64,000 nt of DNA from Mesorhizobium sp. NFR06 (GTDB lineage Bacteria > Pseudomonadota > Alphaproteobacteria > Rhizobiales > Rhizobiaceae). Below the pieces are notes generated by a model. That model was not told the DNA's origin. It worked only from the letters and a program-made list of their open reading frames with translations, and did no database searches. Shown piece after piece: positions 1 to 64,000 of the stretch; position 1 is the stretch's first letter, and every line of letters starts with the position of its first letter. Position numbers and translations under genes: made by a program. The DNA lies in the NCBI RefSeq assembly GCF_900115245.1, contig NZ_FOVT01000002.1, positions 377,005-441,004 on the forward strand, given 5' to 3'.

Positions 1-1
1 G

Positions 2-598
2 CTCACCGTGCTTTCGGTGGCGCCGGGGCTTCTCATCATGGTGACGAGCTTCACCCGCTTCGTCATCGCCTTCTCGATCCTGCGCGCCGGGATCGGCCTG
101 CAGTCGACGCCGGCCAACCTGATCCTGATCTCGCTGTCGCTGTTCATGACCTTCTATGTCATGGCGCCGACTTTCGACCAGGCCTGGAATACCGGCGTGA
201 AGCCGCTGATGGACAACCAGATTACCCAGGGCGAGGCGTTCGAGAAGATCTCCGGCCCGTTCCGCGACTTCATGCTGCACAATGTGCGCGACAAGGATTT
301 CGACCTCTTCGCCGACCTCGCCCGCGAGCGCGGCCAGACCGTCTCGCGCGAGACCGTCGACCTGCGCATCCTGGTGCCTGCGTTCATGATCTCGGAAATC
401 CGGCGCGGCTTCGAGATCGGCTTCCTCATCGTTTTGCCGTTCCTCGTCATCGACCTGATCGTCGCCACCGTCACCATGGCCATGGGCATGATGATGCTGC
501 CGCCGACGGTCGTATCGCTGCCGTTCAAGATCCTGTTCTTCGTGCTGATCGACGGCTGGAACCTTCTGGTTGGCAGCCTGGTGCGCTCCTTCACGTAG
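2..598 (+). CDS. fliP: FliP, flagellar export gate protein (5' end cut by window)
   Basis: Inner-membrane subunit of the FliPQR export gate of the flagellar type III secretion system. The reading frame is open from base 2, so the start and signal peptide lie upstream; about 198 of the usual ~245 residues are present. Visible FliP hallmarks are the VLSVAPGLLIMVTSF stretch, the ILVPAFMISE segment and two C-terminal hydrophobic helices around MGMMMLPPTVVSLPFK. It ends a + strand flagellar operon: its stop codon lies inside a terminator stem. Identification is secure; only the missing 5' end is uncertain. Confidence 0.95.
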   Translation, partial: LTVLSVAPGLLIMVTSFTRFVIAFSILRAGIGLQSTPANLILISLSLFMTFYVMAPTFDQAWNTGVKPLMDNQITQGEAFEKISGPFRDFMLHNVRDKDFDLFADLARERGQTVSRETVDLRILVPAFMISEIRRGFEIGFLIVLPFLVIDLIVATVTMAMGMMMLPPTVVSLPFKILFFVLIDGWNLLVGSLVRSFT

Positions 599-640
599 AG
601 CGTTCCCCGTTTCGCGGCAACGGCGAACCGCTCTACTTTC
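595..640 (+). terminator. Terminator-like hairpin after fliP
   Basis: Arms GTAGAGCG (595-602) and CGCTCTAC (629-636) pair perfectly and are extended inward by TTC/GAA; a pyrimidine run TTTCTTCC follows. The fliP stop TAG is within the left arm. It probably ends the operon upstream of the flagellin genes. Similar AGAGCG hairpins are common intergenic elements in rhizobia, so it may also be a dispersed repeat. Confidence 0.6.
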
Positions 641-650
641 TTCCATTGAC

Positions 651-694
651 GCAATTCCGGACGGAAAACCGTTTGACACTTTTCCTGGAATTGC
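651..694. repeat. Dispersed intergenic palindromic element, copy A
   Basis: Outer arms GCAATTCC (651-658) and GGAATTGC (687-694) with inner arms GGAAAA/TTTTCC form a long hairpin. Near-identical elements occur at 45767-45810 and 56704-56746 in the opposite orientation, all between genes. It resembles the small palindromic intergenic elements of rhizobia (RIME-like), though I cannot assign it to a named family. With the preceding terminator and the flagellin leader it accounts for most of the 314-bp gap 599-912. Confidence 0.75.
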
Positions 695-855
695 TCTGAC
701 GCCGCAAAAGACCCAGCGCCATGCTGGCTCGAATTTTAGGCAATATATTTTCGATTAACCCTGCGATTTAGCTGTTTGGTAGGGACTGGCCCGCATATTG
801 CTCGCAGATGGCGGGTGATCGGGTTTCAGAGATCATTGGCATGATGCCGCACCGT

Positions 856-912
856 CATACCGGACATGCCGGTATGTCAAAAAAATCCGTGTAAAAATAA
901 GGTACGAGTACC
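856..912 (+). promoter_or_regulatory. Structured 5' leader of the first flagellin gene
   Basis: Two inverted repeats sit just before the start codon. The first is CATACCGG-ACATG-CCGGTATG (856-876), followed by a run of A. The second, GGTACGAGTACC (901-912), abuts the ATG and overlaps the AAGG ribosome-binding site, so a small stem there could hide it. In Caulobacter, FlbT acts on the 5' leader of flagellin mRNA, and flbT lies downstream here at 15262. That these hairpins are the FlbT target is inference. Confidence 0.45.
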
Positions 913-1842
913 ATGGCCAGTATCATGACCAATTCCGCCGCGCTGACCGCGCTGCAGAGCCTGAACAACACCAACAAGCAGCTCGAGACCACCCAGGCCC
1001 GCATTTCCACCGGCTATCGTGTCGCGACCGCTTCCGACAACGCCGCCTACTGGTCGATCGCGACGACCATGCGCTCCGACAACAAGGCGAACTCGGTCGT
1101 GCAGGATGCGCTTGGCCTCGGCGCCGGCAAGGTCGACACCGCCTACACCGCGATGAACTCCGCCATCGACGTCGTCGATCAGATCAAGCAGAAGGTTCTG
1201 CTGGCCAAGACTTCCAGCGCGGACGATCGTGCGAAGATCCAAAGCGAAATCGCGTCCCTTCAGGCGCAGCTCACGGACAACATCGGCGGCGCTAACTATG
1301 CCGGCTCGAACCTGCTGCAGACCGACTCCTCGTCGACGACCAGCACGAAGCTGACGGTCATGACCTCCTACAACCGCGACTCGACGGGCAAGGTGACCAC
1401 GGGCACGCTCGATGTCCTTTTTTCCAAAACGCGCCTCGTAGACTCGATCACCGGCACCAAAACCGGCGCGCTCGACAAAACGTTCACCACGACCGGTGCC
1501 GGCGCCGCCACGGTCTCGATCCTGACTCTGGACGTGTCGACGGCAACCCTGGACAGCACGGATTTCGATGACCTGATGACCGGCGTGGAAGCTGGCCTCA
1601 AATCCATGGCCAGTGGCGCGGCCGAACTCGGCGCTGCCAAGTCGCGCATCGATATGCAGAAGAGCTTCCTGTCGAACCTCTCCGACTCGATCGACAAGGG
1701 TGTCGGCGCTCTGGTCGACGCCGACATGAACAAGGAATCGACCCGCCTGCAGGCCCTCCAGGTCCAGCAGCAGCTCGGCGTCCAGGCGCTGTCGATCGCC
1801 AACGGCTCGTCGCAGTCGATCCTGTCGCTCTTCCGCGGCTGA
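913..1842 (+). CDS. Flagellin (first copy)
   Basis: Filament structural protein, 309 residues, with the conserved helical ends of rhizobial flagellins: MASIMTNSAALTALQSLN at the N terminus and ALSIANGSSQSILSLFRG at the C terminus. The central part (about 140-220) is the variable surface region. It has no signal peptide, as expected for type III export. It is followed by a strong terminator and by a second flagellin gene whose ends are nearly the same. It is transcribed alone, with a structured leader upstream of the ATG. Confidence 0.96.
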   Translation: MASIMTNSAALTALQSLNNTNKQLETTQARISTGYRVATASDNAAYWSIATTMRSDNKANSVVQDALGLGAGKVDTAYTAMNSAIDVVDQIKQKVLLAKTSSADDRAKIQSEIASLQAQLTDNIGGANYAGSNLLQTDSSSTTSTKLTVMTSYNRDSTGKVTTGTLDVLFSKTRLVDSITGTKTGALDKTFTTTGAGAATVSILTLDVSTATLDSTDFDDLMTGVEAGLKSMASGAAELGAAKSRIDMQKSFLSNLSDSIDKGVGALVDADMNKESTRLQALQVQQQLGVQALSIANGSSQSILSLFRG

Positions 1843-1869
1843 TCGTTCACCGCCAACGAGATATTTCGC

Positions 1870-1901
1870 ATCGGGCCGCGCCGCCAGCGCGGCCCGATTT
1901 T
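1870..1901 (+). terminator. Rho-independent terminator of the first flagellin gene
   Basis: Perfect 11-bp stem TCGGGCCGCGC (1871-1881) / GCGCGGCCCGA (1887-1897), loop CGCCA, then TTTTC. It lies 28 bases after the flagellin stop codon and makes the gene a monocistronic unit. Confidence 0.9.
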
Positions 1902-1953
1902 CATTGTCAAGACGTTACCGTTTTCCGTTTTCAAGGCAGGTTTTAACGTGCCA

Positions 1954-1981
1954 TTAACCATGGCGCGGTAGGTATGGTTAA
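1954..1981 (+). promoter_or_regulatory. Inverted repeat in the promoter region of the second flagellin
   Basis: TTAACCAT (1954-1961) and ATGGTTAA (1974-1981) are perfect inverted copies separated by 12 bases, about 105 bases before the flagellin start. The centre-to-centre spacing of 20 bp (two helical turns) would suit a dimeric regulator. No regulator can be named from the sequence; Rem or an anti-termination function are guesses. Confidence 0.35.
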
Positions 1982-2084
1982 CCAATCGCTATGACGGGCA
2001 GACCAGTTGGTCTACAGGCGTGAAGCCCCCGCCGAAGGTTGACCGACGTGCGCGACGCATATCTGCTTTGAGAAGGGGTGTATC

Positions 2085-3011
2085 TTGGCAAGCATCATGA
2101 CCAACGCTGCGGCGCTGACTGCGCTTCAGAGTCTCAACGCCACCAACAAGTCTCTTGAAGAGACGCAGGGCCGCATCTCCACCGGCTACCGCGTCGCTCA
2201 AGCCAGCGACAACGCCGCCTACTGGTCCATCGCCACGACAATGCGCTCCGACAACAAGGCGAACTCTGTCGTGCAGGATGCGCTCGGCCTCGGCGCCGGC
2301 AAGGTCGACACCGCCTATACCGCGATGAACGGCGCGATCGACGCTGTAGAAAAAATCAAGGACAAGGTGCTGCTCGCCAAGACCTCAAGCCCGGAGGATC
2401 GGGCCAAAATCCAGAGCGAGATCGCGACATACCAGGCCCAGCTTGTCGACAGTGTCAGCGGCAGCAGCTATGCCGGCGCGAATCTCCTGCAGACCGACTC
2501 TGCGGCGACCGTGACCAAATTGACGGTGATCTCGTCGTACAATCGCGATTCCACCGGCAAGGTCACGACTGGCTCGATCGACATTGCGTACGCCAACATA
2601 CGGCTGATCGACACGAACGCCACTCCAACCGGGGTACTCGACAAGAACGGCACAGCGTCCACCAAGTCGATCCTGAATATCGACGTCACAAATCTAACCG
2701 GAGTCACCGGCACGAGCGAATCCCAACAGTTCGACAACCTGCTAACGGACGTCGAAAAGGCGCTGGGCCTGATGGCGGATGCCGCGGCGGAATTAGGCGC
2801 CGCCAAGTCGCGCATCGACACTCAGAAGAGCTTCCTGTCGAACCTCTCCGACGCCATCGACAAGGGCGTCGGCCAACTCGTCGACGCCGACATGAACAAG
2901 GAATCGACCCGCCTGCAGGCGCTTCAGGTGCAGCAACAGCTCGGCATCCAGGCGCTCTCCATTGCCAACAGCAATTCGCAATCGATTCTGTCGCTGTTTA
3001 AGAACGGTTAA
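2085..3011 (+). CDS. Flagellin (second copy, TTG start)
   Basis: Filament protein of 308 residues. Residues 1-130 and the last ~70 closely match the first flagellin; the middle (about 140-225) differs, suggesting duplication followed by divergence of the surface-exposed part. The alignable N terminus MASIMTN begins at a TTG codon preceded by AGAAGGGG at good spacing, so TTG is the likely start. It has its own upstream region and terminator. Which of the rhizobial fla names applies cannot be decided here. Confidence 0.95.
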   Translation: MASIMTNAAALTALQSLNATNKSLEETQGRISTGYRVAQASDNAAYWSIATTMRSDNKANSVVQDALGLGAGKVDTAYTAMNGAIDAVEKIKDKVLLAKTSSPEDRAKIQSEIATYQAQLVDSVSGSSYAGANLLQTDSAATVTKLTVISSYNRDSTGKVTTGSIDIAYANIRLIDTNATPTGVLDKNGTASTKSILNIDVTNLTGVTGTSESQQFDNLLTDVEKALGLMADAAAELGAAKSRIDTQKSFLSNLSDAIDKGVGQLVDADMNKESTRLQALQVQQQLGIQALSIANSNSQSILSLFKNG

Positions 3012-3033
3012 GCGCCCGATCCCCGCTGACCCC

Positions 3034-3064
3034 AAAAGGCCGCGCCTCGGACGCGGCCTTTTCG
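3034..3064 (+). terminator. Rho-independent terminator of the second flagellin gene
   Basis: Perfect 11-bp stem AAAAGGCCGCG (3034-3044) / CGCGGCCTTTT (3052-3062) with a 7-base loop; the right arm supplies the T run. Confidence 0.9.
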
Positions 3065-3139
3065 TTTCCGCCTATCATCCTCGCACAAGCTTCACGGTCT
3101 AGTCTTCCGACGGACAGTCATGCTGGGAGCGGTTGAATC

Positions 3140-4798
3140 GTGCCGGAACAGATCCAGAGCATCATCGCGAATTTGAAGAGTTTCGGCGTGAGGCGTCTGG
3201 CGCTCATGGGCGGCATCGCCGCCCTGGTCATGGCCGTCATCGGCATCGCCTCCGTCTATCTCAACCGCCCGGCCTACGAGACGCTCTATATCGGCCTGGA
3301 GCGTTCCGACGTGAACCAGATCGGCCTGGTTCTAGCCGATGCCGGTATCGGCTTCGATGTCGGCTCCGACGGAACCTCGGTGCTGGTGCCGGCCGGCACC
3401 ACCGCGCAGGCGCGCATGCTGCTTGCCGAGAAGGGCCTGCCGACCAGCGCCAATGCCGGCTACGAGCTATTCGACAATGTCGGCTCGCTCGGCCTCACGT
3501 CGTTCATGCAGCAGATCACCCGCGTGCGCGCGCTGGAAGGCGAGATCGCGCGCACCATCCAGTCGATTTCCGGCGTCAAGGCGGCGCGCGTTCACATCGT
3601 CATGTCCGAGCGTGCCAATTTCCGCCGCGACGAGCAGCAGCCTTCCGCTTCGGTGGTCATCCGCTATGCCGGCAACGACGCCGAAAAGAGCGCCATGTCG
3701 ATCCGCCACCTCGTCGCCGCCGCCGTTCCGGGCCTCTCGGCCGATAAGGTCACCGTGCTCGATTCCAACGGCAATTTGCTGGCCACCGGCGACGACCCCT
3801 CCAACACCAGCGCCGCGCGCACGCTCGGCGTCGAGCAGACGGTCGAAGCGCAGATCGGCGACAACATCCGCCGCGCGCTTACCCCTTATCTCGGTCCCGA
3901 CAATTTCCGCGCCAGCGTCAAGGCCGACGTCAACACCGACACGCGCCAGACCGAGGAGACGATCTTCGACCCGAACTCACGCGTCGAGCGTTCGGTGCAA
4001 TCGGTGAAGACCAACGAGGCCAGCAACCAGAAGCAGGCCTCGACTCCGACCAGCGTCGAGCAGAACCTACCCGAGACCCAGACGACGACCACCGAGGGGC
4101 CGCAGTCCACTTCGCAGAACGACCGCAAGGAAGAGATCACCAATTACGAGATCAACTCCAAGAAGATCGCCACCGTCTCCAACGGCTACACGGTCAACAA
4201 GATGTCCATCGCCGTCGTCATCAACCAGGATCGGCTGAAGACCATCCTCGGCAAGGACGCCACGCCGGAGCAGATCGCCAAGCGCGTCGCCGATATCCAG
4301 AAGATGGTGGCCTCGGCGACCGGTTTCGACGACAAGCGAGGCGATATCATCGACGTGTCGGCGGTCGAGTTCATCAACGGCCTCGACGGCGAGCCGATCG
4401 ATCAGCCGGGCATCCTCGCCTCGATCGGCACCTATACCGGCACGCTGATCAACGCCGGCGCCTTCATCGTCGTCGTTTTCCTGGTGGCCTTCTTCGGCCT
4501 GAAGCCGATGGCCACGGCGCTGACGGCATCGGCAAAACCCGCGGCCCTCGCCGGCCCAAGCTTCGACGACGTGCAGCGCTCGCTGCCGACCCCCGATGCA
4601 CCGATGGCCGCGATCACCGCCGAGACCCCCGCTGGCGGCCTGCCCGGCGCGCGCGCCGGCGCAACGCCGCTCGATGATCTGCGCCAGAAAATCCGTCCGG
4701 CGCCGCAGGAGCGGCTTGCCCGCATGGTCGACCTCAACGAGGAGCGCACCGCGCAGATTCTGCGCAAATGGGCCGCCGCCCCGGAAGCCGTGGGTTAG
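3140..4798 (+). CDS. fliF: FliF, flagellar MS-ring protein
   Basis: Forms the membrane-supramembrane ring on which the basal body and export apparatus assemble. 552 residues, the usual size. A membrane helix at about 20-42 is followed by the YscJ-like ring-building domains (for example LADAGIGFDV, IQSISGVKAARVHIV), a second helix at about 430-452, and a cytoplasmic C terminus ending in DLNEERTAQILRKW, the FliG-binding tail. It starts with GTG at 3140, preceded by GGGAGC. It heads a tightly packed operon: the next gene begins 3 bases after the stop. Confidence 0.96.
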   Translation: MPEQIQSIIANLKSFGVRRLALMGGIAALVMAVIGIASVYLNRPAYETLYIGLERSDVNQIGLVLADAGIGFDVGSDGTSVLVPAGTTAQARMLLAEKGLPTSANAGYELFDNVGSLGLTSFMQQITRVRALEGEIARTIQSISGVKAARVHIVMSERANFRRDEQQPSASVVIRYAGNDAEKSAMSIRHLVAAAVPGLSADKVTVLDSNGNLLATGDDPSNTSAARTLGVEQTVEAQIGDNIRRALTPYLGPDNFRASVKADVNTDTRQTEETIFDPNSRVERSVQSVKTNEASNQKQASTPTSVEQNLPETQTTTTEGPQSTSQNDRKEEITNYEINSKKIATVSNGYTVNKMSIAVVINQDRLKTILGKDATPEQIAKRVADIQKMVASATGFDDKRGDIIDVSAVEFINGLDGEPIDQPGILASIGTYTGTLINAGAFIVVVFLVAFFGLKPMATALTASAKPAALAGPSFDDVQRSLPTPDAPMAAITAETPAGGLPGARAGATPLDDLRQKIRPAPQERLARMVDLNEERTAQILRKWAAAPEAVG

Positions 4799-4801
4799 GT
4801 C

Positions 4802-5425
4802 ATGGCCTCGGCAGCCCTGTTCGACCTCTTGCCCGATTTTGGTTCGCGGACACAGCATGCGAACCAGGCGCCGGCCGCACGCGATGCCGAACCTATGCCG
4901 CCCGCGCCGCTGCAGGCCGATATCGGCGCGCTGATCGCCGAGGCGGTGGCCGAGGCGGAGGCAGCGCTCGAGGCGCGCCTTGGGCTCGCCCATCAGGTGG
5001 CGCTGGAAGCCGAACGCCAGGCCAGCGACGATGCGGCGAAAGCATTCCTTGATAGCTTCGGCGGCGATCTCGGCACTGCTGTCGCCACGCGCATCGAAGC
5101 CATGGAGCAGCGCGTTGCCGAACTTGCCGGCGCAACCGTCGCCCGCATTATTGGCGGCCTTCTCAGCGACGACCTCCAGCAACGTTCGCTCCAGGCCCTC
5201 TCGCGCGCCATCAGCACCGCAATCGCCGACAACGAGGCTGTACGCATCGGTGTCCGAGGACCGCTGTCGCTGTTCGAACCGCTGAAGGCGGCGCTCGGAT
5301 CGCGCGCCGTCAATCTCGACTTCACCGAGGCGCCGGGCTTCGACCTGACCGTCACCATCGACGAAACGGTGTTCGAGACGCGCATCGCCGAATGGTCGGC
5401 GTCCCTGTCGGAGGTCCTGTCGTGA
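4802..5425 (+). CDS. FliH-like protein, probable export-ATPase stator
   Basis: 207 residues with no strong textbook motif. The layout is that of FliH/SctL stators: a short N-terminal tail, an Ala/Glu-rich helical stretch at about 40-110 (IAEAVAEAEAALEARL), and a C-terminal alpha/beta domain with a DLTVTIDETVFETRIAEW segment. FliH negatively regulates the FliI ATPase and docks it to FliN. It lies between fliF and motB, 3 bases after fliF and overlapping motB by GTGA. Family assignment is inference; rhizobial annotations often leave this gene hypothetical. Confidence 0.6.
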   Translation: MASAALFDLLPDFGSRTQHANQAPAARDAEPMPPAPLQADIGALIAEAVAEAEAALEARLGLAHQVALEAERQASDDAAKAFLDSFGGDLGTAVATRIEAMEQRVAELAGATVARIIGGLLSDDLQQRSLQALSRAISTAIADNEAVRIGVRGPLSLFEPLKAALGSRAVNLDFTEAPGFDLTVTIDETVFETRIAEWSASLSEVLS

Positions 5426-6858
5426 GCGCCATCGATCACGCCGAACCCCGGCACGAGATCATCATCGTCAAGCGCAATCACGACGGTCATGACGACGATC
5501 ACCATGGTGGCGTATGGAAGATCGCCTTCGCCGATTTCATGACGGCGATGATGTGCTTCTTCCTCGTCATGTGGCTGATCAACGCCGCCAACGAGCAGAC
5601 CAAGGCAGCCGTCGCCAGCTATTTCAATCCGGTCGAGCTGATCGATCGCAATTCCAGCCGCAAGGGCCTGGAAGACCTCGGCGACGGCCCGAGCAAGGTC
5701 GGACTGACCTCGGACAACCCGCAGGATGGCACGACCAAGGCCGGCGACGACGGCAAGGGCGGCGCCGGCTCCTCCGAACGCCGGCAGACCAAGGAAGGGG
5801 CGCAAGACGCCGCTGTCTCCGACGAGAAACTGTTTGCCGATCCCTATGCGGTGCTGGCCGAGATCGCCGCCGATACGGGAGTAATGCAGAACGTCAGCGC
5901 CAAGGGCGAGGGCGGCGCCCAGGCCGCCGGCCCGGCAACCGGCGCCTCCGGCGGCGTATCCTATCGGGATCCGTTCGCGCCGGACTTCTGGTCGCAGCAA
6001 GTGGCCACGCCTGGCGCCGAGGCCACCGCCGAACGCGCCAGGATCGACGGTGATCCGATCAAGTCCGGCGAGAAGGTCGCGACAGTCGCGGTGCCGAAGG
6101 TGAGGGCCGTTCCGGCTGCTCCCCCGCTCACGGCCGCGCCGCTGGAGCCGCTGGCGACCCAGGGCAAGGCCGACGCCAAGAGCGGGCAAAAAGCCGCGCA
6201 AGGCGAGGTCGAGAAGCCATCGAGCGAAGCGAACAAGAGCGAGAAGACACAGGGCGAGACAGCAAAGGCCGACAAGCGCGAGGCTGCAGCCGCGGGCGCC
6301 AAAGCCGAAGCGGCGAAGGCCGAAAAGGCTGAGCCCGAACAAGCCGCCGACCCCGAACAAGCCGCCGACAAGGGCGACAAGGCGCCAAGCAAAGCCGCCC
6401 TCCAGGAAATGGCGGACATCAAGAAGGAGCTCGCCAAGGCATTCCTGCCGGGCGAAAAGCTCGCCGACGGCGTGTCGGTCGAGGCCACCGACAAGGGCGT
6501 CGTCATTTCGATCACCGATCAGCTCGATTTCGGCATGTTCGAGATCGGCTCGGCCATGCCGCGCCGCGAGCTGGTGCTGGCGATGGAAAAGATCGGTCGC
6601 ATCATCAACCAGAAGAAGGGCACCATCACCATCAGCGGCCACACCGACGCGCGGCCGTTCCGCAGCGACACTTACGACAACTGGCGGCTGTCCACCGCGC
6701 GCGCCCATTCGGCCTATTACATGCTGGTGCGCGGCGGCGTCGACGAAAGCCGCATCACCGAGGTCGCCGGTTTCGCCGACCGCCAGCCCAAGATCGCCTC
6801 CGATCCGATGGCTGCCGCGAACCGCCGCATCGAAATCCTGATGGCGGCCGGCGGATGA
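5422..6858 (+). CDS. motB: MotB, flagellar stator protein
   Basis: Inner-membrane stator subunit that anchors MotA to peptidoglycan. The GTG at 5422 is chosen because it gives the GTGA overlap with the previous stop. A His/Asp-rich tail (NHDGHDDDHHGG) precedes the single membrane helix with proton-binding Asp38 in FADFMTAMM. After a long Lys/Ala/Glu-rich linker (about 265-335, with an 18-nt tandem repeat at 6334-6369), an OmpA-like peptidoglycan-binding domain follows (ISGHTDARPF, NRRIEIL). At 478 residues it is much longer than enterobacterial MotB. motA is not in the window. Confidence 0.95.
   Translation: MSAIDHAEPRHEIIIVKRNHDGHDDDHHGGVWKIAFADFMTAMMCFFLVMWLINAANEQTKAAVASYFNPVELIDRNSSRKGLEDLGDGPSKVGLTSDNPQDGTTKAGDDGKGGAGSSERRQTKEGAQDAAVSDEKLFADPYAVLAEIAADTGVMQNVSAKGEGGAQAAGPATGASGGVSYRDPFAPDFWSQQVATPGAEATAERARIDGDPIKSGEKVATVAVPKVRAVPAAPPLTAAPLEPLATQGKADAKSGQKAAQGEVEKPSSEANKSEKTQGETAKADKREAAAAGAKAEAAKAEKAEPEQAADPEQAADKGDKAPSKAALQEMADIKKELAKAFLPGEKLADGVSVEATDKGVVISITDQLDFGMFEIGSAMPRRELVLAMEKIGRIINQKKGTITISGHTDARPFRSDTYDNWRLSTARAHSAYYMLVRGGVDESRITEVAGFADRQPKIASDPMAAANRRIEILMAAGG
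6334..6369 (+). repeat. 18-nt tandem duplication inside motB
   Basis: The 18-mer CCCGAACAAGCCGCCGAC occurs twice without a mismatch (6334-6351, 6352-6369). It is in frame and adds one PEQAAD unit to the periplasmic linker. Confidence 0.9.
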
Positions 6859-8255
6859 GCGGCGGAACCGTCATCGGCCGCGCGATAGCGGTGGTGCTTG
6901 TCGCCGCAGGACCACCATCGGCGGCTTTCGCGCAGGACGCGCTGCAGCCCTATCAGCTGGTGCGTTCGCTGCAGCTGATACAGGACCGCATTGCCGGCGG
7001 TGATCATGCCGCGCTGCCGATGCAGGCAAAACTCCTCGAAATGACCGACGCCCGGATGCGCAACGCGAATGCCGCGGATTTCAAGGAGCCGAAGAATTTC
7101 CGCGCTTTGCTGGTCTATGGCATGAGCGGCGGCAATCCGGTGACGGTCGCGGCTGCGGCTTCGCGCGCCATAACCGACCCCCAAAGCCTCGCCATCGCCA
7201 AAGGTGTCATCGCCTACCTGAACGGCCAGCCCGCCGAGGCGATCGAAACCCTGAGGCCTGTCGACCCGATGAGCGTGCCCACCGATCTCGGCGCCTTCCT
7301 GGCGCTGGTCAAGGGCTCGCTGCTTGCGACCGACGAGCCTGCCAAGGCGCTCATTCTGCTGGACGAGGCACGCCTGCTCAGCCCCGGCACTTTGGTCGAA
7401 GAGGCAGCACTTCGCCGCTCCATTGGCATCGCGGCGGCGCAGGGCGACGCCGCCAGGTTCGCGCTGGCTTCGACGCAATATGTCGCGTCCTATCTCCATT
7501 CGCCTTACGCCAGCCAGTTCGCCGATGCCTTTGTTTCCGGCGTCATTACGCTGCATATGGCGATCAGCCAGGACAAGATCGCTGACATTACTTCGATGAT
7601 GGATCCCGAGCGTGAGAAAGTGATCTACCTGCGCATCGCGCGCCGCGCCGCGATCGACGGGAAGACGGATCTGTCGGCTTTCGCTTCGGCCAAGGCGGAG
7701 CTGGGCCGCAACGGCAACGGCAACCAGGACGACCCGCGCACCCAGCTCTATTCGAGCCTCTCCACCGTAACATCGGCCAGCGTCGACGACGTGCGCGCCA
7801 AGCTCGGCAAGATCGACCGCAGCCAGCTCTCGCAGAGCGACCGCGCCTTGCTCGACGCCGCGCGAGCCGTGGTCGGCGAGGTCGTGGCGCCGGTGAAGTC
7901 GGCCGCCAGGGCCGAGGCCGCGCCCGCCGTCGCGGCAAAGGGCGACGATGCAAAATCCGCGGCCGGCGCAGACCTGCCTCCGGTGGAAGGGGCGATGCCG
8001 GACCAGCCGGCGCTCGCGGCGGGTGATCAAGCCACGGACGCACCGTCCGTGGCTTCGCCGCCCCCTGCCCCGCAACCAGCGCAGCCAATCGCCGTAACGC
8101 CGGCACCGCCGGTGCTGGCTGATACCGCACCGGTGGTGCCGGCGTCCGCGCTTGCGACACCCGCCGATGCGCACGACCCTATCGATGCGACGGTGTCCAG
8201 CACGCGCCGTCAGCTCGACCAGATCGACCAACTCCTCGGAGCAGCCCCAAGATGA
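6855..8255 (+). CDS. motC: MotC, periplasmic motility protein
   Basis: Rhizobial MotC is a periplasmic protein needed for motor rotation, proposed to help MotB. The 466-residue product has an N-terminal signal peptide ending near AFA-QDA (about residue 24), a helical middle with QLVRSLQLIQDRIAGGDHAALPMQAKLLEM typical of this family (family region about 30-330), and an Ala/Pro-rich C-terminal tail. ATGA overlaps with motB upstream and fliK downstream point to translational coupling. The family is restricted to alphaproteobacteria. Confidence 0.9.
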   Translation: MSGGTVIGRAIAVVLVAAGPPSAAFAQDALQPYQLVRSLQLIQDRIAGGDHAALPMQAKLLEMTDARMRNANAADFKEPKNFRALLVYGMSGGNPVTVAAAASRAITDPQSLAIAKGVIAYLNGQPAEAIETLRPVDPMSVPTDLGAFLALVKGSLLATDEPAKALILLDEARLLSPGTLVEEAALRRSIGIAAAQGDAARFALASTQYVASYLHSPYASQFADAFVSGVITLHMAISQDKIADITSMMDPEREKVIYLRIARRAAIDGKTDLSAFASAKAELGRNGNGNQDDPRTQLYSSLSTVTSASVDDVRAKLGKIDRSQLSQSDRALLDAARAVVGEVVAPVKSAARAEAAPAVAAKGDDAKSAAGADLPPVEGAMPDQPALAAGDQATDAPSVASPPPAPQPAQPIAVTPAPPVLADTAPVVPASALATPADAHDPIDATVSSTRRQLDQIDQLLGAAPR

Positions 8256-9598
8256 CCAGCGTCAACCAGACCCTGCCGGGCTTCGCTTCGACCCAGTCCC
8301 AGCCCCGGCAGCAGGCCGCCGGCGGCAAGGATGGGGATCAGAATTTCGGTGAGATGGTGCGCGGGACCGAGAAGCCGCAGGACAGGCATACGAGCGGACC
8401 GGTTATGCCGGACGCTCGTCCGGCAAAGCGCTCGCCAGCCAACAACGCCAAGGATGAGCCGGACCCGCAAGGGAAAACCGGCTTGCAAAGAGCAGCGTCG
8501 GGGAAGTCCGCGAAGACGAACGGCCAGGCCGAGCAGGCGAAGCCTGCGGCGAGCAAGGATAGAGCGGCGCAAGCCAGCGATACCGCGCCGCTGCAGGACC
8601 GCTTGCCGTTGCTGATGGCGCTGAGCGACATGAAGCATTTCGCGCAATCGTCGGGCACGGGCGGCGACGCTTCCGCTGGCGGTGAAGAGGACGCTGGCGA
8701 GCACGGATCGCCGGAGCTGCGGCTGCGCGCGGGCAAGCGTGCGGCGGCCGACATTTCCGGCGAGCCGCTATCGCGATCCGCCCGCTCGAAATTGGCGGAA
8801 GATTCCGGTCCCGATTTCGGTCAGAAGCCGGCAAAGACGGAAGTGGCCCTGCCGGGCCGTCGCGGCGCCAATGCTTTGCCGATGCAAGGGGACGAGCCTC
8901 AGGCCGATAGCACATTGCCGCCGCAGGGCTGGCGGCCGACCCCCGTTTCCAAGGCTTCGCAACAGTCTCAATCCGCGCAGCAGACACTGGCCAAGTCATC
9001 TCCTTCGGCCGGGCGCATGGACGTCGTCAGCCAGCAGAGCTTCCCGGCGCCGGCGCAAAGCCCGATCAGCCAGACGGCATCCGGGCTGGTTGAAGCGCTT
9101 GCTTCCGACAATGGCGTTCAGCAGGCCTTTGCGAGTGCCTCGGCAGGCTTGCAGACGACCAATTCTGTTGCCGTTCCGACACATGTGCTGAAGATCGAGC
9201 TACACCCGTCGGAGCTCGGATCGGTCACCGCCAGCTTGCGGCTCTCGGGGGAGCAGCTTTCGATTGAGATGAAGCCCGAGACACACGAGGCATATCGCCG
9301 TCTCACCACCGACAGCGAAGCCATCATCAAGTCCATGCGCAGTCTCGGCTTCGATGTCGACAAGGTTACCATCCTGCAACCCTCGATCGCAACGCATGCT
9401 GCCAGCCGTGCCGATGCTAACAGCGCCATGCCGATGTCGACAGGTCGCGACCAGCCTTCGTTCCAACCCGGGAACTCGGGCGGCAACGGCGCGGGAGGCG
9501 GTCGGCAACCGGGAAGGAACGAGGGCAATGGCGCAAAGGAATTCGGGCGTGCCGCTTCGCCTCTTGGCGAGCGCGCTGGCGACGATATGTTTATCTAG
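8252..9598 (+). CDS. fliK: MotD/FliK, hook-length control protein
   Basis: Secreted molecular ruler that sets hook length and switches export specificity; in Sinorhizobium first named MotD. 448 residues: a long low-complexity, Lys/Ser/Gln-rich ruler region (1-300), then a conserved C-terminal hook-control domain at about 308-375 with LKIELHPSELGSVTASLRL and SIEMKPE, then a Gly/Asn-rich tail. It overlaps motC by ATGA. Its 3' end overlaps the next gene by about 70 bases. Confidence 0.9.
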   Translation: MTSVNQTLPGFASTQSQPRQQAAGGKDGDQNFGEMVRGTEKPQDRHTSGPVMPDARPAKRSPANNAKDEPDPQGKTGLQRAASGKSAKTNGQAEQAKPAASKDRAAQASDTAPLQDRLPLLMALSDMKHFAQSSGTGGDASAGGEEDAGEHGSPELRLRAGKRAAADISGEPLSRSARSKLAEDSGPDFGQKPAKTEVALPGRRGANALPMQGDEPQADSTLPPQGWRPTPVSKASQQSQSAQQTLAKSSPSAGRMDVVSQQSFPAPAQSPISQTASGLVEALASDNGVQQAFASASAGLQTTNSVAVPTHVLKIELHPSELGSVTASLRLSGEQLSIEMKPETHEAYRRLTTDSEAIIKSMRSLGFDVDKVTILQPSIATHAASRADANSAMPMSTGRDQPSFQPGNSGGNGAGGGRQPGRNEGNGAKEFGRAASPLGERAGDDMFI

Positions 9599-10118
9599 TT
9601 TCGCTGCCGGCACGGCCAACGCCGCCGCCAATCCCTGCGAGCCGGAGATCCTGCGCGCCGCCGATCGCTACGGCGTGCCGGCCGGCATTCTCTATGCGGT
9701 CGGCCTGACCGAGACCGGAAAGAAGGGCAGCCTTCAGCCTAATGCCTTGAATATAGAGGGAAAAGCTATCTTTCCGCGCAGCCGCGGTGAAGCACTCGCC
9801 AGATTCGAGAGTGCCCGCCGCGAGGGCAAGACATTGATCGACCTCGGCTGCATGCAGATAAACCACCATTATCACGGCGATCATTTCCGCAGCGTCGACG
9901 ACATGCTCGACCCGCATCAGAACGTCGACTATGCGGCACGCTTCCTGGCGAGCCTGCACGCCCGGCATATGACCTGGTCGATGGCTGTCGCCCGCTACCA
10001 TGCCGGTCCCGACAACGACCCGGCGCAGAAGGTCTATGTCTGCCGCGTCATCGCCAACATGGTCGCCACCGGCTTCGGCAAATGGACGCCGAATGCCAGC
10101 GCCTTCTGCAACCAATAG
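9528..10118 (+). CDS. Lytic transglycosylase-like protein of the flagellar operon
   Basis: Predicted exported SLT-fold enzyme of 196 residues. Start ATG 9528 gives a signal peptide (LRLLASALATICLSSFAAG, cleavage near ANA-AAN) and follows GGAACGAGG; a GTG at 9549 is an alternative. Catalytic Glu is expected in GLTETGKKG, and DLGCMQINHH and ARYHAG are typical SLT elements. It probably opens the peptidoglycan for the rod, a job done in enterobacteria by the C-terminal half of FlgJ; here the rod-binding half is separate (29202-29771). Its start lies inside fliK. Confidence 0.85.
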   Translation: MAQRNSGVPLRLLASALATICLSSFAAGTANAAANPCEPEILRAADRYGVPAGILYAVGLTETGKKGSLQPNALNIEGKAIFPRSRGEALARFESARREGKTLIDLGCMQINHHYHGDHFRSVDDMLDPHQNVDYAARFLASLHARHMTWSMAVARYHAGPDNDPAQKVYVCRVIANMVATGFGKWTPNASAFCNQ

Positions 10119-10338
10119 TTGATAGCAACTGAATGCCGATCGGCCTTCGTCGGCCTATCCGCGGGCGCCGATATTCGCCTGCCGGCAATTGGCGCGAATA
10201 CCCTGCACAATCGCCTTTATTACGGCTCCCAAAAAAACTCCCAAGAAAATAGCTACAAGAAATGATGGTTTTTCAGGATTCGTCGAGCCGGATACCCCTT
10301 TCCGCACGGGGCAGATGAGCTGATTCGGGGGCGGGTCG

Positions 10339-11007
10339 ATGATCGTAATCGTTGATGAGCGAGAGCTCGTGACTGAGGGCTACTCCTCCCTTTTCGATCG
10401 CGAGGGCGTCGCCACCGCGGGCTTCGCGCCCGGCGAATTCGGCGAATGGGTGAGTTCCGCCGCCGACACCGACCTCAGGTCGGTTCGAGCCTTCCTCATT
10501 GGCGACTGCCGCGACGGTGCGATATCGCCGCGCCAGATCCGCGACCGCACCGGCGCGCCGGTGATCGCGCTGAGCGAGCAGCACTCGCTGGAACATACGC
10601 TGCGGCTGTTCGAGAGCGGTGTCGACGACGTCGTGCGCAAGCCGGTCCACATCCGCGAGATACTTGCCCGCATCACCGCCATCCGTCGCCGCGCCCACGA
10701 GGAGGCGGCCTATACCGAAGTCGGTGCGATGCGCATCTTCATGGATGGCCGCGATCCGGAGATCGACGGCGAGCCGCTGCCGCTGCCGCGGCGCGAGCGG
10801 CGCATCCTGGAATATCTGGCCAGCAACCGCGGCCGGCGCGTGACCAAGACGCAGGTCTTCAACGCCATCTACGGCATCTTCGACGAAGAGGTCGAGGAGA
10901 ACGTGGTGGAGAGCCACATCTCGAAGCTCCGCAAGAAGCTGCGTGAGAAGCTCGGCCGCGACCCGATCGATTCCAAGCGGTTTCTCGGCTACCGGCTGGT
11001 GTTTTGA
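10339..11007 (+). CDS. rem: Rem/FtcR-type flagellar response regulator
   Basis: OmpR-like regulator, 222 residues, closely matching what I recall of Brucella FtcR and Sinorhizobium Rem, which activate flagellar genes. The N-terminal receiver (1-115) keeps the acidic pair (D6, E7), a Ser on beta 4 and the Lys of VVRKPVH. The phospho-acceptor position at the end of beta 3 reads AFLIG, with Gly where Asp is expected; D56 is next to it. A winged-helix DNA-binding domain follows ([26 protein letters not shown]). It lies alone between two operons with 220 bases upstream, so it likely has its own promoter. Confidence 0.93.
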
Positions 11008-11098
11008 TGGCCGCCCAAGGCTCATCCCGCACCAGCCTCGCGCAAGACACGAGGCATAGTTTTATGGCCTCCTACCCAGGCACTGCGGAGATGTATCG

Positions 11099-12352
11099 AT
11101 GAGCCTCTACGGAATGATGCGAACCGGCGTTTCCGGGATGAACGCGCAGGCCAACCGCCTCTCCGCGGTGGCCGACAACATCGCCAACTCGGACACCACC
11201 GGCTACAAGCGCTCTTCGGCCGAGTTCTCGACACTGATTATGCCCGGCACCGGCGGCGCCTATAATTCGGGCGGCGTGACGACGACGATCCGTTCAGCCA
11301 TCGGCACGCAAGGCGTCATGACATACACCACCTCGGTGTCGGACCTTGCCGTCAACGGCGATGGCTTCTTTGTGGTGCAGGATGCCAGCGGCACGCCCTA
11401 TCTCACCCGCGCCGGCTCCTTCGTTCCGGATGCGCAGGGAAGACTGGTCAATGCAGCGGGCTACCAGCTCATGGCCTACAGCTACGCCAATGGCGAGCCG
11501 GCCGCGACCGCCAACGGCTTCGAAGGCCTCGTGCCGGTGCAGATCTCCGACCAGCAGATGACGGCGACGCCGAGCACCGAGGGTCTCTTTTCCGGCAACT
11601 TGCCGGCCGGTGCGACGCCGCCCTCCGGCCCACTGCCTTCCACCAACGACCCCAACGCGGAATACACGTCGAAGACCTCGCTGGTCGCCTATGACAATCT
11701 CGGCAACAAGAAGCTCCTCGACGTCTATTTCACCAACACCGGTACCGGCACCTGGGAGGTCTCGGTATTCGATCAGTCGAAGGCGACCGCAGGCACCTCC
11801 TTCCCCTATACGGGCGGGGCGCTGGGCTCGGCCAACCTCACCTTCGACACCACCACGGGCAAGCTGACCGGCGGGACGGACAGCGTCTCGTTCACGGTAC
11901 CCGGCGGCTCGACGCTGGACCTCGATCTCTCCCAGCTGACGCAGCTCGGCACCGGCTTCACCGTTGCCGATGCCAAGGTCAACGGCAATGCGCCGAGCTC
12001 CATCCAGAAGGTCCAGATCGGCCAGGACGGCGTGATGTACGCGCAGTTCGAGGACGGCTCGACCAAGGCGCTTTACAAGATTCCGCTGGCCGATGTTCAG
12101 AGCCCCGACAACCTCACCGCCATGCCTGGCAACGTCTACGTGCAGAGCACCGATTCCGGCGCGGTTCACATCGGCTTTGCCAATGAGGGCAAACTCGGCT
12201 CCATCGTTTCGGGAGCACTCGAAAATTCCAACGTCGATATCGCCGAGGAACTGACCAACATGATTGCGGCGCAGCGCAGCTACACGGCCAATTCCAAGGT
12301 CTTCCAGACCGGTTCGGACCTGATGGACGTCCTCGTCAACCTGAAGAGATAA
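11099..12352 (+). CDS. flgE: FlgE, flagellar hook protein
   Basis: Main structural protein of the hook, 417 residues. It starts MSLYGMMRTGVSGMNAQ, with the rod/hook N-terminal motif ADNIANSDTTGYK, has a FlgE-type central domain and ends in ISEELTNMI-like text (DIAEELTNMIAAQRSYTANSKV). Exported without a signal peptide. First gene of the flgE-flgK-flgL-flaF-flbT-flgD-fliQ string, about 90 bases after rem. Confidence 0.96.
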   Translation: MSLYGMMRTGVSGMNAQANRLSAVADNIANSDTTGYKRSSAEFSTLIMPGTGGAYNSGGVTTTIRSAIGTQGVMTYTTSVSDLAVNGDGFFVVQDASGTPYLTRAGSFVPDAQGRLVNAAGYQLMAYSYANGEPAATANGFEGLVPVQISDQQMTATPSTEGLFSGNLPAGATPPSGPLPSTNDPNAEYTSKTSLVAYDNLGNKKLLDVYFTNTGTGTWEVSVFDQSKATAGTSFPYTGGALGSANLTFDTTTGKLTGGTDSVSFTVPGGSTLDLDLSQLTQLGTGFTVADAKVNGNAPSSIQKVQIGQDGVMYAQFEDGSTKALYKIPLADVQSPDNLTAMPGNVYVQSTDSGAVHIGFANEGKLGSIVSGALENSNVDIAEELTNMIAAQRSYTANSKVFQTGSDLMDVLVNLKR

Positions 12353-12381
12353 ACGACGGGCGCCGCCCGTGAAAGATCAGC

Positions 12382-13833
12382 ATGTCGCTTTCCTCCGCAC
12401 TAAGCATTGCCCAGTCGGCGCTCCTGGCCACGTCCAAGCAAACCAGCGTCGTATCGCGCAATGTGGCCGATGCGTCGAGCCCGGACTATACCCGTCGCAT
12501 TGCTGTCGTAACCAGCACGGCGCCCGGCGCCCGGTCGGTGGAAATCCAGCGCACCGCGAATGACCTCCTGTTCCGGCAGAACCTTTCGGCGCTGTCGGCA
12601 TGGAGCGGCCAGAGCGCGCTTTACAACGGCATGGATCAGCTCGATCTGTCGGTGAACGGGGTCGACAACGCGTCGTCCCCCTCGACCGCAATCGCCAACC
12701 TGCAGAAGGCCCTGCAACTCTACGCCACCACGCCCTCGAATCAGAACCTCGGCGCCAGCGTCGTCGACGCCGCCAAGCAGGTGGTGAATTCGCTGAACAG
12801 CGGCACCAAGGCGATCCAGGACTTCCGCACCCAGGCGGACAGCCAGATCGCCACCGCGGTCGACGATCTCAACTCGCTGCTCAGCCAGTTCCAGGACGCC
12901 AACAAGGCCGTCATTTCGGGCACTCGTTCCGGCACGGACGTGTCCGATGCGCTCGACCAGCGCGACGCGCTCCTGAAGAAGATATCGGAATATGTCCCGG
13001 TCTCGACCTTCACGCGCGGCGACAACGACATGGTCATTACCACCAAGGACGGCTCGACGCTGTTCGAGACCGTACCGCGCTCGGTGACCTTCACGCCGTC
13101 GGCCGGCTACACGGCCGGCACGCCCGGCAACACCGTCTACATCGACAACGTGCCGGTTTCGCCGGGCACCGCCGACAGCACCACCGCCGACGGCAAGCTT
13201 GCGGGCCTTTTGAAGCTGCGCGACGGCGTCGCCTCGACGATGCAGAGCCAGCTCGACGAGATCGCGCGCGGCCTTGTCACGGCTTTTGCCGAAACCGCGC
13301 CATCGCAGCCCAATGCGACGGGCCTGTTCGCCTGGTCCGGCGCGCCGGCGATTCCGGCCGCCGGCACCCTGGTTGACGGCCTCGCCGGCTCCATCAGCGT
13401 CAACGCCGCCTTTGATCCGAGCGCCGGCGGCAATCCCACGCTGCTGCGCGACGGCGGCGCCAACGGCGCGGCCTATGTCGTCAACACCGGTGGCGCATCC
13501 TATTCGGACCTTCTGATCAGCTACGGCAACAAGCTGGATCAGCCGATGGCATTCGATACTTCAGCCGGCGTCACCGTCAGCTCCGGCGTCTCCGACTACG
13601 CGGCCAATGCCATCGGCTGGTTCGAAGGCGTGCGCCAGCAGGCCTCGATCAATGCCGAGAGCAAGCAGGCGCTGGCCGCACGCACGGCCGAGGCGCTTTC
13701 CAACGACACCGGGGTCAATGTCGACCAGGAGATGTCGCTGCTTCTCGACCTCGAGCACACCTATCAGGCCTCGGCGCATATGATGAAGACCGTAAGCGAT
13801 ATGCTGGACGCGCTGATGAGCGCGGTAGGATAA
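12382..13833 (+). CDS. flgK: FlgK, hook-filament junction protein 1
   Basis: Hook-associated protein joining hook and filament, 483 residues. The N terminus SLSSALSIAQSALLATSKQ and the C terminus DQEMSLLLDLEHTYQASAHMMKTVSDMLDALM match the coiled D0/D1 ends of the FlgK/FlgE family. It starts 29 bases after flgE and ends 3 bases before flgL. Confidence 0.94.
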   Translation: MSLSSALSIAQSALLATSKQTSVVSRNVADASSPDYTRRIAVVTSTAPGARSVEIQRTANDLLFRQNLSALSAWSGQSALYNGMDQLDLSVNGVDNASSPSTAIANLQKALQLYATTPSNQNLGASVVDAAKQVVNSLNSGTKAIQDFRTQADSQIATAVDDLNSLLSQFQDANKAVISGTRSGTDVSDALDQRDALLKKISEYVPVSTFTRGDNDMVITTKDGSTLFETVPRSVTFTPSAGYTAGTPGNTVYIDNVPVSPGTADSTTADGKLAGLLKLRDGVASTMQSQLDEIARGLVTAFAETAPSQPNATGLFAWSGAPAIPAAGTLVDGLAGSISVNAAFDPSAGGNPTLLRDGGANGAAYVVNTGGASYSDLLISYGNKLDQPMAFDTSAGVTVSSGVSDYAANAIGWFEGVRQQASINAESKQALAARTAEALSNDTGVNVDQEMSLLLDLEHTYQASAHMMKTVSDMLDALMSAVG

Positions 13834-13836
13834 TTC

Positions 13837-14886
13837 ATGAAAGCGACAGCCGTCTCCTCAGCTGCAATCTCCAACGCGCTGCGTTACCAGCAAGCAAGGA
13901 TGCAGGCCGACCTCGTCAAGGCGACGAAGGAATCACAGACCGGCACGGTCGCCGATGTCGGCCTGGCGCTCGGCAACCGCACGACCCAGGCCGTCACCTT
14001 CCAACGCGATCTCGACCGGCTGAACGGCATCGTCGATTCCAACGCGCTCGTCGCCGCGCGCTTGACATCGACCCAGGATTCGCTGGGCCAGATCGCCGAT
14101 ACCGCGCAGAGCTTCCTGTCGGCGCTGACCAGCGGCGTGTCGGGCGACTCCTCGACCAATATCCTGCAGACCGCCGGCGCCTCGGCGCTGCAGCAGATGA
14201 CGAGTATCCTGAACACCAGCGTCAACGGCGAATATTTGTTTGCCGGCACCAACACCGACGTCAAGCCGATCGACGATTTCAACGCCGCCGGCTCGCCGGC
14301 CAAGGCTGCATTCGATGCCGCCTTTTCGAGCTATTTCGGCTTTACCCAGACCGATCCGTTGGCAGCCAACATCACCGCCGCGCAGATGGACGACTTCATC
14401 ACCACGAAGGTCGAGCCGCAATTCCTGGGCTCCGGCTGGCAGGCCAACTGGTCGAGCGCCACCGACGATCAGATCACCACCCGCATTTCGCTCAACGAAA
14501 CCACGCAGACCTCGGTCAGCGCCAACGTGCAGGGCATCCGCAAGCTCGCCATGGCGGCCGCCATGGTCAGCAACCTGATGACCGGCAACATCAGCGAGGC
14601 CGCGCAGAGCGCGGTCGTCGGCCGTGCGCAGGCGCTTGTCGGCGAAGCCATCGGCGGCATCACCCAGGTGCGGGCCGAAACGGGCCTCGCCCAGCAGCGC
14701 GTCTCCGATGCCAGCGACCGCATGAAAACCCAGGTCGATCTGTTCGAGAAACATATCGTCGATCTCGAAGGCGTCGATCCGGCGGAAGCGGCGACCCGCG
14801 TCGCCGACCTCACGCAGCATATCGAGACGTCCTTCGCCTTGACCGCGCGTCTGCAGCAACTCAGCCTGCTCAACTATCTGACCTGA
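13837..14886 (+). CDS. flgL: FlgL, hook-filament junction protein 3
   Basis: Hook-associated protein of 349 residues, related to flagellin. Helical N terminus (SSAAISNALRYQQARMQ) and C-terminal flagellin-like helices (RVADLTQHIETSFALTARLQQLSLLNYL). Internal ILQTAGASALQQMTSILNTSVNGEYLFAG is typical of FlgL. It directly follows flgK. Confidence 0.93.
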   Translation: MKATAVSSAAISNALRYQQARMQADLVKATKESQTGTVADVGLALGNRTTQAVTFQRDLDRLNGIVDSNALVAARLTSTQDSLGQIADTAQSFLSALTSGVSGDSSTNILQTAGASALQQMTSILNTSVNGEYLFAGTNTDVKPIDDFNAAGSPAKAAFDAAFSSYFGFTQTDPLAANITAAQMDDFITTKVEPQFLGSGWQANWSSATDDQITTRISLNETTQTSVSANVQGIRKLAMAAAMVSNLMTGNISEAAQSAVVGRAQALVGEAIGGITQVRAETGLAQQRVSDASDRMKTQVDLFEKHIVDLEGVDPAEAATRVADLTQHIETSFALTARLQQLSLLNYLT

Positions 14887-14917
14887 ACATTCACACCGGA
14901 ACGCCAGAGCGCCGACG

Positions 14918-15265
14918 ATGTATCAATTCTCCTACGCCGACATCCAGACCGACTCCGTCGCCGACGCCAAGGACCGTGAGCGGCAATTGCTCACCCGCTC
15001 GATCGACATGCTGGCCGCGGCGGCCGCCATTGGCCCCGAGTCGATGGAAGCGATAGAGGCGCTGCATTTCACCAATCGCGTCTGGACCACATTCGTCGAG
15101 GATCTCGGCTCCGACGACAACGCCCTGCCCAAGGAATTGCGCGCCAACCTGATCTCCATCGGCCTGTGGCTGCTGCGCGAGACGGAAGACATCCGCCAGG
15201 GCCGCACCAACAATTTCGAAGGATTGATCGAGGTCTCACAGATCATCCGAGACGGTATCCAATGA
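14918..15265 (+). CDS. flaF: FlaF, flagellin secretion/assembly regulator
   Basis: Small cytoplasmic protein (115 residues) of the alphaproteobacterial FlaF family, required for flagellin synthesis or secretion in Caulobacter, where it works against FlbT. Recognised by DAKDRERQLLTRSIDMLAAA, WTTFVEDLG and LPKELRANLISIGLWLL. Its stop overlaps the flbT start by ATGA, so the antagonist pair is translationally coupled. Confidence 0.93.
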   Translation: MYQFSYADIQTDSVADAKDRERQLLTRSIDMLAAAAAIGPESMEAIEALHFTNRVWTTFVEDLGSDDNALPKELRANLISIGLWLLRETEDIRQGRTNNFEGLIEVSQIIRDGIQ

Positions 15266-15699
15266 CCAACACGCTGAAGATCTCGCTGAAGCCGAACGAG
15301 AAGATCTACATCAACGGCGCCGTCATCCGCGTCGACCGCAAGGTCACCATCGAGCTGATGAATGAGGTGCAGTTCCTGCTCGAAAGCCATGTCATCCAGG
15401 CCGACCAGGCCTCGACGCCGCTCAGGCAGCTTTATTTCATCGTGCAGATCATGCTGATCAATCCGGCCGGCGCCGCCGAGGCGCGCGACATGTTCCGCCG
15501 CTCGCTGCCGATGCTGATTGCAAGCTTCGACAACCAGGACATCTGCAAGGGTCTCAAGCAGATCGACCGCATGGTCGGCGAGGACGATATCTATGAGGCG
15601 CTTAAAGCGATCCGTGCGCTCTATCCGCTCGAGCGCAAGGCGCTCGAGGACGATGACGACATTCCCGAGACGCCCCGCGCATTGGCTGTAGGAGCATAA
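15262..15699 (+). CDS. flbT: FlbT, post-transcriptional regulator of flagellin
   Basis: 145-residue protein of the FlbT family, which binds flagellin mRNA leaders and represses or activates translation depending on species. The ATG at 15262 (MTNTLKISLKPNEKIYING) is chosen over an upstream in-frame codon because it gives the ATGA overlap with flaF and matches the family N terminus. Conserved LESHVIQADQASTPLRQLYF is present. It ends 2 bases before flgD. Confidence 0.93.
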   Translation: MTNTLKISLKPNEKIYINGAVIRVDRKVTIELMNEVQFLLESHVIQADQASTPLRQLYFIVQIMLINPAGAAEARDMFRRSLPMLIASFDNQDICKGLKQIDRMVGEDDIYEALKAIRALYPLERKALEDDDDIPETPRALAVGA

Positions 15700-15701
15700 A
15701 A

Positions 15702-16109
15702 ATGGCCGTCGACATGACGACAACGATCCCGGTTGGCGCCAACCAGGCCAGCCAGAAGACCTCGAAAACGGCTGTCGACTACCAGTCGTTCCTCAAGCTC
15801 TTGATCGCCGAGATGAAGAACCAGGATCCGACCAAGCCGATGGATTCGACGCAGTACGTCGCGCAGCTCGCGACCTTCTCCCAAGTCGAGCAGTCGGTGC
15901 AGACCAACACCAAGCTCGACCAGATCATGCAGTCCTCGGCATTGTCGCAGGCGGACGCGCTGATCGGCCGCTCGATCACCTCGGCCGACGGCAAGACCAC
16001 CGGAACGGTGGCTTCGGTGACACTCGCCAGCAGCGGCCTGATCGCCGTGTTGCAGGATGGCACCCAGGTTCCGGTCGGACCGGGCGTGTCGATCAAGCCG
16101 GCCGCCTAG
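15702..16109 (+). CDS. flgD: FlgD, hook-capping protein (short form)
   Basis: Scaffold that caps the growing hook. 135 residues, with the N-terminal FlgD motif DYQSFLKLLIAEMKNQDP and QLATFSQVEQSVQTN. It lacks most of the C-terminal FlgD Ig-like/Tudor part of the ~230-residue enterobacterial protein; the short form is usual in rhizobia. It begins 2 bases after flbT. Confidence 0.93.
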   Translation: MAVDMTTTIPVGANQASQKTSKTAVDYQSFLKLLIAEMKNQDPTKPMDSTQYVAQLATFSQVEQSVQTNTKLDQIMQSSALSQADALIGRSITSADGKTTGTVASVTLASSGLIAVLQDGTQVPVGPGVSIKPAA

Positions 16110-16132
16110 CCGATTTCGCATAGGGTCAGCCC

Positions 16133-16399
16133 ATGAATGAGGCCGACGCCCTCGATATCGTCCAGTACGCGGTGTGGACGGTTCTTACCGCTTCCGCCCC
16201 TGTGGTGCTGGTGGCGATGGCCGTCGGCATCGGCATCGCGCTCATCCAGGCGCTCACCCAGATCCAGGAGATCACGCTTACCTTCGTGCCGAAGATCGTT
16301 GCCATCATGCTTGTGGTGGCGCTGACCGGCCCGTTCATCGGCAGCCAGATATCGGCCTTCGCCAACGTCATATTCGAGCGCATCGAACACGGTTTCTGA
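16133..16399 (+). CDS. fliQ: FliQ, flagellar export gate protein
   Basis: 88-residue, two-helix membrane protein of the FliPQR gate. Motifs VLVAMAVGIGIALIQALTQIQEITLTFVPK are diagnostic of the family. It is the last motility gene before a block of unrelated genes; flhA and fliR, which often follow fliQ in rhizobia, resume at 25903. The 160 bases after it show no clear terminator. Confidence 0.95.
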   Translation: MNEADALDIVQYAVWTVLTASAPVVLVAMAVGIGIALIQALTQIQEITLTFVPKIVAIMLVVALTGPFIGSQISAFANVIFERIEHGF

Positions 16400-16561
16400 C
16401 GCCAGGTCGTGGCAGGCGTTGGGTGGTCGGCGCGCAAGCCGCAAGATCGCTTGCGGCGGCGTCTGTAGCGGCTAGATTGTAAGCGCGCCGGCATTGGCCG
16501 GCGCCGTTGTCCCGGGCGATTTTCAGGAAGCGATGCATCAGGCAAGAACGGCCGGCCGGTC

Positions 16562-18430
16562 ATGTGCGGAATAGCCGGCGTCTGGCGCAAGCGTGATCCG
16601 ATCGGCGGCGGCGATCTTTCCGACATAGCCCGTATGATGCAGGCATTGGCGCATCGCGGTCCCGACGATCACGGCAACTGGAACGACGCCCGCCTGGCGC
16701 TCGGCCACCGCCGCCTGACCATCATTGACCCGTCGCCGGCCGCGCGCGAACCGATGCTGACCGCCTCCGGCGATGGCGTGCTGTGCTACAATGGCGAGGT
16801 CTATAATTTTCGCGCGTTGCGCAAGTCACTGGAGGCGGAGGGCCTGTCGTTTCGCACGGTGTCCGACACCGAGGTGGTGCTTCAGGCATTGCACCAATGG
16901 GGCCCGCAAAAAGCGGTGCCGCTGTTCGACGGCATGTTCTCCTTCGCCTATTTCGATGCCCGCGACGACGCCTTGTGGCTTGCCAGGGACAGGCTCGGCA
17001 TCAAGCCGATGTCGATCGCTGACACCGGCGAGCGCGTGTTGTTCGCCTCCGAGGACAAGGCGATCCTGGCCTGCCATGACTTCGCGCGCCGGATCGACAC
17101 GCGCGAGCTGACACTGCGGCTGGCCTGGCAGAGCCGCGATTCGAGCTACAGCGTCTTCGACGGCATCGAGCGGCTGCCGCCGGCCGGGCTGTGGAGGATC
17201 ACCGGGAACGGCATCGAGAAGCACCGCTTCTGGCATGTCCTCGACGCCCTGGAGCCCGCGCGCATTGCCGGCGACAAGACCTCCGACGCCGGACATGTAG
17301 CGACCCTGCGGACGTTGCTCGAGGAAAGCGTCGAACTGCATTGCATTGCCGACACCGGCCTTGCCACCGCCTGCAGCGGCGGCGTCGACTCCGGCCTGAT
17401 TACCGCGCTTGCCAAGCGCTTCAGGCCCGAGATGCATGGCTATGTCGTCGACCCGAAGCTCGGCCGCAGCGAGGCGCAGGACGCCGAGCGGACCGGTCGC
17501 CATGTCGGCGTCAGCCTGCGTCGGGTGCCTCTCGACCAAAACCGGTTCTTCGAACTCTGGCCGCGAGCGGTCTGGCATCTCGAAACCGACGGCTGGCATG
17601 CCAGCCACGCGGCGCTGCTGGCGCTGGCCGAGCAGTGCCGCGCCGACGGCGTCAAGGTGCTGCTCACCGGCGAGGGTTCCGACGAGCTTTTTGGCGGCTA
17701 CAAATGGCAGGCATCGACGATCCGGCTCTGGCGCCACCAGTCCTGGCTGCAGCGCCTGTTCCGCTCCAAGGCGAGGCACGACCGCAAATTCGCGGAACTG
17801 CGCCGCGCCCCGTTCAGCAACTCGACCGGTCGCGGCTCGCACTCGGACCGCACCGTCGCGCTCCGGGCGCTGTCGCCCAAACTGAACTTTCTGCAGACAA
17901 AGCTGTTCGACCGGCTGGAAGGCGTCGCGCCGCTCAGCGACCGCGCCTTCCTTGCAAGCTGCCTTTACGACCTCTATTCGCACCTGCAGGATCTGCTGCA
18001 TCGGCACGACCGGTTGAGCATGGCGGCTTCGGTCGAGCTCAGGGTGCCGTTCCTCGAGAACCGGCTCATCGACTTCGCCATTCATTTGCCGCGCAGGCAG
18101 AAATTCCGCGGCGGGACCGGCAAGTGGCTGCTCAAGAAGGTCGCCGAAGGCCATTTGCCGCGCGAAAACATTCGTGCCCCGAAGAACGGTTTCGATATAG
18201 CGGCCGCCTTTTCGGCCGGCACGCAAGGCTTGTTGCGCGGCGGTCTGCTGCGCCACGCGATGAAATGGTCTTCTCCCGAATTGGACGACCTCATCGACAT
18301 GGCAGGAAGCCATGAAGCGTCGCGCCTGCGCCTCGTCGGCATGGAAATGCTGCTCAGGCTTTACGTGGAAGGCGACACGGCAAGCGCCCTGACCGAGGCC
18401 CTGCATGCCGAGGCAAAAAGCGCGAGATAG
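16562..18430 (+). CDS. asnB: Asparagine synthase (glutamine-hydrolysing)
   Basis: Makes asparagine from aspartate, glutamine and ATP, or amidates a related substrate. 622 residues. N-terminal class II glutaminase domain with nucleophile Cys2 (MCGIAG) and HRGPDDHG; C-terminal synthetase domain with the PP-loop SGGVDS at 272-277 and LLTGEGSDELFGGY. AsnB-like enzymes of this size also occur in polysaccharide or peptide clusters; nothing nearby favours that. It starts 160 bases after fliQ and has no functional link to motility. Confidence 0.9.
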   Translation: MCGIAGVWRKRDPIGGGDLSDIARMMQALAHRGPDDHGNWNDARLALGHRRLTIIDPSPAAREPMLTASGDGVLCYNGEVYNFRALRKSLEAEGLSFRTVSDTEVVLQALHQWGPQKAVPLFDGMFSFAYFDARDDALWLARDRLGIKPMSIADTGERVLFASEDKAILACHDFARRIDTRELTLRLAWQSRDSSYSVFDGIERLPPAGLWRITGNGIEKHRFWHVLDALEPARIAGDKTSDAGHVATLRTLLEESVELHCIADTGLATACSGGVDSGLITALAKRFRPEMHGYVVDPKLGRSEAQDAERTGRHVGVSLRRVPLDQNRFFELWPRAVWHLETDGWHASHAALLALAEQCRADGVKVLLTGEGSDELFGGYKWQASTIRLWRHQSWLQRLFRSKARHDRKFAELRRAPFSNSTGRGSHSDRTVALRALSPKLNFLQTKLFDRLEGVAPLSDRAFLASCLYDLYSHLQDLLHRHDRLSMAASVELRVPFLENRLIDFAIHLPRRQKFRGGTGKWLLKKVAEGHLPRENIRAPKNGFDIAAAFSAGTQGLLRGGLLRHAMKWSSPELDDLIDMAGSHEASRLRLVGMEMLLRLYVEGDTASALTEALHAEAKSAR

Positions 18431-18580
18431 CGAAAAGTTGGTCCAGACCGGCGAGATGCTTGGTTTAAACCTTCGCCGACGCATTTTCGCCTTTGCCATC
18501 CTATTGTTGGATCGCACTCTTTGGCGAATCGTCGACCCGTTCGGGCGCGACGAGCGGATACAGCGGACGAAGGCGCAATC

Positions 18581-20224
18581 ATGATCGACGACGAGCCGGA
18601 AAGCGAACGCGTCTCGGCGCTGGCGCCGTTCCGGCACGGCATCTTCCGCGCCGTCTGGTCAGCCAGCCTGGTGTCGAACTTCGGCGGCCTGATTCAGGGC
18701 GTGGGCGCCGCCTGGATGATGACCACGATCGCCACCTCACCCTATCAGGTGGCGCTGGTCCAGGCCTCGACCACCTTGCCGATCATGCTGTTCGCGCTCG
18801 TTGCCGGCGCGATCGCCGACAGCTTCAACCGCCGCAAGGTCATGCTGGTGGCCCAGACCTTCATGCTGGTCGTCTCGGCGCTGCTGACCTTGTTCACCTG
18901 GTTCGGCTGGATGACGCCGTGGACGCTGCTGGCCTTCACCTTCCTGATCGACAGCGGCACGGCGCTGAACAGCCCATCGTGGCAGGCATCGGTCGGCGAC
19001 ATGGTGCCGCGCGCCAAAGTGCCGGCAGCGGTGGCGCTCAATTCTCTGGGCTTCAACATCACGCGCAGCGTCGGGCCGGCCATCGGCGGCGTCATCGTCG
19101 CCGCTGCCGGCGCGGCGGCCGCCTTCGCCGCCAACGCCATCAGCTATGTCGGCCTGATCGTCGTGCTGTTCCGCTGGAAGCCGACGCTGCCCGAACAAAC
19201 CCTGCCGCGCGAGTCGCTGGGTGCCGCCATGGGCGCCGGCCTGCGCTATGTCGCCATGTCGCCCAACATCGCCAAGGTGCTGGTCCGCGGTTTGGCCTTC
19301 GGCTTCAGCGCCGGCGCGGTGCTGGCGCTGTTGCCGCTGGTGGCGCGCGATGTCGTCAAGGGCGACGCGCTGACCTACGGCATCATGCTCGGCGCCTTCG
19401 GCATCGGCGCGGTCGGCGGCGCGCTGATCAGCGTGCGACTGCGGCAGCTGCTGTCCAGCGAGGTCATGGTGCGCATGGCCTTTTGCGGCTTTGCTTTGTG
19501 CGCCTTCAACGCCGCCGTCAGCCAAAATGCCTGGCAGACGTCGGCGGGCCTGCTCATCGGCGGCGCCTGCTGGGTGATCGCGCTCTCGCATTTCAACGTC
19601 ACGGTGCAGATGTCGACGCCGCGCTGGGTGGTCGGCCGGGTGCTGTCGATCTACCAGACCGCGACTTTCGGCGGCATCGCGCTGGGTAGCTGGATCTGGG
19701 GCGTCGTCGCCGACGCGCATGGCGCGGAGATCGCGTTGATCGCGGCGGCGGTAGCCATGCTTGCCGGCGGCGCCGTCGGTTTCCTCCTGCCGTTGCCGCG
19801 ACAAACGGTGCTCAACCTCGATCCGCTCAACCGTTTCAAGGAGCCGATGCTGGCGCTTGATCTGAAGCCGCGCAGCGGCCCGATCGCCATCATGATCGAA
19901 TACGTCATCCGCGAGGAGGACGTGCCGGAATTCCTGGCAACCATGGCCGAGCGCGGCCGCATCCGCCGCCGCGACGGCGCCCGCAACTGGACGCTCGCAC
20001 GCGACGTCGAAAATCCCGGCATCTGGATCGAGCACTACCACACGCCGACCTGGGTCGAGTATATCCGCCACAACCGGCGCGCCACCCATGCCGACGCCGT
20101 GGTCGGCGAACGCATCCGCGCGCTGCACAGCGGCGAGAACCCGCCCCGAGTGCGCCGCATGATCGAACGCCCGACCACCGCGGGCACGACCCTTGTCTCG
20201 CCCAAAGGCCCGATCGATCACTGA
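18581..20224 (+). CDS. MFS transporter, EntS/MFS_3 type, with C-terminal soluble domain
   Basis: Predicted proton-driven exporter in the inner membrane, 547 residues. About twelve hydrophobic segments between 20 and 410; typical ADSFNRRKVMLVAQ loop after helix 2 and GPAIGGVIVAAAG. Residues about 440-525 (IEYVIREEDVPEFLATM, WIEHYHTPTWVEYIRHNRR) form a soluble domain seen in this subfamily, resembling a dimeric ferredoxin-like fold. The ATG at 18581 is preferred to an upstream in-frame codon at 18521 with a basic, non-conserved lead. Substrate unknown. Converges with the oxidoreductase gene. Confidence 0.85.
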   Translation: MIDDEPESERVSALAPFRHGIFRAVWSASLVSNFGGLIQGVGAAWMMTTIATSPYQVALVQASTTLPIMLFALVAGAIADSFNRRKVMLVAQTFMLVVSALLTLFTWFGWMTPWTLLAFTFLIDSGTALNSPSWQASVGDMVPRAKVPAAVALNSLGFNITRSVGPAIGGVIVAAAGAAAAFAANAISYVGLIVVLFRWKPTLPEQTLPRESLGAAMGAGLRYVAMSPNIAKVLVRGLAFGFSAGAVLALLPLVARDVVKGDALTYGIMLGAFGIGAVGGALISVRLRQLLSSEVMVRMAFCGFALCAFNAAVSQNAWQTSAGLLIGGACWVIALSHFNVTVQMSTPRWVVGRVLSIYQTATFGGIALGSWIWGVVADAHGAEIALIAAAVAMLAGGAVGFLLPLPRQTVLNLDPLNRFKEPMLALDLKPRSGPIAIMIEYVIREEDVPEFLATMAERGRIRRRDGARNWTLARDVENPGIWIEHYHTPTWVEYIRHNRRATHADAVVGERIRALHSGENPPRVRRMIERPTTAGTTLVSPKGPIDH

Positions 20225-20280
20225 TCGCATGTCCGGAATGGCGCGGAGAAGACAGTGAGAGTGGTTCGGCTGAACCCGTG

Positions 20281-21666
20281 CTAGTGGCCCGTGATGCTGT
20301 CGGCCAGGGCGGCAAGCTTCGAGGTATGCGCAAGCCCCTCAGCCTCGCGCTTATCGGCGATGCGATAAAGCTGGTACATCGCGTGGACGCCCAGCCAGCG
20401 AAACGGCTCCGGCTCCCAGGGCCGCACCTTGCGGTTGACCCAGGGCAGCCGCGTGAGCTCGGTATCCTGGCCGAGCACGAGATCGGTCAGCGTGCGTCCC
20501 GACAGGTTGGAGCTCGACACGCCGAGCCCGACATAGCCGCCGGCCCAGCCGATGCGTGTGGTGGGGTCCAGGCCTGCCGTCGTGCACCAGTCACGCGGCA
20601 CGCCGAGCACGCCGCACCAGGCGTGATCGATGCGGCATCCTGCCGTCTGCGGCAAGAGCGTGGTCAGGATCGTGTGCAGCTGGTCGATCGTCGCCTGTTG
20701 CGTCTGCCCGTTGACGTCGGTGCGCGAGCCGTAACTGTAAGGCACGCCGCGACCGCCCATGGTGATGCGTCCCTCGCGCGTGCGCTGGGCATAGCAATAG
20801 GCATGCGCGGCATTGCCGAGCAGTTCATTTCCCTCCCAGCCGATCTTGCGCCAGAGTTCTTCCGGCAGCGGCTCGGTGACGATCTGCGCGCTGTTGAGCG
20901 CCAGCCACGTGCGCTCTTCGCCCGGGATACCGGCGGTGAACCCTTCCGTGGCGCGGATGATGGTTTCGGCCCGCACCGTGCCGCGATCGGTGGCGACGCT
21001 GCCCTTGGCGATGGATGTCACGGTGGTCTTTTCGTAGATCGGCACGCCGAGACGTTCGACCGCCGCCGCCAGCCCGCGCACCAGCTTGGCCGGCTGCACC
21101 CGCGCTTGGCCGCGGATGACGAAGCCGCCCATGACATTGCGGATGTCGATACGTGCCCGTGTCGCGGCCGCGTCGAGCAGTTCGATCCGTTCGGGCTCGG
21201 CATCCCAGGAGCGGATCGTCTCGCACTCCTCGCGCACGCGTTCCAGCTGCGCCGGATTGGTGGCGACCGTCAGATTGTCGACGCGGCGGATGTCGGCATC
21301 GATCCCCTCTTGCGTCGCCACCCGGATCACCTCGTCGACGCAGCCGGCCATCGCCTTCTGCATGGCGGTGACGCCTTGCCGTGTCGAGGTCTGCAGATAC
21401 TTCTCGCGCGACCAGCCGAAGCCGCCCGACAGCCAGCCGCCATTGCGCCCCGACGCGCCGAAGCCGGCGAACTCCCGTTCGATGAGCACGATGCGGAGCG
21501 ACGGCTTCGCTTTCTTCAGGTAATAGGCGGTCCACAGCCCGGTATAGCCCGCGCCGACGATCGCGACATCGGCCTCGATGTCGCCGGGCAAGGCAGGACG
21601 CGGCGCGGGGATCGCACCCAGATCCGCATACCAGAACGAGACGTCGCCGTTGCGCATGACTTGCAT
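20281..21666 (-). CDS. FAD-dependent amine/amino-acid oxidoreductase (DAO family)
   Basis: Flavoenzyme of 461 residues in the DAO/PuuB-like family. Dinucleotide-binding motif VAIVGAGYTGLWTAYYL near the N terminus, then FGASGRNGGWLSGG, and C-terminal GWAGGYVGLGVSSSNLSGR that completes the FAD site. Likely oxidises a secondary amine or amino acid; the exact substrate cannot be read from the sequence. The start MQVMRNGD at 21666 has GGAAG upstream. It follows the chloride channel gene by 52 bases on the same strand, so the two may be cotranscribed. Confidence 0.88.
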   Translation of the reverse strand: MQVMRNGDVSFWYADLGAIPAPRPALPGDIEADVAIVGAGYTGLWTAYYLKKAKPSLRIVLIEREFAGFGASGRNGGWLSGGFGWSREKYLQTSTRQGVTAMQKAMAGCVDEVIRVATQEGIDADIRRVDNLTVATNPAQLERVREECETIRSWDAEPERIELLDAAATRARIDIRNVMGGFVIRGQARVQPAKLVRGLAAAVERLGVPIYEKTTVTSIAKGSVATDRGTVRAETIIRATEGFTAGIPGEERTWLALNSAQIVTEPLPEELWRKIGWEGNELLGNAAHAYCYAQRTREGRITMGGRGVPYSYGSRTDVNGQTQQATIDQLHTILTTLLPQTAGCRIDHAWCGVLGVPRDWCTTAGLDPTTRIGWAGGYVGLGVSSSNLSGRTLTDLVLGQDTELTRLPWVNRKVRPWEPEPFRWLGVHAMYQLYRIADKREAEGLAHTSKLAALADSITGH

Positions 21667-21718
21667 GGGATGGCTTCCGGGAGTGGTGGGCGTCTTATTG
21701 GCCGGGCCGCCGATCGGG

Positions 21719-23500
21719 TCAACCCTCGCCGGACAGGTCGCGGCGCGCCTTGTCGAGCTCTTCTGCATAGCGCCGCATCAGATGGCTTTCAGTGAGCAGG
21801 CCAAGCACGATGCGCTCGTCGAAATCCTCGACCACCGCCAGTTCTTCGGCCCCTGTGCGCTGGAACGTCTCGGCGGCGGTCTGGACATTCATGGAGGGCA
21901 CCAGCACCGCATCCTTGAACCGGGCGAGCGCGCTCACCGGCGTCTCGCCGTCGGAAAGGTCGCTGTGCAGTTCCGGCACCACGAGCATCCCGACATATTG
22001 GTCGGCTTGCTCGACAGCGATGACGCGCTGCCCGGAGCCGAGCGGGATTTCCTGGCGGAATTCGGAGAGCGTGGTCGAGGCGGGAACGGTGCGGACATCC
22101 TTGCGCATCATCGAGCCGACGGTGAGGCTGCGCATCCAGCCGACGTCATGGGCACTGCGGATCGTCTCGCCGCGCAGATGGAAGCGCCAGGTCGAGAAGG
22201 AGTAGCCGAAGGTTTCCCGCACCAGGATCGCCGACATGATCGAGGCCGCCAGCACCACGCCGGTGAGCGTCAGGTCGCGGGTAGATTCCAGCGCCAGGAA
22301 CGTCATGGTCAGCGGACCGCCGACGACGCCGACCGCCAGCGAGGTCATGCCGACGACGGCGGCCACCGCCGGGTCGATGCCGGCCGACGGCGCGGTCAGT
22401 GCCATGACGCCGGCAAAGACCTTGCCGAGCAGCGCGCCCAGGAACAGCGACGCAAAGAACAGGCCGCCGCGGAAGCCGGAACCGAGCGAGATGGCGGAGG
22501 CCGCCAGCTTCATCACGAAGACGCTCGCCACCACCGGAAGCGCGTAGTTCATGGCGAACTCGCGATGCAGCGCGCCGTGGCCGCTGGAGAGCACTTGTGG
22601 TGTGACCAGCCCGAGCAAGCCGACGAAGATGCCGCCGATGAAAGGCCTGACCGAGGCGTCGATCGACAACCGCACGAAGAGCCGCTCGACGATACTCACC
22701 AGATGCATGATGGCGATCGACGCAGCCCCGCCAAGTAGCCCCAGCAGCAGGAACGGCACATATTCGCTTGCGGTCAAATTCGGCAAGCCTGAGAGCTCCA
22801 GCGGGAACGGCACGCCGCCGAACACTTCCGCCGTCAGCGAGGCACAGATCGCCGCCGTCATTACCGGCGCCACATTGGCGACGGAGTAAATGCCGATGAC
22901 CAGCTCGAAACCATAGAAGGCGCCGGTCAGCGGCGCGTCGAAGGCGGCCGAGATCGCGCCGGCCGCGCCGCAGCCGACCAGGATGCGGACGTCGTTGCGA
23001 CGCAGGTGGAAGGCGCGCGCCAGCCGCGAGGCGATGCCGGAGCCGATCTGCGTGTAGCCGGCTTCCAATCCGACGGAGGCGCCGAAACCGCTGGAAATCA
23101 TGGTCTGCACCACGATGACGAAAGTGTCGGTGAGCGACATGCGCCCGCCATAGAGCGCGTTCGCCTCGATCGGGTCGACCGGCGTGCGGAATTTGCGTTT
23201 TCGCAGCCAGATCACGGAAAGGCCGAGCAGCAGGCCGCCGATCGCCGGGAACATCGCCTGCACCGGATTGGCCAGCGAGAACATGGCTGAAAGCCGGCCG
23301 CCCGGCTGCACGTCGAAGAGCAGGTAATGCATGCCTTGCACCAGCGCGCTCATGCCGGTCACCAGCGCGCCTGCGATGACGCCGACCATGCCGGCCATCA
23401 GCACGATCACGATGCCGCGCGCCTCGAGCACGGGGATCGAGCTGATCAGCACCGCGCGAAGCCGGCGGGCGTAGACTTGCGGATCGTTTCTGGCAGGCAA
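21719..23500 (-). CDS. CLC-family chloride channel/antiporter with CBS domains
   Basis: Inner-membrane CLC protein of 593 residues. A hydrophobic core (about 25-430) and a C-terminal cytoplasmic pair of CBS domains (about 450-585). The canonical GREGP filter is replaced by GLEAG (in GASVGLEAGYTQIG): the gating-type Glu is kept but Arg and Pro are lost. The later filter segment reads GSGFRGGLFFASLF instead of GxFxP. This suggests changed ion selectivity or gating; it could transport an anion other than chloride. Confidence 0.88.
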   Translation of the reverse strand: MPARNDPQVYARRLRAVLISSIPVLEARGIVIVLMAGMVGVIAGALVTGMSALVQGMHYLLFDVQPGGRLSAMFSLANPVQAMFPAIGGLLLGLSVIWLRKRKFRTPVDPIEANALYGGRMSLTDTFVIVVQTMISSGFGASVGLEAGYTQIGSGIASRLARAFHLRRNDVRILVGCGAAGAISAAFDAPLTGAFYGFELVIGIYSVANVAPVMTAAICASLTAEVFGGVPFPLELSGLPNLTASEYVPFLLLGLLGGAASIAIMHLVSIVERLFVRLSIDASVRPFIGGIFVGLLGLVTPQVLSSGHGALHREFAMNYALPVVASVFVMKLAASAISLGSGFRGGLFFASLFLGALLGKVFAGVMALTAPSAGIDPAVAAVVGMTSLAVGVVGGPLTMTFLALESTRDLTLTGVVLAASIMSAILVRETFGYSFSTWRFHLRGETIRSAHDVGWMRSLTVGSMMRKDVRTVPASTTLSEFRQEIPLGSGQRVIAVEQADQYVGMLVVPELHSDLSDGETPVSALARFKDAVLVPSMNVQTAAETFQRTGAEELAVVEDFDERIVLGLLTESHLMRRYAEELDKARRDLSGEG

Positions 23501-23672
23501 CGGAGCGGCTCGCCGGTGTGCGAAGACTAATTACGAAGATGAAGTGCTGCCGTGCCTGATACGCGCGGCGGCTTTGCGTGGCAATCGCAATGCCGACCGC
23601 TTGTGGCGCCATTTTTGGCGTCGCGCGAATTGGCCCTATGGAAGACTTGCCGCCGGAGCGCGGGCGAGAGGT

Positions 23673-24200
23673 TCAGTCAGCCAGCGGAATGGTCAGCGGC
23701 CCGCAATCGTCTTCCGCGACGAAGATCGCCAGCAGCTCAGCCGGGTTGCTGGCGCTGGCGTTCTCGGCGAATGAGTGGATCGCGCCGGGTGCTTCGAACC
23801 AGGTCTGGCCCTTCGTGTAGGTGACAGCAGGCTCGCCTTCCATCTGCGAACGCAGCGCACCCTTGATGACGAAGGCCGTGACCGAGCCGGGATGGCGGTG
23901 GCCCGGCGTATAGGCGTTGGGAGGGAATTCGACCAGCGCCGTGGTGATCGAATGCCCCGGCACATTCGGCAGTTTTTCGCAGGACAGCGGCTTGACCGTC
24001 GTGGTCGGGCGCGCCGCGGCCCCCTCCCCGGGGTCGACCCCCATCATGTGAATATGTGCGCCAATTCCGCCAGCGGCGGTGATTGCCCTGTTGTCATGGA
24101 CGACGGCCATGCCAAGCAGCCCAGTGGCGATAGCCGCGACGCCAAGCAGCGTCAGGCCTCGGGAAGACGTCAGGCCTCGGGAAGAAGTGACTTCGATCAT
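23673..24200 (-). CDS. Membrane-anchored cupin-domain protein
   Basis: 175 residues. An N-terminal hydrophobic segment (about 16-34) is followed by a single cupin barrel (about 65-165) with the metal-site motif PGHRHPGSVTAFVIKG and GQTWFEAPGAIHSF. Probably a periplasmic metal-binding protein; reaction unknown. The N terminus holds an exact repeat of TSSRGL caused by an 18-nt tandem duplication. It starts 17 bases after the broken epimerase gene and likely formed an operon with it. Confidence 0.8.
   Translation of the reverse strand: MIEVTSSRGLTSSRGLTLLGVAAIATGLLGMAVVHDNRAITAAGGIGAHIHMMGVDPGEGAAARPTTTVKPLSCEKLPNVPGHSITTALVEFPPNAYTPGHRHPGSVTAFVIKGALRSQMEGEPAVTYTKGQTWFEAPGAIHSFAENASASNPAELLAIFVAEDDCGPLTIPLAD
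24151..24186 (-). repeat. 18-nt tandem duplication at the 5' end of the cupin gene
   Basis: The + strand 18-mer CGTCAGGCCTCGGGAAGA is present twice in a row near 24149-24186. It keeps frame and duplicates six residues before the hydrophobic anchor, a sign of recent slippage. Confidence 0.8.
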
Positions 24201-24217
24201 AACAGCGCTTTCCCTGC

Positions 24218-24932
24218 TTACGCGGCGAGACGAAAGCCGGCGCGCCAGCCGAGCTCACTGACAGCCTTATCGGTCGTGATGTGGCCGTTCGGCTCAGCGA
24301 CGTTGAACGCGCCTTGCTCTCCCCGCTCCACGGCTACCAGCGCTGCGTAAGCGGCGGCATCGACATGCACCGCCGGGGCCGCGGCGGCTTCCGCGCCGGT
24401 GCCCGGCCCGTAGAGATGGCCGTAGCGCAGCACGATGCCGGTCATCGGCGAAGCGCCGAGCACATGTTTCTCCAGCGCGACGACGCCGCCGACGCTGATT
24501 GCGCGGCCGCCTTCGGCTCCGCTGTCCAGCGGATCAGTCTCGGCATGCGGTTCGGATCCCGGCGCATAGACCCAGGCGATGCTTTGCGCGATCAGCCGCT
24601 TCGCCCCGGCCGCCTTCGCCGCGTCGACGAGGTTTCGGGTACCCTCATCGCGGATGCGGGCGTTTCTTACGCTCGCCTCGGCCATACGCGACGGATCGAG
24701 CCCAAAGCTGTTGGATGACGATTTGCGGCTTGGCCGCCGTCACCGCCGCGCGCAATCCGTTCGCATCGAACACATCGACCACCGCCGGATCGGCGCGAAG
24801 CGCTCGAAGACCCTCGGTCTTTGCCGCGTATCGTGTCGTCGCCGTCACTTGATGACCCGCCGCCAGCAGCTGCGGAATCAATCGGCGGCCGATCGCGCCC
24901 GAACCGCCGGCAAGAAAAATACGATAGCCCAT
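24218..24932 (-). pseudogene. NAD-dependent epimerase/dehydratase, frameshifted
   Basis: Two adjoining frames encode one protein. The first (24932 down to about 24705) gives the Rossmann start RIFLAGGSGAIGRRLIPQLL up to VIQQL; the second (from about 24700) resumes with LDPSRMAEASVRNARIRDEG and runs to the end, including YAPGSEPHAE and VLRYGHLYGPGTG. From memory, intact relatives have a few more residues between the two parts, so a short deletion near 24701-24704 broke the frame. Either a pseudogene or a sequencing error. It is divergent from the MarR gene, 62 bases away. Confidence 0.75.
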
Positions 24933-24994
24933 CGTCTTTCACTCCTTGTCGCGATAATATCAGCATACGAACAACATATAAGAGCTCTGACATC

Positions 24995-25468
24995 ATGCGC
25001 AAGGGGTATCCATCCATTCCAGCTCCCGGTGAAGGCAAGCGCGGCGAGGAAGGCTATCTGGGATATCTGCTGCGCCAGGCGGCCGGCGCTTACCGACTGA
25101 AGGTAGAGCGGGCGCTCGATCAATTCGGCGTGACGCAAGCGCAGTTCGCGGCCCTCACCATGGTTTCGGCCTATCCCGGCATATCCAACGCCGATCTGGC
25201 CCGGCTCGCTGTGCTGACGCCGCAGACGGTGAGCGTGATCGTCGGCAATCTTGAAAAAGCCGGTTCGCTCGTCCGTCGGCCGCATGCAGTGCACGGCCGC
25301 ATCCAGCATCTCGACCTCAGCGACAGCGGCCGCGCCTTGCTGAAGAAATGCCGGGGACGCGTGTACAAGCTGGAAGACGAACTGACCGCCAGGCTCTCCG
25401 CCGAGGAGGAACGCACCGTGCGGCGCTGGCTGGTCGCCGTCGCGACCGCGGATGCGGCCCAGTCGTGA
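24995..25468 (+). CDS. MarR-family transcriptional regulator
   Basis: 157-residue winged-helix regulator. Helix-turn-helix text TQAQFAALTMVSAYPGISNADLARLAVLTPQTVSVIVGNLEKAG and wing RRPHAVHGRIQHLDLSDSGR are typical of MarR. Dimeric repressors of this kind usually control a divergent neighbour, here the epimerase-cupin operon 62 bases away. The ATG at 24995 is chosen; an upstream in-frame extension would run into the epimerase gene. Ligand unknown. Confidence 0.88.
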   Translation: MRKGYPSIPAPGEGKRGEEGYLGYLLRQAAGAYRLKVERALDQFGVTQAQFAALTMVSAYPGISNADLARLAVLTPQTVSVIVGNLEKAGSLVRRPHAVHGRIQHLDLSDSGRALLKKCRGRVYKLEDELTARLSAEEERTVRRWLVAVATADAAQS

Positions 25469-25479
25469 AAACCGGTCGC

Positions 25480-25779
25480 TCAGGTCGGCGCGCCGCCGTC
25501 GGTTTCGTATAGTGTAAGCTTGCGATCGCCGATGCCGAGCTCGGCCCAGCTCGCGCGCCACTCAGCGATATGCGCCGATTTGAAATGCGCTTCGAGCGCT
25601 GCGCGGTCGCTCCACGCTTCCGAAACATGGATGAGCCCGGCGTCCAGAACGTCCTGCGCGTAGGAATAGCCGAGGCAGCCCGGCTCGGCGCGGCTGGCCA
25701 GGATCATTCGTTGCATCACAGGTTTTGCCTGTTCGAGCCTGTCGGCTGGCAGCCGAACCGTGCCGATAATCAGGATCAT
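25480..25779 (-). CDS. Antibiotic biosynthesis monooxygenase (ABM) domain protein
   Basis: About 99 residues, a small dimeric ferredoxin-like protein (MILIIGTVRLPADRLEQAKPVMQRM, EPGCLGYSYAQDV, VSEAWSDRAALEAHFKSAHIAEW). Such proteins act as quinol or haem monooxygenases or in stress response. Start 25779 places AAGGA 7 bases upstream; the Met two codons earlier is too close to it. It ends just downstream of the convergent MarR gene, and is divergent from flhA. Confidence 0.85.
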   Translation of the reverse strand: MILIIGTVRLPADRLEQAKPVMQRMILASRAEPGCLGYSYAQDVLDAGLIHVSEAWSDRAALEAHFKSAHIAEWRASWAELGIGDRKLTLYETDGGAPT

Positions 25780-25902
25780 GCGCATTTCCTTTCGCAGGGC
25801 CGCAATGAGGTCCCCTAGCCACTCTCCCACCTTCGCGCAAGCTTGGCCGGTTACGTTCGAGGACCTGCCCTGTGCGTGGCGGTTCTGGATTTCGGGGACG
25901 AC

Positions 25903-27990
25903 ATGGCGATCAGCGAAACACTTCCGTCCGGCCTGGTGGCCAAGAACGGTCGCGACGTCTTCTTCGCACTCGGCATCGTCTTCATCCTGGCGGTGCTGTT
26001 CCTGCCGATTCCGGCATTCCTTATCGATATCGGCCTAGCCTTCTCGATCGCGCTTTCGGTGCTGATCCTGATGGTGGCGCTGTGGATCCAGCGGCCTCTC
26101 GACTTCTCGTCATTCCCGACCGTGCTTTTGATCGCCACCATGCTGCGGCTGTCGCTCAACATCGCCACCACGCGCATGATCCTGTCGCATGGCAACGAGG
26201 GCACGCATGCCGCCGGCTACGTCATCTCGGGCTTTTCCAAGCTGGTGATGTCGAGCGACTTCGTCATCGGTCTCATCGTCTTCATGATCCTGATCGTGGT
26301 GAACTTCATCGTCATCACCAAGGGCGCCACCCGCATCGCCGAAGTCGGCGCCCGCTTCACCCTCGACGCCATCCCGGGCAAGCAGATGTCGATCGATGCC
26401 GACCTCTCCGCCGGCATGATCGACGAGAAAACGGCGCAGCTGCGCCGCCGCGAATTGGAGGAGGAATCCTCCTTCTTCGGCTCGATGGACGGTGCCTCGA
26501 AATTCGTGCGCGGCGACGCCATCGCTGGCTTGATCATCACCGCCATCAACATCGTGGGCGGCATCGCCATCGGCTATCTGCGCCACGGCATGGGCCTTGG
26601 CCAGGCGGCCGATGTGTTCATCAAGCTGTCGGTCGGCGACGGCCTGGTCACCCAGATCCCGGCCCTTATCGTCTCGCTCGCCGCCGGCATGCTCGTCTCC
26701 AAGGGCGGCACGCGCGGCTCAACCAACCAGGCGGTGTTCGGCCAGCTCGGGGCGCACCCGCGCGCGCTCTATGTCGCGGCTTCGCTGCTGGTGATCCTCG
26801 GCCTGATGCCCGGCCTGCCGCTGTTCCCGTTCTTCGCGCTCGCCGGCGCCATGGCCAGCCTCGGCTACATCATCCCGCTGCGCCAGAACCGCGCGCTTGC
26901 CGCGGCCGAAGCATTGGAGACCCAGGAGAAGGCGAACAAGGTCGAGGAGGAAAAGAACTCGGTCAAGGCCTCGCTTGTCACCGCCGAGATCGAGCTCCTG
27001 ATCGGCAAGCAGCTTTCGACCAGGCTGGTGGTGGCGCACCAGGAATTGGTGTTCCGCATGTCGAAGATGCGCAAGAAATTCGCCCAGCAATACGGCTTCG
27101 TGGTGCCGGAAATTCGCGTCGCCGACGACTTCGCCATCCCGCCCAAGAGCTACCAGATCAAGGTGCACGGCACCGTGGTCGCCGAGTTCCAGATGCGCGT
27201 CGGCGAGATCATGGTGCTGCTCGGCGCGCGCGGCGTGCCGGAGATCCCCGGCGAGGAGATCCGCGAGCCGGCCTTCGGCATGCGCGCCTACTCCGTGCTC
27301 GAAACTTTCGCCGAGGATTTGAAGCGCGAGAACTACACCTTCGCCGACAACATGTCGGTGCTGCTCACCCATCTTTCGGAAGTCATCCGCAACAACCTGC
27401 CGCAGCTTCTGTCCTACAAGGACATGAAGGCGCTGCTGGAGCGGCTCGACCCCGAATACCGCAAGCTCGCCGACGAGATCTGCACCTCGCACATCTCCTA
27501 TCCCGGCCTGCAGGCCGTGCTGAAACTGCTGCTCGCCGAGCGCGTGTCGATCCGCAACCTGCATTTGATCATCGAGGCCATCGCCGAGATCGCGCCGCAT
27601 GTGCGCCGCACCGAGCAGATCGTCGAGCATGTGCGCATCCGCATGGCGCAGCAGATCTGCGGCGATCTTTCCGAAGGCGGCACGCTCAAGGTGCTGCGCC
27701 TCGGCAACCGCTGGGACCTCGCCTTCCACCAGAGCCTCAAGCGAGACGCCAAGGGCGAGGTGCGCGAGTTCGACATCGATCCGCGCCAGCTCGAGGAATT
27801 CGGCCAGGACGCCACCAAGGCGATCCGCAAGCATCTCGAGGCCGGCGAGCGTTTCGTGCTCGTCACCGCGCCCGACGCGCGTCCTTATGTGCGCATGATC
27901 ATCGAGCGGCTGTTCACCACGCTGCCGGTGCTCAGCCATGTCGAGATTGCCAAGGGCGTCGAGATCAAGGTGCTCGGAACGATCTCGTGA
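25903..27990 (+). CDS. flhA: FlhA, flagellar export apparatus protein
   Basis: Central export-gate protein, 695 residues. Eight membrane helices in residues 20-330, the FHIPEP signature region ([28 protein letters not shown]) and a large cytoplasmic domain that receives chaperone-substrate complexes. ATG 25903 follows GGGGACGAC; an earlier in-frame codon at 25843 is less likely. It overlaps fliR by GTGA. It restarts the motility genes after a 9.5-kb gap and must have its own promoter in 25780-25902. Confidence 0.96.
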
Positions 27991-28739
27991 ACGCGCTCTC
28001 GCAAGGCGTCGTCATCGCCGCCTTCCTCGCCTTCTGCCGCATCGGCGCCTGCTTTATGCTGATGCCCGGCCTGTCGAGCGCCCGCGTGCCGATCCAGATC
28101 CGCCTGTTCGTGTCGGTTGCCGCCACCGGCGGTCTGCTCGCCTTCCTGTGGGACCGCATATATCCCTTCGTCGACGCGCGTCCGCAGGTCCTGGCGCCGA
28201 TGATCGTCTCCGAGCTCTTGGTCGGCGGACTGATCGGCGCCATGACCAGGCTCTATATGGAAGCGCTGCGTTTCATGGGCTCGGCCATCGCCATGCTGAT
28301 CGGTTACGGCGGCTCGGGCGGGCCGGCGATCGAGGAGCCGGAACCGCAGGCAGCGCTCGCCGCCATCATCTCGTTCTCGGCGCTGCTCTTGCTCTTCGTC
28401 TTCGACTTCGACCACGAGATCATCAAGGCGCTCGTCGCCTCCTACACGGTCGCTCCGGTCAACATCTTCTTCAACCCGCAGGCGGCGCTTGTCGACGTCA
28501 CCGACACGGTGTCGGACGCCTTCTTCCTGGTCATCCGGCTGGGCAGCCCCTTCGTCGCCTACGCCATCCTGGTCAATCTGACGATCGGCTTCGTCAACAA
28601 GCTGACGCCGCAGATTCCCGTCTATTTCATCTCGCTGCCCTTCGTCATCGCCGGCGGCATGATCATCTTCTATTTCGCCGTCGGCACCTTGCTGTCGCTG
28701 TTCGTCGACGGCTTCGTCGACCTCACGCTGGCGAGATAG
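27987..28739 (+). CDS. fliR: FliR, flagellar export gate protein
   Basis: 250-residue integral membrane protein of the FliPQR gate. Starts with GTG at 27987 overlapping the flhA stop (GTGA). Family features: [25 protein letters not shown], multiple long helices, [19 protein letters not shown]. The following gene begins 4 bases after the stop. Confidence 0.95.
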
Positions 28740-28743
28740 CGCC

Positions 28744-29130
28744 ATGGCCTCACGCAAGGACCGCCTGAAGAAGCTGCTCAAGGTGCAGGAGCAGTTGCAG
28801 GCGCTGCACGAAACGCGCCATGCTGGCTTCCTCGCCGCCGCGGTCGCGGCCGAGATCGAGGCAAAGCAACTGATCGAGCATTTCGACACCGACAACTCGC
28901 TGGCCGGCCTCTTTCCCGCGCTCTACCATCGCCGCATCACAGAAGCGCTCGGCCGGCAGAAACAGAATCTCGAGAATGCCCGCCAGGAAGCGGCGCTGAT
29001 CGCCACCGCGACGGCGCGCACCAACATGGTCCAGCGCGCCTACAAGGACGAGCGCCGCCGCGACGAGCGCGAGCGCTCCGACCGCGAGCGGCTCGATCTC
29101 ATCATGCAAAGGCGGAGCGAAAACGGGTAA
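28744..29130 (+). CDS. FliJ-like coiled-coil protein
   Basis: 128 residues, predicted almost wholly helical, with charged heptad-like stretches (RLKKLLKVQEQLQALHETRH at the start; DERRRDERERSDRERLDL at the end). This size, composition and opening match FliJ, the stalk-like partner of the FliI ATPase and FlhA. It lies right behind fliR. Sequence identity to characterised FliJ is too weak to judge by eye, so the assignment rests on size, coiled coil and context. Confidence 0.55.
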   Translation: MASRKDRLKKLLKVQEQLQALHETRHAGFLAAAVAAEIEAKQLIEHFDTDNSLAGLFPALYHRRITEALGRQKQNLENARQEAALIATATARTNMVQRAYKDERRRDERERSDRERLDLIMQRRSENG

Positions 29131-29201
29131 CCTTCGCAAGCCTGCCACAAGCTTGTTGAGGCATTGTGCAGAGGACAAAACCTGGAAAAAGGCGGACTTT
29201 C

Positions 29202-29771
29202 TTGGCCATCTCCCCACCCAGCGACATCGTCATGGACGTTGCCCGCGCAGCGGAGCCGGCCGATGTCGAGGCCGCACGCGCGGCACTCGCAAGAAGGGCG
29301 AGCGGCACGTCGGCACCGTTCTCTCTCGATCCATCTGCCACGGTCGATGCCGGATCGGTGCTCTCGCGTGCCACGGCCGACAAGGCGGAAGCGGCCAATC
29401 CGGCGAAAAAATTCCAGCGCTTCGAAGCCATGGTGCTGACGACCTTCATCCAGAACATGATGCCCAAGGATACAGAAGGCGTTTACGGCAAGGGCCTGGC
29501 AGGCGACATGTGGAAATCGCAGCTCGCCGAAAAGGTGGCCGATGTCATGGCCGCGCATGGCGGCATCGGCATCGCCAAATCAATGCTGGCCGACCATTAT
29601 CTCGACGGCAAGCACAAGGTGCCGGTCGGCCCCGTCGCCGGCGGACCGCAGAAAACCGAGATTGACCAGCAGACCAGACTTTCGACCTCGATGGTCGAGG
29701 AAATCGAGCGCAAGGCCGCACGGTCGATGACCGGCGACGACACGACCATAAAAGCAGACATCAAGATCTAG
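29202..29771 (+). CDS. Rod-binding protein (FlgJ N-terminal domain, CheL-like)
   Basis: 189 residues if started at TTG 29202 (MAISPPSDIV), which has AAGGCGG just upstream; GTG 29166 and ATG 29232 are alternatives. The rod-binding domain at about 75-135 has the family core FEAMVLTTFIQNMMPKDTEGVYGKGLAGDMW and GGIGIAKSML. It caps the growing rod. It lacks a muramidase domain, supplied instead by the transglycosylase at 9528. Known as CheL in Sinorhizobium. Confidence 0.85.
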   Translation: MAISPPSDIVMDVARAAEPADVEAARAALARRASGTSAPFSLDPSATVDAGSVLSRATADKAEAANPAKKFQRFEAMVLTTFIQNMMPKDTEGVYGKGLAGDMWKSQLAEKVADVMAAHGGIGIAKSMLADHYLDGKHKVPVGPVAGGPQKTEIDQQTRLSTSMVEEIERKAARSMTGDDTTIKADIKI

Positions 29772-29779
29772 GGACCTAC

Positions 29780-30199
29780 ATGGCCGACCAAACGGACCTT
29801 TCCAACCTTCCCGCACGGACCGACGCAATGGAAGCGCCCGCCGCCGCCCGACCCGGCAACCTCGCCGCCATCATCGGCCGCATCGAGGACGTGGTGGACG
29901 AGGAGACGGCCGGTATCCGCAGCGGCACGGCCTATGACCTCAAGGCCTCGAACGCGCGCAAGAGCCGGTATCTTTACGAGCTGAACCGGGCGCTCAAGGG
30001 CGCCAACGAGATCGAATTCCTCGAGCAGCATCGCGAAGGCCTGTTGCGGCTGCGTCAGAAACTGGCGAAGAACGAGGCGGCGATCCTTGCCCATCTCAAC
30101 GCCGTCAACGAGATCGCCACGCTTCTGAGGAACGCCATCCAGCGCGCCGATGCCGACGGAACCTATTCGGCGGGCGAATTCGGAATGGCCCGGGCTTGA
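29780..30199 (+). CDS. FlgN-like export chaperone candidate
   Basis: 139 residues, mostly helical: IGRIEDVVDEETAGIRSG, ANEIEFLEQHREGLLRLRQKLAKNEAAILAHLNAVNEIATLL, ending DGTYSAGEF. The helical plan and C-terminal amphipathic helix resemble FlgN, the chaperone for hook-associated proteins FlgK and FlgL. It follows the rod-binding gene by 8 bases. Assignment is inferred from architecture and context. Confidence 0.5.
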   Translation: MADQTDLSNLPARTDAMEAPAAARPGNLAAIIGRIEDVVDEETAGIRSGTAYDLKASNARKSRYLYELNRALKGANEIEFLEQHREGLLRLRQKLAKNEAAILAHLNAVNEIATLLRNAIQRADADGTYSAGEFGMARA

Positions 30200-30229
30200 T
30201 AGGATGACCAAGGCGCAAGGTCAGATCCG

Positions 30230-30754
30230 GTGCTGAAATTCATCGCCGCCGCGCTGTGGATTTGCGCCGTGACGCTCGGCGCGGTCTTCTATTCCTTCCA
30301 GGCGGCCGGCCATCGCGGCGCGGGCGAACCGCCGAAGCCGATGCTGGGTGGCCTCGACTATGTCAAAACTGACATGATCTCGGTGCCGCTGCTTCGCAAC
30401 GGCACGATCGGCGGCTATTTCCTCACCAAGCTCGTCTACACCGTGGAGCCGGATCAAATTAAGAAGCTGTCGATCCCGGCGCAGGCGCTGATGACCGATC
30501 AGGTCTATTCCTATCTCTACTCCAACCCGCAGATCGATTTCACCAAGAAGGAATCGATCGATCTCGACGCCTTCCGCAAGTCGATCCGCGACACCATCAA
30601 CACCCGCGTCGGCGTCGAGCTGGTGCATGAGGTGCTGATCGACCAGGTCAATTTCCTGTCCAAGGATGATATCCGCGACAACGCGATTCGCCGCCGCAAG
30701 AACGCCGGCGAAACCGCGGCGGCGATGACCAAGCCCTTCCAGCCGGCGGAATAA
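30230..30754 (+). CDS. FliL-like single-pass membrane protein
   Basis: 174 residues, starting GTG 30230 with AAGG upstream. One N-terminal membrane helix (about 3-22) then a periplasmic domain with paired strands (GGYFLTKLVYTV) and a C-terminal helical part (FRKSIRDTINTRVGVELVHEVLIDQVNFLS) that resembles the stomatin-like fold of FliL. FliL surrounds stators in other bacteria. Rhizobial fliL normally lies next to fliP, so this would be a second, divergent relative. Otherwise unrecognised. Confidence 0.5.
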   Translation: MLKFIAAALWICAVTLGAVFYSFQAAGHRGAGEPPKPMLGGLDYVKTDMISVPLLRNGTIGGYFLTKLVYTVEPDQIKKLSIPAQALMTDQVYSYLYSNPQIDFTKKESIDLDAFRKSIRDTINTRVGVELVHEVLIDQVNFLSKDDIRDNAIRRRKNAGETAAAMTKPFQPAE

Positions 30755-30949
30755 CCGTCGGCTCGCGGCTGACCGGCTGCGGCCGCTTTCCCGTGATGCG
30801 ACATGACGCATGGCGACCGCGTTGACGTAAACGTCAACTCGAAGCTATATGCGCCGGCAGGACGCGCCGTGCGCAGGCTTGGCGCGTCTACCTCGCCCAG
30901 CGGCTCGACAAGCCGGTGCGCGTCAACGCAACCAACGAGGAGAACCGCC

Positions 30950-31234
30950 ATGGGCGTTCAGGAGATTGCCGACAAGATCAAGTCGCGCGTGGCAAGCGCG
31001 GGCTTCGAGCATTCGGTCAAGTTCGACACCGGCAGCGACGGCGTCATCGTCATCGACGGCGCGACCGTCTCGACGACCGACGCGCCGACCGACTGCACGG
31101 TCAAGCTCTCGCTCGACGATCTGGATTCGCTGATTGCCGGAGACCTCAACCCGACCATGGCTTTCATGGCCGGCAAGCTCAAGGTCGAGGGCGACATGAC
31201 TGTCGCCATGGCGCTGAGCCAGCTGCTGGGCTGA
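30950..31234 (+). CDS. SCP2-like sterol-carrier/lipid-binding protein
   Basis: 94 residues, a compact SCP2 fold: GVQEIADKIKSRV, CTVKLSLDDLDSLIAGDLNPTMAFMAGKLKVEGDM. Such proteins bind acyl chains or lipids in the cytoplasm; the physiological ligand is unknown. The ATG at 30950 has GAGGAGAACC in front of it, much better than upstream in-frame starts. Confidence 0.88.
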   Translation: MGVQEIADKIKSRVASAGFEHSVKFDTGSDGVIVIDGATVSTTDAPTDCTVKLSLDDLDSLIAGDLNPTMAFMAGKLKVEGDMTVAMALSQLLG

Positions 31235-31247
31235 CATTGGCTTGAAC

Positions 31248-31284
31248 TCGATGCGGCGTCACTCGAAACGCGACGCCGCATCGA
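31248..31284. terminator. Bidirectional hairpin between convergent genes
   Basis: Perfect 13-bp arms TCGATGCGGCGTC (31248-31260) and GACGCCGCATCGA (31272-31284). It lies between the SCP2-like gene and the convergent GNAT gene. No T run follows on either side, so intrinsic termination is uncertain. Confidence 0.5.
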
Positions 31285-31306
31285 CCATTCCAGCGCTTCA
31301 ATGCCA

Positions 31307-32017
31307 TCAGGCGATGAGGCCCAGCCCCTGCCCCTTGAGCTTGCGGCCGGCGGCCTTGATCGTGCCCCTGGCACCGTCCAGCGCACCGTCCTTCAGCTCC
31401 AGCGCCAAAAGCCGGTGCCGTTCATAAGGGCCAGGCATGGCAAGCGTTCCTGTGCAGTCGGCCGAGAAGCCGAACCGGCCGTAATAGGGCGCATCGCCGA
31501 CGAGCAGGATGGCGCCATGGCCGAGCCGTGCGGCCTCTGCAACCGCGTGCCGCATCAGCGCCGAGCCGACGCCGCCATTCTTCAGTCCCGGCTCGACCGC
31601 GAGGGGCCCGAGCAAAAGCGCCGGACTGCCTTCGCCCAGCCTCACATCCCAAAGCCTGACCGTGCCGACGACCGCCCCCGACGCGTCACGGGCGACAAAG
31701 GCCAGGCCTTCCGACGGCCGGCGGCCGCGCCGCAGCTTCTCGGACGATTTCTTCTTGCGATTCGGCCCCATGGCGCGATCAAGCAGCGCTTCGCGCGCCT
31801 GCACGTCGCCGGCGCCTTCGCCAACGATGACGAAGGCCGGCGCCTGGGCAGCCCCCTCGTCCGGCGCGCCGCGCGAGCCAGCCTGTGCCCGGTGGGCAAG
31901 GGAGGGCGCCAGCGCTGCCATCGGGCTCTTCTCCCACGTGGAGAAAAGCTCAGCTGACGGTGCGGACGAGGGGGCAATTTCGGTGGCCGCAACGGCCGAT
32001 TTGGTCAGGTATTCCAT
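31307..32017 (-). CDS. GNAT-family N-acetyltransferase
   Basis: 236 residues; predicted acetyl-CoA-dependent transferase of unknown acceptor. The GNAT core lies at about 70-215: LLLGPLAVEPGLKNGGVGSALMRHAVAEAARLG is the acetyl-CoA loop region, and GDAPYYGRFGFSAD is typical of the YhbS group. The first ~35 residues look non-conserved, so the Met at 31921 may be the true start. The distance to the upstream decarboxylase stop is about 100 bases. Confidence 0.82.
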   Translation of the reverse strand: MEYLTKSAVAATEIAPSSAPSAELFSTWEKSPMAALAPSLAHRAQAGSRGAPDEGAAQAPAFVIVGEGAGDVQAREALLDRAMGPNRKKKSSEKLRRGRRPSEGLAFVARDASGAVVGTVRLWDVRLGEGSPALLLGPLAVEPGLKNGGVGSALMRHAVAEAARLGHGAILLVGDAPYYGRFGFSADCTGTLAMPGPYERHRLLALELKDGALDGARGTIKAAGRKLKGQGLGLIA

Positions 32018-32118
32018 TTCCGCGATCCTTCACGAGCGGAGATCTGTTCCACAAGCGAGCCGAGGCGGGCGATAGATATCGCCCGCGCCGGTCGATCTGA
32101 GCGGTTCTTGCGAACCGG

Positions 32119-33252
32119 TCAGATCACGTAGGATCGGAGAGGCTCGAAGCCGTTGAAGGCGACCGCCGAGTAGGTCGTCGTGTAGGCGCCGGTGCCTTCG
32201 ATCAGCACCTCGTCGCCGATGGTCAGCGACAAGGGCAGCGGATAAGGCGTCTTCTCGTACATCACGTCGGCCGAATCGCAGGTCGGGCCGGCGAGCACGC
32301 ATGGCGCGGTCTCCGAGCCGTCATGGCGCGTGACGATCGGATAGCGGATCGCCTCGTCCATGGTCTCGGCGAGACCGCCGAACTTGCCGATGTCGAGGAA
32401 CACCCAGCGTACATTGTCGTTGTCGGCCTTCTTCGAGATCAGCACGACTTCCGACTTGATGACGCCGGCATTGCCCACCATGCCGCGGCCCGGCTCGATG
32501 ATCGTCTCGGGCAGCGCGTTGCCGAAATGCTTGCGCAGCGCCGAGAAGATCGCCTGGCCATAGGCCTGCGCCGCCGGCACGTCCTTCAGGTAACGGGTCG
32601 GGAAGCCGCCGCCCATGTTGACCATCTTGAGCACGGTGCCTTCCTCGGCCAGCGTCGCGAACACCTTCTTGGCGTCGCCCAACGCGCGGTCCCAGGCCGA
32701 AAGATCCGTCTGCTGCGAGCCGACATGGAACGACACGCCGTACGCGTCGAGGCCGAGCCCCTTGGCATGGCGCAGCACGTCGACGGCCATCGCCGGCACG
32801 CAGCCGAACTTGCGCGACAGCGGCCATTCCGCGCCTTCGCCATCGGTCAGCACACGGCAGAACACGCGCGCGCCGGGAGCCACGCGGGCGATCTTCTCGA
32901 CCTCCTCGACGCAGTCGACCGCGAACAGGCGGATGCCGAGCTGGTAGGCGCGCGCGATGTCACGCTCCTTCTTGATGGTGTTGCCGAAGGAAATGCGATC
33001 GGCCGGCGCGCCGGCGTCCATCGCCATCTCGACTTCGGCAACCGATGCGGTGTCGAAGGACGAGCCCATCGCAGCAAGCAGGCGCAGGATTTCCGGCGCC
33101 GGGTTTGCTTTCACCGCATAGTAGATCTTGGAATCGGGCAACGCCTTTTCGAAGGCGCGGAAATTGTCGCGCACGACATCGAGGTCGACGACGAGGCAGG
33201 GGCCGTTCGGACGTCGGGTAGCGAGGAAATCGAGGATCCGCTGGGTAGCCAT
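32119..33252 (-). CDS. Ornithine/lysine decarboxylase (fold III, PLP)
   Basis: Makes putrescine (or cadaverine) from ornithine (or lysine). 377 residues, the size of rhizobial Odc2. PLP Lys48 in YYAVKANP, SFHVGSQ, GGGFPTRY, EPGRGMVG and the active-site Cys region GPTCDSADV are all present, so it should be active. Putrescine would feed homospermidine synthase at 57858. It has a ~430-nt structured 5' leader, implying RNA-level control. Confidence 0.93.
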   Translation of the reverse strand: MATQRILDFLATRRPNGPCLVVDLDVVRDNFRAFEKALPDSKIYYAVKANPAPEILRLLAAMGSSFDTASVAEVEMAMDAGAPADRISFGNTIKKERDIARAYQLGIRLFAVDCVEEVEKIARVAPGARVFCRVLTDGEGAEWPLSRKFGCVPAMAVDVLRHAKGLGLDAYGVSFHVGSQQTDLSAWDRALGDAKKVFATLAEEGTVLKMVNMGGGFPTRYLKDVPAAQAYGQAIFSALRKHFGNALPETIIEPGRGMVGNAGVIKSEVVLISKKADNDNVRWVFLDIGKFGGLAETMDEAIRYPIVTRHDGSETAPCVLAGPTCDSADVMYEKTPYPLPLSLTIGDEVLIEGTGAYTTTYSAVAFNGFEPLRSYVI

Positions 33253-33684
33253 CGGGTTTCTCCATCACGCCTTTCGGCGCGCACAAGGGTGCGGACGCGG
33301 GCTGTCGGCCTCGCGAACACGCGGTGGACAAAGGCGGGACGGAAAATCCATGGAACCAGCCGGTGGAGACCCCGGAACCATGAAGCGCCGTCTCGCGGCG
33401 ATGAACCTCAGCCTTGCCCGGCTTCGGTTCGCTTTGTCTGCCTTGGCTTGGATTGGGAGAACCCATTCCGCACTGCCGGCAATGAAGGTGTGCCTCTTCA
33501 GTAACCCCGGTCTTTGGACAACCGGCAGAGAACCAGAAAGGCCCGCACCGTCGTTGCTTCAAGGTGTCCTCGGGCTGGCGGTTGGCCGCTAGACCGACTG
33601 GAGGGGTTAGCTCCAGTTACCTTACCGATTTCCCTCACCATTCGAGGATCGGCGGACACCCACAGGCACGTGCGACTTTGGGCA
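33253..33684 (-). ncRNA. Long structured 5' leader, probable speF-type RNA element
   Basis: No gene lies in this stretch. On the minus strand it can fold into several stems, for example CTGGAG-ctaacc-CCTCCAG (within 33594-33616) and GCGG-CCAA-CCGC just after it. A speF RNA motif has been described upstream of ornithine decarboxylase genes in alphaproteobacteria; gene, position and length fit. I cannot run a covariance model, so the identity is probable. It likely senses polyamines or couples with translation. Confidence 0.6.
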
Positions 33685-33690
33685 AGCGCG

Positions 33691-33718
33691 ATATAAGAGC
33701 GAAGGGTTTCACAATCAA
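33691..33718 (-). promoter_or_regulatory. Candidate promoter of the decarboxylase
   Basis: Minus-strand TTGATT (33718-33713), 16-base spacer, TTATAT (33696-33691), a reasonable housekeeping-sigma pair. It would start the transcript near 33684, giving the ~430-nt leader. Confidence 0.45.
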
Positions 33719-33793
33719 TAAAAATCGTAAGCGCCGGTTGTAAAAATTCTGGCATCGAACAATGTACGCATCACCGTGTCCGGATATCGAACG

Positions 33794-34990
33794 ATGCCAG
33801 GAACCCAAGGCCCGCTCAACGCCTTCCTCGATCTGCGCCAAATGCCTGTGGCCAATGCGCAGTTGGGGCCGCTCGCCGGCCTGCGCCTGGCCGTCAAGGA
33901 TATCTATGACGTCGCCGGCTACCGCACCGGCTGCGGCAACCCGCAAAAGTTCGAGGAGGCGCATGCCGCCTCGCGCACCGCGGAAGCGGTGCAGATGATT
34001 CTCGACGCCGGCGCGCGATTCGTCGGCAAGACGCAGACCGACGAGCTCGCCTTTTCGCTGTTCGGCCAGAACGCGCATTTCCCGCATCCGATCAATCCCG
34101 CCGCGCCCGAGCGCGTCACCGGTGGCTCCTCCTCCGGTTCGGCATCCGCGGTTGCCGGCGGCTTGGCGAACATCGCCACCGGTTCCGACACCGGCGGCTC
34201 GATCCGCGCGCCGGCGAGCTTCTGCGGCCTGATCGGTCTGCGAACCACCCATGGCCGCATCCCGCTCGACGGCGCGATGAAGCTGGCGTCGAGCTTCGAC
34301 ACCTTCGGCTGGTTCGCCGACGACATCGAGACCTATGAGGCGGTCGGCAAGCTGCTGCTCGGCCGCGATCCGCACCAGCACCCGCTCAATCGCCCGCTGT
34401 CGATCCGCTGGCTGGACGCCTTCGTCACCGGTCCGGCGGAAGCCGCCGAATATATGCGCATGAAGGCGTTGGCCGCCACCGTCGTCGGCCAGCCGGCGGA
34501 GACCGAGTATGCCTTCGCCTCGTTCCCCGACGAGCTTTACTGGTGCTTTCGCCGCTTGCAGGCCTTCGAGGCCTGGCGCGAGCATGGCGCTTGGATTTCG
34601 GCTGGCGGCCGCCTCAGCCCCGGCGTCGCAGAGCGTTTCGGCTTCGGCCGCACCATCGATGCCAGGGCCGCCGCCACCGAGGCCGCGCGGCGGCTGGCCT
34701 TCCGTGCCGAGTTCGGCGCCCTGCTCGGCAACAACGGGTTTCTGGTCCTGCCCACCGTTCCCGGCGCGGCGCCGCTCGCCGCAGGCACGCCCGAACAGTT
34801 TCAGGCCTACCGCGAAAGGGCGCTGCACCTGCTGTGCCTCTCCGGTCTGTCCGGCTTCCCGCAGATCACTCTGCCGATCGGCTCCGTCGACGGCGCACCT
34901 TTCGGCCTGTCGCTGCTCGGGCCTTCCGGCAGCGACGTTGCCCTGATACGGCTCGGCCGCAAGATTCTCGACGCGGCACGAAAGGCCTGA
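33794..34990 (+). CDS. Amidase (amidase-signature family)
   Basis: 398 residues; hydrolyses an amide. The Ser-cisSer-Lys triad is visible: Lys in LAVKDIYD, the GGSSSGSA signature, and the nucleophile Ser in TGSDTGGSIRAPA. Shorter than typical GatA (no tRNA-binding extension), so a catabolic or detoxifying amidase. Start ATG 33794; a GTG at 33776 is also possible. The LysR gene follows 2 bases after the stop. Confidence 0.9.
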   Translation: MPGTQGPLNAFLDLRQMPVANAQLGPLAGLRLAVKDIYDVAGYRTGCGNPQKFEEAHAASRTAEAVQMILDAGARFVGKTQTDELAFSLFGQNAHFPHPINPAAPERVTGGSSSGSASAVAGGLANIATGSDTGGSIRAPASFCGLIGLRTTHGRIPLDGAMKLASSFDTFGWFADDIETYEAVGKLLLGRDPHQHPLNRPLSIRWLDAFVTGPAEAAEYMRMKALAATVVGQPAETEYAFASFPDELYWCFRRLQAFEAWREHGAWISAGGRLSPGVAERFGFGRTIDARAAATEAARRLAFRAEFGALLGNNGFLVLPTVPGAAPLAAGTPEQFQAYRERALHLLCLSGLSGFPQITLPIGSVDGAPFGLSLLGPSGSDVALIRLGRKILDAARKA

Positions 34991-34992
34991 CA

Positions 34993-35892
34993 ATGGACAC
35001 ATTGACCCGCATGCGCGCGTTCATCGACGTGGTCGAAGCGGAGGGCTTTTCGGCCGCGGGGCGCAAGATCGGTCGCTCCAAGGCGCTTTTGTCGAAATAT
35101 GTGCGCGAGCTGGAGGACGAACTCGGCGCGCTGCTCCTGAACCGCACCACGCGCCAGTTCTCGCTGACTGAAGCCGGCCACACCTATTATCAGCGCGCCT
35201 CCGAAATCGTGCGCGAGGTCGACAGCCTTGCCGAGGCGGTACGCCAGTCCTCCGGCGACGTTCGCGGCAGGATCAAGCTGTCGGCCGCCCGCACCTTCGC
35301 CGACGCGCCGATCGGCCAGTCGCTGATCGACTTCGCCAAGCAGCACCCCGACATCGTACTCGACATCCACCTCGACGACCGCTTCGTCGATCTGGTCGAG
35401 GAAGGCTTCGATGTCGCCGTGCGCATTTCGCGGCTGGAGAATTCGTCGCTGATCGCCAGACGCCTTGGGCCGTTTTCGATCAAGCTTTGCGCGTCGCCCG
35501 AACTGATCGCAAAGCACGGCACGCCGACGCGCCCGCAGGACCTTTCCAACATGCCCTGCATTGTCGACACCAATGGCCGCTCGCTCGCCAACTGGCGCTT
35601 CAAGGGCGACGGAGAGGATTCAGTCAGCGTCACGGTGTCGGGACCGATCGAGGTGAACAGCCCGATGGCCGCCAGAGCTGCCGCCGTTTCGGGCCTGGGT
35701 TTCACCATCCTGCCGGATTTCATTGCCGCGCCCGACGTCGCGAGCGGCCGGCTGGTAACGGTGCTCGACGACCGCATTCTGTCGGGAAGCGGCATTTTCG
35801 CCGTCTACCCGCACCGCCGTTATTTGCCCGCCAAGGTACGCGTCTTCGTCGACTTCCTCGTGCACTGGTTCAGGACGCGTGACGGCGCGTGA
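34993..35892 (+). CDS. LysR-family transcriptional regulator
   Basis: 299 residues. N-terminal winged helix (LTRMRAFIDVVEAEGFSAAGRKIGRSKALLSKYVRELEDELGALLLNRTTRQ) and C-terminal substrate-binding domain (SAARTFADAPIG, GLGFTILPDFIA). Of the CrgA-like subgroup. Because it is co-directional with the amidase, it may be cotranscribed and autoregulated rather than divergently controlling. Inducer unknown. Confidence 0.9.
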   Translation: MDTLTRMRAFIDVVEAEGFSAAGRKIGRSKALLSKYVRELEDELGALLLNRTTRQFSLTEAGHTYYQRASEIVREVDSLAEAVRQSSGDVRGRIKLSAARTFADAPIGQSLIDFAKQHPDIVLDIHLDDRFVDLVEEGFDVAVRISRLENSSLIARRLGPFSIKLCASPELIAKHGTPTRPQDLSNMPCIVDTNGRSLANWRFKGDGEDSVSVTVSGPIEVNSPMAARAAAVSGLGFTILPDFIAAPDVASGRLVTVLDDRILSGSGIFAVYPHRRYLPAKVRVFVDFLVHWFRTRDGA

Positions 35893-35943
35893 CCGCAATT
35901 TCGCCCCCTTTCTGTTAACTCTCGGGTCAACCTCCGACGCCAA

Positions 35944-36630
35944 ATGGAATCGCGGCCTGGAATGCATCTGAAACGGCAAGCAACCATATTGGCTTCGGCC
36001 CTTGCGGCCATGTTGGCCGCCGTCGAGCCGGCCGAGGTGCACCCGCATGTCTTCGCCGAAGCCCGCCTCGACGTCATCCTCAGCCAGGATCACCAAAGCG
36101 TGACGGCGCTGCGCCACCTTTGGCGCTTCGACGATCTGTTTTCGAGTACAGTGATGATGGAGTTCGACAAGAACTCCGATCTGAAACTTGACGACAAAGA
36201 GCTCAAGGAAGTGGCCGACACCGTCCATTCCTCGCTGGCCGAGTTCAACTACTTCCAACTCGTCACCCAGGATGGCAAGGACGTGCCCATGGTCCCGCCG
36301 CCGCATCTGATGGCGAACTTCGACAACGACCAGCTGATCATCCTGTTCGAGTCGCAGCCGAAGACGCCGATCAGGCTTGCCGGCAAGGTCGACATCGGCG
36401 TCTACGATCCGACCTTCTATACGGCGATCGACTTTACCGACGACGCCAATCTCACCGTCGAAGGCCTGCCCCCGACCTGCACCAAGAAGGTCGTCCGCCC
36501 CGATCCGGACGAGGCGATCAAGGAAAACCAGAAGACCCTGACGGACGCGTTCTTCAACGATCCGACAGGCACCGACATGAGCAAGATCTTCGCCACCAAG
36601 CTCGAATTGAACTGCCCGCCGGAAGGATAA
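35944..36630 (+). CDS. DUF1007 family periplasmic protein
   Basis: 228 residues with an N-terminal signal peptide (ILASALAAMLAAVEPAEVHPH). DUF1007 features: PHVFAEARLDVIL, WRFDDLFSS, FTDDANLTVEGLPPTCTKKV. These proteins are typically paired with NicO-type nickel/cobalt permeases and are thought to assist metal transport in the periplasm. The permease gene follows immediately. The Met at 35962 is an alternative start. Confidence 0.85.
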   Translation: MESRPGMHLKRQATILASALAAMLAAVEPAEVHPHVFAEARLDVILSQDHQSVTALRHLWRFDDLFSSTVMMEFDKNSDLKLDDKELKEVADTVHSSLAEFNYFQLVTQDGKDVPMVPPPHLMANFDNDQLIILFESQPKTPIRLAGKVDIGVYDPTFYTAIDFTDDANLTVEGLPPTCTKKVVRPDPDEAIKENQKTLTDAFFNDPTGTDMSKIFATKLELNCPPEG

Positions 36631-36634
36631 GTTG

Positions 36635-37783
36635 GTGATGAAACCGTCGCTGCGTCTGGCGCTCGGCCTGTTGGCCGCCACCCTGGTGATCACCCATCTG
36701 CCTGTCGTCGCGCATGCGCAAAGCTCGCTCGGCATCGGCACCAATGACGGCATGGCGCCGACCGCCACGGGTCCGTTCGCCCATATCCTGATGTGGATCA
36801 ACCTCAGGCAGCAGGAATTCTACCATTCGCTGGCCGCCGCGATGAAGGCGATGCGCCAGGATGGCAGCAAGCTCTGGCTGCTGATTGGCCTGTCCTTCGC
36901 CTACGGCATCTTCCACGCCGCTGGCCCCGGCCACGGCAAGGCGGTGATTTCCTCCTACATGGTCGCCAACGAAGTGGCGCTCCGGCGCGGCGTCATGCTT
37001 TCCTTCGTCTCGGCGTTGCTGCAGGGGTTGACGGCGGTGGTCGTCATGATGCTTGCCTATTTCGTGTTGCGCGGCACCGCGATCTCGATGACCGACGCGG
37101 CCTGGTTCCTGGAAATCTCGAGCTATGTTCTGGTGACGCTGTTCGGCGCCTGGCTGCTATGGCGCAAGCTCGGTCCATCGATCCTGCGCCTGTTCGGCAG
37201 GACGCCCGCTTACAGCCTGTCGGCCGCTCACGCGGGCCATTCGCATGGCGGACACTCCCATCATCCGGGGCACTCGCATGCGCATGCTCATGCAGGCCAT
37301 TCCCACGCTCATGCGCATGCCCTGCACGCGCATGACGATCATGATCACGATCATCATGACCAGCACGCACACACCCACCATGACCACGGCCCAAGCGAAG
37401 TCTGCGAGACCTGCGGCCATTCGCATGCGCCGGACCCGGCAATGCTTTCGGGCGACCGCTTCGACTGGAAGACCGCCTGGTCGGCGGTGGCCGCCGTCGG
37501 CATCCGCCCCTGCTCCGGCGCGCTGATCGTGCTCAGCTTCGCGCTGCTCAACGGATTGTGGCTAGGCGGGCTGCTGTCGGTGCTGGCGATGTCGATCGGC
37601 ACCGCGATCACCGTCTCGGCGCTGGCGACGATCGCTGTGCTGGCGAAAAACTGGGCGGTCTACTTCGCCGGCGACGGGCGCATCGGCAACCGCATCCATT
37701 CCATCGTCGAGATCGGCGGTGCGGCCTTCATCTTCGTGGTCGGCCTGCTCTTGCTGTCAGCCAGCCTGTCGGGCGTCGCCTGA
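36635..37783 (+). CDS. NicO/RcnA-type nickel-cobalt transporter with His-rich loop
   Basis: Inner-membrane metal transporter of about 382 residues. Signal-like N-terminal helix, then AAGPGHGKAVISSYMVAN (family metal motif), several helices, and a cytoplasmic loop at about 200-265 with dozens of His (GHSHGGHSHHPGHSH, DHDHDHHDQHAHTHHDH) plus CETCGHSH. The second half has GIRPCSGALIVLSFAL, another hallmark. Three start codons lie in series (TTG 36632, GTG 36635, ATG 36638) after GGAAGG; GTG has the best spacing. Forms a unit with DUF1007. Confidence 0.9.
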   Translation: MMKPSLRLALGLLAATLVITHLPVVAHAQSSLGIGTNDGMAPTATGPFAHILMWINLRQQEFYHSLAAAMKAMRQDGSKLWLLIGLSFAYGIFHAAGPGHGKAVISSYMVANEVALRRGVMLSFVSALLQGLTAVVVMMLAYFVLRGTAISMTDAAWFLEISSYVLVTLFGAWLLWRKLGPSILRLFGRTPAYSLSAAHAGHSHGGHSHHPGHSHAHAHAGHSHAHAHALHAHDDHDHDHHDQHAHTHHDHGPSEVCETCGHSHAPDPAMLSGDRFDWKTAWSAVAAVGIRPCSGALIVLSFALLNGLWLGGLLSVLAMSIGTAITVSALATIAVLAKNWAVYFAGDGRIGNRIHSIVEIGGAAFIFVVGLLLLSASLSGVA

Positions 37784-37844
37784 CGACAGGCGAAGGTGTG
37801 TTGTGGGGCCGACCTGCGAAAGGCGGGCCTCCCCTCAATACGTC

Positions 37845-38819
37845 TCAGGAAATTGTTCCGCCCAGCTCATCCTCGATATGGGCCAAGACGATCTCGTCAA
37901 AACTCTTCTCGGCGGCAAAGCCGAGCTCCCTCGCCCGCCTTGCCTCGAACCGCGTCGGCCAACCCTTCACGATCGCCCAGATCGTTTCGTCGGGCTGCTC
38001 GCGAATCCGTCTCGCAACCTCGGCGCCGGCAATGCGCTCCAGCGCCTCGATCTGTTCGCCGACAGTGACGGCGACGCCAGGCATTGTAAGGTTGCGGCGC
38101 GGGCCGACCCTGTCGCCGTCGATTTCGGCCGCATGGACCAGGAAATTGACCGCCGAGCGCGGGCTGGCATGGGTGTGCAGCACCGAGCGCGGCACCGGCA
38201 GGATCGCCTCCTGCCCGTTGAGCGGTTCGCGGATGATGCCGGAGAAGAAGCTCGACGCCGCCTTGTTCGGCTTACCGGGGCGAACGCAGATCGTCGGTAG
38301 CCGGATGCCGATGCCGTCGAAGAAGCCGCGCCGCGTATAGTCGGCAAGCAGCGCTTCGCTCATCTGCTTCTGCGTGCCGTATGAGGTGAGCGGCGTCGGA
38401 TGGAATTCGTCTGGGATGACGTCCGGGAACGGCGCGCCGAACACGGCGATCGACGAGGTGAAGACAAGGCGCGGCGCAAAAGCCGCCAGCCGCACCGCAT
38501 CGAACAGCGCGCGCGTGCCGTCGAGATTGACGCGGTAGCCGAGATCGAAATTGGCCTCCGCTTCGCCGGAGACGATGCCGGCCAGATGGAAGATCACATC
38601 CGGGCGGGAGGCCACGAGGGTCGCCATGCCGCCGGGTGCCGAAAGATCGCCGGTGTGGATCGATATATCGACGCCGGCGAGCGCCGGCGCCTGCGGCGCC
38701 ACGATGTCATGCAGGTCGAGCGCCGTTATCTTGCGCCCGCGCAAGGCGCCATCCTTGGCCAGCCGCGTGATGAGCTTGCGGCCGACCATTCCGGCCGCAC
38801 CCGTGATCAGTATTCTCAT
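37845..38819 (-). CDS. NAD-dependent epimerase/dehydrogenase, DenD-like
   Basis: 324-residue short-chain extended dehydrogenase. ILITGAAGMVGRKLITRL is the nucleotide-binding motif; TSSIAVFG and SYGTQKQMSEALL give the catalytic Ser and YxxxK. It resembles D-erythronate dehydrogenase (DenD), which acts in four-carbon acid sugar breakdown; no partner kinase is nearby, so specificity is uncertain. Start 38819 has AAAGG upstream. The small membrane gene ends 2 bases before it. Confidence 0.82.
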   Translation of the reverse strand: MRILITGAAGMVGRKLITRLAKDGALRGRKITALDLHDIVAPQAPALAGVDISIHTGDLSAPGGMATLVASRPDVIFHLAGIVSGEAEANFDLGYRVNLDGTRALFDAVRLAAFAPRLVFTSSIAVFGAPFPDVIPDEFHPTPLTSYGTQKQMSEALLADYTRRGFFDGIGIRLPTICVRPGKPNKAASSFFSGIIREPLNGQEAILPVPRSVLHTHASPRSAVNFLVHAAEIDGDRVGPRRNLTMPGVAVTVGEQIEALERIAGAEVARRIREQPDETIWAIVKGWPTRFEARRARELGFAAEKSFDEIVLAHIEDELGGTIS

Positions 38820-38821
38820 CC

Positions 38822-39028
38822 TCAGAGACCTTTCTTGCGCTGGCTGCGACCGCGCAGCCACAGGACGATGAACAGCCCGACCATGAAGATCGCGGCGATG
38901 ACGGCCGCAAGCACCGTCGAGACCTTGCCCGCGGCCAGCATGATCGTCGGCAGGAAATAGGTGGCCAAACCGAACAGCAAGAGTATCACGGCCGCGGCGA
39001 TCGCCGCGTTGCGTGTGTCACGATCCAT
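38822..39028 (-). CDS. Small two-helix membrane protein, unknown function
   Basis: 68 residues: two hydrophobic segments (about 10-29 and 38-58) and a basic tail RGRSQRKKG, so both ends probably face the cytoplasm. ATG 39028 follows GAGGAA at 8 bases. It lies between the cation transporter and the DenD-like gene on the same strand. I recognise no family. Confidence 0.7.
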   Translation of the reverse strand: MDRDTRNAAIAAAVILLLFGLATYFLPTIMLAAGKVSTVLAAVIAAIFMVGLFIVLWLRGRSQRKKGL

Positions 39029-39078
39029 CACGGGCGTTCCTCGCTTCGAGGCTGTTCGGCTTCGTCATGGCGCGCCGA

Positions 39079-40065
39079 TCAGTGATAGTGCCGACGGTCG
39101 GCAGGCGCGCCATGCGCGTGCTCGTGATCGTGGTGGTGGTCGTGCTCGTCATGGCTGTCGGCGCATTGCCCGAATTCGGGTTCGACGGTGGCATGATCGA
39201 TGCCGTGCTTGGCGGCAAGCCGCTTCTTGATGGCGCTGACCGCAGCATGGGCGTCGACGCCGTCATTCAGGCAAGCATGCAGCGTCGCCATGTTGGAGGT
39301 GCCGTCGAGCGACCAGACATGCATATGATGCACCTCGCGCACGCCCTTGACCGCGCCTTCGATATCCTTGGCGATCAGGTCGCGGTCGAGGCTTGCCGGC
39401 ACGCCCTCGAGCAGGACGTGGGCCGACTCGCGCATCAGCGACCATGCCGTCGACAGGATGAGCAGCGACACCAGCACCGACAGGATCGGATCGATCGGCG
39501 TCCACCCCGTGGCGATGATGATGACCGCGGCGACGATTGCCGCGGCGGAGCCCAGCAGGTCGCCCAGCACATGCAGGATGGCGCCGCGCATGTTGAGGCT
39601 CTCGCGGTCGCCGCCATGCAGCACGAAGAACGACGCGATGTTGACCAGCAGGCCCGCCACCGCAACCACCAGCATCGGCCCGCCGAGCACGGGCGCGGGT
39701 GTCATCAGGCGTCCCCAGGCCTCGTAGACGATCCAGAGCGCGATGACGAAGATGGCGATGCCATTGGTGTAAGCGACCAGCGTCTTCACCCGCGCGAAGC
39801 CATAGGTGAGACGCCCGGTAGCCGGTCGCCCCGTCAGATGGAAGGCATACCAGGCGAGACCGAGCGCGATCGCGTCGGCCAGCATGTGCCCGGCATCGGC
39901 AACCAGCGCCAGCGATCCGGTCAGCCAGCCGCCCAGCGCCTCGGCGACCATGAACCCGGCGGTCAGACAAGTCGCGACCAGCACCCGCTTCTTGTCGGTC
40001 GAGCGATGCACATGGCCCGCGCCATGGCCGTGGCTATCGCCATGCGCCGCGTGATCATGCGCCAT
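39079..40065 (-). CDS. Cation diffusion facilitator (Zn/Co/Ni efflux)
   Basis: 328 residues. His-rich N terminus (AHDHAAHGDSHGHGAGHVH), six helices with the CDF metal site pattern (ADAGHMLADAI) and a second Asp/His set (HVLGDLLGSAAAI), then a cytoplasmic domain and a His-rich tail (DEHDHHHDHEHAHG). Like ZitB/CzcD/DmeF. It exports divalent metal from the cytoplasm. ATG 40065 follows GGGAG. No DmeR-type regulator is adjacent. Confidence 0.9.
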   Translation of the reverse strand: MAHDHAAHGDSHGHGAGHVHRSTDKKRVLVATCLTAGFMVAEALGGWLTGSLALVADAGHMLADAIALGLAWYAFHLTGRPATGRLTYGFARVKTLVAYTNGIAIFVIALWIVYEAWGRLMTPAPVLGGPMLVVAVAGLLVNIASFFVLHGGDRESLNMRGAILHVLGDLLGSAAAIVAAVIIIATGWTPIDPILSVLVSLLILSTAWSLMRESAHVLLEGVPASLDRDLIAKDIEGAVKGVREVHHMHVWSLDGTSNMATLHACLNDGVDAHAAVSAIKKRLAAKHGIDHATVEPEFGQCADSHDEHDHHHDHEHAHGAPADRRHYH

Positions 40066-40078
40066 TGCGAAACTCCCG

Positions 40079-40807
40079 TTACGCGCCGAAGTCAGCGCGA
40101 AAATCCTCAAGCCGCCGCTTCTGGCCGCCTTCGGCATCGAAATTCGCCGGATCGAGCCAGCCCTCATAGGCTTGGCGCAATGCCGGCCATTCCTTGTCGA
40201 TGATCGAATACCACGCCGTATCGCGGTTTTCACCCTTGACGACAAGATGCTGGCGGAAGATGCCTTCGAACTTAAAGCCAAAGCGCGTCGCCGCGCGCTT
40301 CGACGGCTCGTTGCGATTGTTGCACTTCCACTCGTAGCGTCGATAGCCGAGATCGTCGAACAGATATTTCGCGAACAGGAACTGTGCTTCGGTCGCCGCC
40401 GGCTTGCGCGAGATCAGCGGACCCCAATAGATGTTGCCGATCTCGCCGACGCCGTTGTTGGCGTCGATGCGCATCAGCGTCTGACGCCCGGCGATCCTGC
40501 CGCTCGCCTTGTCGATGACGGTGAAGAACAGCGGATCCTCGCTCGCCTCGGCCTTGTCCAGCCAGGGCTGGAAGGCAGCGCGGGTTTCCGGCGGATAGTC
40601 GGGCAGCCAGGCGAAACGTCCGCCGGCGTCGGAAACCGACGAGGCTTCGTAGAGGCCGTCGCCATGGTTTGCCGCGCTCAGCGGCTCGAGCCTGACGGTG
40701 CGTCCCTCGATCGCCTTGCGTTCCGGCCGTGGCCGAGGCTGCCAATTTTTGAGATTTTCCGACGCCCCAATATTTTCTGCCACCGGGAGCTCCAATCCGT
40801 TTGACAT
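40079..40807 (-). CDS. GNAT-family N-acetyltransferase, RimJ/RimL type
   Basis: About 242 residues. Acetyltransferase core typical of the RimJ/RimL group: GRTVRLEPLSAANHGDGLYEA, GEIGNIYWGPLISRKPAATEAQFL, YRRYEWKCNNRNEPSKRAATRFGFKFEGIFRQH. Target unknown. The start is uncertain: ATG 40807 has AGGA very close to it, and GTG 40825 has none. It ends 13 bases before the cation transporter and is divergent from the aminotransferase. Confidence 0.85.
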   Translation of the reverse strand: MSNGLELPVAENIGASENLKNWQPRPRPERKAIEGRTVRLEPLSAANHGDGLYEASSVSDAGGRFAWLPDYPPETRAAFQPWLDKAEASEDPLFFTVIDKASGRIAGRQTLMRIDANNGVGEIGNIYWGPLISRKPAATEAQFLFAKYLFDDLGYRRYEWKCNNRNEPSKRAATRFGFKFEGIFRQHLVVKGENRDTAWYSIIDKEWPALRQAYEGWLDPANFDAEGGQKRRLEDFRADFGA

Positions 40808-40866
40808 TTCCTGACGGACGCTCACAAAAACGCTCGCTCACAGAAAGAACCACAGGGACGGGAAAA

Positions 40867-42051
40867 ATGCTCCACACGATCGCGGCCTTCGACCGTCTCG
40901 GCGAGGAAAATGCCTTCGCGGTGCTGGCGAGGGCGACCGCGCTTGCCCATCAGGGCCGCGATATCGTCAATCTCGGCATCGGCCAGCCTGACTTCAAGAC
41001 GCCGCAGCACATCGTCGAGACAGCGATCAAGGCGCTCCGCGACGGCCATCATGGCTACACGCCGGCCAACGGTCTGCTTGCCACCCGCGAGGCGGTCGTG
41101 CGCCGCACGCTGACCACCACCGGCGTCGAGGTGTCGCCCGAGAATGTCATGATCCTGCCGGGCGGCAAGCCGACGATGTTCGCCGCGATCCTGATGTTCG
41201 GCGAAGCGGGGACGGAGATCCTTTATCCGGATCCAGGCTTTCCGATCTATCGCTCGATGATCGAGTTCACCGGTGCCGCGCCCATGCCGGTGCCGATCCG
41301 CGAGGAGAACGGCTTTGCCTTCTCGGCCGATGAGACGCTGGCGCTTATCACGCCGAAGACGAGGCTGCTGATCCTGAACTCGCCCGCCAACCCGACCGGC
41401 GGCGTGACCCCGCGCGCCGAGATCGAGAAGCTGGTCAAAGGCCTGGAGAAACACCCCCAGGTCGCCATCATGTCCGACGAGATCTACGACGTCATGACCT
41501 ATGATGGCGAGACCCACTGCTCGCTGCTCAATTTCCCCGAAATCCGCGACCGGCTGATCGTGCTCAACGGCTGGTCTAAGACCTGGGCGATGACCGGCTG
41601 GCGCATGGGCTGGTCGATCTGGCCGAATGGCGAGAAGAGCGCCCATCTTTACGACAAGGTGCGCAAGCTGGCGGTGAACTGCTGGTCCTGCGTCAACGCG
41701 CCGAGCCAGTTTGCCGGCATCGCGGCGATCGACGGCCCGCAGGACGACGTCGAGAAGATGATGCGCGCCTTCGACAACCGCCGCAAGATCGTGGTCGAGG
41801 GCCTGAACGCGCTCCCCGGTATTTCCTGCATCACGCCGAAAGGCGCCTTCTATGCCTTTCCCAACGTGTCGAAGACCGGCTGGAAGGCAAAGAAGCTTGC
41901 GTCGGCGCTGTTAGAGGATGCCGGCGTGGCGCTGATCGGCGGTCCCGACTTCGGCGTGCTCGGCGAAGGCTATATCAGGCTCTCCTATGCCAATTCCGAG
42001 GAGAACATTTTGCGCGCGCTGGAACGCATCGAGGCGTTCTTGAAGAAGTAA
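40867..42051 (+). CDS. PLP-dependent aminotransferase, class I
   Basis: 394 residues, fold type I. LGIGQPDFKTPQHIVETA, the PLP Lys in NGWSKTWAMTGWRMGW, NSPANPTGG and SDEIYDVMTYDG. Aspartate/aromatic-type aminotransferase; the amino donor cannot be told from sequence alone. ATG 40867; earlier in-frame codons are in the divergent promoter region. Confidence 0.9.
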   Translation: MLHTIAAFDRLGEENAFAVLARATALAHQGRDIVNLGIGQPDFKTPQHIVETAIKALRDGHHGYTPANGLLATREAVVRRTLTTTGVEVSPENVMILPGGKPTMFAAILMFGEAGTEILYPDPGFPIYRSMIEFTGAAPMPVPIREENGFAFSADETLALITPKTRLLILNSPANPTGGVTPRAEIEKLVKGLEKHPQVAIMSDEIYDVMTYDGETHCSLLNFPEIRDRLIVLNGWSKTWAMTGWRMGWSIWPNGEKSAHLYDKVRKLAVNCWSCVNAPSQFAGIAAIDGPQDDVEKMMRAFDNRRKIVVEGLNALPGISCITPKGAFYAFPNVSKTGWKAKKLASALLEDAGVALIGGPDFGVLGEGYIRLSYANSEENILRALERIEAFLKK

Positions 42052-42054
42052 GGC

Positions 42055-42816
42055 TCACCCGCGCCCGACAAACGGCATCTTTGTCGCCATCACGGTCATG
42101 AACAGCACGTTGGCGTCGAGCGGCAGGCTCGCCATATGCAGCACCGCGTCGGCGACGCGTTGCACATCCATCACCGCCTCGGCGGCGATCGAGCCGTTGG
42201 CCTGCGGCACGCCCACCGTCATCGGCTGCGCCATCTCGGTCAGCGCGTTGCCGATGTCGATCTGGCCGCAGGCGATGTCGAAGGGCCGGCCGTCGAGCGC
42301 CAGCGTCTTGGTGAGCCCGGTGATCGCATGCTTGGTCGCCGTATAGGGCACGGAGCCCGGCCGTGGCGCATAGGCCGACACCGAGCCGTTGTTGATGATG
42401 CGACCGCCCATCGGCTTCTGCCGGCGCATGGCGCCGAAGGCTGCGCGGGCGCACAGGAACGAGCCGGTGAGGTTGACGCCGACGACGTCGTTCCAAACCT
42501 CGACCGGAATCTCGTCGATCAGGGTCGACTTGTAACCCATGCCGGCATTGTTGAAGAGGAGGTCGACGCGACCGAAGGCCTCGAGCACGGTCTCGAACAT
42601 GTCATCGACTTCCGCGGCCTTGCTGATGTCGCAGGCGACGGCCAATGCCTTGGCTTGCGTCTTGCCCGCCTCGGCAATCGCCTCTTCCAGCAGCTTCTTG
42701 CGGCGGCCGCAAAACACCGTGTTCCAACCTGCCTTGAGCAGTGCCGTGGCCACGCTCTTGCCAATGCCGGTGCCGGCGCCGGTAACGATGGCGGTCTTTT
42801 CTGCTATGGCTGTCAT
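42055..42816 (-). CDS. Short-chain dehydrogenase/reductase
   Basis: 253 residues, classical SDR. TGAGTGIGKSVA cofactor motif, NNAGMG, catalytic Ser in NNGSVSAY and YTATKHA (Tyr and Lys). Start 42816 has AGAGGA six bases upstream; the upstream Met at 42834 has none. Ends 3 bases after the convergent aminotransferase. Substrate unknown. Confidence 0.88.
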   Translation of the reverse strand: MTAIAEKTAIVTGAGTGIGKSVATALLKAGWNTVFCGRRKKLLEEAIAEAGKTQAKALAVACDISKAAEVDDMFETVLEAFGRVDLLFNNAGMGYKSTLIDEIPVEVWNDVVGVNLTGSFLCARAAFGAMRRQKPMGGRIINNGSVSAYAPRPGSVPYTATKHAITGLTKTLALDGRPFDIACGQIDIGNALTEMAQPMTVGVPQANGSIAAEAVMDVQRVADAVLHMASLPLDANVLFMTVMATKMPFVGRG

Positions 42817-43067
42817 CGCCGTCCTCTCGGTCATGGATGGAAAGACGTGGCATCGCAAATGACAGGGATTATGGCAAGCCGCTGCTGGCGATGAAGAAGG
42901 GGCCAACAAAAAGGGCGGCCATTAGCGACCGCCCCGATCTGAACCGCGCTTGGGAGGAGGAAAAGCCGGTCCGACTGATTGGAATGATGCGCTTGGAGGG
43001 CTAACGAGATATTAAAGCCCAACCGCGCCCGCTAACCCTGTTGCTTTGCCGGCAGCTACCCTCTTGC

Positions 43068-43799
43068 TTACCAGGGCGAACTCGGCGCGCTGCCAGCCGG
43101 CACCTTTGCCGCCGACACCGTCGCCTCGACATGGTCGACCAGGGCGTCCGGCAGCCCGAGCCGCCCCGCAAGCAGATCGAGATAACCGCGCTCGGTGCGC
43201 GTGTCGGGATCGATGGTCAGCCGCGAGGCGGTGTAGAGCTCGAGCTTCTGCGCATCGGTCTTGGCGCCGGCGATCAGCGTGTCGAGATCGAGCGGGCTTT
43301 CGAGCTCGGCAAGCAGGAATTTTTCCGCCTCCGCCCCGATGCCGGCGAGCTTGAGCTTGTCGGCGATCTTCTTGCGCTCCTCGTCGTCGACATGGCCGTC
43401 GGCCTTCGCCGCTGAGATCATTGCCCTGACCAGCGTCAGCGTGAACTCGGCCTCGCCTTGCGGCGCCTGCGAAGGGTGGAAGGCCGTGTCGGCCGGTGGT
43501 GGCAACAGTTCCGGCTCGCTTGCGGCCGGCGCCGGCGCCGGCTCCTTGCCGGCCTTGTAGTTCTGATAGGCCTTGTAGGCGAGGCCGCCGATCGCCGCCA
43601 GGCCGCCGAGCTTGATCGCCGCGCCCGTCACCTGCCGGCCGGTACCGGTGCCGAGCAGCACGGCCGCCAGCGCGCCGGCGGCAAGCGGATTGTCCTTCGC
43701 CATCTGCACCGCCTGCCCCGCCTTGTCACGGACAGTCGAGCCGGTCCCGGGGATTTGCGAGCCGAGAAGGTCGTCAAGCAGCCTCTTGGGGTCGAGCAT
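43068..43799 (-). CDS. DUF533/TerB-like membrane-associated protein
   Basis: 243 residues. Gly/Ala-rich hydrophobic segment at about 38-75, a Pro/Ala linker, then a helical TerB-like domain (about 115-225) with LVRAMISAAKADGHVDDEERKKIADKL. YebE/DUF533 proteins are inner-membrane proteins of unknown function, some linked to envelope stress. GGAGG precedes ATG 43799. Confidence 0.82.
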   Translation of the reverse strand: MLDPKRLLDDLLGSQIPGTGSTVRDKAGQAVQMAKDNPLAAGALAAVLLGTGTGRQVTGAAIKLGGLAAIGGLAYKAYQNYKAGKEPAPAPAASEPELLPPPADTAFHPSQAPQGEAEFTLTLVRAMISAAKADGHVDDEERKKIADKLKLAGIGAEAEKFLLAELESPLDLDTLIAGAKTDAQKLELYTASRLTIDPDTRTERGYLDLLAGRLGLPDALVDHVEATVSAAKVPAGSAPSSPW

Positions 43800-44041
43800 C
43801 AATGCCTCCAGATTGGCCCGTCGGAATGCGACCGGGCAAGTTTCGGACCGGCAAGAGGTAGGCCCCGCGCTTTGACATTACAATGACGACGGACATTGAG
43901 ACGCGCGGTGGCGCCCGCCCTGGTCAGTGGCGACTTGCCGCTGAGGTCGAAAAGACTACCTGACTGCTGCATGACCAGCGAGGTCGCCCCCGTCAGGCGT
44001 CGCAACATGGCTCTGGCCGACCGACCGCTATTCCGTGGCGT

Positions 44042-44977
44042 TTAGCTGCCAATATGACGGCGACCGCCACGTCTTTGCGCCAATTCCACCTGGCGGTGGC
44101 GCTCGGCGTAGCGGGCGCGGTCCTCGTCGGAGCGCGTTTCAAAACAATGCGGACATGAGACGCCGGCAGTGAATCTCGGCGACAGCCGGTCCTCGACCGT
44201 CAGCGGGTGCCGGCAGGCGCGGCAGAGTTCCGCTTCCCCCTCGGCCAGTCCATGCGAGACGGACACCCGCTCGTCGAACACGAAACATTCGCCTTGCCAC
44301 AGACTCTCCTCGGCCGGCACTTCCTCAAGATATTTCAGGATGCCGCCCTTGAGATGGAAGACATCCCTGAGCCCGAGCGACTTCACATAGGCCGTCGCCT
44401 TCTCGCAGCGAATGCCGCCGGTGCAGAACATCGCCACCTTGCGGCCTTCGAGCTCCTCCCGGTGCTGCTCGACCCAGGCCGGGAATTCGCGGAAGCTGGT
44501 GGTCTTGGGATCGACCGCGCCCTCGAAGGTGCCGAGCGAGACTTCGTAGGCGTTGCGCGTGTCGATGACGACGGTGTCGGCATCCGAGATCAGCGCGTTC
44601 CAGTCGGCCGACGCGACATAGGTGCCGGCGCTGGCCGCCGGATCGATGTCCTCGACGCCCATGGTCACGATCTCGCGCTTCAGCCGCACCTTCATGCGGT
44701 GGAACGGCATATCGGCGGCGCTGCTGTATTTGACTTCCAGCCCGGCAAGGCCTTCGATGGCCTGGAGATGATCCATGAGCCTGGCGATCGCTTCCTCGCT
44801 GCCGGCGACGGTGCCGTTGATGCCTTCATGTGCCAGAAGCAGCGTGCCCTTGATGCCGCGCCCGCAGCAGAAGGCGGCGAGCGGCGCGCGCAGGGCTGCG
44901 TAGCCGTCGAGCCGCGCAAACTTGTAGAGCGCGGCGACGCGAACCGGCTGGATTTCCTTGGGTGTCGTCATGTCCAT
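44042..44977 (-). CDS. trhO: TrhO, tRNA U34 hydroxylase (rhodanese-like)
   Basis: 311 residues, YceA/TrhO family: oxygen-dependent hydroxylation of tRNA uridine 34. N-terminal acylphosphatase-like domain ([12 protein letters not shown]), central rhodanese domain with the active-site loop [13 protein letters not shown], and C-terminal cysteine pairs ([13 protein letters not shown]). Start MDMTTPKE at 44977 is preferred; a 35-residue upstream extension looks non-coding. Confidence 0.92.
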
Positions 44978-45129
44978 GCCACTAGACCGTGGTGAATGCG
45001 GTTTCAAGGCTGGGAATTCCCACGGCCGGTGCTGCGGCGGCTGCGCGGCATCGCGACATGCCTGCTTTCGTGGACTCGGCATACCCCTTCTGCTAATCGG
45101 TTGAAATCGATTGAAATGGAGACCCGCAA

Positions 45130-45765
45130 ATGACCAGCAAGACCGAAAAGCTCCTGTCGCTCCTCAACGGTCAACCGGTCATCCCGGTGCTCAAGATCGC
45201 CAATGTTGCCGATGCCGTGCCGCTTGCCCGTGCGCTGTCGCGCGGCGGTCTCAGGGCCATCGAGATCACGCTGCGCACGGCCGACGCGCTGGAAGCGATC
45301 CGCCGCGTTGTGGGCGAGGTCGAGCAAGCGGTCGTCGGTGCCGGCACCATTCTCGATGCCAGGCAATTCGATGAAGCCGCCGCTGCGGGTTCGAAGTTCA
45401 TCGTCAGCCCTGGCATCACCAACCAGCTTCTCGACGCCGCCAAGGGAAGCCCGGTGCCGCTGCTGCCCGGAGCCATCACGCCCGGCGAGATCATGGCGGC
45501 GCGCGAGGCCGGCCTGCGCTTCCTGAAATTCTTCCCGGCCGAGCAGTCGGGCGGCATCGCCTCGCTGAAGGCCTTCGCCTCGCCGCTTGCCGACGTGAAG
45601 TTCTGCCCGACCGGCGGCATCACGGCGAAGAATGCCGCAGACTATCTCGGCCTGCCCAACGTCATCTGCGTCGGCGGCTCGTGGGTCGCGCCCGACGATC
45701 TCGTCAAGGCCGGCAAGTGGGATGAGATCGAAGCGCTCGCGCGCGAGGCAAGCAAGCTCGCCTGA
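45130..45765 (+). CDS. eda: KDPG/KHG aldolase
   Basis: 211 residues. Cleaves 2-keto-3-deoxy-6-phosphogluconate to pyruvate and glyceraldehyde 3-phosphate in the Entner-Doudoroff pathway. Active-site Glu in AIEITLRT and Schiff-base Lys in RFLKFFPAE, plus VGAGTILD and CPTGGI. It stands alone, and is followed within 2 bases by a palindromic repeat that probably ends transcription. Confidence 0.94.
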
Positions 45766-45766
45766 A

Positions 45767-45810
45767 GCAATTCCAGGAAAGTGGACGCCGGTTTTCCGTC
45801 CCGGAATTGC
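45767..45810. repeat. Dispersed intergenic palindromic element, copy B
   Basis: GCAATTCCAGGAAA at one end, TTTTCC near the middle and GGAATTGC at the other. Same family as 651-694 (inverted) and 56704-56746. Positioned between the convergent eda and SDR genes, it may serve as a shared terminator. Confidence 0.75.
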
Positions 45811-45818
45811 GTCCATGC

Positions 45819-46568
45819 TCACCAGGGCAACGGGCCGTTCTCATCGAAGTAGCCGCCGGTCGGTCCGCCGGCCTCCAGTGTCGCCAGGCGCACGATGATC
45901 CCGGCCGCCTGCTGCACCGTGCGGCCGCCTCTGTGTGCATTGAGGTCCGTCGCGGTGTAACCGGGAGCGGCTGCATTGACCATGATGCCGCGCGACGCAA
46001 GCTCCCGCGCGAAGGCCAGTGTTACGGCGTTGAGCGCGGTCTTCGAACTGCCGTAGCCCATGACATTCGGCGACTGGCTGTTGCCGGCCGCGCGTGCCAG
46101 CGATCCGAGATAGCTGCTTACCATGACGATGCGGGCAGCGGTCGATGCCAGGAGTAGCGGCAGGAACGCTTGCGTGACCCGCACCGGACCGAAGACGTTG
46201 ACGTCATAGGTGGCTTTCATATCCGCGACATCTTCCTGGCTCGGCAGCCTTTCGTAGCGGCCGTCCGGACCGAGCGCGTCGACATAGCCGGGAGCGATGC
46301 CGGCGTTGTTGACCAGCACATCCAGTCGGGGCGCCCGCGCTGCGACCGTTTTGGCGGCCGTCGCCACGCTGCCGTCGCTGGCGACGTCGAGCGCAAGCCA
46401 CTCGACGTCGAGCCCCTCGCCGCGCAGCGCTTCCGCCGCGGCTCCGCCGCGCTCGGCGTCCCGGGCGCCAAGCCAGACTTTGAAACCCAGTGCCGCCAGC
46501 CGCCGAGCGGTCTCGAGGCCGATGCCCTTGTTGGCGCCGGTCACCAGTGCGTTCTTTTGCGTCGTCAT
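45819..46568 (-). CDS. Short-chain dehydrogenase/reductase
   Basis: 249 residues. TGANKGIGLETARRLA cofactor motif, NNAGIAPG, VMVSSYLGS and the catalytic Tyr/Lys in MGYGSSKTA. Of the carbonyl-reductase-like SDR subgroup often paired with AraC regulators. It is divergent from the AraC gene, with the 23-bp repeat array between them. Confidence 0.9.
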   Translation of the reverse strand: MTTQKNALVTGANKGIGLETARRLAALGFKVWLGARDAERGGAAAEALRGEGLDVEWLALDVASDGSVATAAKTVAARAPRLDVLVNNAGIAPGYVDALGPDGRYERLPSQEDVADMKATYDVNVFGPVRVTQAFLPLLLASTAARIVMVSSYLGSLARAAGNSQSPNVMGYGSSKTALNAVTLAFARELASRGIMVNAAAPGYTATDLNAHRGGRTVQQAAGIIVRLATLEAGGPTGGYFDENGPLPW

Positions 46569-46660
46569 ATCCGTGTCTCCCTTTCGGCGGTCTAGACATG
46601 GCGTTAGCCGGTCCGCTTGGCGCGCCGAAAGCTCTCACGCTCTTGCCTAATCCTCTCAGT

Positions 46661-46793
46661 TGGGTGCGCGTCTTCGCGTCACCTGGGTGCGCGTCTTCGC
46701 GTCACCTGGGTGCGCGTCTTCGCGTCACCTGGGTGCGCGTCTTCGCGTCACCTGGGTGCGCGTCTTCGCGTCAGGTGTGCGTCTTCGCGCTAC
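46661..46793. repeat. Array of 23-bp imperfect palindromes
   Basis: The unit TGGGTGCGCGTCTTCGCGTCACC occurs four times without change (46661-46683, 46684-46706, 46707-46729, 46730-46752), then as a 21-base copy (46753-46773) and a degenerate one (46774-46793). Each unit holds GGTG-CGCG-TCTT-CGCG-T-CACC, an inverted repeat with one extra base. There are no spacers, so it is not CRISPR. It occupies the divergent SDR/AraC intergenic region. Confidence 0.95.
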
Positions 46794-46855
46794 TGTGAGC
46801 ACTTCTCCGCGTCACCTTGGTTGCGAGACCATCGTGGATCAGCAATGCTGGAAGG

Positions 46856-47749
46856 ATGAATGAAGTGCTGCGGGAATTGATCGCGATCGCCGGCCGCCAT
46901 GCGCTTGGGCGCCGCACAAAAACTGCTATTCCGCGCGTCACGATCGGGCGCAGCGAGGTCCCGAGTCCACCGCTGCCAGAGCTTTGCCAGCCGACCGTGC
47001 TGTTCGTGCTGCAAGGAACCAAAACGGTGCTGATCGGCGACCGCACGCTTGCCTACAGCGCCGGCAGCTATTTCGTCTACGCGGTGGAGACGCCCGCGAC
47101 CAGCCAGTTGATCGAGGCCAGCGGCGCCCGGCCTTACATGGCCCTCGCCTTCGCCCTCGATATCGAGTTGATCGCCGGCCTGCTTATCGATCACAAGTCG
47201 GCTGTCGGCGGCGACAGCTTCGTCACCAATCCCGCCGATGACGAACTGCTCGACGCCTGGCGCCGGATGCTGCACTTGCTTGACCGGCCGGGCGAAATTC
47301 CGGTGCTCGCGCCCATGCTCGAACGGGAGATCGCGTTCCGGCTGTTGCAAGGCCCGCAAGGCGGGAAGCTGCGTCAGCTTGCACACGCCGACGGGCGCCT
47401 GTCGCGGATCCGCCGCGCCACGGCGTGGATCCGGGCGCATTACAACGAGCCGATCGATGTGACGGATCTGGCCGCGCTGTCGCATATGAGCAACGCCGCG
47501 TTTCATCGCCACTTCAAGGCAGCGACGGCCATGAGCCCGATCCAGTATCAGAAGCAGCTCCGCCTGCTCGAGGCGCGCCATCTGCTGATCGCGCAACCGG
47601 GTAACGCCGCGCATGTCGCCTTCACCGTCGGCTACGAAAGCGCTTCCCAATTCAGCCGCGAATATGCGCGCCAGTTCGGACTGCCTCCGGCGCGCGACGC
47701 CGCGCGGCTTCTTGCCAAGGGCGAGGCGGCTACGCTGGAAGTCGACTGA
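46856..47749 (+). CDS. AraC-family transcriptional regulator
   Basis: 297 residues. N-terminal AraC_N sensor domain (about 15-165: PTVLFVLQGTKTVLIGDRTLAYSAGSYFVYAVE) and C-terminal double helix-turn-helix (IDVTDLAALSHMSNAAFHRHFKAATAMSPIQYQKQLRLLEAR; FTVGYESASQFSREYARQFG). ATG 46856 directly follows GGAAGG, which is closer than ideal; GTG 46817 is an alternative. It probably controls the divergent SDR; the repeat array may be its operator. Confidence 0.88.
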   Translation: MNEVLRELIAIAGRHALGRRTKTAIPRVTIGRSEVPSPPLPELCQPTVLFVLQGTKTVLIGDRTLAYSAGSYFVYAVETPATSQLIEASGARPYMALAFALDIELIAGLLIDHKSAVGGDSFVTNPADDELLDAWRRMLHLLDRPGEIPVLAPMLEREIAFRLLQGPQGGKLRQLAHADGRLSRIRRATAWIRAHYNEPIDVTDLAALSHMSNAAFHRHFKAATAMSPIQYQKQLRLLEARHLLIAQPGNAAHVAFTVGYESASQFSREYARQFGLPPARDAARLLAKGEAATLEVD

Positions 47750-47753
47750 ACAT

Positions 47754-47787
47754 CAAAAACCCCGGCCGGCTTGCGCCGACCGCCGGC
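47754..47787 (-). terminator. Terminator of tRNA-Gln
   Basis: On the minus strand GCCGGC (47787-47782) and GCCGGC (47770-47765) pair, followed by CGGGGTTTTTG. It starts directly after the tRNA 3' end. Confidence 0.65.
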
Positions 47788-47861
47788 TGGTTCCCGCTCA
47801 TGGATTCGAACCACGATTCACGCCTTCAAAGGGCGCTGTCCTACCATTAGACGAAGCGGGA
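47788..47861 (-). tRNA. tRNA-Gln (anticodon UUG)
   Basis: Cloverleaf read on the minus strand: acceptor TCCCGCT / AGCGGGA, D arm GTCT-AATGGT-AGGAC, anticodon stem GCGCC/GGCGT with loop CTTTGAA (anticodon TTG), T arm CGTGG-TTCGAAT-CCATG, discriminator A and encoded CCA. The weak U1-A72 pair and anticodon fit glutamine. No integrase or duplicated 3' end suggests an integration site. Confidence 0.93.
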
Positions 47862-47889
47862 ATATGCGTGGCCTCGTGATGCCATAGCC

Positions 47890-47923
47890 AAAACAAAAGC
47901 CGCGCTGTTGGCCAACGCGGCTT
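47890..47923 (-). terminator. Terminator of the DUF882 gene
   Basis: On the minus strand AAGCCGCG and CGCGGCTT pair (inner TTGGCCAA extends the structure) and TTTTGTTTT follows. It lies 23 bases after the DUF882 stop codon. Confidence 0.8.
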
Positions 47924-47945
47924 CGCGGCGGCCGGACTGCTTCGC

Positions 47946-49793
47946 CTACTTCGTTTGGAAGCGCGCGACCGAGAGGAACTTCACCGCATTGCCGGTGAAA
48001 CGGCTTGCATCCGGCACCTCGTCATCCGCCTGGAAGCCGGCCGTGTACACTTCGCTCGGCGGTGTATGCACGATGTTGTAGGCGTAGCGCGGCGCCGTCG
48101 TCGGGTCGGAAACCGAGGCAATGTTCACGCCAGCGCCCAGCGCCCAGCGCGCGGCTTGCGGCGGCGCCGCCACCACCATGGCCTTCGGGCCTGGTTTCAG
48201 GTCGTGAGCAGACGCCCTCGCCTCCTTGCGCGTCGTCTTCACGCCGGCGCCGATCGCTTGCGCGGGATCGCTGCCGGCCGGGAGGGCGGCGATGGCCTGG
48301 CGCGGCGAGGCCGCATCCACCCCTGACGGATCGTTGAACGCCGAGCGCGGTTCCGGTTCCGTCAGCGATGCAAGCTGGTACTCGGCGCCTGCGCCACCGG
48401 CCTCGACGGTCGCATTGGCCTGTTCGAGAACAGCCTTCACCTCATCCTGCTTGCCAGGCTGCGGCCGAGCGGTCGGCAGTACGGCGAACGCGTCGGTCGC
48501 GCTCTTGTCCTGCGAAGCGGTTTCGGCCAGCGCCAGAAGCACGTTCTTGTCCTTCGGCGCCAGTTCGGCCGGCGTCGAGCGGTCAGGCCGCCGGGTCGGC
48601 AGCGGAATGTTGTTGACTGCGACCTGCGCCGGATCGGCGCTCGCTGCCTCTGCTGCGCTGGCAGTGCCGAACGGCACCTTGTCCGGCGCGGGCGCCTGGG
48701 CAGTCGAAACCGCCTGCTCCGTCGTCGCCGACGCGTCCGCCACGGCGAACGGCACGTTCTGCGGCATCTGCTGGCCGACATCGGCCTTCGGACGCGGCGC
48801 GAAGTCGGGCAGCGGGATTTCCTTGGGCGGCAGCGCGGCGATGATCGTTTCCGGCGTATCCTGCTGCGGCTGCGAATCGTCGGCGCTGTCATCCCCGATC
48901 TGCGGGATGTTGGCGCGCTTTGCATCCTGCGGCGCAACGATTGCGATGCCCGGCTGGTTGTTGCTGCGAGCCGAGGCGACCTGCACCTGCTTCACGGCCT
49001 TGGGCTGAGGCGCCGGAGCGCCCTCATCGGCGGCGTCATCGGCCTCGTCGGCGCCGCCGCCAAACCAGGCGGCAAGCAGGCCACCGGACCGCTTGGTCGA
49101 GCCGGCGGCACTGGCCAGTTCGATATTCGGGGTGCCGGAGCCGGCACGTGCCTTGTAGGCGGCCAATGCCTGTTCATAGCCAGGCAGCGGGCGGCCGTCG
49201 CTCGGGACATGCAGCGTCTTGCCATTGGGGAACAGGCTGACCAGTTCCTGTCGGCTGATGCCCGGCCAGTGGCGCACATTGCCGACATCCATATGGACGA
49301 AAGGCGAACCGGAGGTCGGGTAATAGCCGACGCCACCGCCCTGCATCTTGAGGCCGATGTTGCGCAGCTTCTTCAGCGGCACGCCGGGGATGTAGAAATC
49401 CATTGCCTTGCCGAGCATGTGCTGGCTTTTCTCGGCGACACCACGGCTGCGCGAACGCAGCATCGCGTTGGTCGAGGGCGAGCGATAGCCGCAGACGACC
49501 TGGATGTAGTCGGTCGCGCCACTTTCGCGATAGGCTTCCCAGACGAGGTCGAGCAGCCGCGGGTCCATCTTGGTCGGCTCGTTGCGGCGCCAGTCGCGCA
49601 GGATGATGTTGATCTTGCGCAGGCCTTCCGGATCGTAGCGGCCATTGCGCTTGTAGACGATCTCGGCCTTCTCGTGCGTGTGCAGATGATAAAGCTTGAG
49701 CGTACGAACCTCGGCCCGGGCGCCCGACGTTGCCGCGGACAGAAACCCGACGGCCAAAATCACGAACGTCAGCCACCTCGGCCAGACGCTCAT
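47946..49793 (-). CDS. DUF882 (M15-like) exported peptidase-type protein with long tail
   Basis: 615 residues from ATG 49793. A signal peptide (WLTFVILAVGFLSAATSGARA) precedes a DUF882 domain (about 30-175): VVCGYRSPSTNAMLR, SQHMLGKAMDFYIPG and FVHMDVGNVRHW carry the His/Asp zinc site of the M15 peptidase fold, so a peptidoglycan role is likely. The remaining ~400 residues are Ala/Pro-rich and repeat short PLPxxRP-like motifs (IPLPDFAPRP, IPLPTRRP, VLPTARPQP). A TTG at 49880 would add 29 residues. Located downstream of an NtrC-type regulator. Confidence 0.85.
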   Translation of the reverse strand: MSVWPRWLTFVILAVGFLSAATSGARAEVRTLKLYHLHTHEKAEIVYKRNGRYDPEGLRKINIILRDWRRNEPTKMDPRLLDLVWEAYRESGATDYIQVVCGYRSPSTNAMLRSRSRGVAEKSQHMLGKAMDFYIPGVPLKKLRNIGLKMQGGGVGYYPTSGSPFVHMDVGNVRHWPGISRQELVSLFPNGKTLHVPSDGRPLPGYEQALAAYKARAGSGTPNIELASAAGSTKRSGGLLAAWFGGGADEADDAADEGAPAPQPKAVKQVQVASARSNNQPGIAIVAPQDAKRANIPQIGDDSADDSQPQQDTPETIIAALPPKEIPLPDFAPRPKADVGQQMPQNVPFAVADASATTEQAVSTAQAPAPDKVPFGTASAAEAASADPAQVAVNNIPLPTRRPDRSTPAELAPKDKNVLLALAETASQDKSATDAFAVLPTARPQPGKQDEVKAVLEQANATVEAGGAGAEYQLASLTEPEPRSAFNDPSGVDAASPRQAIAALPAGSDPAQAIGAGVKTTRKEARASAHDLKPGPKAMVVAAPPQAARWALGAGVNIASVSDPTTAPRYAYNIVHTPPSEVYTAGFQADDEVPDASRFTGNAVKFLSVARFQTK

Positions 49794-50139
49794 ATGGAAA
49801 TGCCGCCCGTTTTTGTGTCGTTCGACTTCGTTCAAATCAAATGGCCTTGCAGGCTGCCGTTTGTCTCCGGATTTGACCAAACGGATGCGTCGTTTTCACA
49901 TCCGAATATCGATCCTAATGGTTAATCATCGTTTATTGAAGTCGAAATGCGGTAACACCGTGGCGATATCCCGTCAAAAATGATGCACAACATTTCGTGG
50001 TAAACTGCTGGTTTAGATCATGAATCCGGTCTCGGCCAGAACACGATCTGTTACCGTTAGCGTTAATGCGTGATCCTGGGCAACCGTAACCGCTGAAAAC
50101 CTTGGGTTTTCACGTCAAAAGCGACAATTTGACTCGGAT

Positions 50140-50170
50140 TTTAAGCGAGCAAGCTGGTTTGGGGCTTGCT
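50140..50170 (-). terminator. Weak terminator of the NtrC-type regulator
   Basis: Minus-strand AGCAAGC (50170-50164) pairs with GCTTGCT (50154-50148), then TCGCTTAAAAT. The rest of the gap 49794-50172 is AT-rich, likely the promoter of the DUF882 gene; I see no gene in it. Confidence 0.45.
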
Positions 50171-50172
50171 AG

Positions 50173-51720
50173 TCACGAGGCAAGCCGGTCGACGCGGCCA
50201 GCTTCAGGATCAATGCCATATTCCTTCAACTTGCGGTAGAGCGTCGAGCGGCCGATGCCCAGCCGGCGGGCGACCTCGCTCATCTGGCCGTTATAGTGGT
50301 CGATCGCGAGCTTGATCATCTCGAGTTCGACGTCGGCCAGCGCCCGCACATTGCCGCGCTCGTCGAGCGCCCGAAGCGTTCCGAAACGCGGCCGCAGCAT
50401 GGCCGGCGTCGCGCTGTCGGACAAGGCGGACCCCGTTGCCTCAGCAGCGGGCTCGTCGACTTGGGCGAACGCGTCCACGGCCGTTTCGGCCACCGCGGAT
50501 GGAGGGTCCGTTTCGAGATTTACGGTGCCTTCCACCTGCGCCCGGATCTGGGGGAATTCCTCCTCGGTGAGCACATCGCCCTCGGCCAGCACCGAAGCCC
50601 GGAAAACCGCGTTCTCCAGCTGGCGGATGTTGCCCGGCCAGTCATAGGCCTGCAGCATCGCAAGCGCCGACGCCGATATACCGGCAAGACGGCGGCGCGG
50701 ATCGGTCGGAGCGACCTTTTCCATGAAATGCCGGACCAGGTACGGAATATCGTCGCGGCGGTCGCGCAAAGGCGGCACGAAGATCGGGTATACGTTGAGC
50801 CGGTAGAATAGGTCCTCGCGGAACTTACCGTCCTTGACCTGCTGCAGGAGGTTGCGGTGCGTGGCCGAGATAAGCCGGATATCGACCTTGACGGTCGAGC
50901 GGCCGCCAACCGGATCGACCTCGCCCTCCTGCACGGCGCGCAGCAGCTTGACCTGGACGTCGAGCGGCAGGTCGCCGATCTCGTCGAGGAACAGGGTGCC
51001 GGAGTTCGCCTCGACGAATTTGCCGGTGTGCTTGTCGGTGGCTCCGGTGAAGGAGCCCTTCTCGTGACCGAACAGGATCGATTCGACGAGATTGTCCGGG
51101 ATGGCGCCGCAGTTGACGGTAACGAACGGCTTGGAGCGCCGATCGCCGCTGCCCTGGATGGCGCGCGCCACCAGTTCCTTGCCGACACCGGACTCGCCCT
51201 CGATCAGGATCGGGATGTTGGAGGCCGCCGCCTTCTGCCCGAGGCGTATCACCCGGTCCATTGCCTGGCTGCGGGTGATCATGTCCTTGAAGGTAAGGTG
51301 GCCGCCGCTGCGTCGCCGCGACACCCGTTTCATCTCATCCTCGACCGCTTCCACCTTGAGCGCGTTGGAGATCGCGGTCTGCAGCCTGTCGGGCGATGCG
51401 GGCTTGACGACGAAGTCGAACGCGCCGTGCCGCATCGCCGAAACGACGGTTTCGATACCGCCTTGCGCGGTTTGCACGATGACGGGGATGTTGATGGCGC
51501 GCTCGCGCATCGCCTTCAGCACGCCGATGCCGTCGAGGCCGGGCATGACAAGGTCGAGGATGACGACGGAGACGTCTCGGGCATTTGGCCCATCGAGCAC
51601 GGCGAGGCCGGCGTCACCGCTATCCGTGACGATGGCGGTGTGGCCGAACTTGGTCAACGCGGCCTCAACCAGCCTGCGCTGCACCGGATCGTCATCGACT
51701 ATGAGTATGGAACCTGTCAT
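50173..51720 (-). CDS. Sigma-54-dependent response regulator, NtrC family
   Basis: 515 residues: receiver with phospho-acceptor Asp56 (VVILDLVMPGLDG); AAA+ domain with Walker A GESGVGKE, GSFTGA (variant of the sigma-54 contact loop GAFTGA), GTLFLDEIGDLPLD; and a C-terminal Fis-type helix-turn-helix (VARRLGIGRSTLYRKLKEYG). About 70 unconserved residues separate the last two. It activates sigma-54 promoters. No sensor kinase is next to it. Divergent from pepF. Confidence 0.94.
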   Translation of the reverse strand: MTGSILIVDDDPVQRRLVEAALTKFGHTAIVTDSGDAGLAVLDGPNARDVSVVILDLVMPGLDGIGVLKAMRERAINIPVIVQTAQGGIETVVSAMRHGAFDFVVKPASPDRLQTAISNALKVEAVEDEMKRVSRRRSGGHLTFKDMITRSQAMDRVIRLGQKAAASNIPILIEGESGVGKELVARAIQGSGDRRSKPFVTVNCGAIPDNLVESILFGHEKGSFTGATDKHTGKFVEANSGTLFLDEIGDLPLDVQVKLLRAVQEGEVDPVGGRSTVKVDIRLISATHRNLLQQVKDGKFREDLFYRLNVYPIFVPPLRDRRDDIPYLVRHFMEKVAPTDPRRRLAGISASALAMLQAYDWPGNIRQLENAVFRASVLAEGDVLTEEEFPQIRAQVEGTVNLETDPPSAVAETAVDAFAQVDEPAAEATGSALSDSATPAMLRPRFGTLRALDERGNVRALADVELEMIKLAIDHYNGQMSEVARRLGIGRSTLYRKLKEYGIDPEAGRVDRLAS

Positions 51721-51876
51721 GACTATTTTGGCTGCCCGCCTCGGAATTCCCCATGGATCATCTTGGCACAGGGTTCTAAATAAGGTTTCAAAAAACCCGG
51801 TGAACGAATTCCTTAGGATTTGACCGGCTTCTTTTTTCCCTCAGATTTGGCCTCTGATTCAAAGAAGGTATTGCCG

Positions 51877-53715
51877 ATGCGCATGATGTTTGGTCAGCGG
51901 CCTGCAGCGACGGCGTCCGGACAGGGCGCGGCCGAGCTTGGCGATCTGCCGGAGTGGAATCTCGCCGATCTCTATTCCGGCATGGAAGCGCCCGAGTTGA
52001 AGCGCGACATCGCCAAGGCGGCCAGCGACGCCGTCGCCTTCGAAACCCGCTGGAAAGGCACTCTGGCCGCGGAAGCCGGGCGCGGCGGCGCTGGCCGGTT
52101 GGGCGAGGCGCTGAAAGCCTATGAGGCGCTTGAGGAATTGATCGGCCGCATCGTCTCGTACGCCGGCCTCGTCTATGCCGGCAACACCGCCGATCCGCAG
52201 CGCGCCAAGCTCTATGGCGACGTCCAGGAAAAGATGACCGATGCGAGCGCGCATCTTCTGTTCTTCGCGCTCGAACTCAACCTGATCGACGATGCGGCGA
52301 TCGAAAGCGCGCTTGCCGCCGACAAGGCCTTCGGCCACTACCGGCCGTGGGTGCTGGATCTCAGGAAGGACAAACCCTACCAGCTCGAGGACCGCGTCGA
52401 ACAATTGTTCCACGAAAAGTCGGTCACCGGGCGCGGCGCCTGGAACCGTCTGTTCGACGAGACGATGACCGATCTGCGCTTCGACGTCGACGGCGAGGAG
52501 CTGACGCTTGAGCCGGCGCTCAACCGTCTGCAGGACGCCAACGGCGAAACGCGCCGCCGCGCCTCCGAAGCGCTCGCCGCGACCTTCCGCAAGAACCTGC
52601 GCACCTTCACGCTCATCACCAACACGCTGGCCAAGGACAAGGAAATCTCCGACCGCTGGCGCGGCTTCCAGGATATTGCCGACTCGCGCCACCTCGCCAA
52701 CCGCGTCGAGCGCGACGTGGTCGACGCGCTGGCGGCGGCGGTGCGCGAGGCCTATCCGCGGCTGTCGCACCGCTACTACGCAATGAAGGCGCGCTGGCTC
52801 GGCATGGAGGTGATGAACCACTGGGACCGCAACGCCCCGCTGCCGGAGACGCCGCAAGCGGTGATCCGCTGGGATGACGCCAGGGACACCGTGCTCTCCG
52901 CCTATCAGCGCTTCTCGCCGGACATGGCAGAAATCGCGCGCGGCTTTTTCGATCGCAGATGGATCGACGCGCCGGTGCGGCCGGGCAAATCGCCCGGCGC
53001 CTTCGCTCATCCCACGGTACCGTCGGCACATCCTTACGTGCTGCTCAATTACATGGGCAAGCCGCGCGATGTGATGACGCTGGCGCATGAGCTCGGCCAT
53101 GGCGTGCACCAGGTGCTGGCCGCCGGCCAGGGGGCGCTGATGGCCTCGACGCCGCTGACGCTGGCCGAAACCGCCTCCGTCTTCGGCGAGATGCTGACCT
53201 TCCGCTCGCTGCTCGAGCAGACCAGCGACAAGCGCGAGCGCAAGGCCATGCTGGCACAGAAGGTCGAGGACATGATCAACACGGTCGTGCGCCAGATCGC
53301 TTTCTACGAGTTCGAGCGCAAGGTGCATGCCGAGCGCAAGAACGGCGAGCTGACTTCGGACAGGCTCGGCGAATTCTGGCTTGAGGTGCAGGCCGAGAGC
53401 CTGGGGCCGGCGATCAAGCTGCGCGAGGGCTACGAAGTCTTCTGGACCTATATCCCGCACTTCATCCACTCGCCTTTCTACGTCTACGCCTATGCCTTCG
53501 GCGACTGCCTGGTGAACTCGCTCTACGCCGTCTACCAGAATGCCGAGCGCGGGTTTCAGGAGAAGTATTTCGAGATGCTTCGCGCCGGCGGCACGAAACA
53601 TCACTCCGAACTTCTGGCTCCCTTCGGCCTCGACGCCACCGATCCCGCTTTCTGGCAGATCGGCCTTGGCGTGATCGGTTCGCTGATCGATGAGTTGGAA
53701 GCGCTCGACAAATGA
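51877..53715 (+). CDS. pepF: M3-family oligoendopeptidase, PepF-type
   Basis: 612-residue cytoplasmic zinc peptidase. HELGH zinc motif in VMTLAHELGHGVHQVL with the downstream Glu in TLAETASVFGE; N-terminal PepF domain (WNLADLYSGMEAPELKRDI). Cleaves peptides of about 7-17 residues. Start MRMMFG at 51877 has AGAAGG eight bases upstream; an earlier in-frame TTG region is not convincing. Confidence 0.92.
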   Translation: MRMMFGQRPAATASGQGAAELGDLPEWNLADLYSGMEAPELKRDIAKAASDAVAFETRWKGTLAAEAGRGGAGRLGEALKAYEALEELIGRIVSYAGLVYAGNTADPQRAKLYGDVQEKMTDASAHLLFFALELNLIDDAAIESALAADKAFGHYRPWVLDLRKDKPYQLEDRVEQLFHEKSVTGRGAWNRLFDETMTDLRFDVDGEELTLEPALNRLQDANGETRRRASEALAATFRKNLRTFTLITNTLAKDKEISDRWRGFQDIADSRHLANRVERDVVDALAAAVREAYPRLSHRYYAMKARWLGMEVMNHWDRNAPLPETPQAVIRWDDARDTVLSAYQRFSPDMAEIARGFFDRRWIDAPVRPGKSPGAFAHPTVPSAHPYVLLNYMGKPRDVMTLAHELGHGVHQVLAAGQGALMASTPLTLAETASVFGEMLTFRSLLEQTSDKRERKAMLAQKVEDMINTVVRQIAFYEFERKVHAERKNGELTSDRLGEFWLEVQAESLGPAIKLREGYEVFWTYIPHFIHSPFYVYAYAFGDCLVNSLYAVYQNAERGFQEKYFEMLRAGGTKHHSELLAPFGLDATDPAFWQIGLGVIGSLIDELEALDK

Positions 53716-54069
53716 AGGCGATTAGCGAGCACGCATCGGCCTCAATAGTTTAGCCGGAATGCATGTTAGCAAGTATCTATTCTTGCTCTAAATACCTGTT
53801 CTTGAATAACTCTCCGGCGCATTTTTCAACTAGCTTTCGACAAGCCATGTGATAGCGTCCGGCCTCAAGCTCAGCCGGACGCATCGCGCAGGCCAGAGAT
53901 GGCTGAACGCGGCGCTGCGGCGAATGCGATGATGGCCGTCGGACCGGAAAAGGCCGAACGCCGATGGCTCGTTTGAAGCCGGCGGTTCCGCCGACACGGA
54001 ACCTTTGACGATCGCTGCGGCAAGCTCGCCTTTACGGGCCTCGGCCGGCAGATCGGACTGGAGAGGGGA
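53716..54069. other. Intergenic gap with a perfect hairpin
   Basis: No supported gene. Bases 53740-53840 are AT-rich. GCGTCCGGC (53855-53863) and GCCGGACGC (53874-53882) form a 9-bp stem without a T run. Upstream promoter of the next gene, or a small RNA; neither can be shown. GGAGAGGGGA before 54070 is the next gene's ribosome site. Confidence 0.4.
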
Positions 54070-54783
54070 ATGAGCACTTTCTTCTACATGCTTCTGGCGT
54101 TCGTTGTGGGTATCCTGGTTGGCTGGTTCATCTGGGGCCGCCTGCGCGCTGAGCTCGACAGCCTGCGTGGCGACCTCGATCGCTCGCGAAGCGAGCGCGA
54201 CAAGTTGCGCGCCGATGGCGATCGGTTGAAGGGCGAGCTCGATGCCTGCGGCCGTGCCCGCGCCGATCTCGAAAGCCGCCTGCGTGACGCGCCGGCGGCC
54301 AAGGCTGGCGCCGACAAGGCGGCCACGCCGGCGCCGGCGACAGCGATGTCGACGCCGGCGGCGAAATCGGCGACGGCCAAGGCCGCGTCCGCGAAGTCGG
54401 CCCCTGCAAAGAAGCCGGCCGCAACGAAGACCGCGGCAGCTTCGAAGCCGGTAGCCAAGGCCGCCGCCCCCAAGAAAGCGGCAGCGCCCGCGGCAAAGAA
54501 GGCCTCCGCACCGCGGGTCGCGACCGGCAAGGCCGACAATCTGCGCCGCCTCATCGGCATCGGCCCGGTCAATGAAAAACTGCTCAAAGGCCAGGGCGTC
54601 ACCAGCTACGCGCAGATCGCCGCCTGGACCGCCGCCGACGTCAAGCGCATCGAGGAGGTGCTCAATTTCGACGGCCGCGTCGCGCGTGAAAAATGGATCG
54701 AGCAGGCGAAATTGCTGGCCGCCGGCGATGAGGCGGAATTCGCTCGCCGCTTCCCGACCGCGGGAACCGCAAGCAACACCTGA
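54070..54783 (+). CDS. Membrane-anchored coiled-coil/HhH-like protein
   Basis: 237 residues with four parts: a membrane helix (4-23), a coiled coil (about 25-72, RAELDSLRGDLDRSRSERDKL), an Ala/Lys/Pro-rich histone-H1-like stretch (75-150), and a C-terminal helix-hairpin-helix-like domain (LRRLIGIGPVNEKLLKGQGVTSYAQIAAWT). Similar C-terminal domains occur appended to ribosomal L21 and NADH dehydrogenase subunits in alphaproteobacteria. A membrane-linked nucleic-acid binder is possible but unproven. Confidence 0.8.
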   Translation: MSTFFYMLLAFVVGILVGWFIWGRLRAELDSLRGDLDRSRSERDKLRADGDRLKGELDACGRARADLESRLRDAPAAKAGADKAATPAPATAMSTPAAKSATAKAASAKSAPAKKPAATKTAAASKPVAKAAAPKKAAAPAAKKASAPRVATGKADNLRRLIGIGPVNEKLLKGQGVTSYAQIAAWTAADVKRIEEVLNFDGRVAREKWIEQAKLLAAGDEAEFARRFPTAGTASNT

Positions 54784-54804
54784 GCAACCAACTTGTTGGC
54801 GGAA

Positions 54805-54838
54805 AAGGCGGCGTCCTCGCGGGCGCCGTCTTAGGTTT
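54805..54838 (+). terminator. Terminator after the HhH-like gene
   Basis: AAGGCGGCG (54805-54813) pairs with CGCCGTCTT (54824-54832, one G-T), followed by AGGTTTTG. Located 22 bases after the stop codon. Confidence 0.6.
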
Positions 54839-54939
54839 TGGGCACAACCAGCTTTGCGCCGCCAGACGCCGCTCCCTCGATTGCGCCTCGCCGAGCCCCC
54901 ATATAGAGCGGTGGACTTAATTGTCCGCATCCGAGGCTC

Positions 54940-56085
54940 ATGTCCCTGCCCGCAGCCATTTTCCGCAACGACGCGACCGCCCGTCAGCTGGTCTTCGACC
55001 GGCCGCATGAGGTGTTCGTCGCGCATGAGGCGGATGAATTCCTGCCCGCGCTTGCGAGGGCGCAGGCCGCCTCGGACTCGGGCAAATGGCTGGCCGGCTA
55101 CTTCTCCTACGAAGCCGGCTACCTGCTTGAGCCGAAACTGGTGCCGCTGCTGCCCGAAGGTCGGCGCGCGCCGCTGATCTGCATTGGCGCCTTCGATGCG
55201 CCGGTCGAACAAACGGTGCCGCAGGTGCCGTCGTCCGCCAGCAACGGACCGATCTTCGATGCAAGGGCAACATGGTCCGCCGAGGACTATGCCCGTCGTT
55301 TCGCGCGCCTTCACAACCACATCCGCAAGGGCGATTGCTACCAGGGCAACCTCACCTTCCCGGTCCGTGCGCAATGGTCCGGCGATCCGCTCGCCGCGTT
55401 CGACGCGCTGACCGAACGCCAGCCGGTGAAATACGGTGCGCTGGTCTCGCTCGGCGATCCGATCGTGTTGTCGCGCTCGCCCGAATTGTTCTTCGAGGTC
55501 GATGCCGACGGCATGATCGAGACGCACCCGATGAAGGGCACCGCGCCGCGCGGCGCGACCAAGGCCGAAGACGAGCGGCTCAAGGCTTTCCTGCGCAACG
55601 ACGAGAAGAACCAGGCCGAGAACCGGATGATCGTCGACCTGCTGCGCAACGACATCTCGCTGATCAGCGAGGTCGGCACGCTGGACGTGCCCGAGCTGTT
55701 TCGCATCGAGACTTATCCAACCGTGCACCAGATGGTGAGCCGCGTGCGGGCAAGGCTTCTGCCCGACATCGGTATCCGTCGGATCTTCGCCGCGCTCTTC
55801 CCCTGCGGCTCGATCACCGGCGCGCCGAAAATCCGCGCCATGGAGATCCTGCACGAGCTGGAAGACGCACCGCGCGACGTCTATTGCGGGGCCATCGGCT
55901 GGATCGCGCCGGGCGGCAGGATGCGGTTTTCGGTGGCGATCCGCACCATCTCGCTCTTTGCCGACGGCGAGGCCGTCTACAATGTCGGCGGCGGCGTCGT
56001 TTTCGATTCGACTGCCGAGGAGGAGTATCGGGAGTGTCTGTTGAAAGCGCGCTTCGCAACGGGAACGGTGCCGGCTTCGAGCTGA
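54940..56085 (+). CDS. pabB: Aminodeoxychorismate synthase component I
   Basis: 381 residues, chorismate-binding enzyme: amination of chorismate for p-aminobenzoate and folate synthesis. Motifs EDYARRFARLHNHIRKGDCYQGNLTFP, HPMKGTAPRG, EKNQAENRMIVDLLRNDIS and FPCGSITGAPKIRAMEIL are diagnostic. It lacks most of the N-terminal extension of larger PabB proteins. pabC overlaps its 3' end, giving a coupled pair; no pabA glutaminase gene is nearby. Confidence 0.93.
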   Translation: MSLPAAIFRNDATARQLVFDRPHEVFVAHEADEFLPALARAQAASDSGKWLAGYFSYEAGYLLEPKLVPLLPEGRRAPLICIGAFDAPVEQTVPQVPSSASNGPIFDARATWSAEDYARRFARLHNHIRKGDCYQGNLTFPVRAQWSGDPLAAFDALTERQPVKYGALVSLGDPIVLSRSPELFFEVDADGMIETHPMKGTAPRGATKAEDERLKAFLRNDEKNQAENRMIVDLLRNDISLISEVGTLDVPELFRIETYPTVHQMVSRVRARLLPDIGIRRIFAALFPCGSITGAPKIRAMEILHELEDAPRDVYCGAIGWIAPGGRMRFSVAIRTISLFADGEAVYNVGGGVVFDSTAEEEYRECLLKARFATGTVPASS

Positions 56086-56696
56086 TCGAGACCATGCGCT
56101 GGGAGCCGGGATCAGGCTTCCTGCGCCTCGAGCGCCACCTTGCGAGGCTTTATGCGTCAGCCGCCGAACTGGGCTTCGCCTGCGATCCCGAGCGGATCGG
56201 GCAGGCGCTTTCCGGCGCCGTCGGCGGACGCGGGCTCGCCCTGCGCGTGCGCCTTGCTTTGCAGAGCAATGGCGAAGCGGCGGCGGCAGCCCAAGCCTAC
56301 GAACCGCTGCCGGCGGACAAGGTTTGGCGCTTGCAGTTGGCGCGAATCCGTCTCGATTCCGGCAACATGCTGTTGCGCCACAAGACAAACCGGCGGGAGA
56401 CCTACCAGCATGCGCGCGCGGAATATCTCGCCACCCGCGCCGACGAGGTGCTGCTCGCCAACGAGCGCGGCGAGCTCTGCGAGGGCACGATCACCAACGT
56501 CTTCGCCGACTTCGGCGACGGCCTGCTCGCCACCCCCCGCCTCGACTGCGGCCTGCTGCCTGGAATATTGCGCGGCGAGCTGCTGGACGAAGGCCGCGCC
56601 GTTGAAGCGATCTACAGCTTCGACGATCTGAAGGCGGCCAAGGCGATCTTCGTCGGCAACTCGCTGCGCGGGCTGATCCCGGCGCGGCTTGGCTGA
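56034..56696 (+). CDS. pabC: Aminodeoxychorismate lyase-like class IV aminotransferase
   Basis: 220 residues, fold type IV PLP enzyme: releases pyruvate from aminodeoxychorismate. ELIETMRWEPG, PLP Lys in RHKTNRRETYQHA, and NERGELCEGTITNVFA are typical. GTG 56034 with GAGGAGG in front gives a 52-base overlap with pabB; no later start has a comparable site. The pairing with pabB supports the assignment. Confidence 0.88.
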   Translation: MSVESALRNGNGAGFELIETMRWEPGSGFLRLERHLARLYASAAELGFACDPERIGQALSGAVGGRGLALRVRLALQSNGEAAAAAQAYEPLPADKVWRLQLARIRLDSGNMLLRHKTNRRETYQHARAEYLATRADEVLLANERGELCEGTITNVFADFGDGLLATPRLDCGLLPGILRGELLDEGRAVEAIYSFDDLKAAKAIFVGNSLRGLIPARLG

Positions 56697-56703
56697 CATC
56701 GCG

Positions 56704-56746
56704 GCAATTCCAGGAAAGGTGCGCAGCGGTTTTTGTCCGGAATTGC
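56704..56746. repeat. Dispersed intergenic palindromic element, copy C
   Basis: GCAATTCCAGGAAA at the left and CCGGAATTGC at the right; same orientation as copy B. Between pabC and the DUF3445 gene. Confidence 0.75.
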
Positions 56747-56797
56747 GTAATACAAATCGCTTTGGAACCGTCGGCCTATTCTGTTTTGAGGAAACGC

Positions 56798-57727
56798 ATG
56801 ACCATTCGACAGCCGACCCATACGCCCTATGACGGGTCTTCGAAGCCCTTCACCATCGGGCTGAAGCCGCTCGAATTCGAACGTTGGATCGAGGTCGATG
56901 AATTCCTGCTGCCATACCTTGCCGAAAAGCAACGGCTTTACACGGAAATCCCGCACAAGGTCTTTGTCGAGGAGGACGGCACCCGCGAAGCTCAACGCGA
57001 GGTGCTGGACCTGCTCGTCGCGCATCTCGAAGCCGCGCATCCCGGCACGCATCGCCGGAACGGCGCCGAGCCAGTCGGTTTCGAGGGGGCAATCGACCGG
57101 CTGCCTCCCGCCCTGCGCGAGGCGCCGCTCGCAAAAGCTTCGCTGCTCGTTCAGGAAGACCTGATCCTGATGCGACGCGACGGGCGCGGCTGGCGGCTCG
57201 CGGCCGGCTCGCTCTGCTTTCCTTCGTCCTGGTCGCTTCAGGAAAAATTCGGCAGGCCGCTGCAGGAGATCCACGAGCCGGTGCCTGGCTTCGGACCCGG
57301 CACGCGGCCGGCCGAGCTTATCAATCGCATGTTCGACGGCCTGCAGGGACAGGCGGTCGAGCGCTTCAACTGGTCGATCCAGGCTGGCGATGCGCTCTAT
57401 CATCCGCTTTCCAACGTCGAGCGCATCGACCGAGCCACGAATCGCCCGAGCCGCTTCCCGGACGGCGACGTTAACGCGCATGCCTTCATTCGCGTCGAGC
57501 GCCAGACGCTTCGCAAGTTGCCGGCCTCGCGCGACATCCTGTTCACCATCCGCATTCACCTCGATCCGCTCAAGGTGCTCGCGCGCCATCCCGACCGGGC
57601 GGCGCTGGCGGCGTCGTTCGCGGAGCAGCTCCTGGTCCTCGACCGGGAACAGCTCGACTACAAGGGCATGACCGCCGACCGCGACCGGCTGGTTGCCTTG
57701 CTGAACGACATCGCCAGATCGGCTTAA
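56798..57727 (+). CDS. DUF3445, haem-dependent oxidative N-demethylase-like protein
   Basis: 309 residues. Family features: LYTEIPHKVFVEEDG, LLVQEDLILMRRDGRGWRL, GSLCFPSSWSLQEKFG, IHEPVPGF, FNWSIQAGDALYHP, FIRVERQTLRKLP. Some members are haem enzymes that demethylate secondary amines such as dimethylamine; the substrate here is unknown. ATG 56798 follows GAGGAA. Confidence 0.85.
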   Translation: MTIRQPTHTPYDGSSKPFTIGLKPLEFERWIEVDEFLLPYLAEKQRLYTEIPHKVFVEEDGTREAQREVLDLLVAHLEAAHPGTHRRNGAEPVGFEGAIDRLPPALREAPLAKASLLVQEDLILMRRDGRGWRLAAGSLCFPSSWSLQEKFGRPLQEIHEPVPGFGPGTRPAELINRMFDGLQGQAVERFNWSIQAGDALYHPLSNVERIDRATNRPSRFPDGDVNAHAFIRVERQTLRKLPASRDILFTIRIHLDPLKVLARHPDRAALAASFAEQLLVLDREQLDYKGMTADRDRLVALLNDIARSA

Positions 57728-57730
57728 CCA

Positions 57731-57767
57731 CGCCGCCAGGCCGGCCTGGCGGCGGTTGGCGCTTTTC
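57731..57767 (+). terminator. Terminator-like palindrome after the DUF3445 gene
   Basis: A perfect 24-bp palindrome (57731-57754, CGCCGCCAGGCC and its complement) 3 bases after the stop; TTTT follows at 57762. As DNA it has no loop, so an RNA hairpin would open the central CCGG. Confidence 0.5.
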
Positions 57768-57807
57768 GCTGGTTTATGACAATGATCTGTGGTGTAGCGC
57801 TTGGCCG

Positions 57808-57826
57808 CCGGGCGAAAACCGCCCGG
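57808..57826 (+). promoter_or_regulatory. Hairpin in the homospermidine synthase leader
   Basis: CCGGGCG (57808-57814) and CGCCCGG (57820-57826) pair around AAAAC, followed by TTTG, 31 bases before the hss start. Could be an attenuator or simply the end of an upstream transcript. Confidence 0.4.
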
Positions 57827-57857
57827 TTTGTGCGTGTTTGAAGGAGTGTGCGAAAAA

Positions 57858-59303
57858 ATGGCGAATGAAAACTGGCCCGTTTACGGTGAAATCACCGGCC
57901 CTGTCGTGATGATCGGCTTCGGCTCGATCGGACGGGGAACGCTGCCGCTGATCGAACGCCATTTCAAGTTCGACAAGTCGCGCATGACGGTCGTTGACCC
58001 GCGCGACACCGACCGCAAGCTGCTCGACGAGCGTGGCATTACCTTCGTCCAGGAAGCGGTGACCGAGAAGAATTACAAGAAGCTGCTCACGCCGCTTCTG
58101 ACCAATGGCGGCGGCCAGGGCTTTTGCGTCAACCTGTCGGTCGACACCGGCTCGGTGGACCTGATGAAATTGTGCCGCAAGCTCGGCGTGCTCTATATCG
58201 ATACCGTCGTCGAGCCGTGGCTCGGCTTCTATTTCGACGCCGAGGCCGACAGTGCCAGCCGCACCAACTACGCGCTGCGCGAGGCGATGATCAAGGAAAA
58301 GCACGACAAGCCGGGCGGCCCTACGGCGATCTCCACCTGCGGCGCCAATCCCGGCATGGTTTCGTGGTTCGTCAAAAAGGCGCTGGTCAACCTCGCCACC
58401 GACCTTGGTCTCGAGTTTTCAGAGCCCGCGCAGGAAGATCGCGAGGCCTGGGCCAAGCTGATGAAAAAGGCCGGCGTCAAGGGCATCCATATCGCCGAGC
58501 GGGACACTCAGCGCACCAAGAAGCCGAAGCCGATAGACGTGTTCTGGAACACCTGGTCGGTCGAGGGCTTCATCTCGGAAGGCTTGCAGCCGGCCGAGCT
58601 CGGCTGGGGCACGCATGAGAACTGGATGCCGAAGAACGGCAAGAAGCACAAGAACGGCTCCAAGGCGGCTATCTATCTAGAGCAGCCCGGCGCCAACACG
58701 CGCGTGCGCAGCTGGTGCCCGACGTCGGGCGCGCAATACGGCCTGCTGGTGACACACAACGAGTCGATCTCGATCGCCGATTTCTTCACCGTGCGCTCGA
58801 AGAAGGGCAAGGTTCAATACCGCCCGACCTGCCACTACGCGTATCACCCCTGCAATGATGCCTTGTTGTCGCTGGACGAGATGTTCGGCGCCGCCGGCAA
58901 GCCTCAGCCGGTCCATCACGTGCTCGATGAGAACGAGCTGGTCGACGGCATCGACGAGCTCGGCGTGCTGCTCTACGGCCACGCCAAGAATGCCTATTGG
59001 TACGGCTCGCAGCTGTCGCTGGCCGAGGCACGCAAGCTCGCCCCCTACCAGAACGCCACCGGCATGCAGGTCACCTCTGCGGTGCTTGCCGGCATGGTCT
59101 GGGCGCTGGAGAACCCCGTGGCCGGCATCGTCGAGGCGGACGAGATGGACTACCGGCGTTGCCTCGAAGTGCAGTTGCCTTATCTGGGGCCGGTCAGGGG
59201 CCACTACACCGACTGGACGCCGCTGGATAACCGCCCCGGCCTCTTCCCGGAGGATCTGGACAAGGACGACCCGTGGCAGTTCCGCAACATTCTGGTCCGA
59301 TAG
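57858..59303 (+). CDS. hss: Homospermidine synthase
   Basis: 481 residues. Makes sym-homospermidine, the main rhizobial polyamine, from putrescine with NAD. Nucleotide motif IGFGSIGRGTLP (about 19-30), PGMVSWFVKKALVNLA, CHYAYHPCNDALLSL and the C-terminal WTPLDNRPGLFPEDLDKDDPWQFRN are family marks. AAGGAG lies 12 bases before ATG 57858. Its substrate is supplied by the decarboxylase at 32119. Confidence 0.95.
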   Translation: MANENWPVYGEITGPVVMIGFGSIGRGTLPLIERHFKFDKSRMTVVDPRDTDRKLLDERGITFVQEAVTEKNYKKLLTPLLTNGGGQGFCVNLSVDTGSVDLMKLCRKLGVLYIDTVVEPWLGFYFDAEADSASRTNYALREAMIKEKHDKPGGPTAISTCGANPGMVSWFVKKALVNLATDLGLEFSEPAQEDREAWAKLMKKAGVKGIHIAERDTQRTKKPKPIDVFWNTWSVEGFISEGLQPAELGWGTHENWMPKNGKKHKNGSKAAIYLEQPGANTRVRSWCPTSGAQYGLLVTHNESISIADFFTVRSKKGKVQYRPTCHYAYHPCNDALLSLDEMFGAAGKPQPVHHVLDENELVDGIDELGVLLYGHAKNAYWYGSQLSLAEARKLAPYQNATGMQVTSAVLAGMVWALENPVAGIVEADEMDYRRCLEVQLPYLGPVRGHYTDWTPLDNRPGLFPEDLDKDDPWQFRNILVR

Positions 59304-59389
59304 CGCTTCGGCCCGCATGTCTGTGCGCCTTGCAATCGCCCGGAAATCGGGCGATTGAGTATCGGCGGACTGAGGAGAGGATTTCCAAA

Positions 59390-59767
59390 ATGACCATTGC
59401 GCGCAAACTGCTTTCGGCAGGCGCCGCGGCAAGCCTTCTGGCCGCTGCCGCCTGCACCACCACCGGCCCTTCCGATCAATCGTCGATGGCGGGGGCGCCC
59501 AAAGGAGTCGAGGGCTCCTGGATCGACGCCACGGGTCAAGCCGTTTCCACGTTTGGTGGTGGGAAATACACGACGGTTGCCGCCCAGACCGGCGAGAAAT
59601 TTGCGGAAGGCACCTACACGATGACCGGCGCCACTTCGGTAGAAATCACCGGTACCTCGCTAATTCGCCAGACGCCGATCCACACCAATTGCCTGCTGGT
59701 ATCTATCAACCAGCTGAACTGCACGGACGCGACCGGGAAGAATTTCGTCTTCACGCGGCGCTCCTGA
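59390..59767 (+). CDS. Small probable lipoprotein
   Basis: 125 residues. N-terminal signal with a lipobox-like end at Cys22 (SLLAAAAC), a Ser/Gly-rich linker, then a compact beta-rich domain (GSWIDATGQAVSTFGGG, KFAEGTYTMTGATSVEITG, NCLLVSINQLNC) with two Cys that may pair. It resembles the Omp10/outer-membrane lipoprotein group of Rhizobiales. TGAGGAGAGG precedes the start. Followed by a strong terminator. Confidence 0.8.
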   Translation: MTIARKLLSAGAAASLLAAAACTTTGPSDQSSMAGAPKGVEGSWIDATGQAVSTFGGGKYTTVAAQTGEKFAEGTYTMTGATSVEITGTSLIRQTPIHTNCLLVSINQLNCTDATGKNFVFTRRS

Positions 59768-59789
59768 ACGGCGGTAATCGGCTCGAATT

Positions 59790-59824
59790 AAAGGGATGGC
59801 GGCGCAAGCCGCCGTCCCTTTTTT
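59790..59824 (+). terminator. Rho-independent terminator of the lipoprotein gene
   Basis: AAAGGGATGGCGGC (59790-59803) pairs with GCCGCCGTCCCTT around GCAA, one mismatch, followed by a run of T to 59824. Confidence 0.9.
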
Positions 59825-59959
59825 ATGCCGGCAAACATCTCCCTATTTCCGCTTGCATCGGCCGGTACCCGATGTGAACATGACCGGAAGCTGACTGTTA
59901 TTTTCCAGTCGAGCGAGGGCGTTAAGCACCTGCGAAGTCAGCTTATCCGGGAGACGACG

Positions 59960-62038
59960 ATGAAGAAGATTGCCGCCATTCTAGCCCTGTCCGCCTCGAC
60001 GCTTGGCTTGTCCTCAGGCGTATCTTTTGCCGACTACACGCTGAACATCCTGCATTTCAACGATTGGCACAGCCGCATCGAAGGCAACAACAAATACGAG
60101 TCGACCTGTTCCGCCGACGAGGAAACCAAGGGCGAATGCATCGGCGGCGCCGGCCGCTTGATCACCGCGATCGGCCAGGAGCGCAAGAAGCTCGAAGGGC
60201 AGAACGTGCTGCTGCTAAATGCGGGCGACAGCTTCCAGGGATCGCTGTTCTACACCACCTACAAGGGCGCCGTGGAAGAGGAATTCCTCAACCAGATCAA
60301 ACCCGACGCCGTGACGCTCGGCAATCACGAATTCGACGATGGCGAGAGCGCGCTGGTTCCCTTCCTCGACAAGGCGAAATTCCCGATCATCAGCGCTAAT
60401 GTCCTACCCAACGACAAGTCCGGCGCCGCGGGCAAGATCAAGCCGTCGATCGTCGTCGAAGTTGGCGGACAGAAAATCGGCATCATCGGCGCCGTCACCA
60501 ACGACACGCCGGAACTCGCCTCGCCCGGCCCGAACATCGCCATCGCGGACGACGTCAAGTCGATCACGGCGGAAGTCGAGAAGCTCAAGGCGCAAGGCAT
60601 CAACAAGATCATCGCGGTCACTCATATCGGCTACCGGCGCGAGCGCGACGTCATCGCCAAGATCCCGGGTATCGACGTGGTGGTGGGCGGCCACAGCCAC
60701 ACGCTTCTGTCGAACACCGATCCGAAGGCCGAGGGACCGTATCCGACGATGGTCGACAACCCCGACGGCTCCAAGGTGCCGGTGGTGCAGGCCGCGTCCT
60801 ATTCGAAATATCTGGGCGAGTTCAAGGTCGTGTTCGACGACAACGGCGTCGTCAAGGAGGCCAGCGGCGCCCCGATCCATCTCGACAAGTCGATCACGCC
60901 CGATCCCGCCGTTCTTGCTCGCATCAAGGAACTCGGCGCGCCGATCGAGGCGCTGAAGAACAAGGAGGTTGCCGAAACCACCAAGGCAATCGACGGCAGC
61001 CGCGACAATTGCCGCGCCCGCGAATGCGAGATGGGCAATCTCGTTTCCGACGCCATCCTCGACCGCACCAAGGGCCAGGGTGTCGAAATCGCCATCTCGA
61101 ACGGCGGCGGCCTGCGCGCCTCGATCGACCAGGGCACGGTGACCATGGGCGAGGTGCTGACGGTGCTGCCGTTCCAGAACACGCTGGCGACCTTCAAGAT
61201 CTCGGGCAAGGACCTGGTTGCTGGCCTCGAAAGCGGCCTCAGCCAGATCGAGGACGGCGCCGGCCGCTTCCCGCAGGTTGCCGGCCTCAAATATTCCTTC
61301 GACAAGTCGGTCGCGCCCAATGCCGGCCGCGTCAAATCCGTCGAGGTGATGGAGAACGGCGCCTGGGTGCCGCTCGACCCGGACAAGCAATACCTGGTCG
61401 CCACCAACAACTATGTCCGCCAGGGCGGCGACGGCTACAAGGTCTTCGCCGACAAGGCCACGGACGCCTACGACTACGGCCCCGGCCTGGAGCAGGTGGT
61501 GGCCGATTATCTCGGCGCGCACCGGCCCTACACGCCGAAGCTTGATGGCCGCATCACCGAGATCGCGGCAACCACGGCGGCGGCCACGCCCGCCAAGCCG
61601 GCGCAGACCGCTCCTGCCGCCACAACCCAGGCCCCGGCAGCGGAGGCGGCGAAGTCGGCCGGGGCTGCGCCGGCAAGCAGCGAACCGGCGATGCCGGCTT
61701 TGCCTTCCGGTTCCAGCGACATTGCCGGCTCGCCGCCAGCCGTTCCGGCAGGGGCTGCACCCGCAGCGGAACCGGCAAAGCCTGCCCAGACCACTCCGGC
61801 AACACCGACCCCAGCTCCCGCTGCCGAACCGGCCAAGCCGGCGCAACCAACGCCGGCGCAAGCGAAGCCGGCCGAGACCAGCCATACCGTCGCTGCCGGC
61901 GATACTTATTGGGACCTGGCCAAGCAAGCCTATGGCGATGCCACCAAGTGGAAGGTCATCTCCGAAGCCAACAAGGACTACAAGCCTCGTCGCCTGCCGC
62001 TCGGCGCGACGCTGACCATTCCGCCGGCCGCGAAATGA
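59960..62038 (+). CDS. Exported 5'-nucleotidase/metallophosphatase with LysM domain
   Basis: 692 residues. Signal peptide (1-24), metallophosphatase domain with LHFNDWHSRIEG, NAGDSFQGS, LGNHEFDDG and GGHSHT, then the 5'-nucleotidase C-terminal domain (ISNGGGLRASIDQGTVTMGEVLTVLPFQNTLA). A 120-residue Ala/Pro/Thr linker leads to a C-terminal LysM domain (SHTVAAGDTYWDLAKQAYGD) that should bind peptidoglycan. Probably hydrolyses nucleotides in the periplasm. ATG 59960 follows GGGAG. Confidence 0.92.
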   Translation: MKKIAAILALSASTLGLSSGVSFADYTLNILHFNDWHSRIEGNNKYESTCSADEETKGECIGGAGRLITAIGQERKKLEGQNVLLLNAGDSFQGSLFYTTYKGAVEEEFLNQIKPDAVTLGNHEFDDGESALVPFLDKAKFPIISANVLPNDKSGAAGKIKPSIVVEVGGQKIGIIGAVTNDTPELASPGPNIAIADDVKSITAEVEKLKAQGINKIIAVTHIGYRRERDVIAKIPGIDVVVGGHSHTLLSNTDPKAEGPYPTMVDNPDGSKVPVVQAASYSKYLGEFKVVFDDNGVVKEASGAPIHLDKSITPDPAVLARIKELGAPIEALKNKEVAETTKAIDGSRDNCRARECEMGNLVSDAILDRTKGQGVEIAISNGGGLRASIDQGTVTMGEVLTVLPFQNTLATFKISGKDLVAGLESGLSQIEDGAGRFPQVAGLKYSFDKSVAPNAGRVKSVEVMENGAWVPLDPDKQYLVATNNYVRQGGDGYKVFADKATDAYDYGPGLEQVVADYLGAHRPYTPKLDGRITEIAATTAAATPAKPAQTAPAATTQAPAAEAAKSAGAAPASSEPAMPALPSGSSDIAGSPPAVPAGAAPAAEPAKPAQTTPATPTPAPAAEPAKPAQPTPAQAKPAETSHTVAAGDTYWDLAKQAYGDATKWKVISEANKDYKPRRLPLGATLTIPPAAK

Positions 62039-62060
62039 CGCCTGACCGAGACTGATCGCG

Positions 62061-62092
62061 CCCGCCCGGAAAACCGGGCGGGTGTTCCTTTT
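62061..62092 (+). terminator. Terminator of the nucleotidase gene
   Basis: CCCGCCCGG (62061-62069) and CCGGGCGGG (62074-62082) pair around AAAA, followed by TGTTCCTTTT. Confidence 0.75.
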
Positions 62093-62187
62093 GCAGACCA
62101 TAACGCGATAAGGTGCGGCCAGACGCGGCATTGAAAACCGGCAGGGCATCGCTAGTTTCCGCGGCGCTGCTCTCCGGAGATCCCTTG

Positions 62188-63243
62188 ATGACGCTTGCGA
62201 GCCCCACCGATGCCAGAACCGCCGGCCCGCTTCCGGCGGTTGCCGCGCCGGTCAGGGCGGGCCGGATCGGCATCGTGCTGGTCAATCTCGGCACTCCCGA
62301 CGGGACCGACTTCAAGCCGATGTGGCGATATCTGCGGGAATTCCTCTCCGATCCGCGCGTCATCGAGCTCAACAAGGCAATTTGGTATCCGATCCTCTAT
62401 GGACTTGTGCTGACCACCCGGCCGAAGAAATCAGGCGCCAACTACGCCAGGATCTGGAACCGGGAGAGGAACGAGTCGCCGCTGCGCACTTTCACCCGCT
62501 CACAGGCCGAGAAGCTCACCGCAGCGCTTGCCGATCTGCCCGAGGTGGTGGTCGATTGGGCGATGCGCTACGGCAATCCCTCGACGGCGGGCGTCGTTGA
62601 AAAATTGGTCGAGCAAGGCTGCGAGCGCATCCTGACCTTTCCGCTCTATCCGCAATATTCTGCGACGACGACGGCGACGGCCAACGACCAATTGTTTCGC
62701 GCGCTGATGAAGATCAGGCATGCGCCGGCGATCCGCAGCGTGCCGCCCTATTATGACGAACCGGTCTATATCGAGGCGCTCGCCCGTTCGATCGAGCGGC
62801 ACGTCGCGACGCTCGATTTCGTGCCGGAGGTGGTGATCACCTCCTACCACGGCATCCCCAAACCCTATTCAGACAAAGGCGATCCGTACCGGGCGCACTG
62901 CCTGGAGACGACGCGGCTTCTGCGGGCAAGGCTCGGCTGGGACGAGGACAAGCTGATCACCACCTTCCAGTCGCGTTTCGGGGCGCAGGAATGGCTGCAG
63001 CCTTATACCGACGTCACCGTCGAGAAGCTGGCCAAGGACGGCGTGAAATCAATCGCCATCGTCAATCCCGGCTTTTCCGTCGACTGCATCGAGACGCTGG
63101 ACGAGATCGGCCGTGAAGCGGCCGAAACCTTCCATCACGGCGGCGGCATGAACTTCGCTCACATCCCCTGTCTCAACGACAGCGCCGAGGGCATGGCGGT
63201 GGTCGAAGCGCTGGTGCGGCGCGAGTTGTCGGGCTGGGTGTGA
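62188..63243 (+). CDS. hemH: Ferrochelatase
   Basis: 351 residues; inserts ferrous iron into protoporphyrin IX, last step of haem synthesis, at the inner membrane. VLVNLGTPDGTD, WAMRYGNPS, ILTFPLYPQYSATTTAT, and the metal-site His in ITSYHGIPKPYSDKGDPY; C-terminal NPGFSVDCIETLDEIG. ATG 62188 is preceded by GGAGA; an upstream in-frame start (62113) looks non-coding. C-terminal [2Fe-2S] cysteines of the animal enzyme are not expected. Confidence 0.94.
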   Translation: MTLASPTDARTAGPLPAVAAPVRAGRIGIVLVNLGTPDGTDFKPMWRYLREFLSDPRVIELNKAIWYPILYGLVLTTRPKKSGANYARIWNRERNESPLRTFTRSQAEKLTAALADLPEVVVDWAMRYGNPSTAGVVEKLVEQGCERILTFPLYPQYSATTTATANDQLFRALMKIRHAPAIRSVPPYYDEPVYIEALARSIERHVATLDFVPEVVITSYHGIPKPYSDKGDPYRAHCLETTRLLRARLGWDEDKLITTFQSRFGAQEWLQPYTDVTVEKLAKDGVKSIAIVNPGFSVDCIETLDEIGREAAETFHHGGGMNFAHIPCLNDSAEGMAVVEALVRRELSGWV

Positions 63244-63377
63244 CCGGCTTCACCGACAGACTTGAAACCGGTGCGCAAAACCCGCCGCTAACCAATATTA
63301 GCGATCACCCGATTGTAACGTTGCGGAAACACACTTAAGTGATTCCGTGAGGTCGCCGGCTTGGAGGGAGAAACGAA

Positions 63378-64000
63378 ATGGGCTTCAGCGGTTTCGACAT
63401 TGCGATTATGGTTCTTGTTGCTCTTGTCGTTTTGGTGCTTTTCAAGGGCATTCGAACAATACCCCAAGGCTACAATTATACGGTTGAGCGTTTCGGCCGT
63501 TATACCAAGACATTAAGTCCGGGCCTCAATCTCATCGTTCCGTTCATCGATCGCATCGGCGCCAAGATGAACATGATGGAGCAGGTGCTCGACGTTCCGA
63601 GCCAGGAGATCATCACCCGCGACAACGCCATTGTCGGTGTCGACGGGATCGCCTTCTTCCAGATACTCAATGCGGCGCAGGCCGCCTACCAGGTCTCGGG
63701 CCTGCAGAACGCCATCCTCAACTTGACGATGACCAATATCCGCACGGTCATGGGTTCGATGGATCTCGACGAGCTGTTGTCGAACCGCGACGCCATCAAC
63801 GAGCGCCTGCTGCGCGTCGTCGACGAAGCCGCGCATCCCTGGGGCATCAAGATCACCCGCGTCGAGATCAAGGACATCAATCCGCCGGCCAATCTCATCG
63901 AATCGATGGGGCGGCAGATGACGGCCGAACGCAACAAGCGTGCGCAGATCCTCGCCGCCGAAGGTCTCAAGCAGTCGCAGATCCTCGAGGCGGAGGGCCG
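63378..64000 (+). CDS. SPFH/band-7 membrane protease-associated protein (3' end cut)
   Basis: 207 residues visible; continues past the window. N-terminal membrane helix (about 8-24), then the SPFH domain ([91 protein letters not shown]) and the start of the helical region rich in Ala/Glu. Stomatin/QmcA type. GGAGGGAG precedes ATG 63378. An NfeD-type partner would be expected downstream. Confidence 0.93.

Follow-up and report, generated by a model that had tools for sequence, protein, structure and literature searches.

Tandem repeats in promoters are so far known mostly from pathogens and over short time scales. In Mycobacterium tuberculosis such repeats lie immediately upstream of the promoters of dop, lpdA and cysG, those of lpdA and cysG being leaderless; their copy number varies between lineages and within populations, and they have been proposed to alter promoter strength (PMC12817950). 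A second described system resembles the present locus in its genes. In the E. coli YqhC/yqhD pair, an AraC-type regulator is divergent from its oxidoreductase target, and one binding site lies in the spacer between them (PMC8249747).

Here we describe a tandem array of short palindromic units in Mesorhizobium sp. NFR06, within a window of 64,000 nt (the whole stretch of DNA that was analysed), lying between a regulator gene of the AraC type and a divergent oxidoreductase gene. No earlier description of the array, or of the operator-like element next to it, was found in the literature searched. Our preferred reading, which we hold with about even confidence, is that it is a promoter tandem repeat restricted to this locus, that each unit is a putative protein-binding site, and that the array mainly affects araC.

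Genes and flanking elements

The neighbouring genes are as the initial annotation had them. On the minus strand there is an SDR oxidoreductase gene (45819-46568; PF00106, E 2.2e-44), for which a divergent orthologue is found in 62 of the 62 loci compared. On the plus strand there is an AraC_N-family regulator gene (46856-47749), here called araC, with an AraC_N domain and an HTH domain (PF06719, E 6.3e-44; PF12833, E 2.1e-19), and downstream of this is a tRNA-Gln.

The array is bounded by two conserved elements. The first is the 19-bp CTCTTGCCTAATCCTCTCA (46640-46658, plus strand), which is near-invariant in the 62 loci, whether or not they have an array. Its core, CTTGCCTAWTYCT, changes only rarely among the 62, of which 31 are array-free, and a match within 2 mismatches also precedes each of five AraC paralogues (48-58% identity), the background for this search being 12 hits in 584 kb of strand. 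The array unit lacks this core, and the conserved element sits outside the units. The simplest reading is that 46640-46658 is probably one AraC operator, and we infer a role in recognition by the regulator. A second match to the element in the genome (contig C3) is inside coding sequence, and was taken as chance. It is worth adding that the genome has a second AraC_N regulator, on contig 13, which is divergent to another SDR gene and has no such array; a search within 2 mismatches found no operator-like element upstream of it.

The second element is the predicted araC promoter (46821-46849, plus strand), with a -35 hexamer TTGCGA, a 17-bp spacer, a -10 hexamer AATGCT and 6 bp to the ATG, implying a leaderless transcript. 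The spacing is kept in orthologous loci. All of those compared, with or without an array, have in common a TTGC-type hexamer, N17, an AATGCT-like hexamer and 5-7 bp to the ATG, and it is from this fixed spacing that the TTGCGC-N17-AATGCT element is taken to be the promoter of a leaderless araC message.

Architecture of the array

Tandem Repeats Finder identified an array at 46661-46773 (period 23, 4.9 copies, 100% matches, score 226), which is by far the strongest in the window. It begins with four identical 23-bp units, TGGGTGCGCGTCTTCGCGTCACC (46661-46752, plus strand), supported also by exact core matches: the 21-bp core GGTGCGCGTCTTCGCGTCACC is found exactly at 46663, 46686, 46709 and 46732, and a fifth match, at 46755, has 2 mismatches; dinucleotide shuffles give an expectation of 0.01 chance matches. 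The array of 23-bp palindromic units reported in the initial annotation is thus real. That annotation counted four perfect units, one shortened and one degenerate, and ended the array at 46793. The four identical units stand; the fifth (46753-46773) is nearly complete, having 2 mismatches over the 21-bp core, with its CACC arm altered at the last two bases, and it is followed by two degenerate units rather than one, namely GGTGTGCGTCTTCGCGCTACT (46774-46794) and TGAGCACTTCTCCGCGTCACC (46796-46816), all three on the plus strand and the last two each matching at 13/17 arm positions. The array therefore extends to 46816, almost to the araC -35 box, with the seventh unit adjoining the -35 region.

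The layout of the unit is GGTGCGCG-N4-CGCGTCACC, and the whole array occupies one slot between the conserved operator-like and promoter-like elements. The GGTG-CGCG...CGCG-CACC inverted repeat is present as described earlier, but it is imperfect: the axes of GGTG/CACC and CGCG/CGCG are half a base pair apart, because a single T is left unpaired. The folding energy of the unit as single-stranded DNA is -8.1 kcal/mol (z -4.6). The proposal that the units lie on nearly one face of the helix did not hold up. The 23-bp pitch corresponds to 2.19 turns, which rotates each unit by about 69 degrees relative to the one before; the units are therefore not all on one face over five units, and the period is 21, 22 or 23 according to species.

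Specificity for the locus

REP-type elements are short GC-rich imperfect palindromes that are scattered through a genome. The Mesorhizobium unit resembles such dispersed elements in being a short, GC-rich, imperfect and intergenic palindrome, but differs from them in being confined to one locus. The check for scattered copies that the initial annotation had called for, a simple dispersed repeat being the outcome that would count against it, found the array to be locus-specific: there is no copy elsewhere in the 6.16-Mb genome at up to 3 mismatches. A dispersed, REP-like repeat was rejected on this basis.

A collection of species genomes was then scanned with the 17-base core of the unit. Multi-copy arrays were found only in Mesorhizobium records and in two related metagenome bins, and all seven array records that were read map to the SDR/AraC gene pair. 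Viral contigs, considered as a source in phage, gave no match, and no orthologues were found at E 1e-100 in the sample of other genera of the family. Under looser matching, most hits at other places in the genus are scattered single copies whose loops vary. The exception is one genome (G016) with nine GTGCGCGTAATCGCGTCAC matches that resembled a dispersed family, having the same arms and the loop TAAT; the copy that was read lies inside an IS30-like transposase gene, and this nine-copy palindrome is unrelated to the array.

Comparison of Mesorhizobium loci

The intergenic regions of 62 Mesorhizobium genomes with the orthologous SDR/AraC pair were compared by landmark, with one genome per species, so that differences in copy number are differences between species. 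They have a constant backbone, consisting of the SDR start, a spacer, CTCTTGCCTAATCCTCTCA, a slot, TTGCGC-N17-AATGCT, about 6 bp, and the araC ATG. It is the slot that varies. In 31 of the 62, including the whole outgroup, it is 5-6 bp long; in the other 31 it is 16-162 bp, has precise edges and is filled by an array or its remnants, the array ending a few bases before the predicted -35 box in the related loci as in the window. Between one and seven unit copies are present across the genus, and the suggestion of a variable-number element is therefore supported. Short-read assemblies break or may collapse at the array, leaving copy numbers, including that of the window, under-counted. In one metagenome bin, two contigs (L024 and L030) both end within the array.

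The variation is confined to one side. The SDR-side spacer is fixed at 71-75 bp in array loci; it is 80-83 bp in the outgroup and 163 bp in L112. The standard deviation of the spacing is 1.3 bp on the SDR side versus 34 bp on the araC side. Any effect on expression of the divergent pair, as originally envisaged, is probably lopsided, as only the araC-side spacing changes. The long spacer in L112 reflects an SDR leader about 90 bp longer, with a strong inverted repeat (GGGCGCGTCGCCAAACGCGACGCGCC); this is a separate insertion, lying across the operator from the slot.

The units themselves are spaced at steps of 21, 22 or 23 bp in different species, with linkers of 0 to 2 bp that vary from A to TG or CA. 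There are two main unit types with the same arms, one with the loop TCTT, seen mostly in one clade, and one with CTTG, seen mostly in the other. The lengths of the slot tend to fall near multiples of about 11 bp (R 0.56), which might mean that helical phase is kept, with the unit length of 21-23 bp and shared ancestry explaining much of the clustering.

These comparisons bear on the original proposal of a cooperative operator array bound by the neighbouring AraC regulator; we now consider this unlikely. The array does lie between regulator and target and adjoins the probable AraC operator, and AraC proteins are able to bind degenerate sites. However, the element conserved across the 62 loci, and with up to 2 mismatches at paralogous ones, is the separate single CTTGCCTAWTYCT element, which the unit lacks; at 31 loci the orthologous regulator has no unit beside it; the pitch of 21-23 bp leaves helical phasing unfixed; and asymmetry is usual in AraC-type sites. 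The units are thus unlikely to be sites of the regulator itself, though it may bind them weakly.

Evolution of the array

Copy number changes readily. Insert lengths in sister species differ widely (115 vs 28, 152 vs 61, 93 vs 36 and 61 vs 16 bp), and a MAG that is about 94-96% identical to genome G007 has at least 6 units versus 3. On a tree of araC plus SDR, the array state requires at least two changes, recombination being possible in this reading, and a single clade of array genomes is disfavoured (AU p 0.011). The tree is equally compatible with two gains and with a single gain that was later exactly reversed in a clade of 13. Many close relatives have no array or a degenerate one, and many lineages keep remnants only; the array is therefore dispensable.

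As to its origin, part of the unit resembles the ancestral operator/-35 junction TCACCTGGTTGCGCG, at 14/15 bases in L112. The signal for duplication of this junction is reached in 1/300 shuffles for L112 and 5/300 for L111, and is weak in most other loci. Local duplication of the junction is a plausible origin, to be taken only as a lead. Changes in the length of the array would come about by slippage or unequal recombination.

Much of this would also be expected of a neutral minisatellite, that is, a self-complementary GC-rich sequence at a tolerant site, driven by slippage and serving as a tolerated spacer with no selected function, in which template switching or gene conversion keeps the copies alike. 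This is the main rival to the binding-site reading, and we regard it as a serious if less probable possibility. It would account for the shift in copy number at almost every split, for the decay of units at the araC end and the lineages with remnants only, and for the strong folding of the unit, which favours slippage; the likeness to the ancestral junction makes origin by local duplication plausible. What it does not account for is the sequence of the unit: homogenisation alone leaves the rate of change between species unslowed, yet genomes about 30% apart at fourfold sites share one unit sequence, down to the non-GC loop TCTT, while their linkers differ.

Conservation of the unit

In the larger clade, seven array genomes have a mean consensus arm distance of 0.034. 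In the same comparison the distance is 0.27 for the SDR leader, 0.30 for araC fourfold sites and 0.00 for the operator. The neutral tree of seven array genomes predicts about 25 changes in 21 bp, and their consensus units are almost unchanged. The 21-bp unit of intact arrays is thus nearly identical across genomes about 30% apart at neutral sites, with linkers and flanks drifting, although the partial use of likeness to the consensus in recognising array genomes inflates the apparent constraint, and some relatives have decayed units. This pattern argues for selection acting on the unit sequence. Operator-proximal units are better kept than araC-proximal ones (15.5 vs 13.7 of 17 positions; 11 genomes vs 4; Wilcoxon p 0.012, uncorrected for shared ancestry).

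A further possibility is that the units act as hairpins, either as an RNA attenuator or terminator or as extruded cruciforms. The strong predicted fold is in keeping with this, as are two units in which compensation is clear (L101, GGGG/CCCC; L096, GATG/CATT) and a covariation score of the arms of 0.117, versus 0.091 in shuffled alignments, with 8/500 shuffles reaching 0.117. However, sliding by 3 columns gives the same score, and most arm changes break pairs or hit one side only; with such weak pair-by-pair compensation, it is the sequence, more than hairpin pairing, that seems to be kept. In addition, the predicted leaderless araC start lies downstream of the array, and the operator separates the array from the SDR gene, so that the array is probably not transcribed. 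Hairpins are the least probable of the explanations that we considered.

Proposed function

Returning to the binding-site reading, each unit would be a double-stranded site for a DNA-binding protein other than, or besides, the AraC regulator. The array would both distance the operator from the araC promoter and add a variable number of sites, tuning the dose of the regulator through autoregulation; the SDR gene would be affected only via the regulator. The comparison of loci suggests that the array could plausibly be a copy-number dial on araC. A fuller version, more tentative, is that it might be a genus-specific dial, in which a conserved candidate protein site is amplified between operator and leaderless promoter, and slippage re-tunes autoregulation with the target promoter untouched. 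Several observations stand against the binding-site reading. The unit has no second genomic copy, and a supposed binder would hence have no regulon; the array is missing or decayed in many close relatives, and its period is not fixed to the helix; and consensus-based recognition of array genomes inflates the constraint on which the reading draws.

Over about 60 species, the locus can be followed through an array-free state and at least two gain or loss events, the slot staying fixed and the unit constant as its number changes. It therefore offers a natural copy-number series for asking whether promoter repeats are selected or merely tolerated.

Comparison with known systems

The single operator at 46640-46658 fits the single site of YqhC, the regulators being likened by AraC type alone. 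The target here is an SDR, those of YqhC being an alcohol or aldo-keto reductase, and the Mesorhizobium locus carries a repeat array, which the excerpt on YqhC/yqhD does not mention (PMC8249747). With the M. tuberculosis repeats, the array has in common tandem units of variable copy number just upstream of a leaderless promoter, here a predicted one. It differs in that the unit is a 21-bp imperfect palindrome with linkers of 0-2 bp, placed between an operator-like element and the promoter of a regulator, and in that the variation is seen across species, in a divergent pair, rather than between lineages. If copy number matters, the Mesorhizobium array would work in the same way as the M. tuberculosis repeats.
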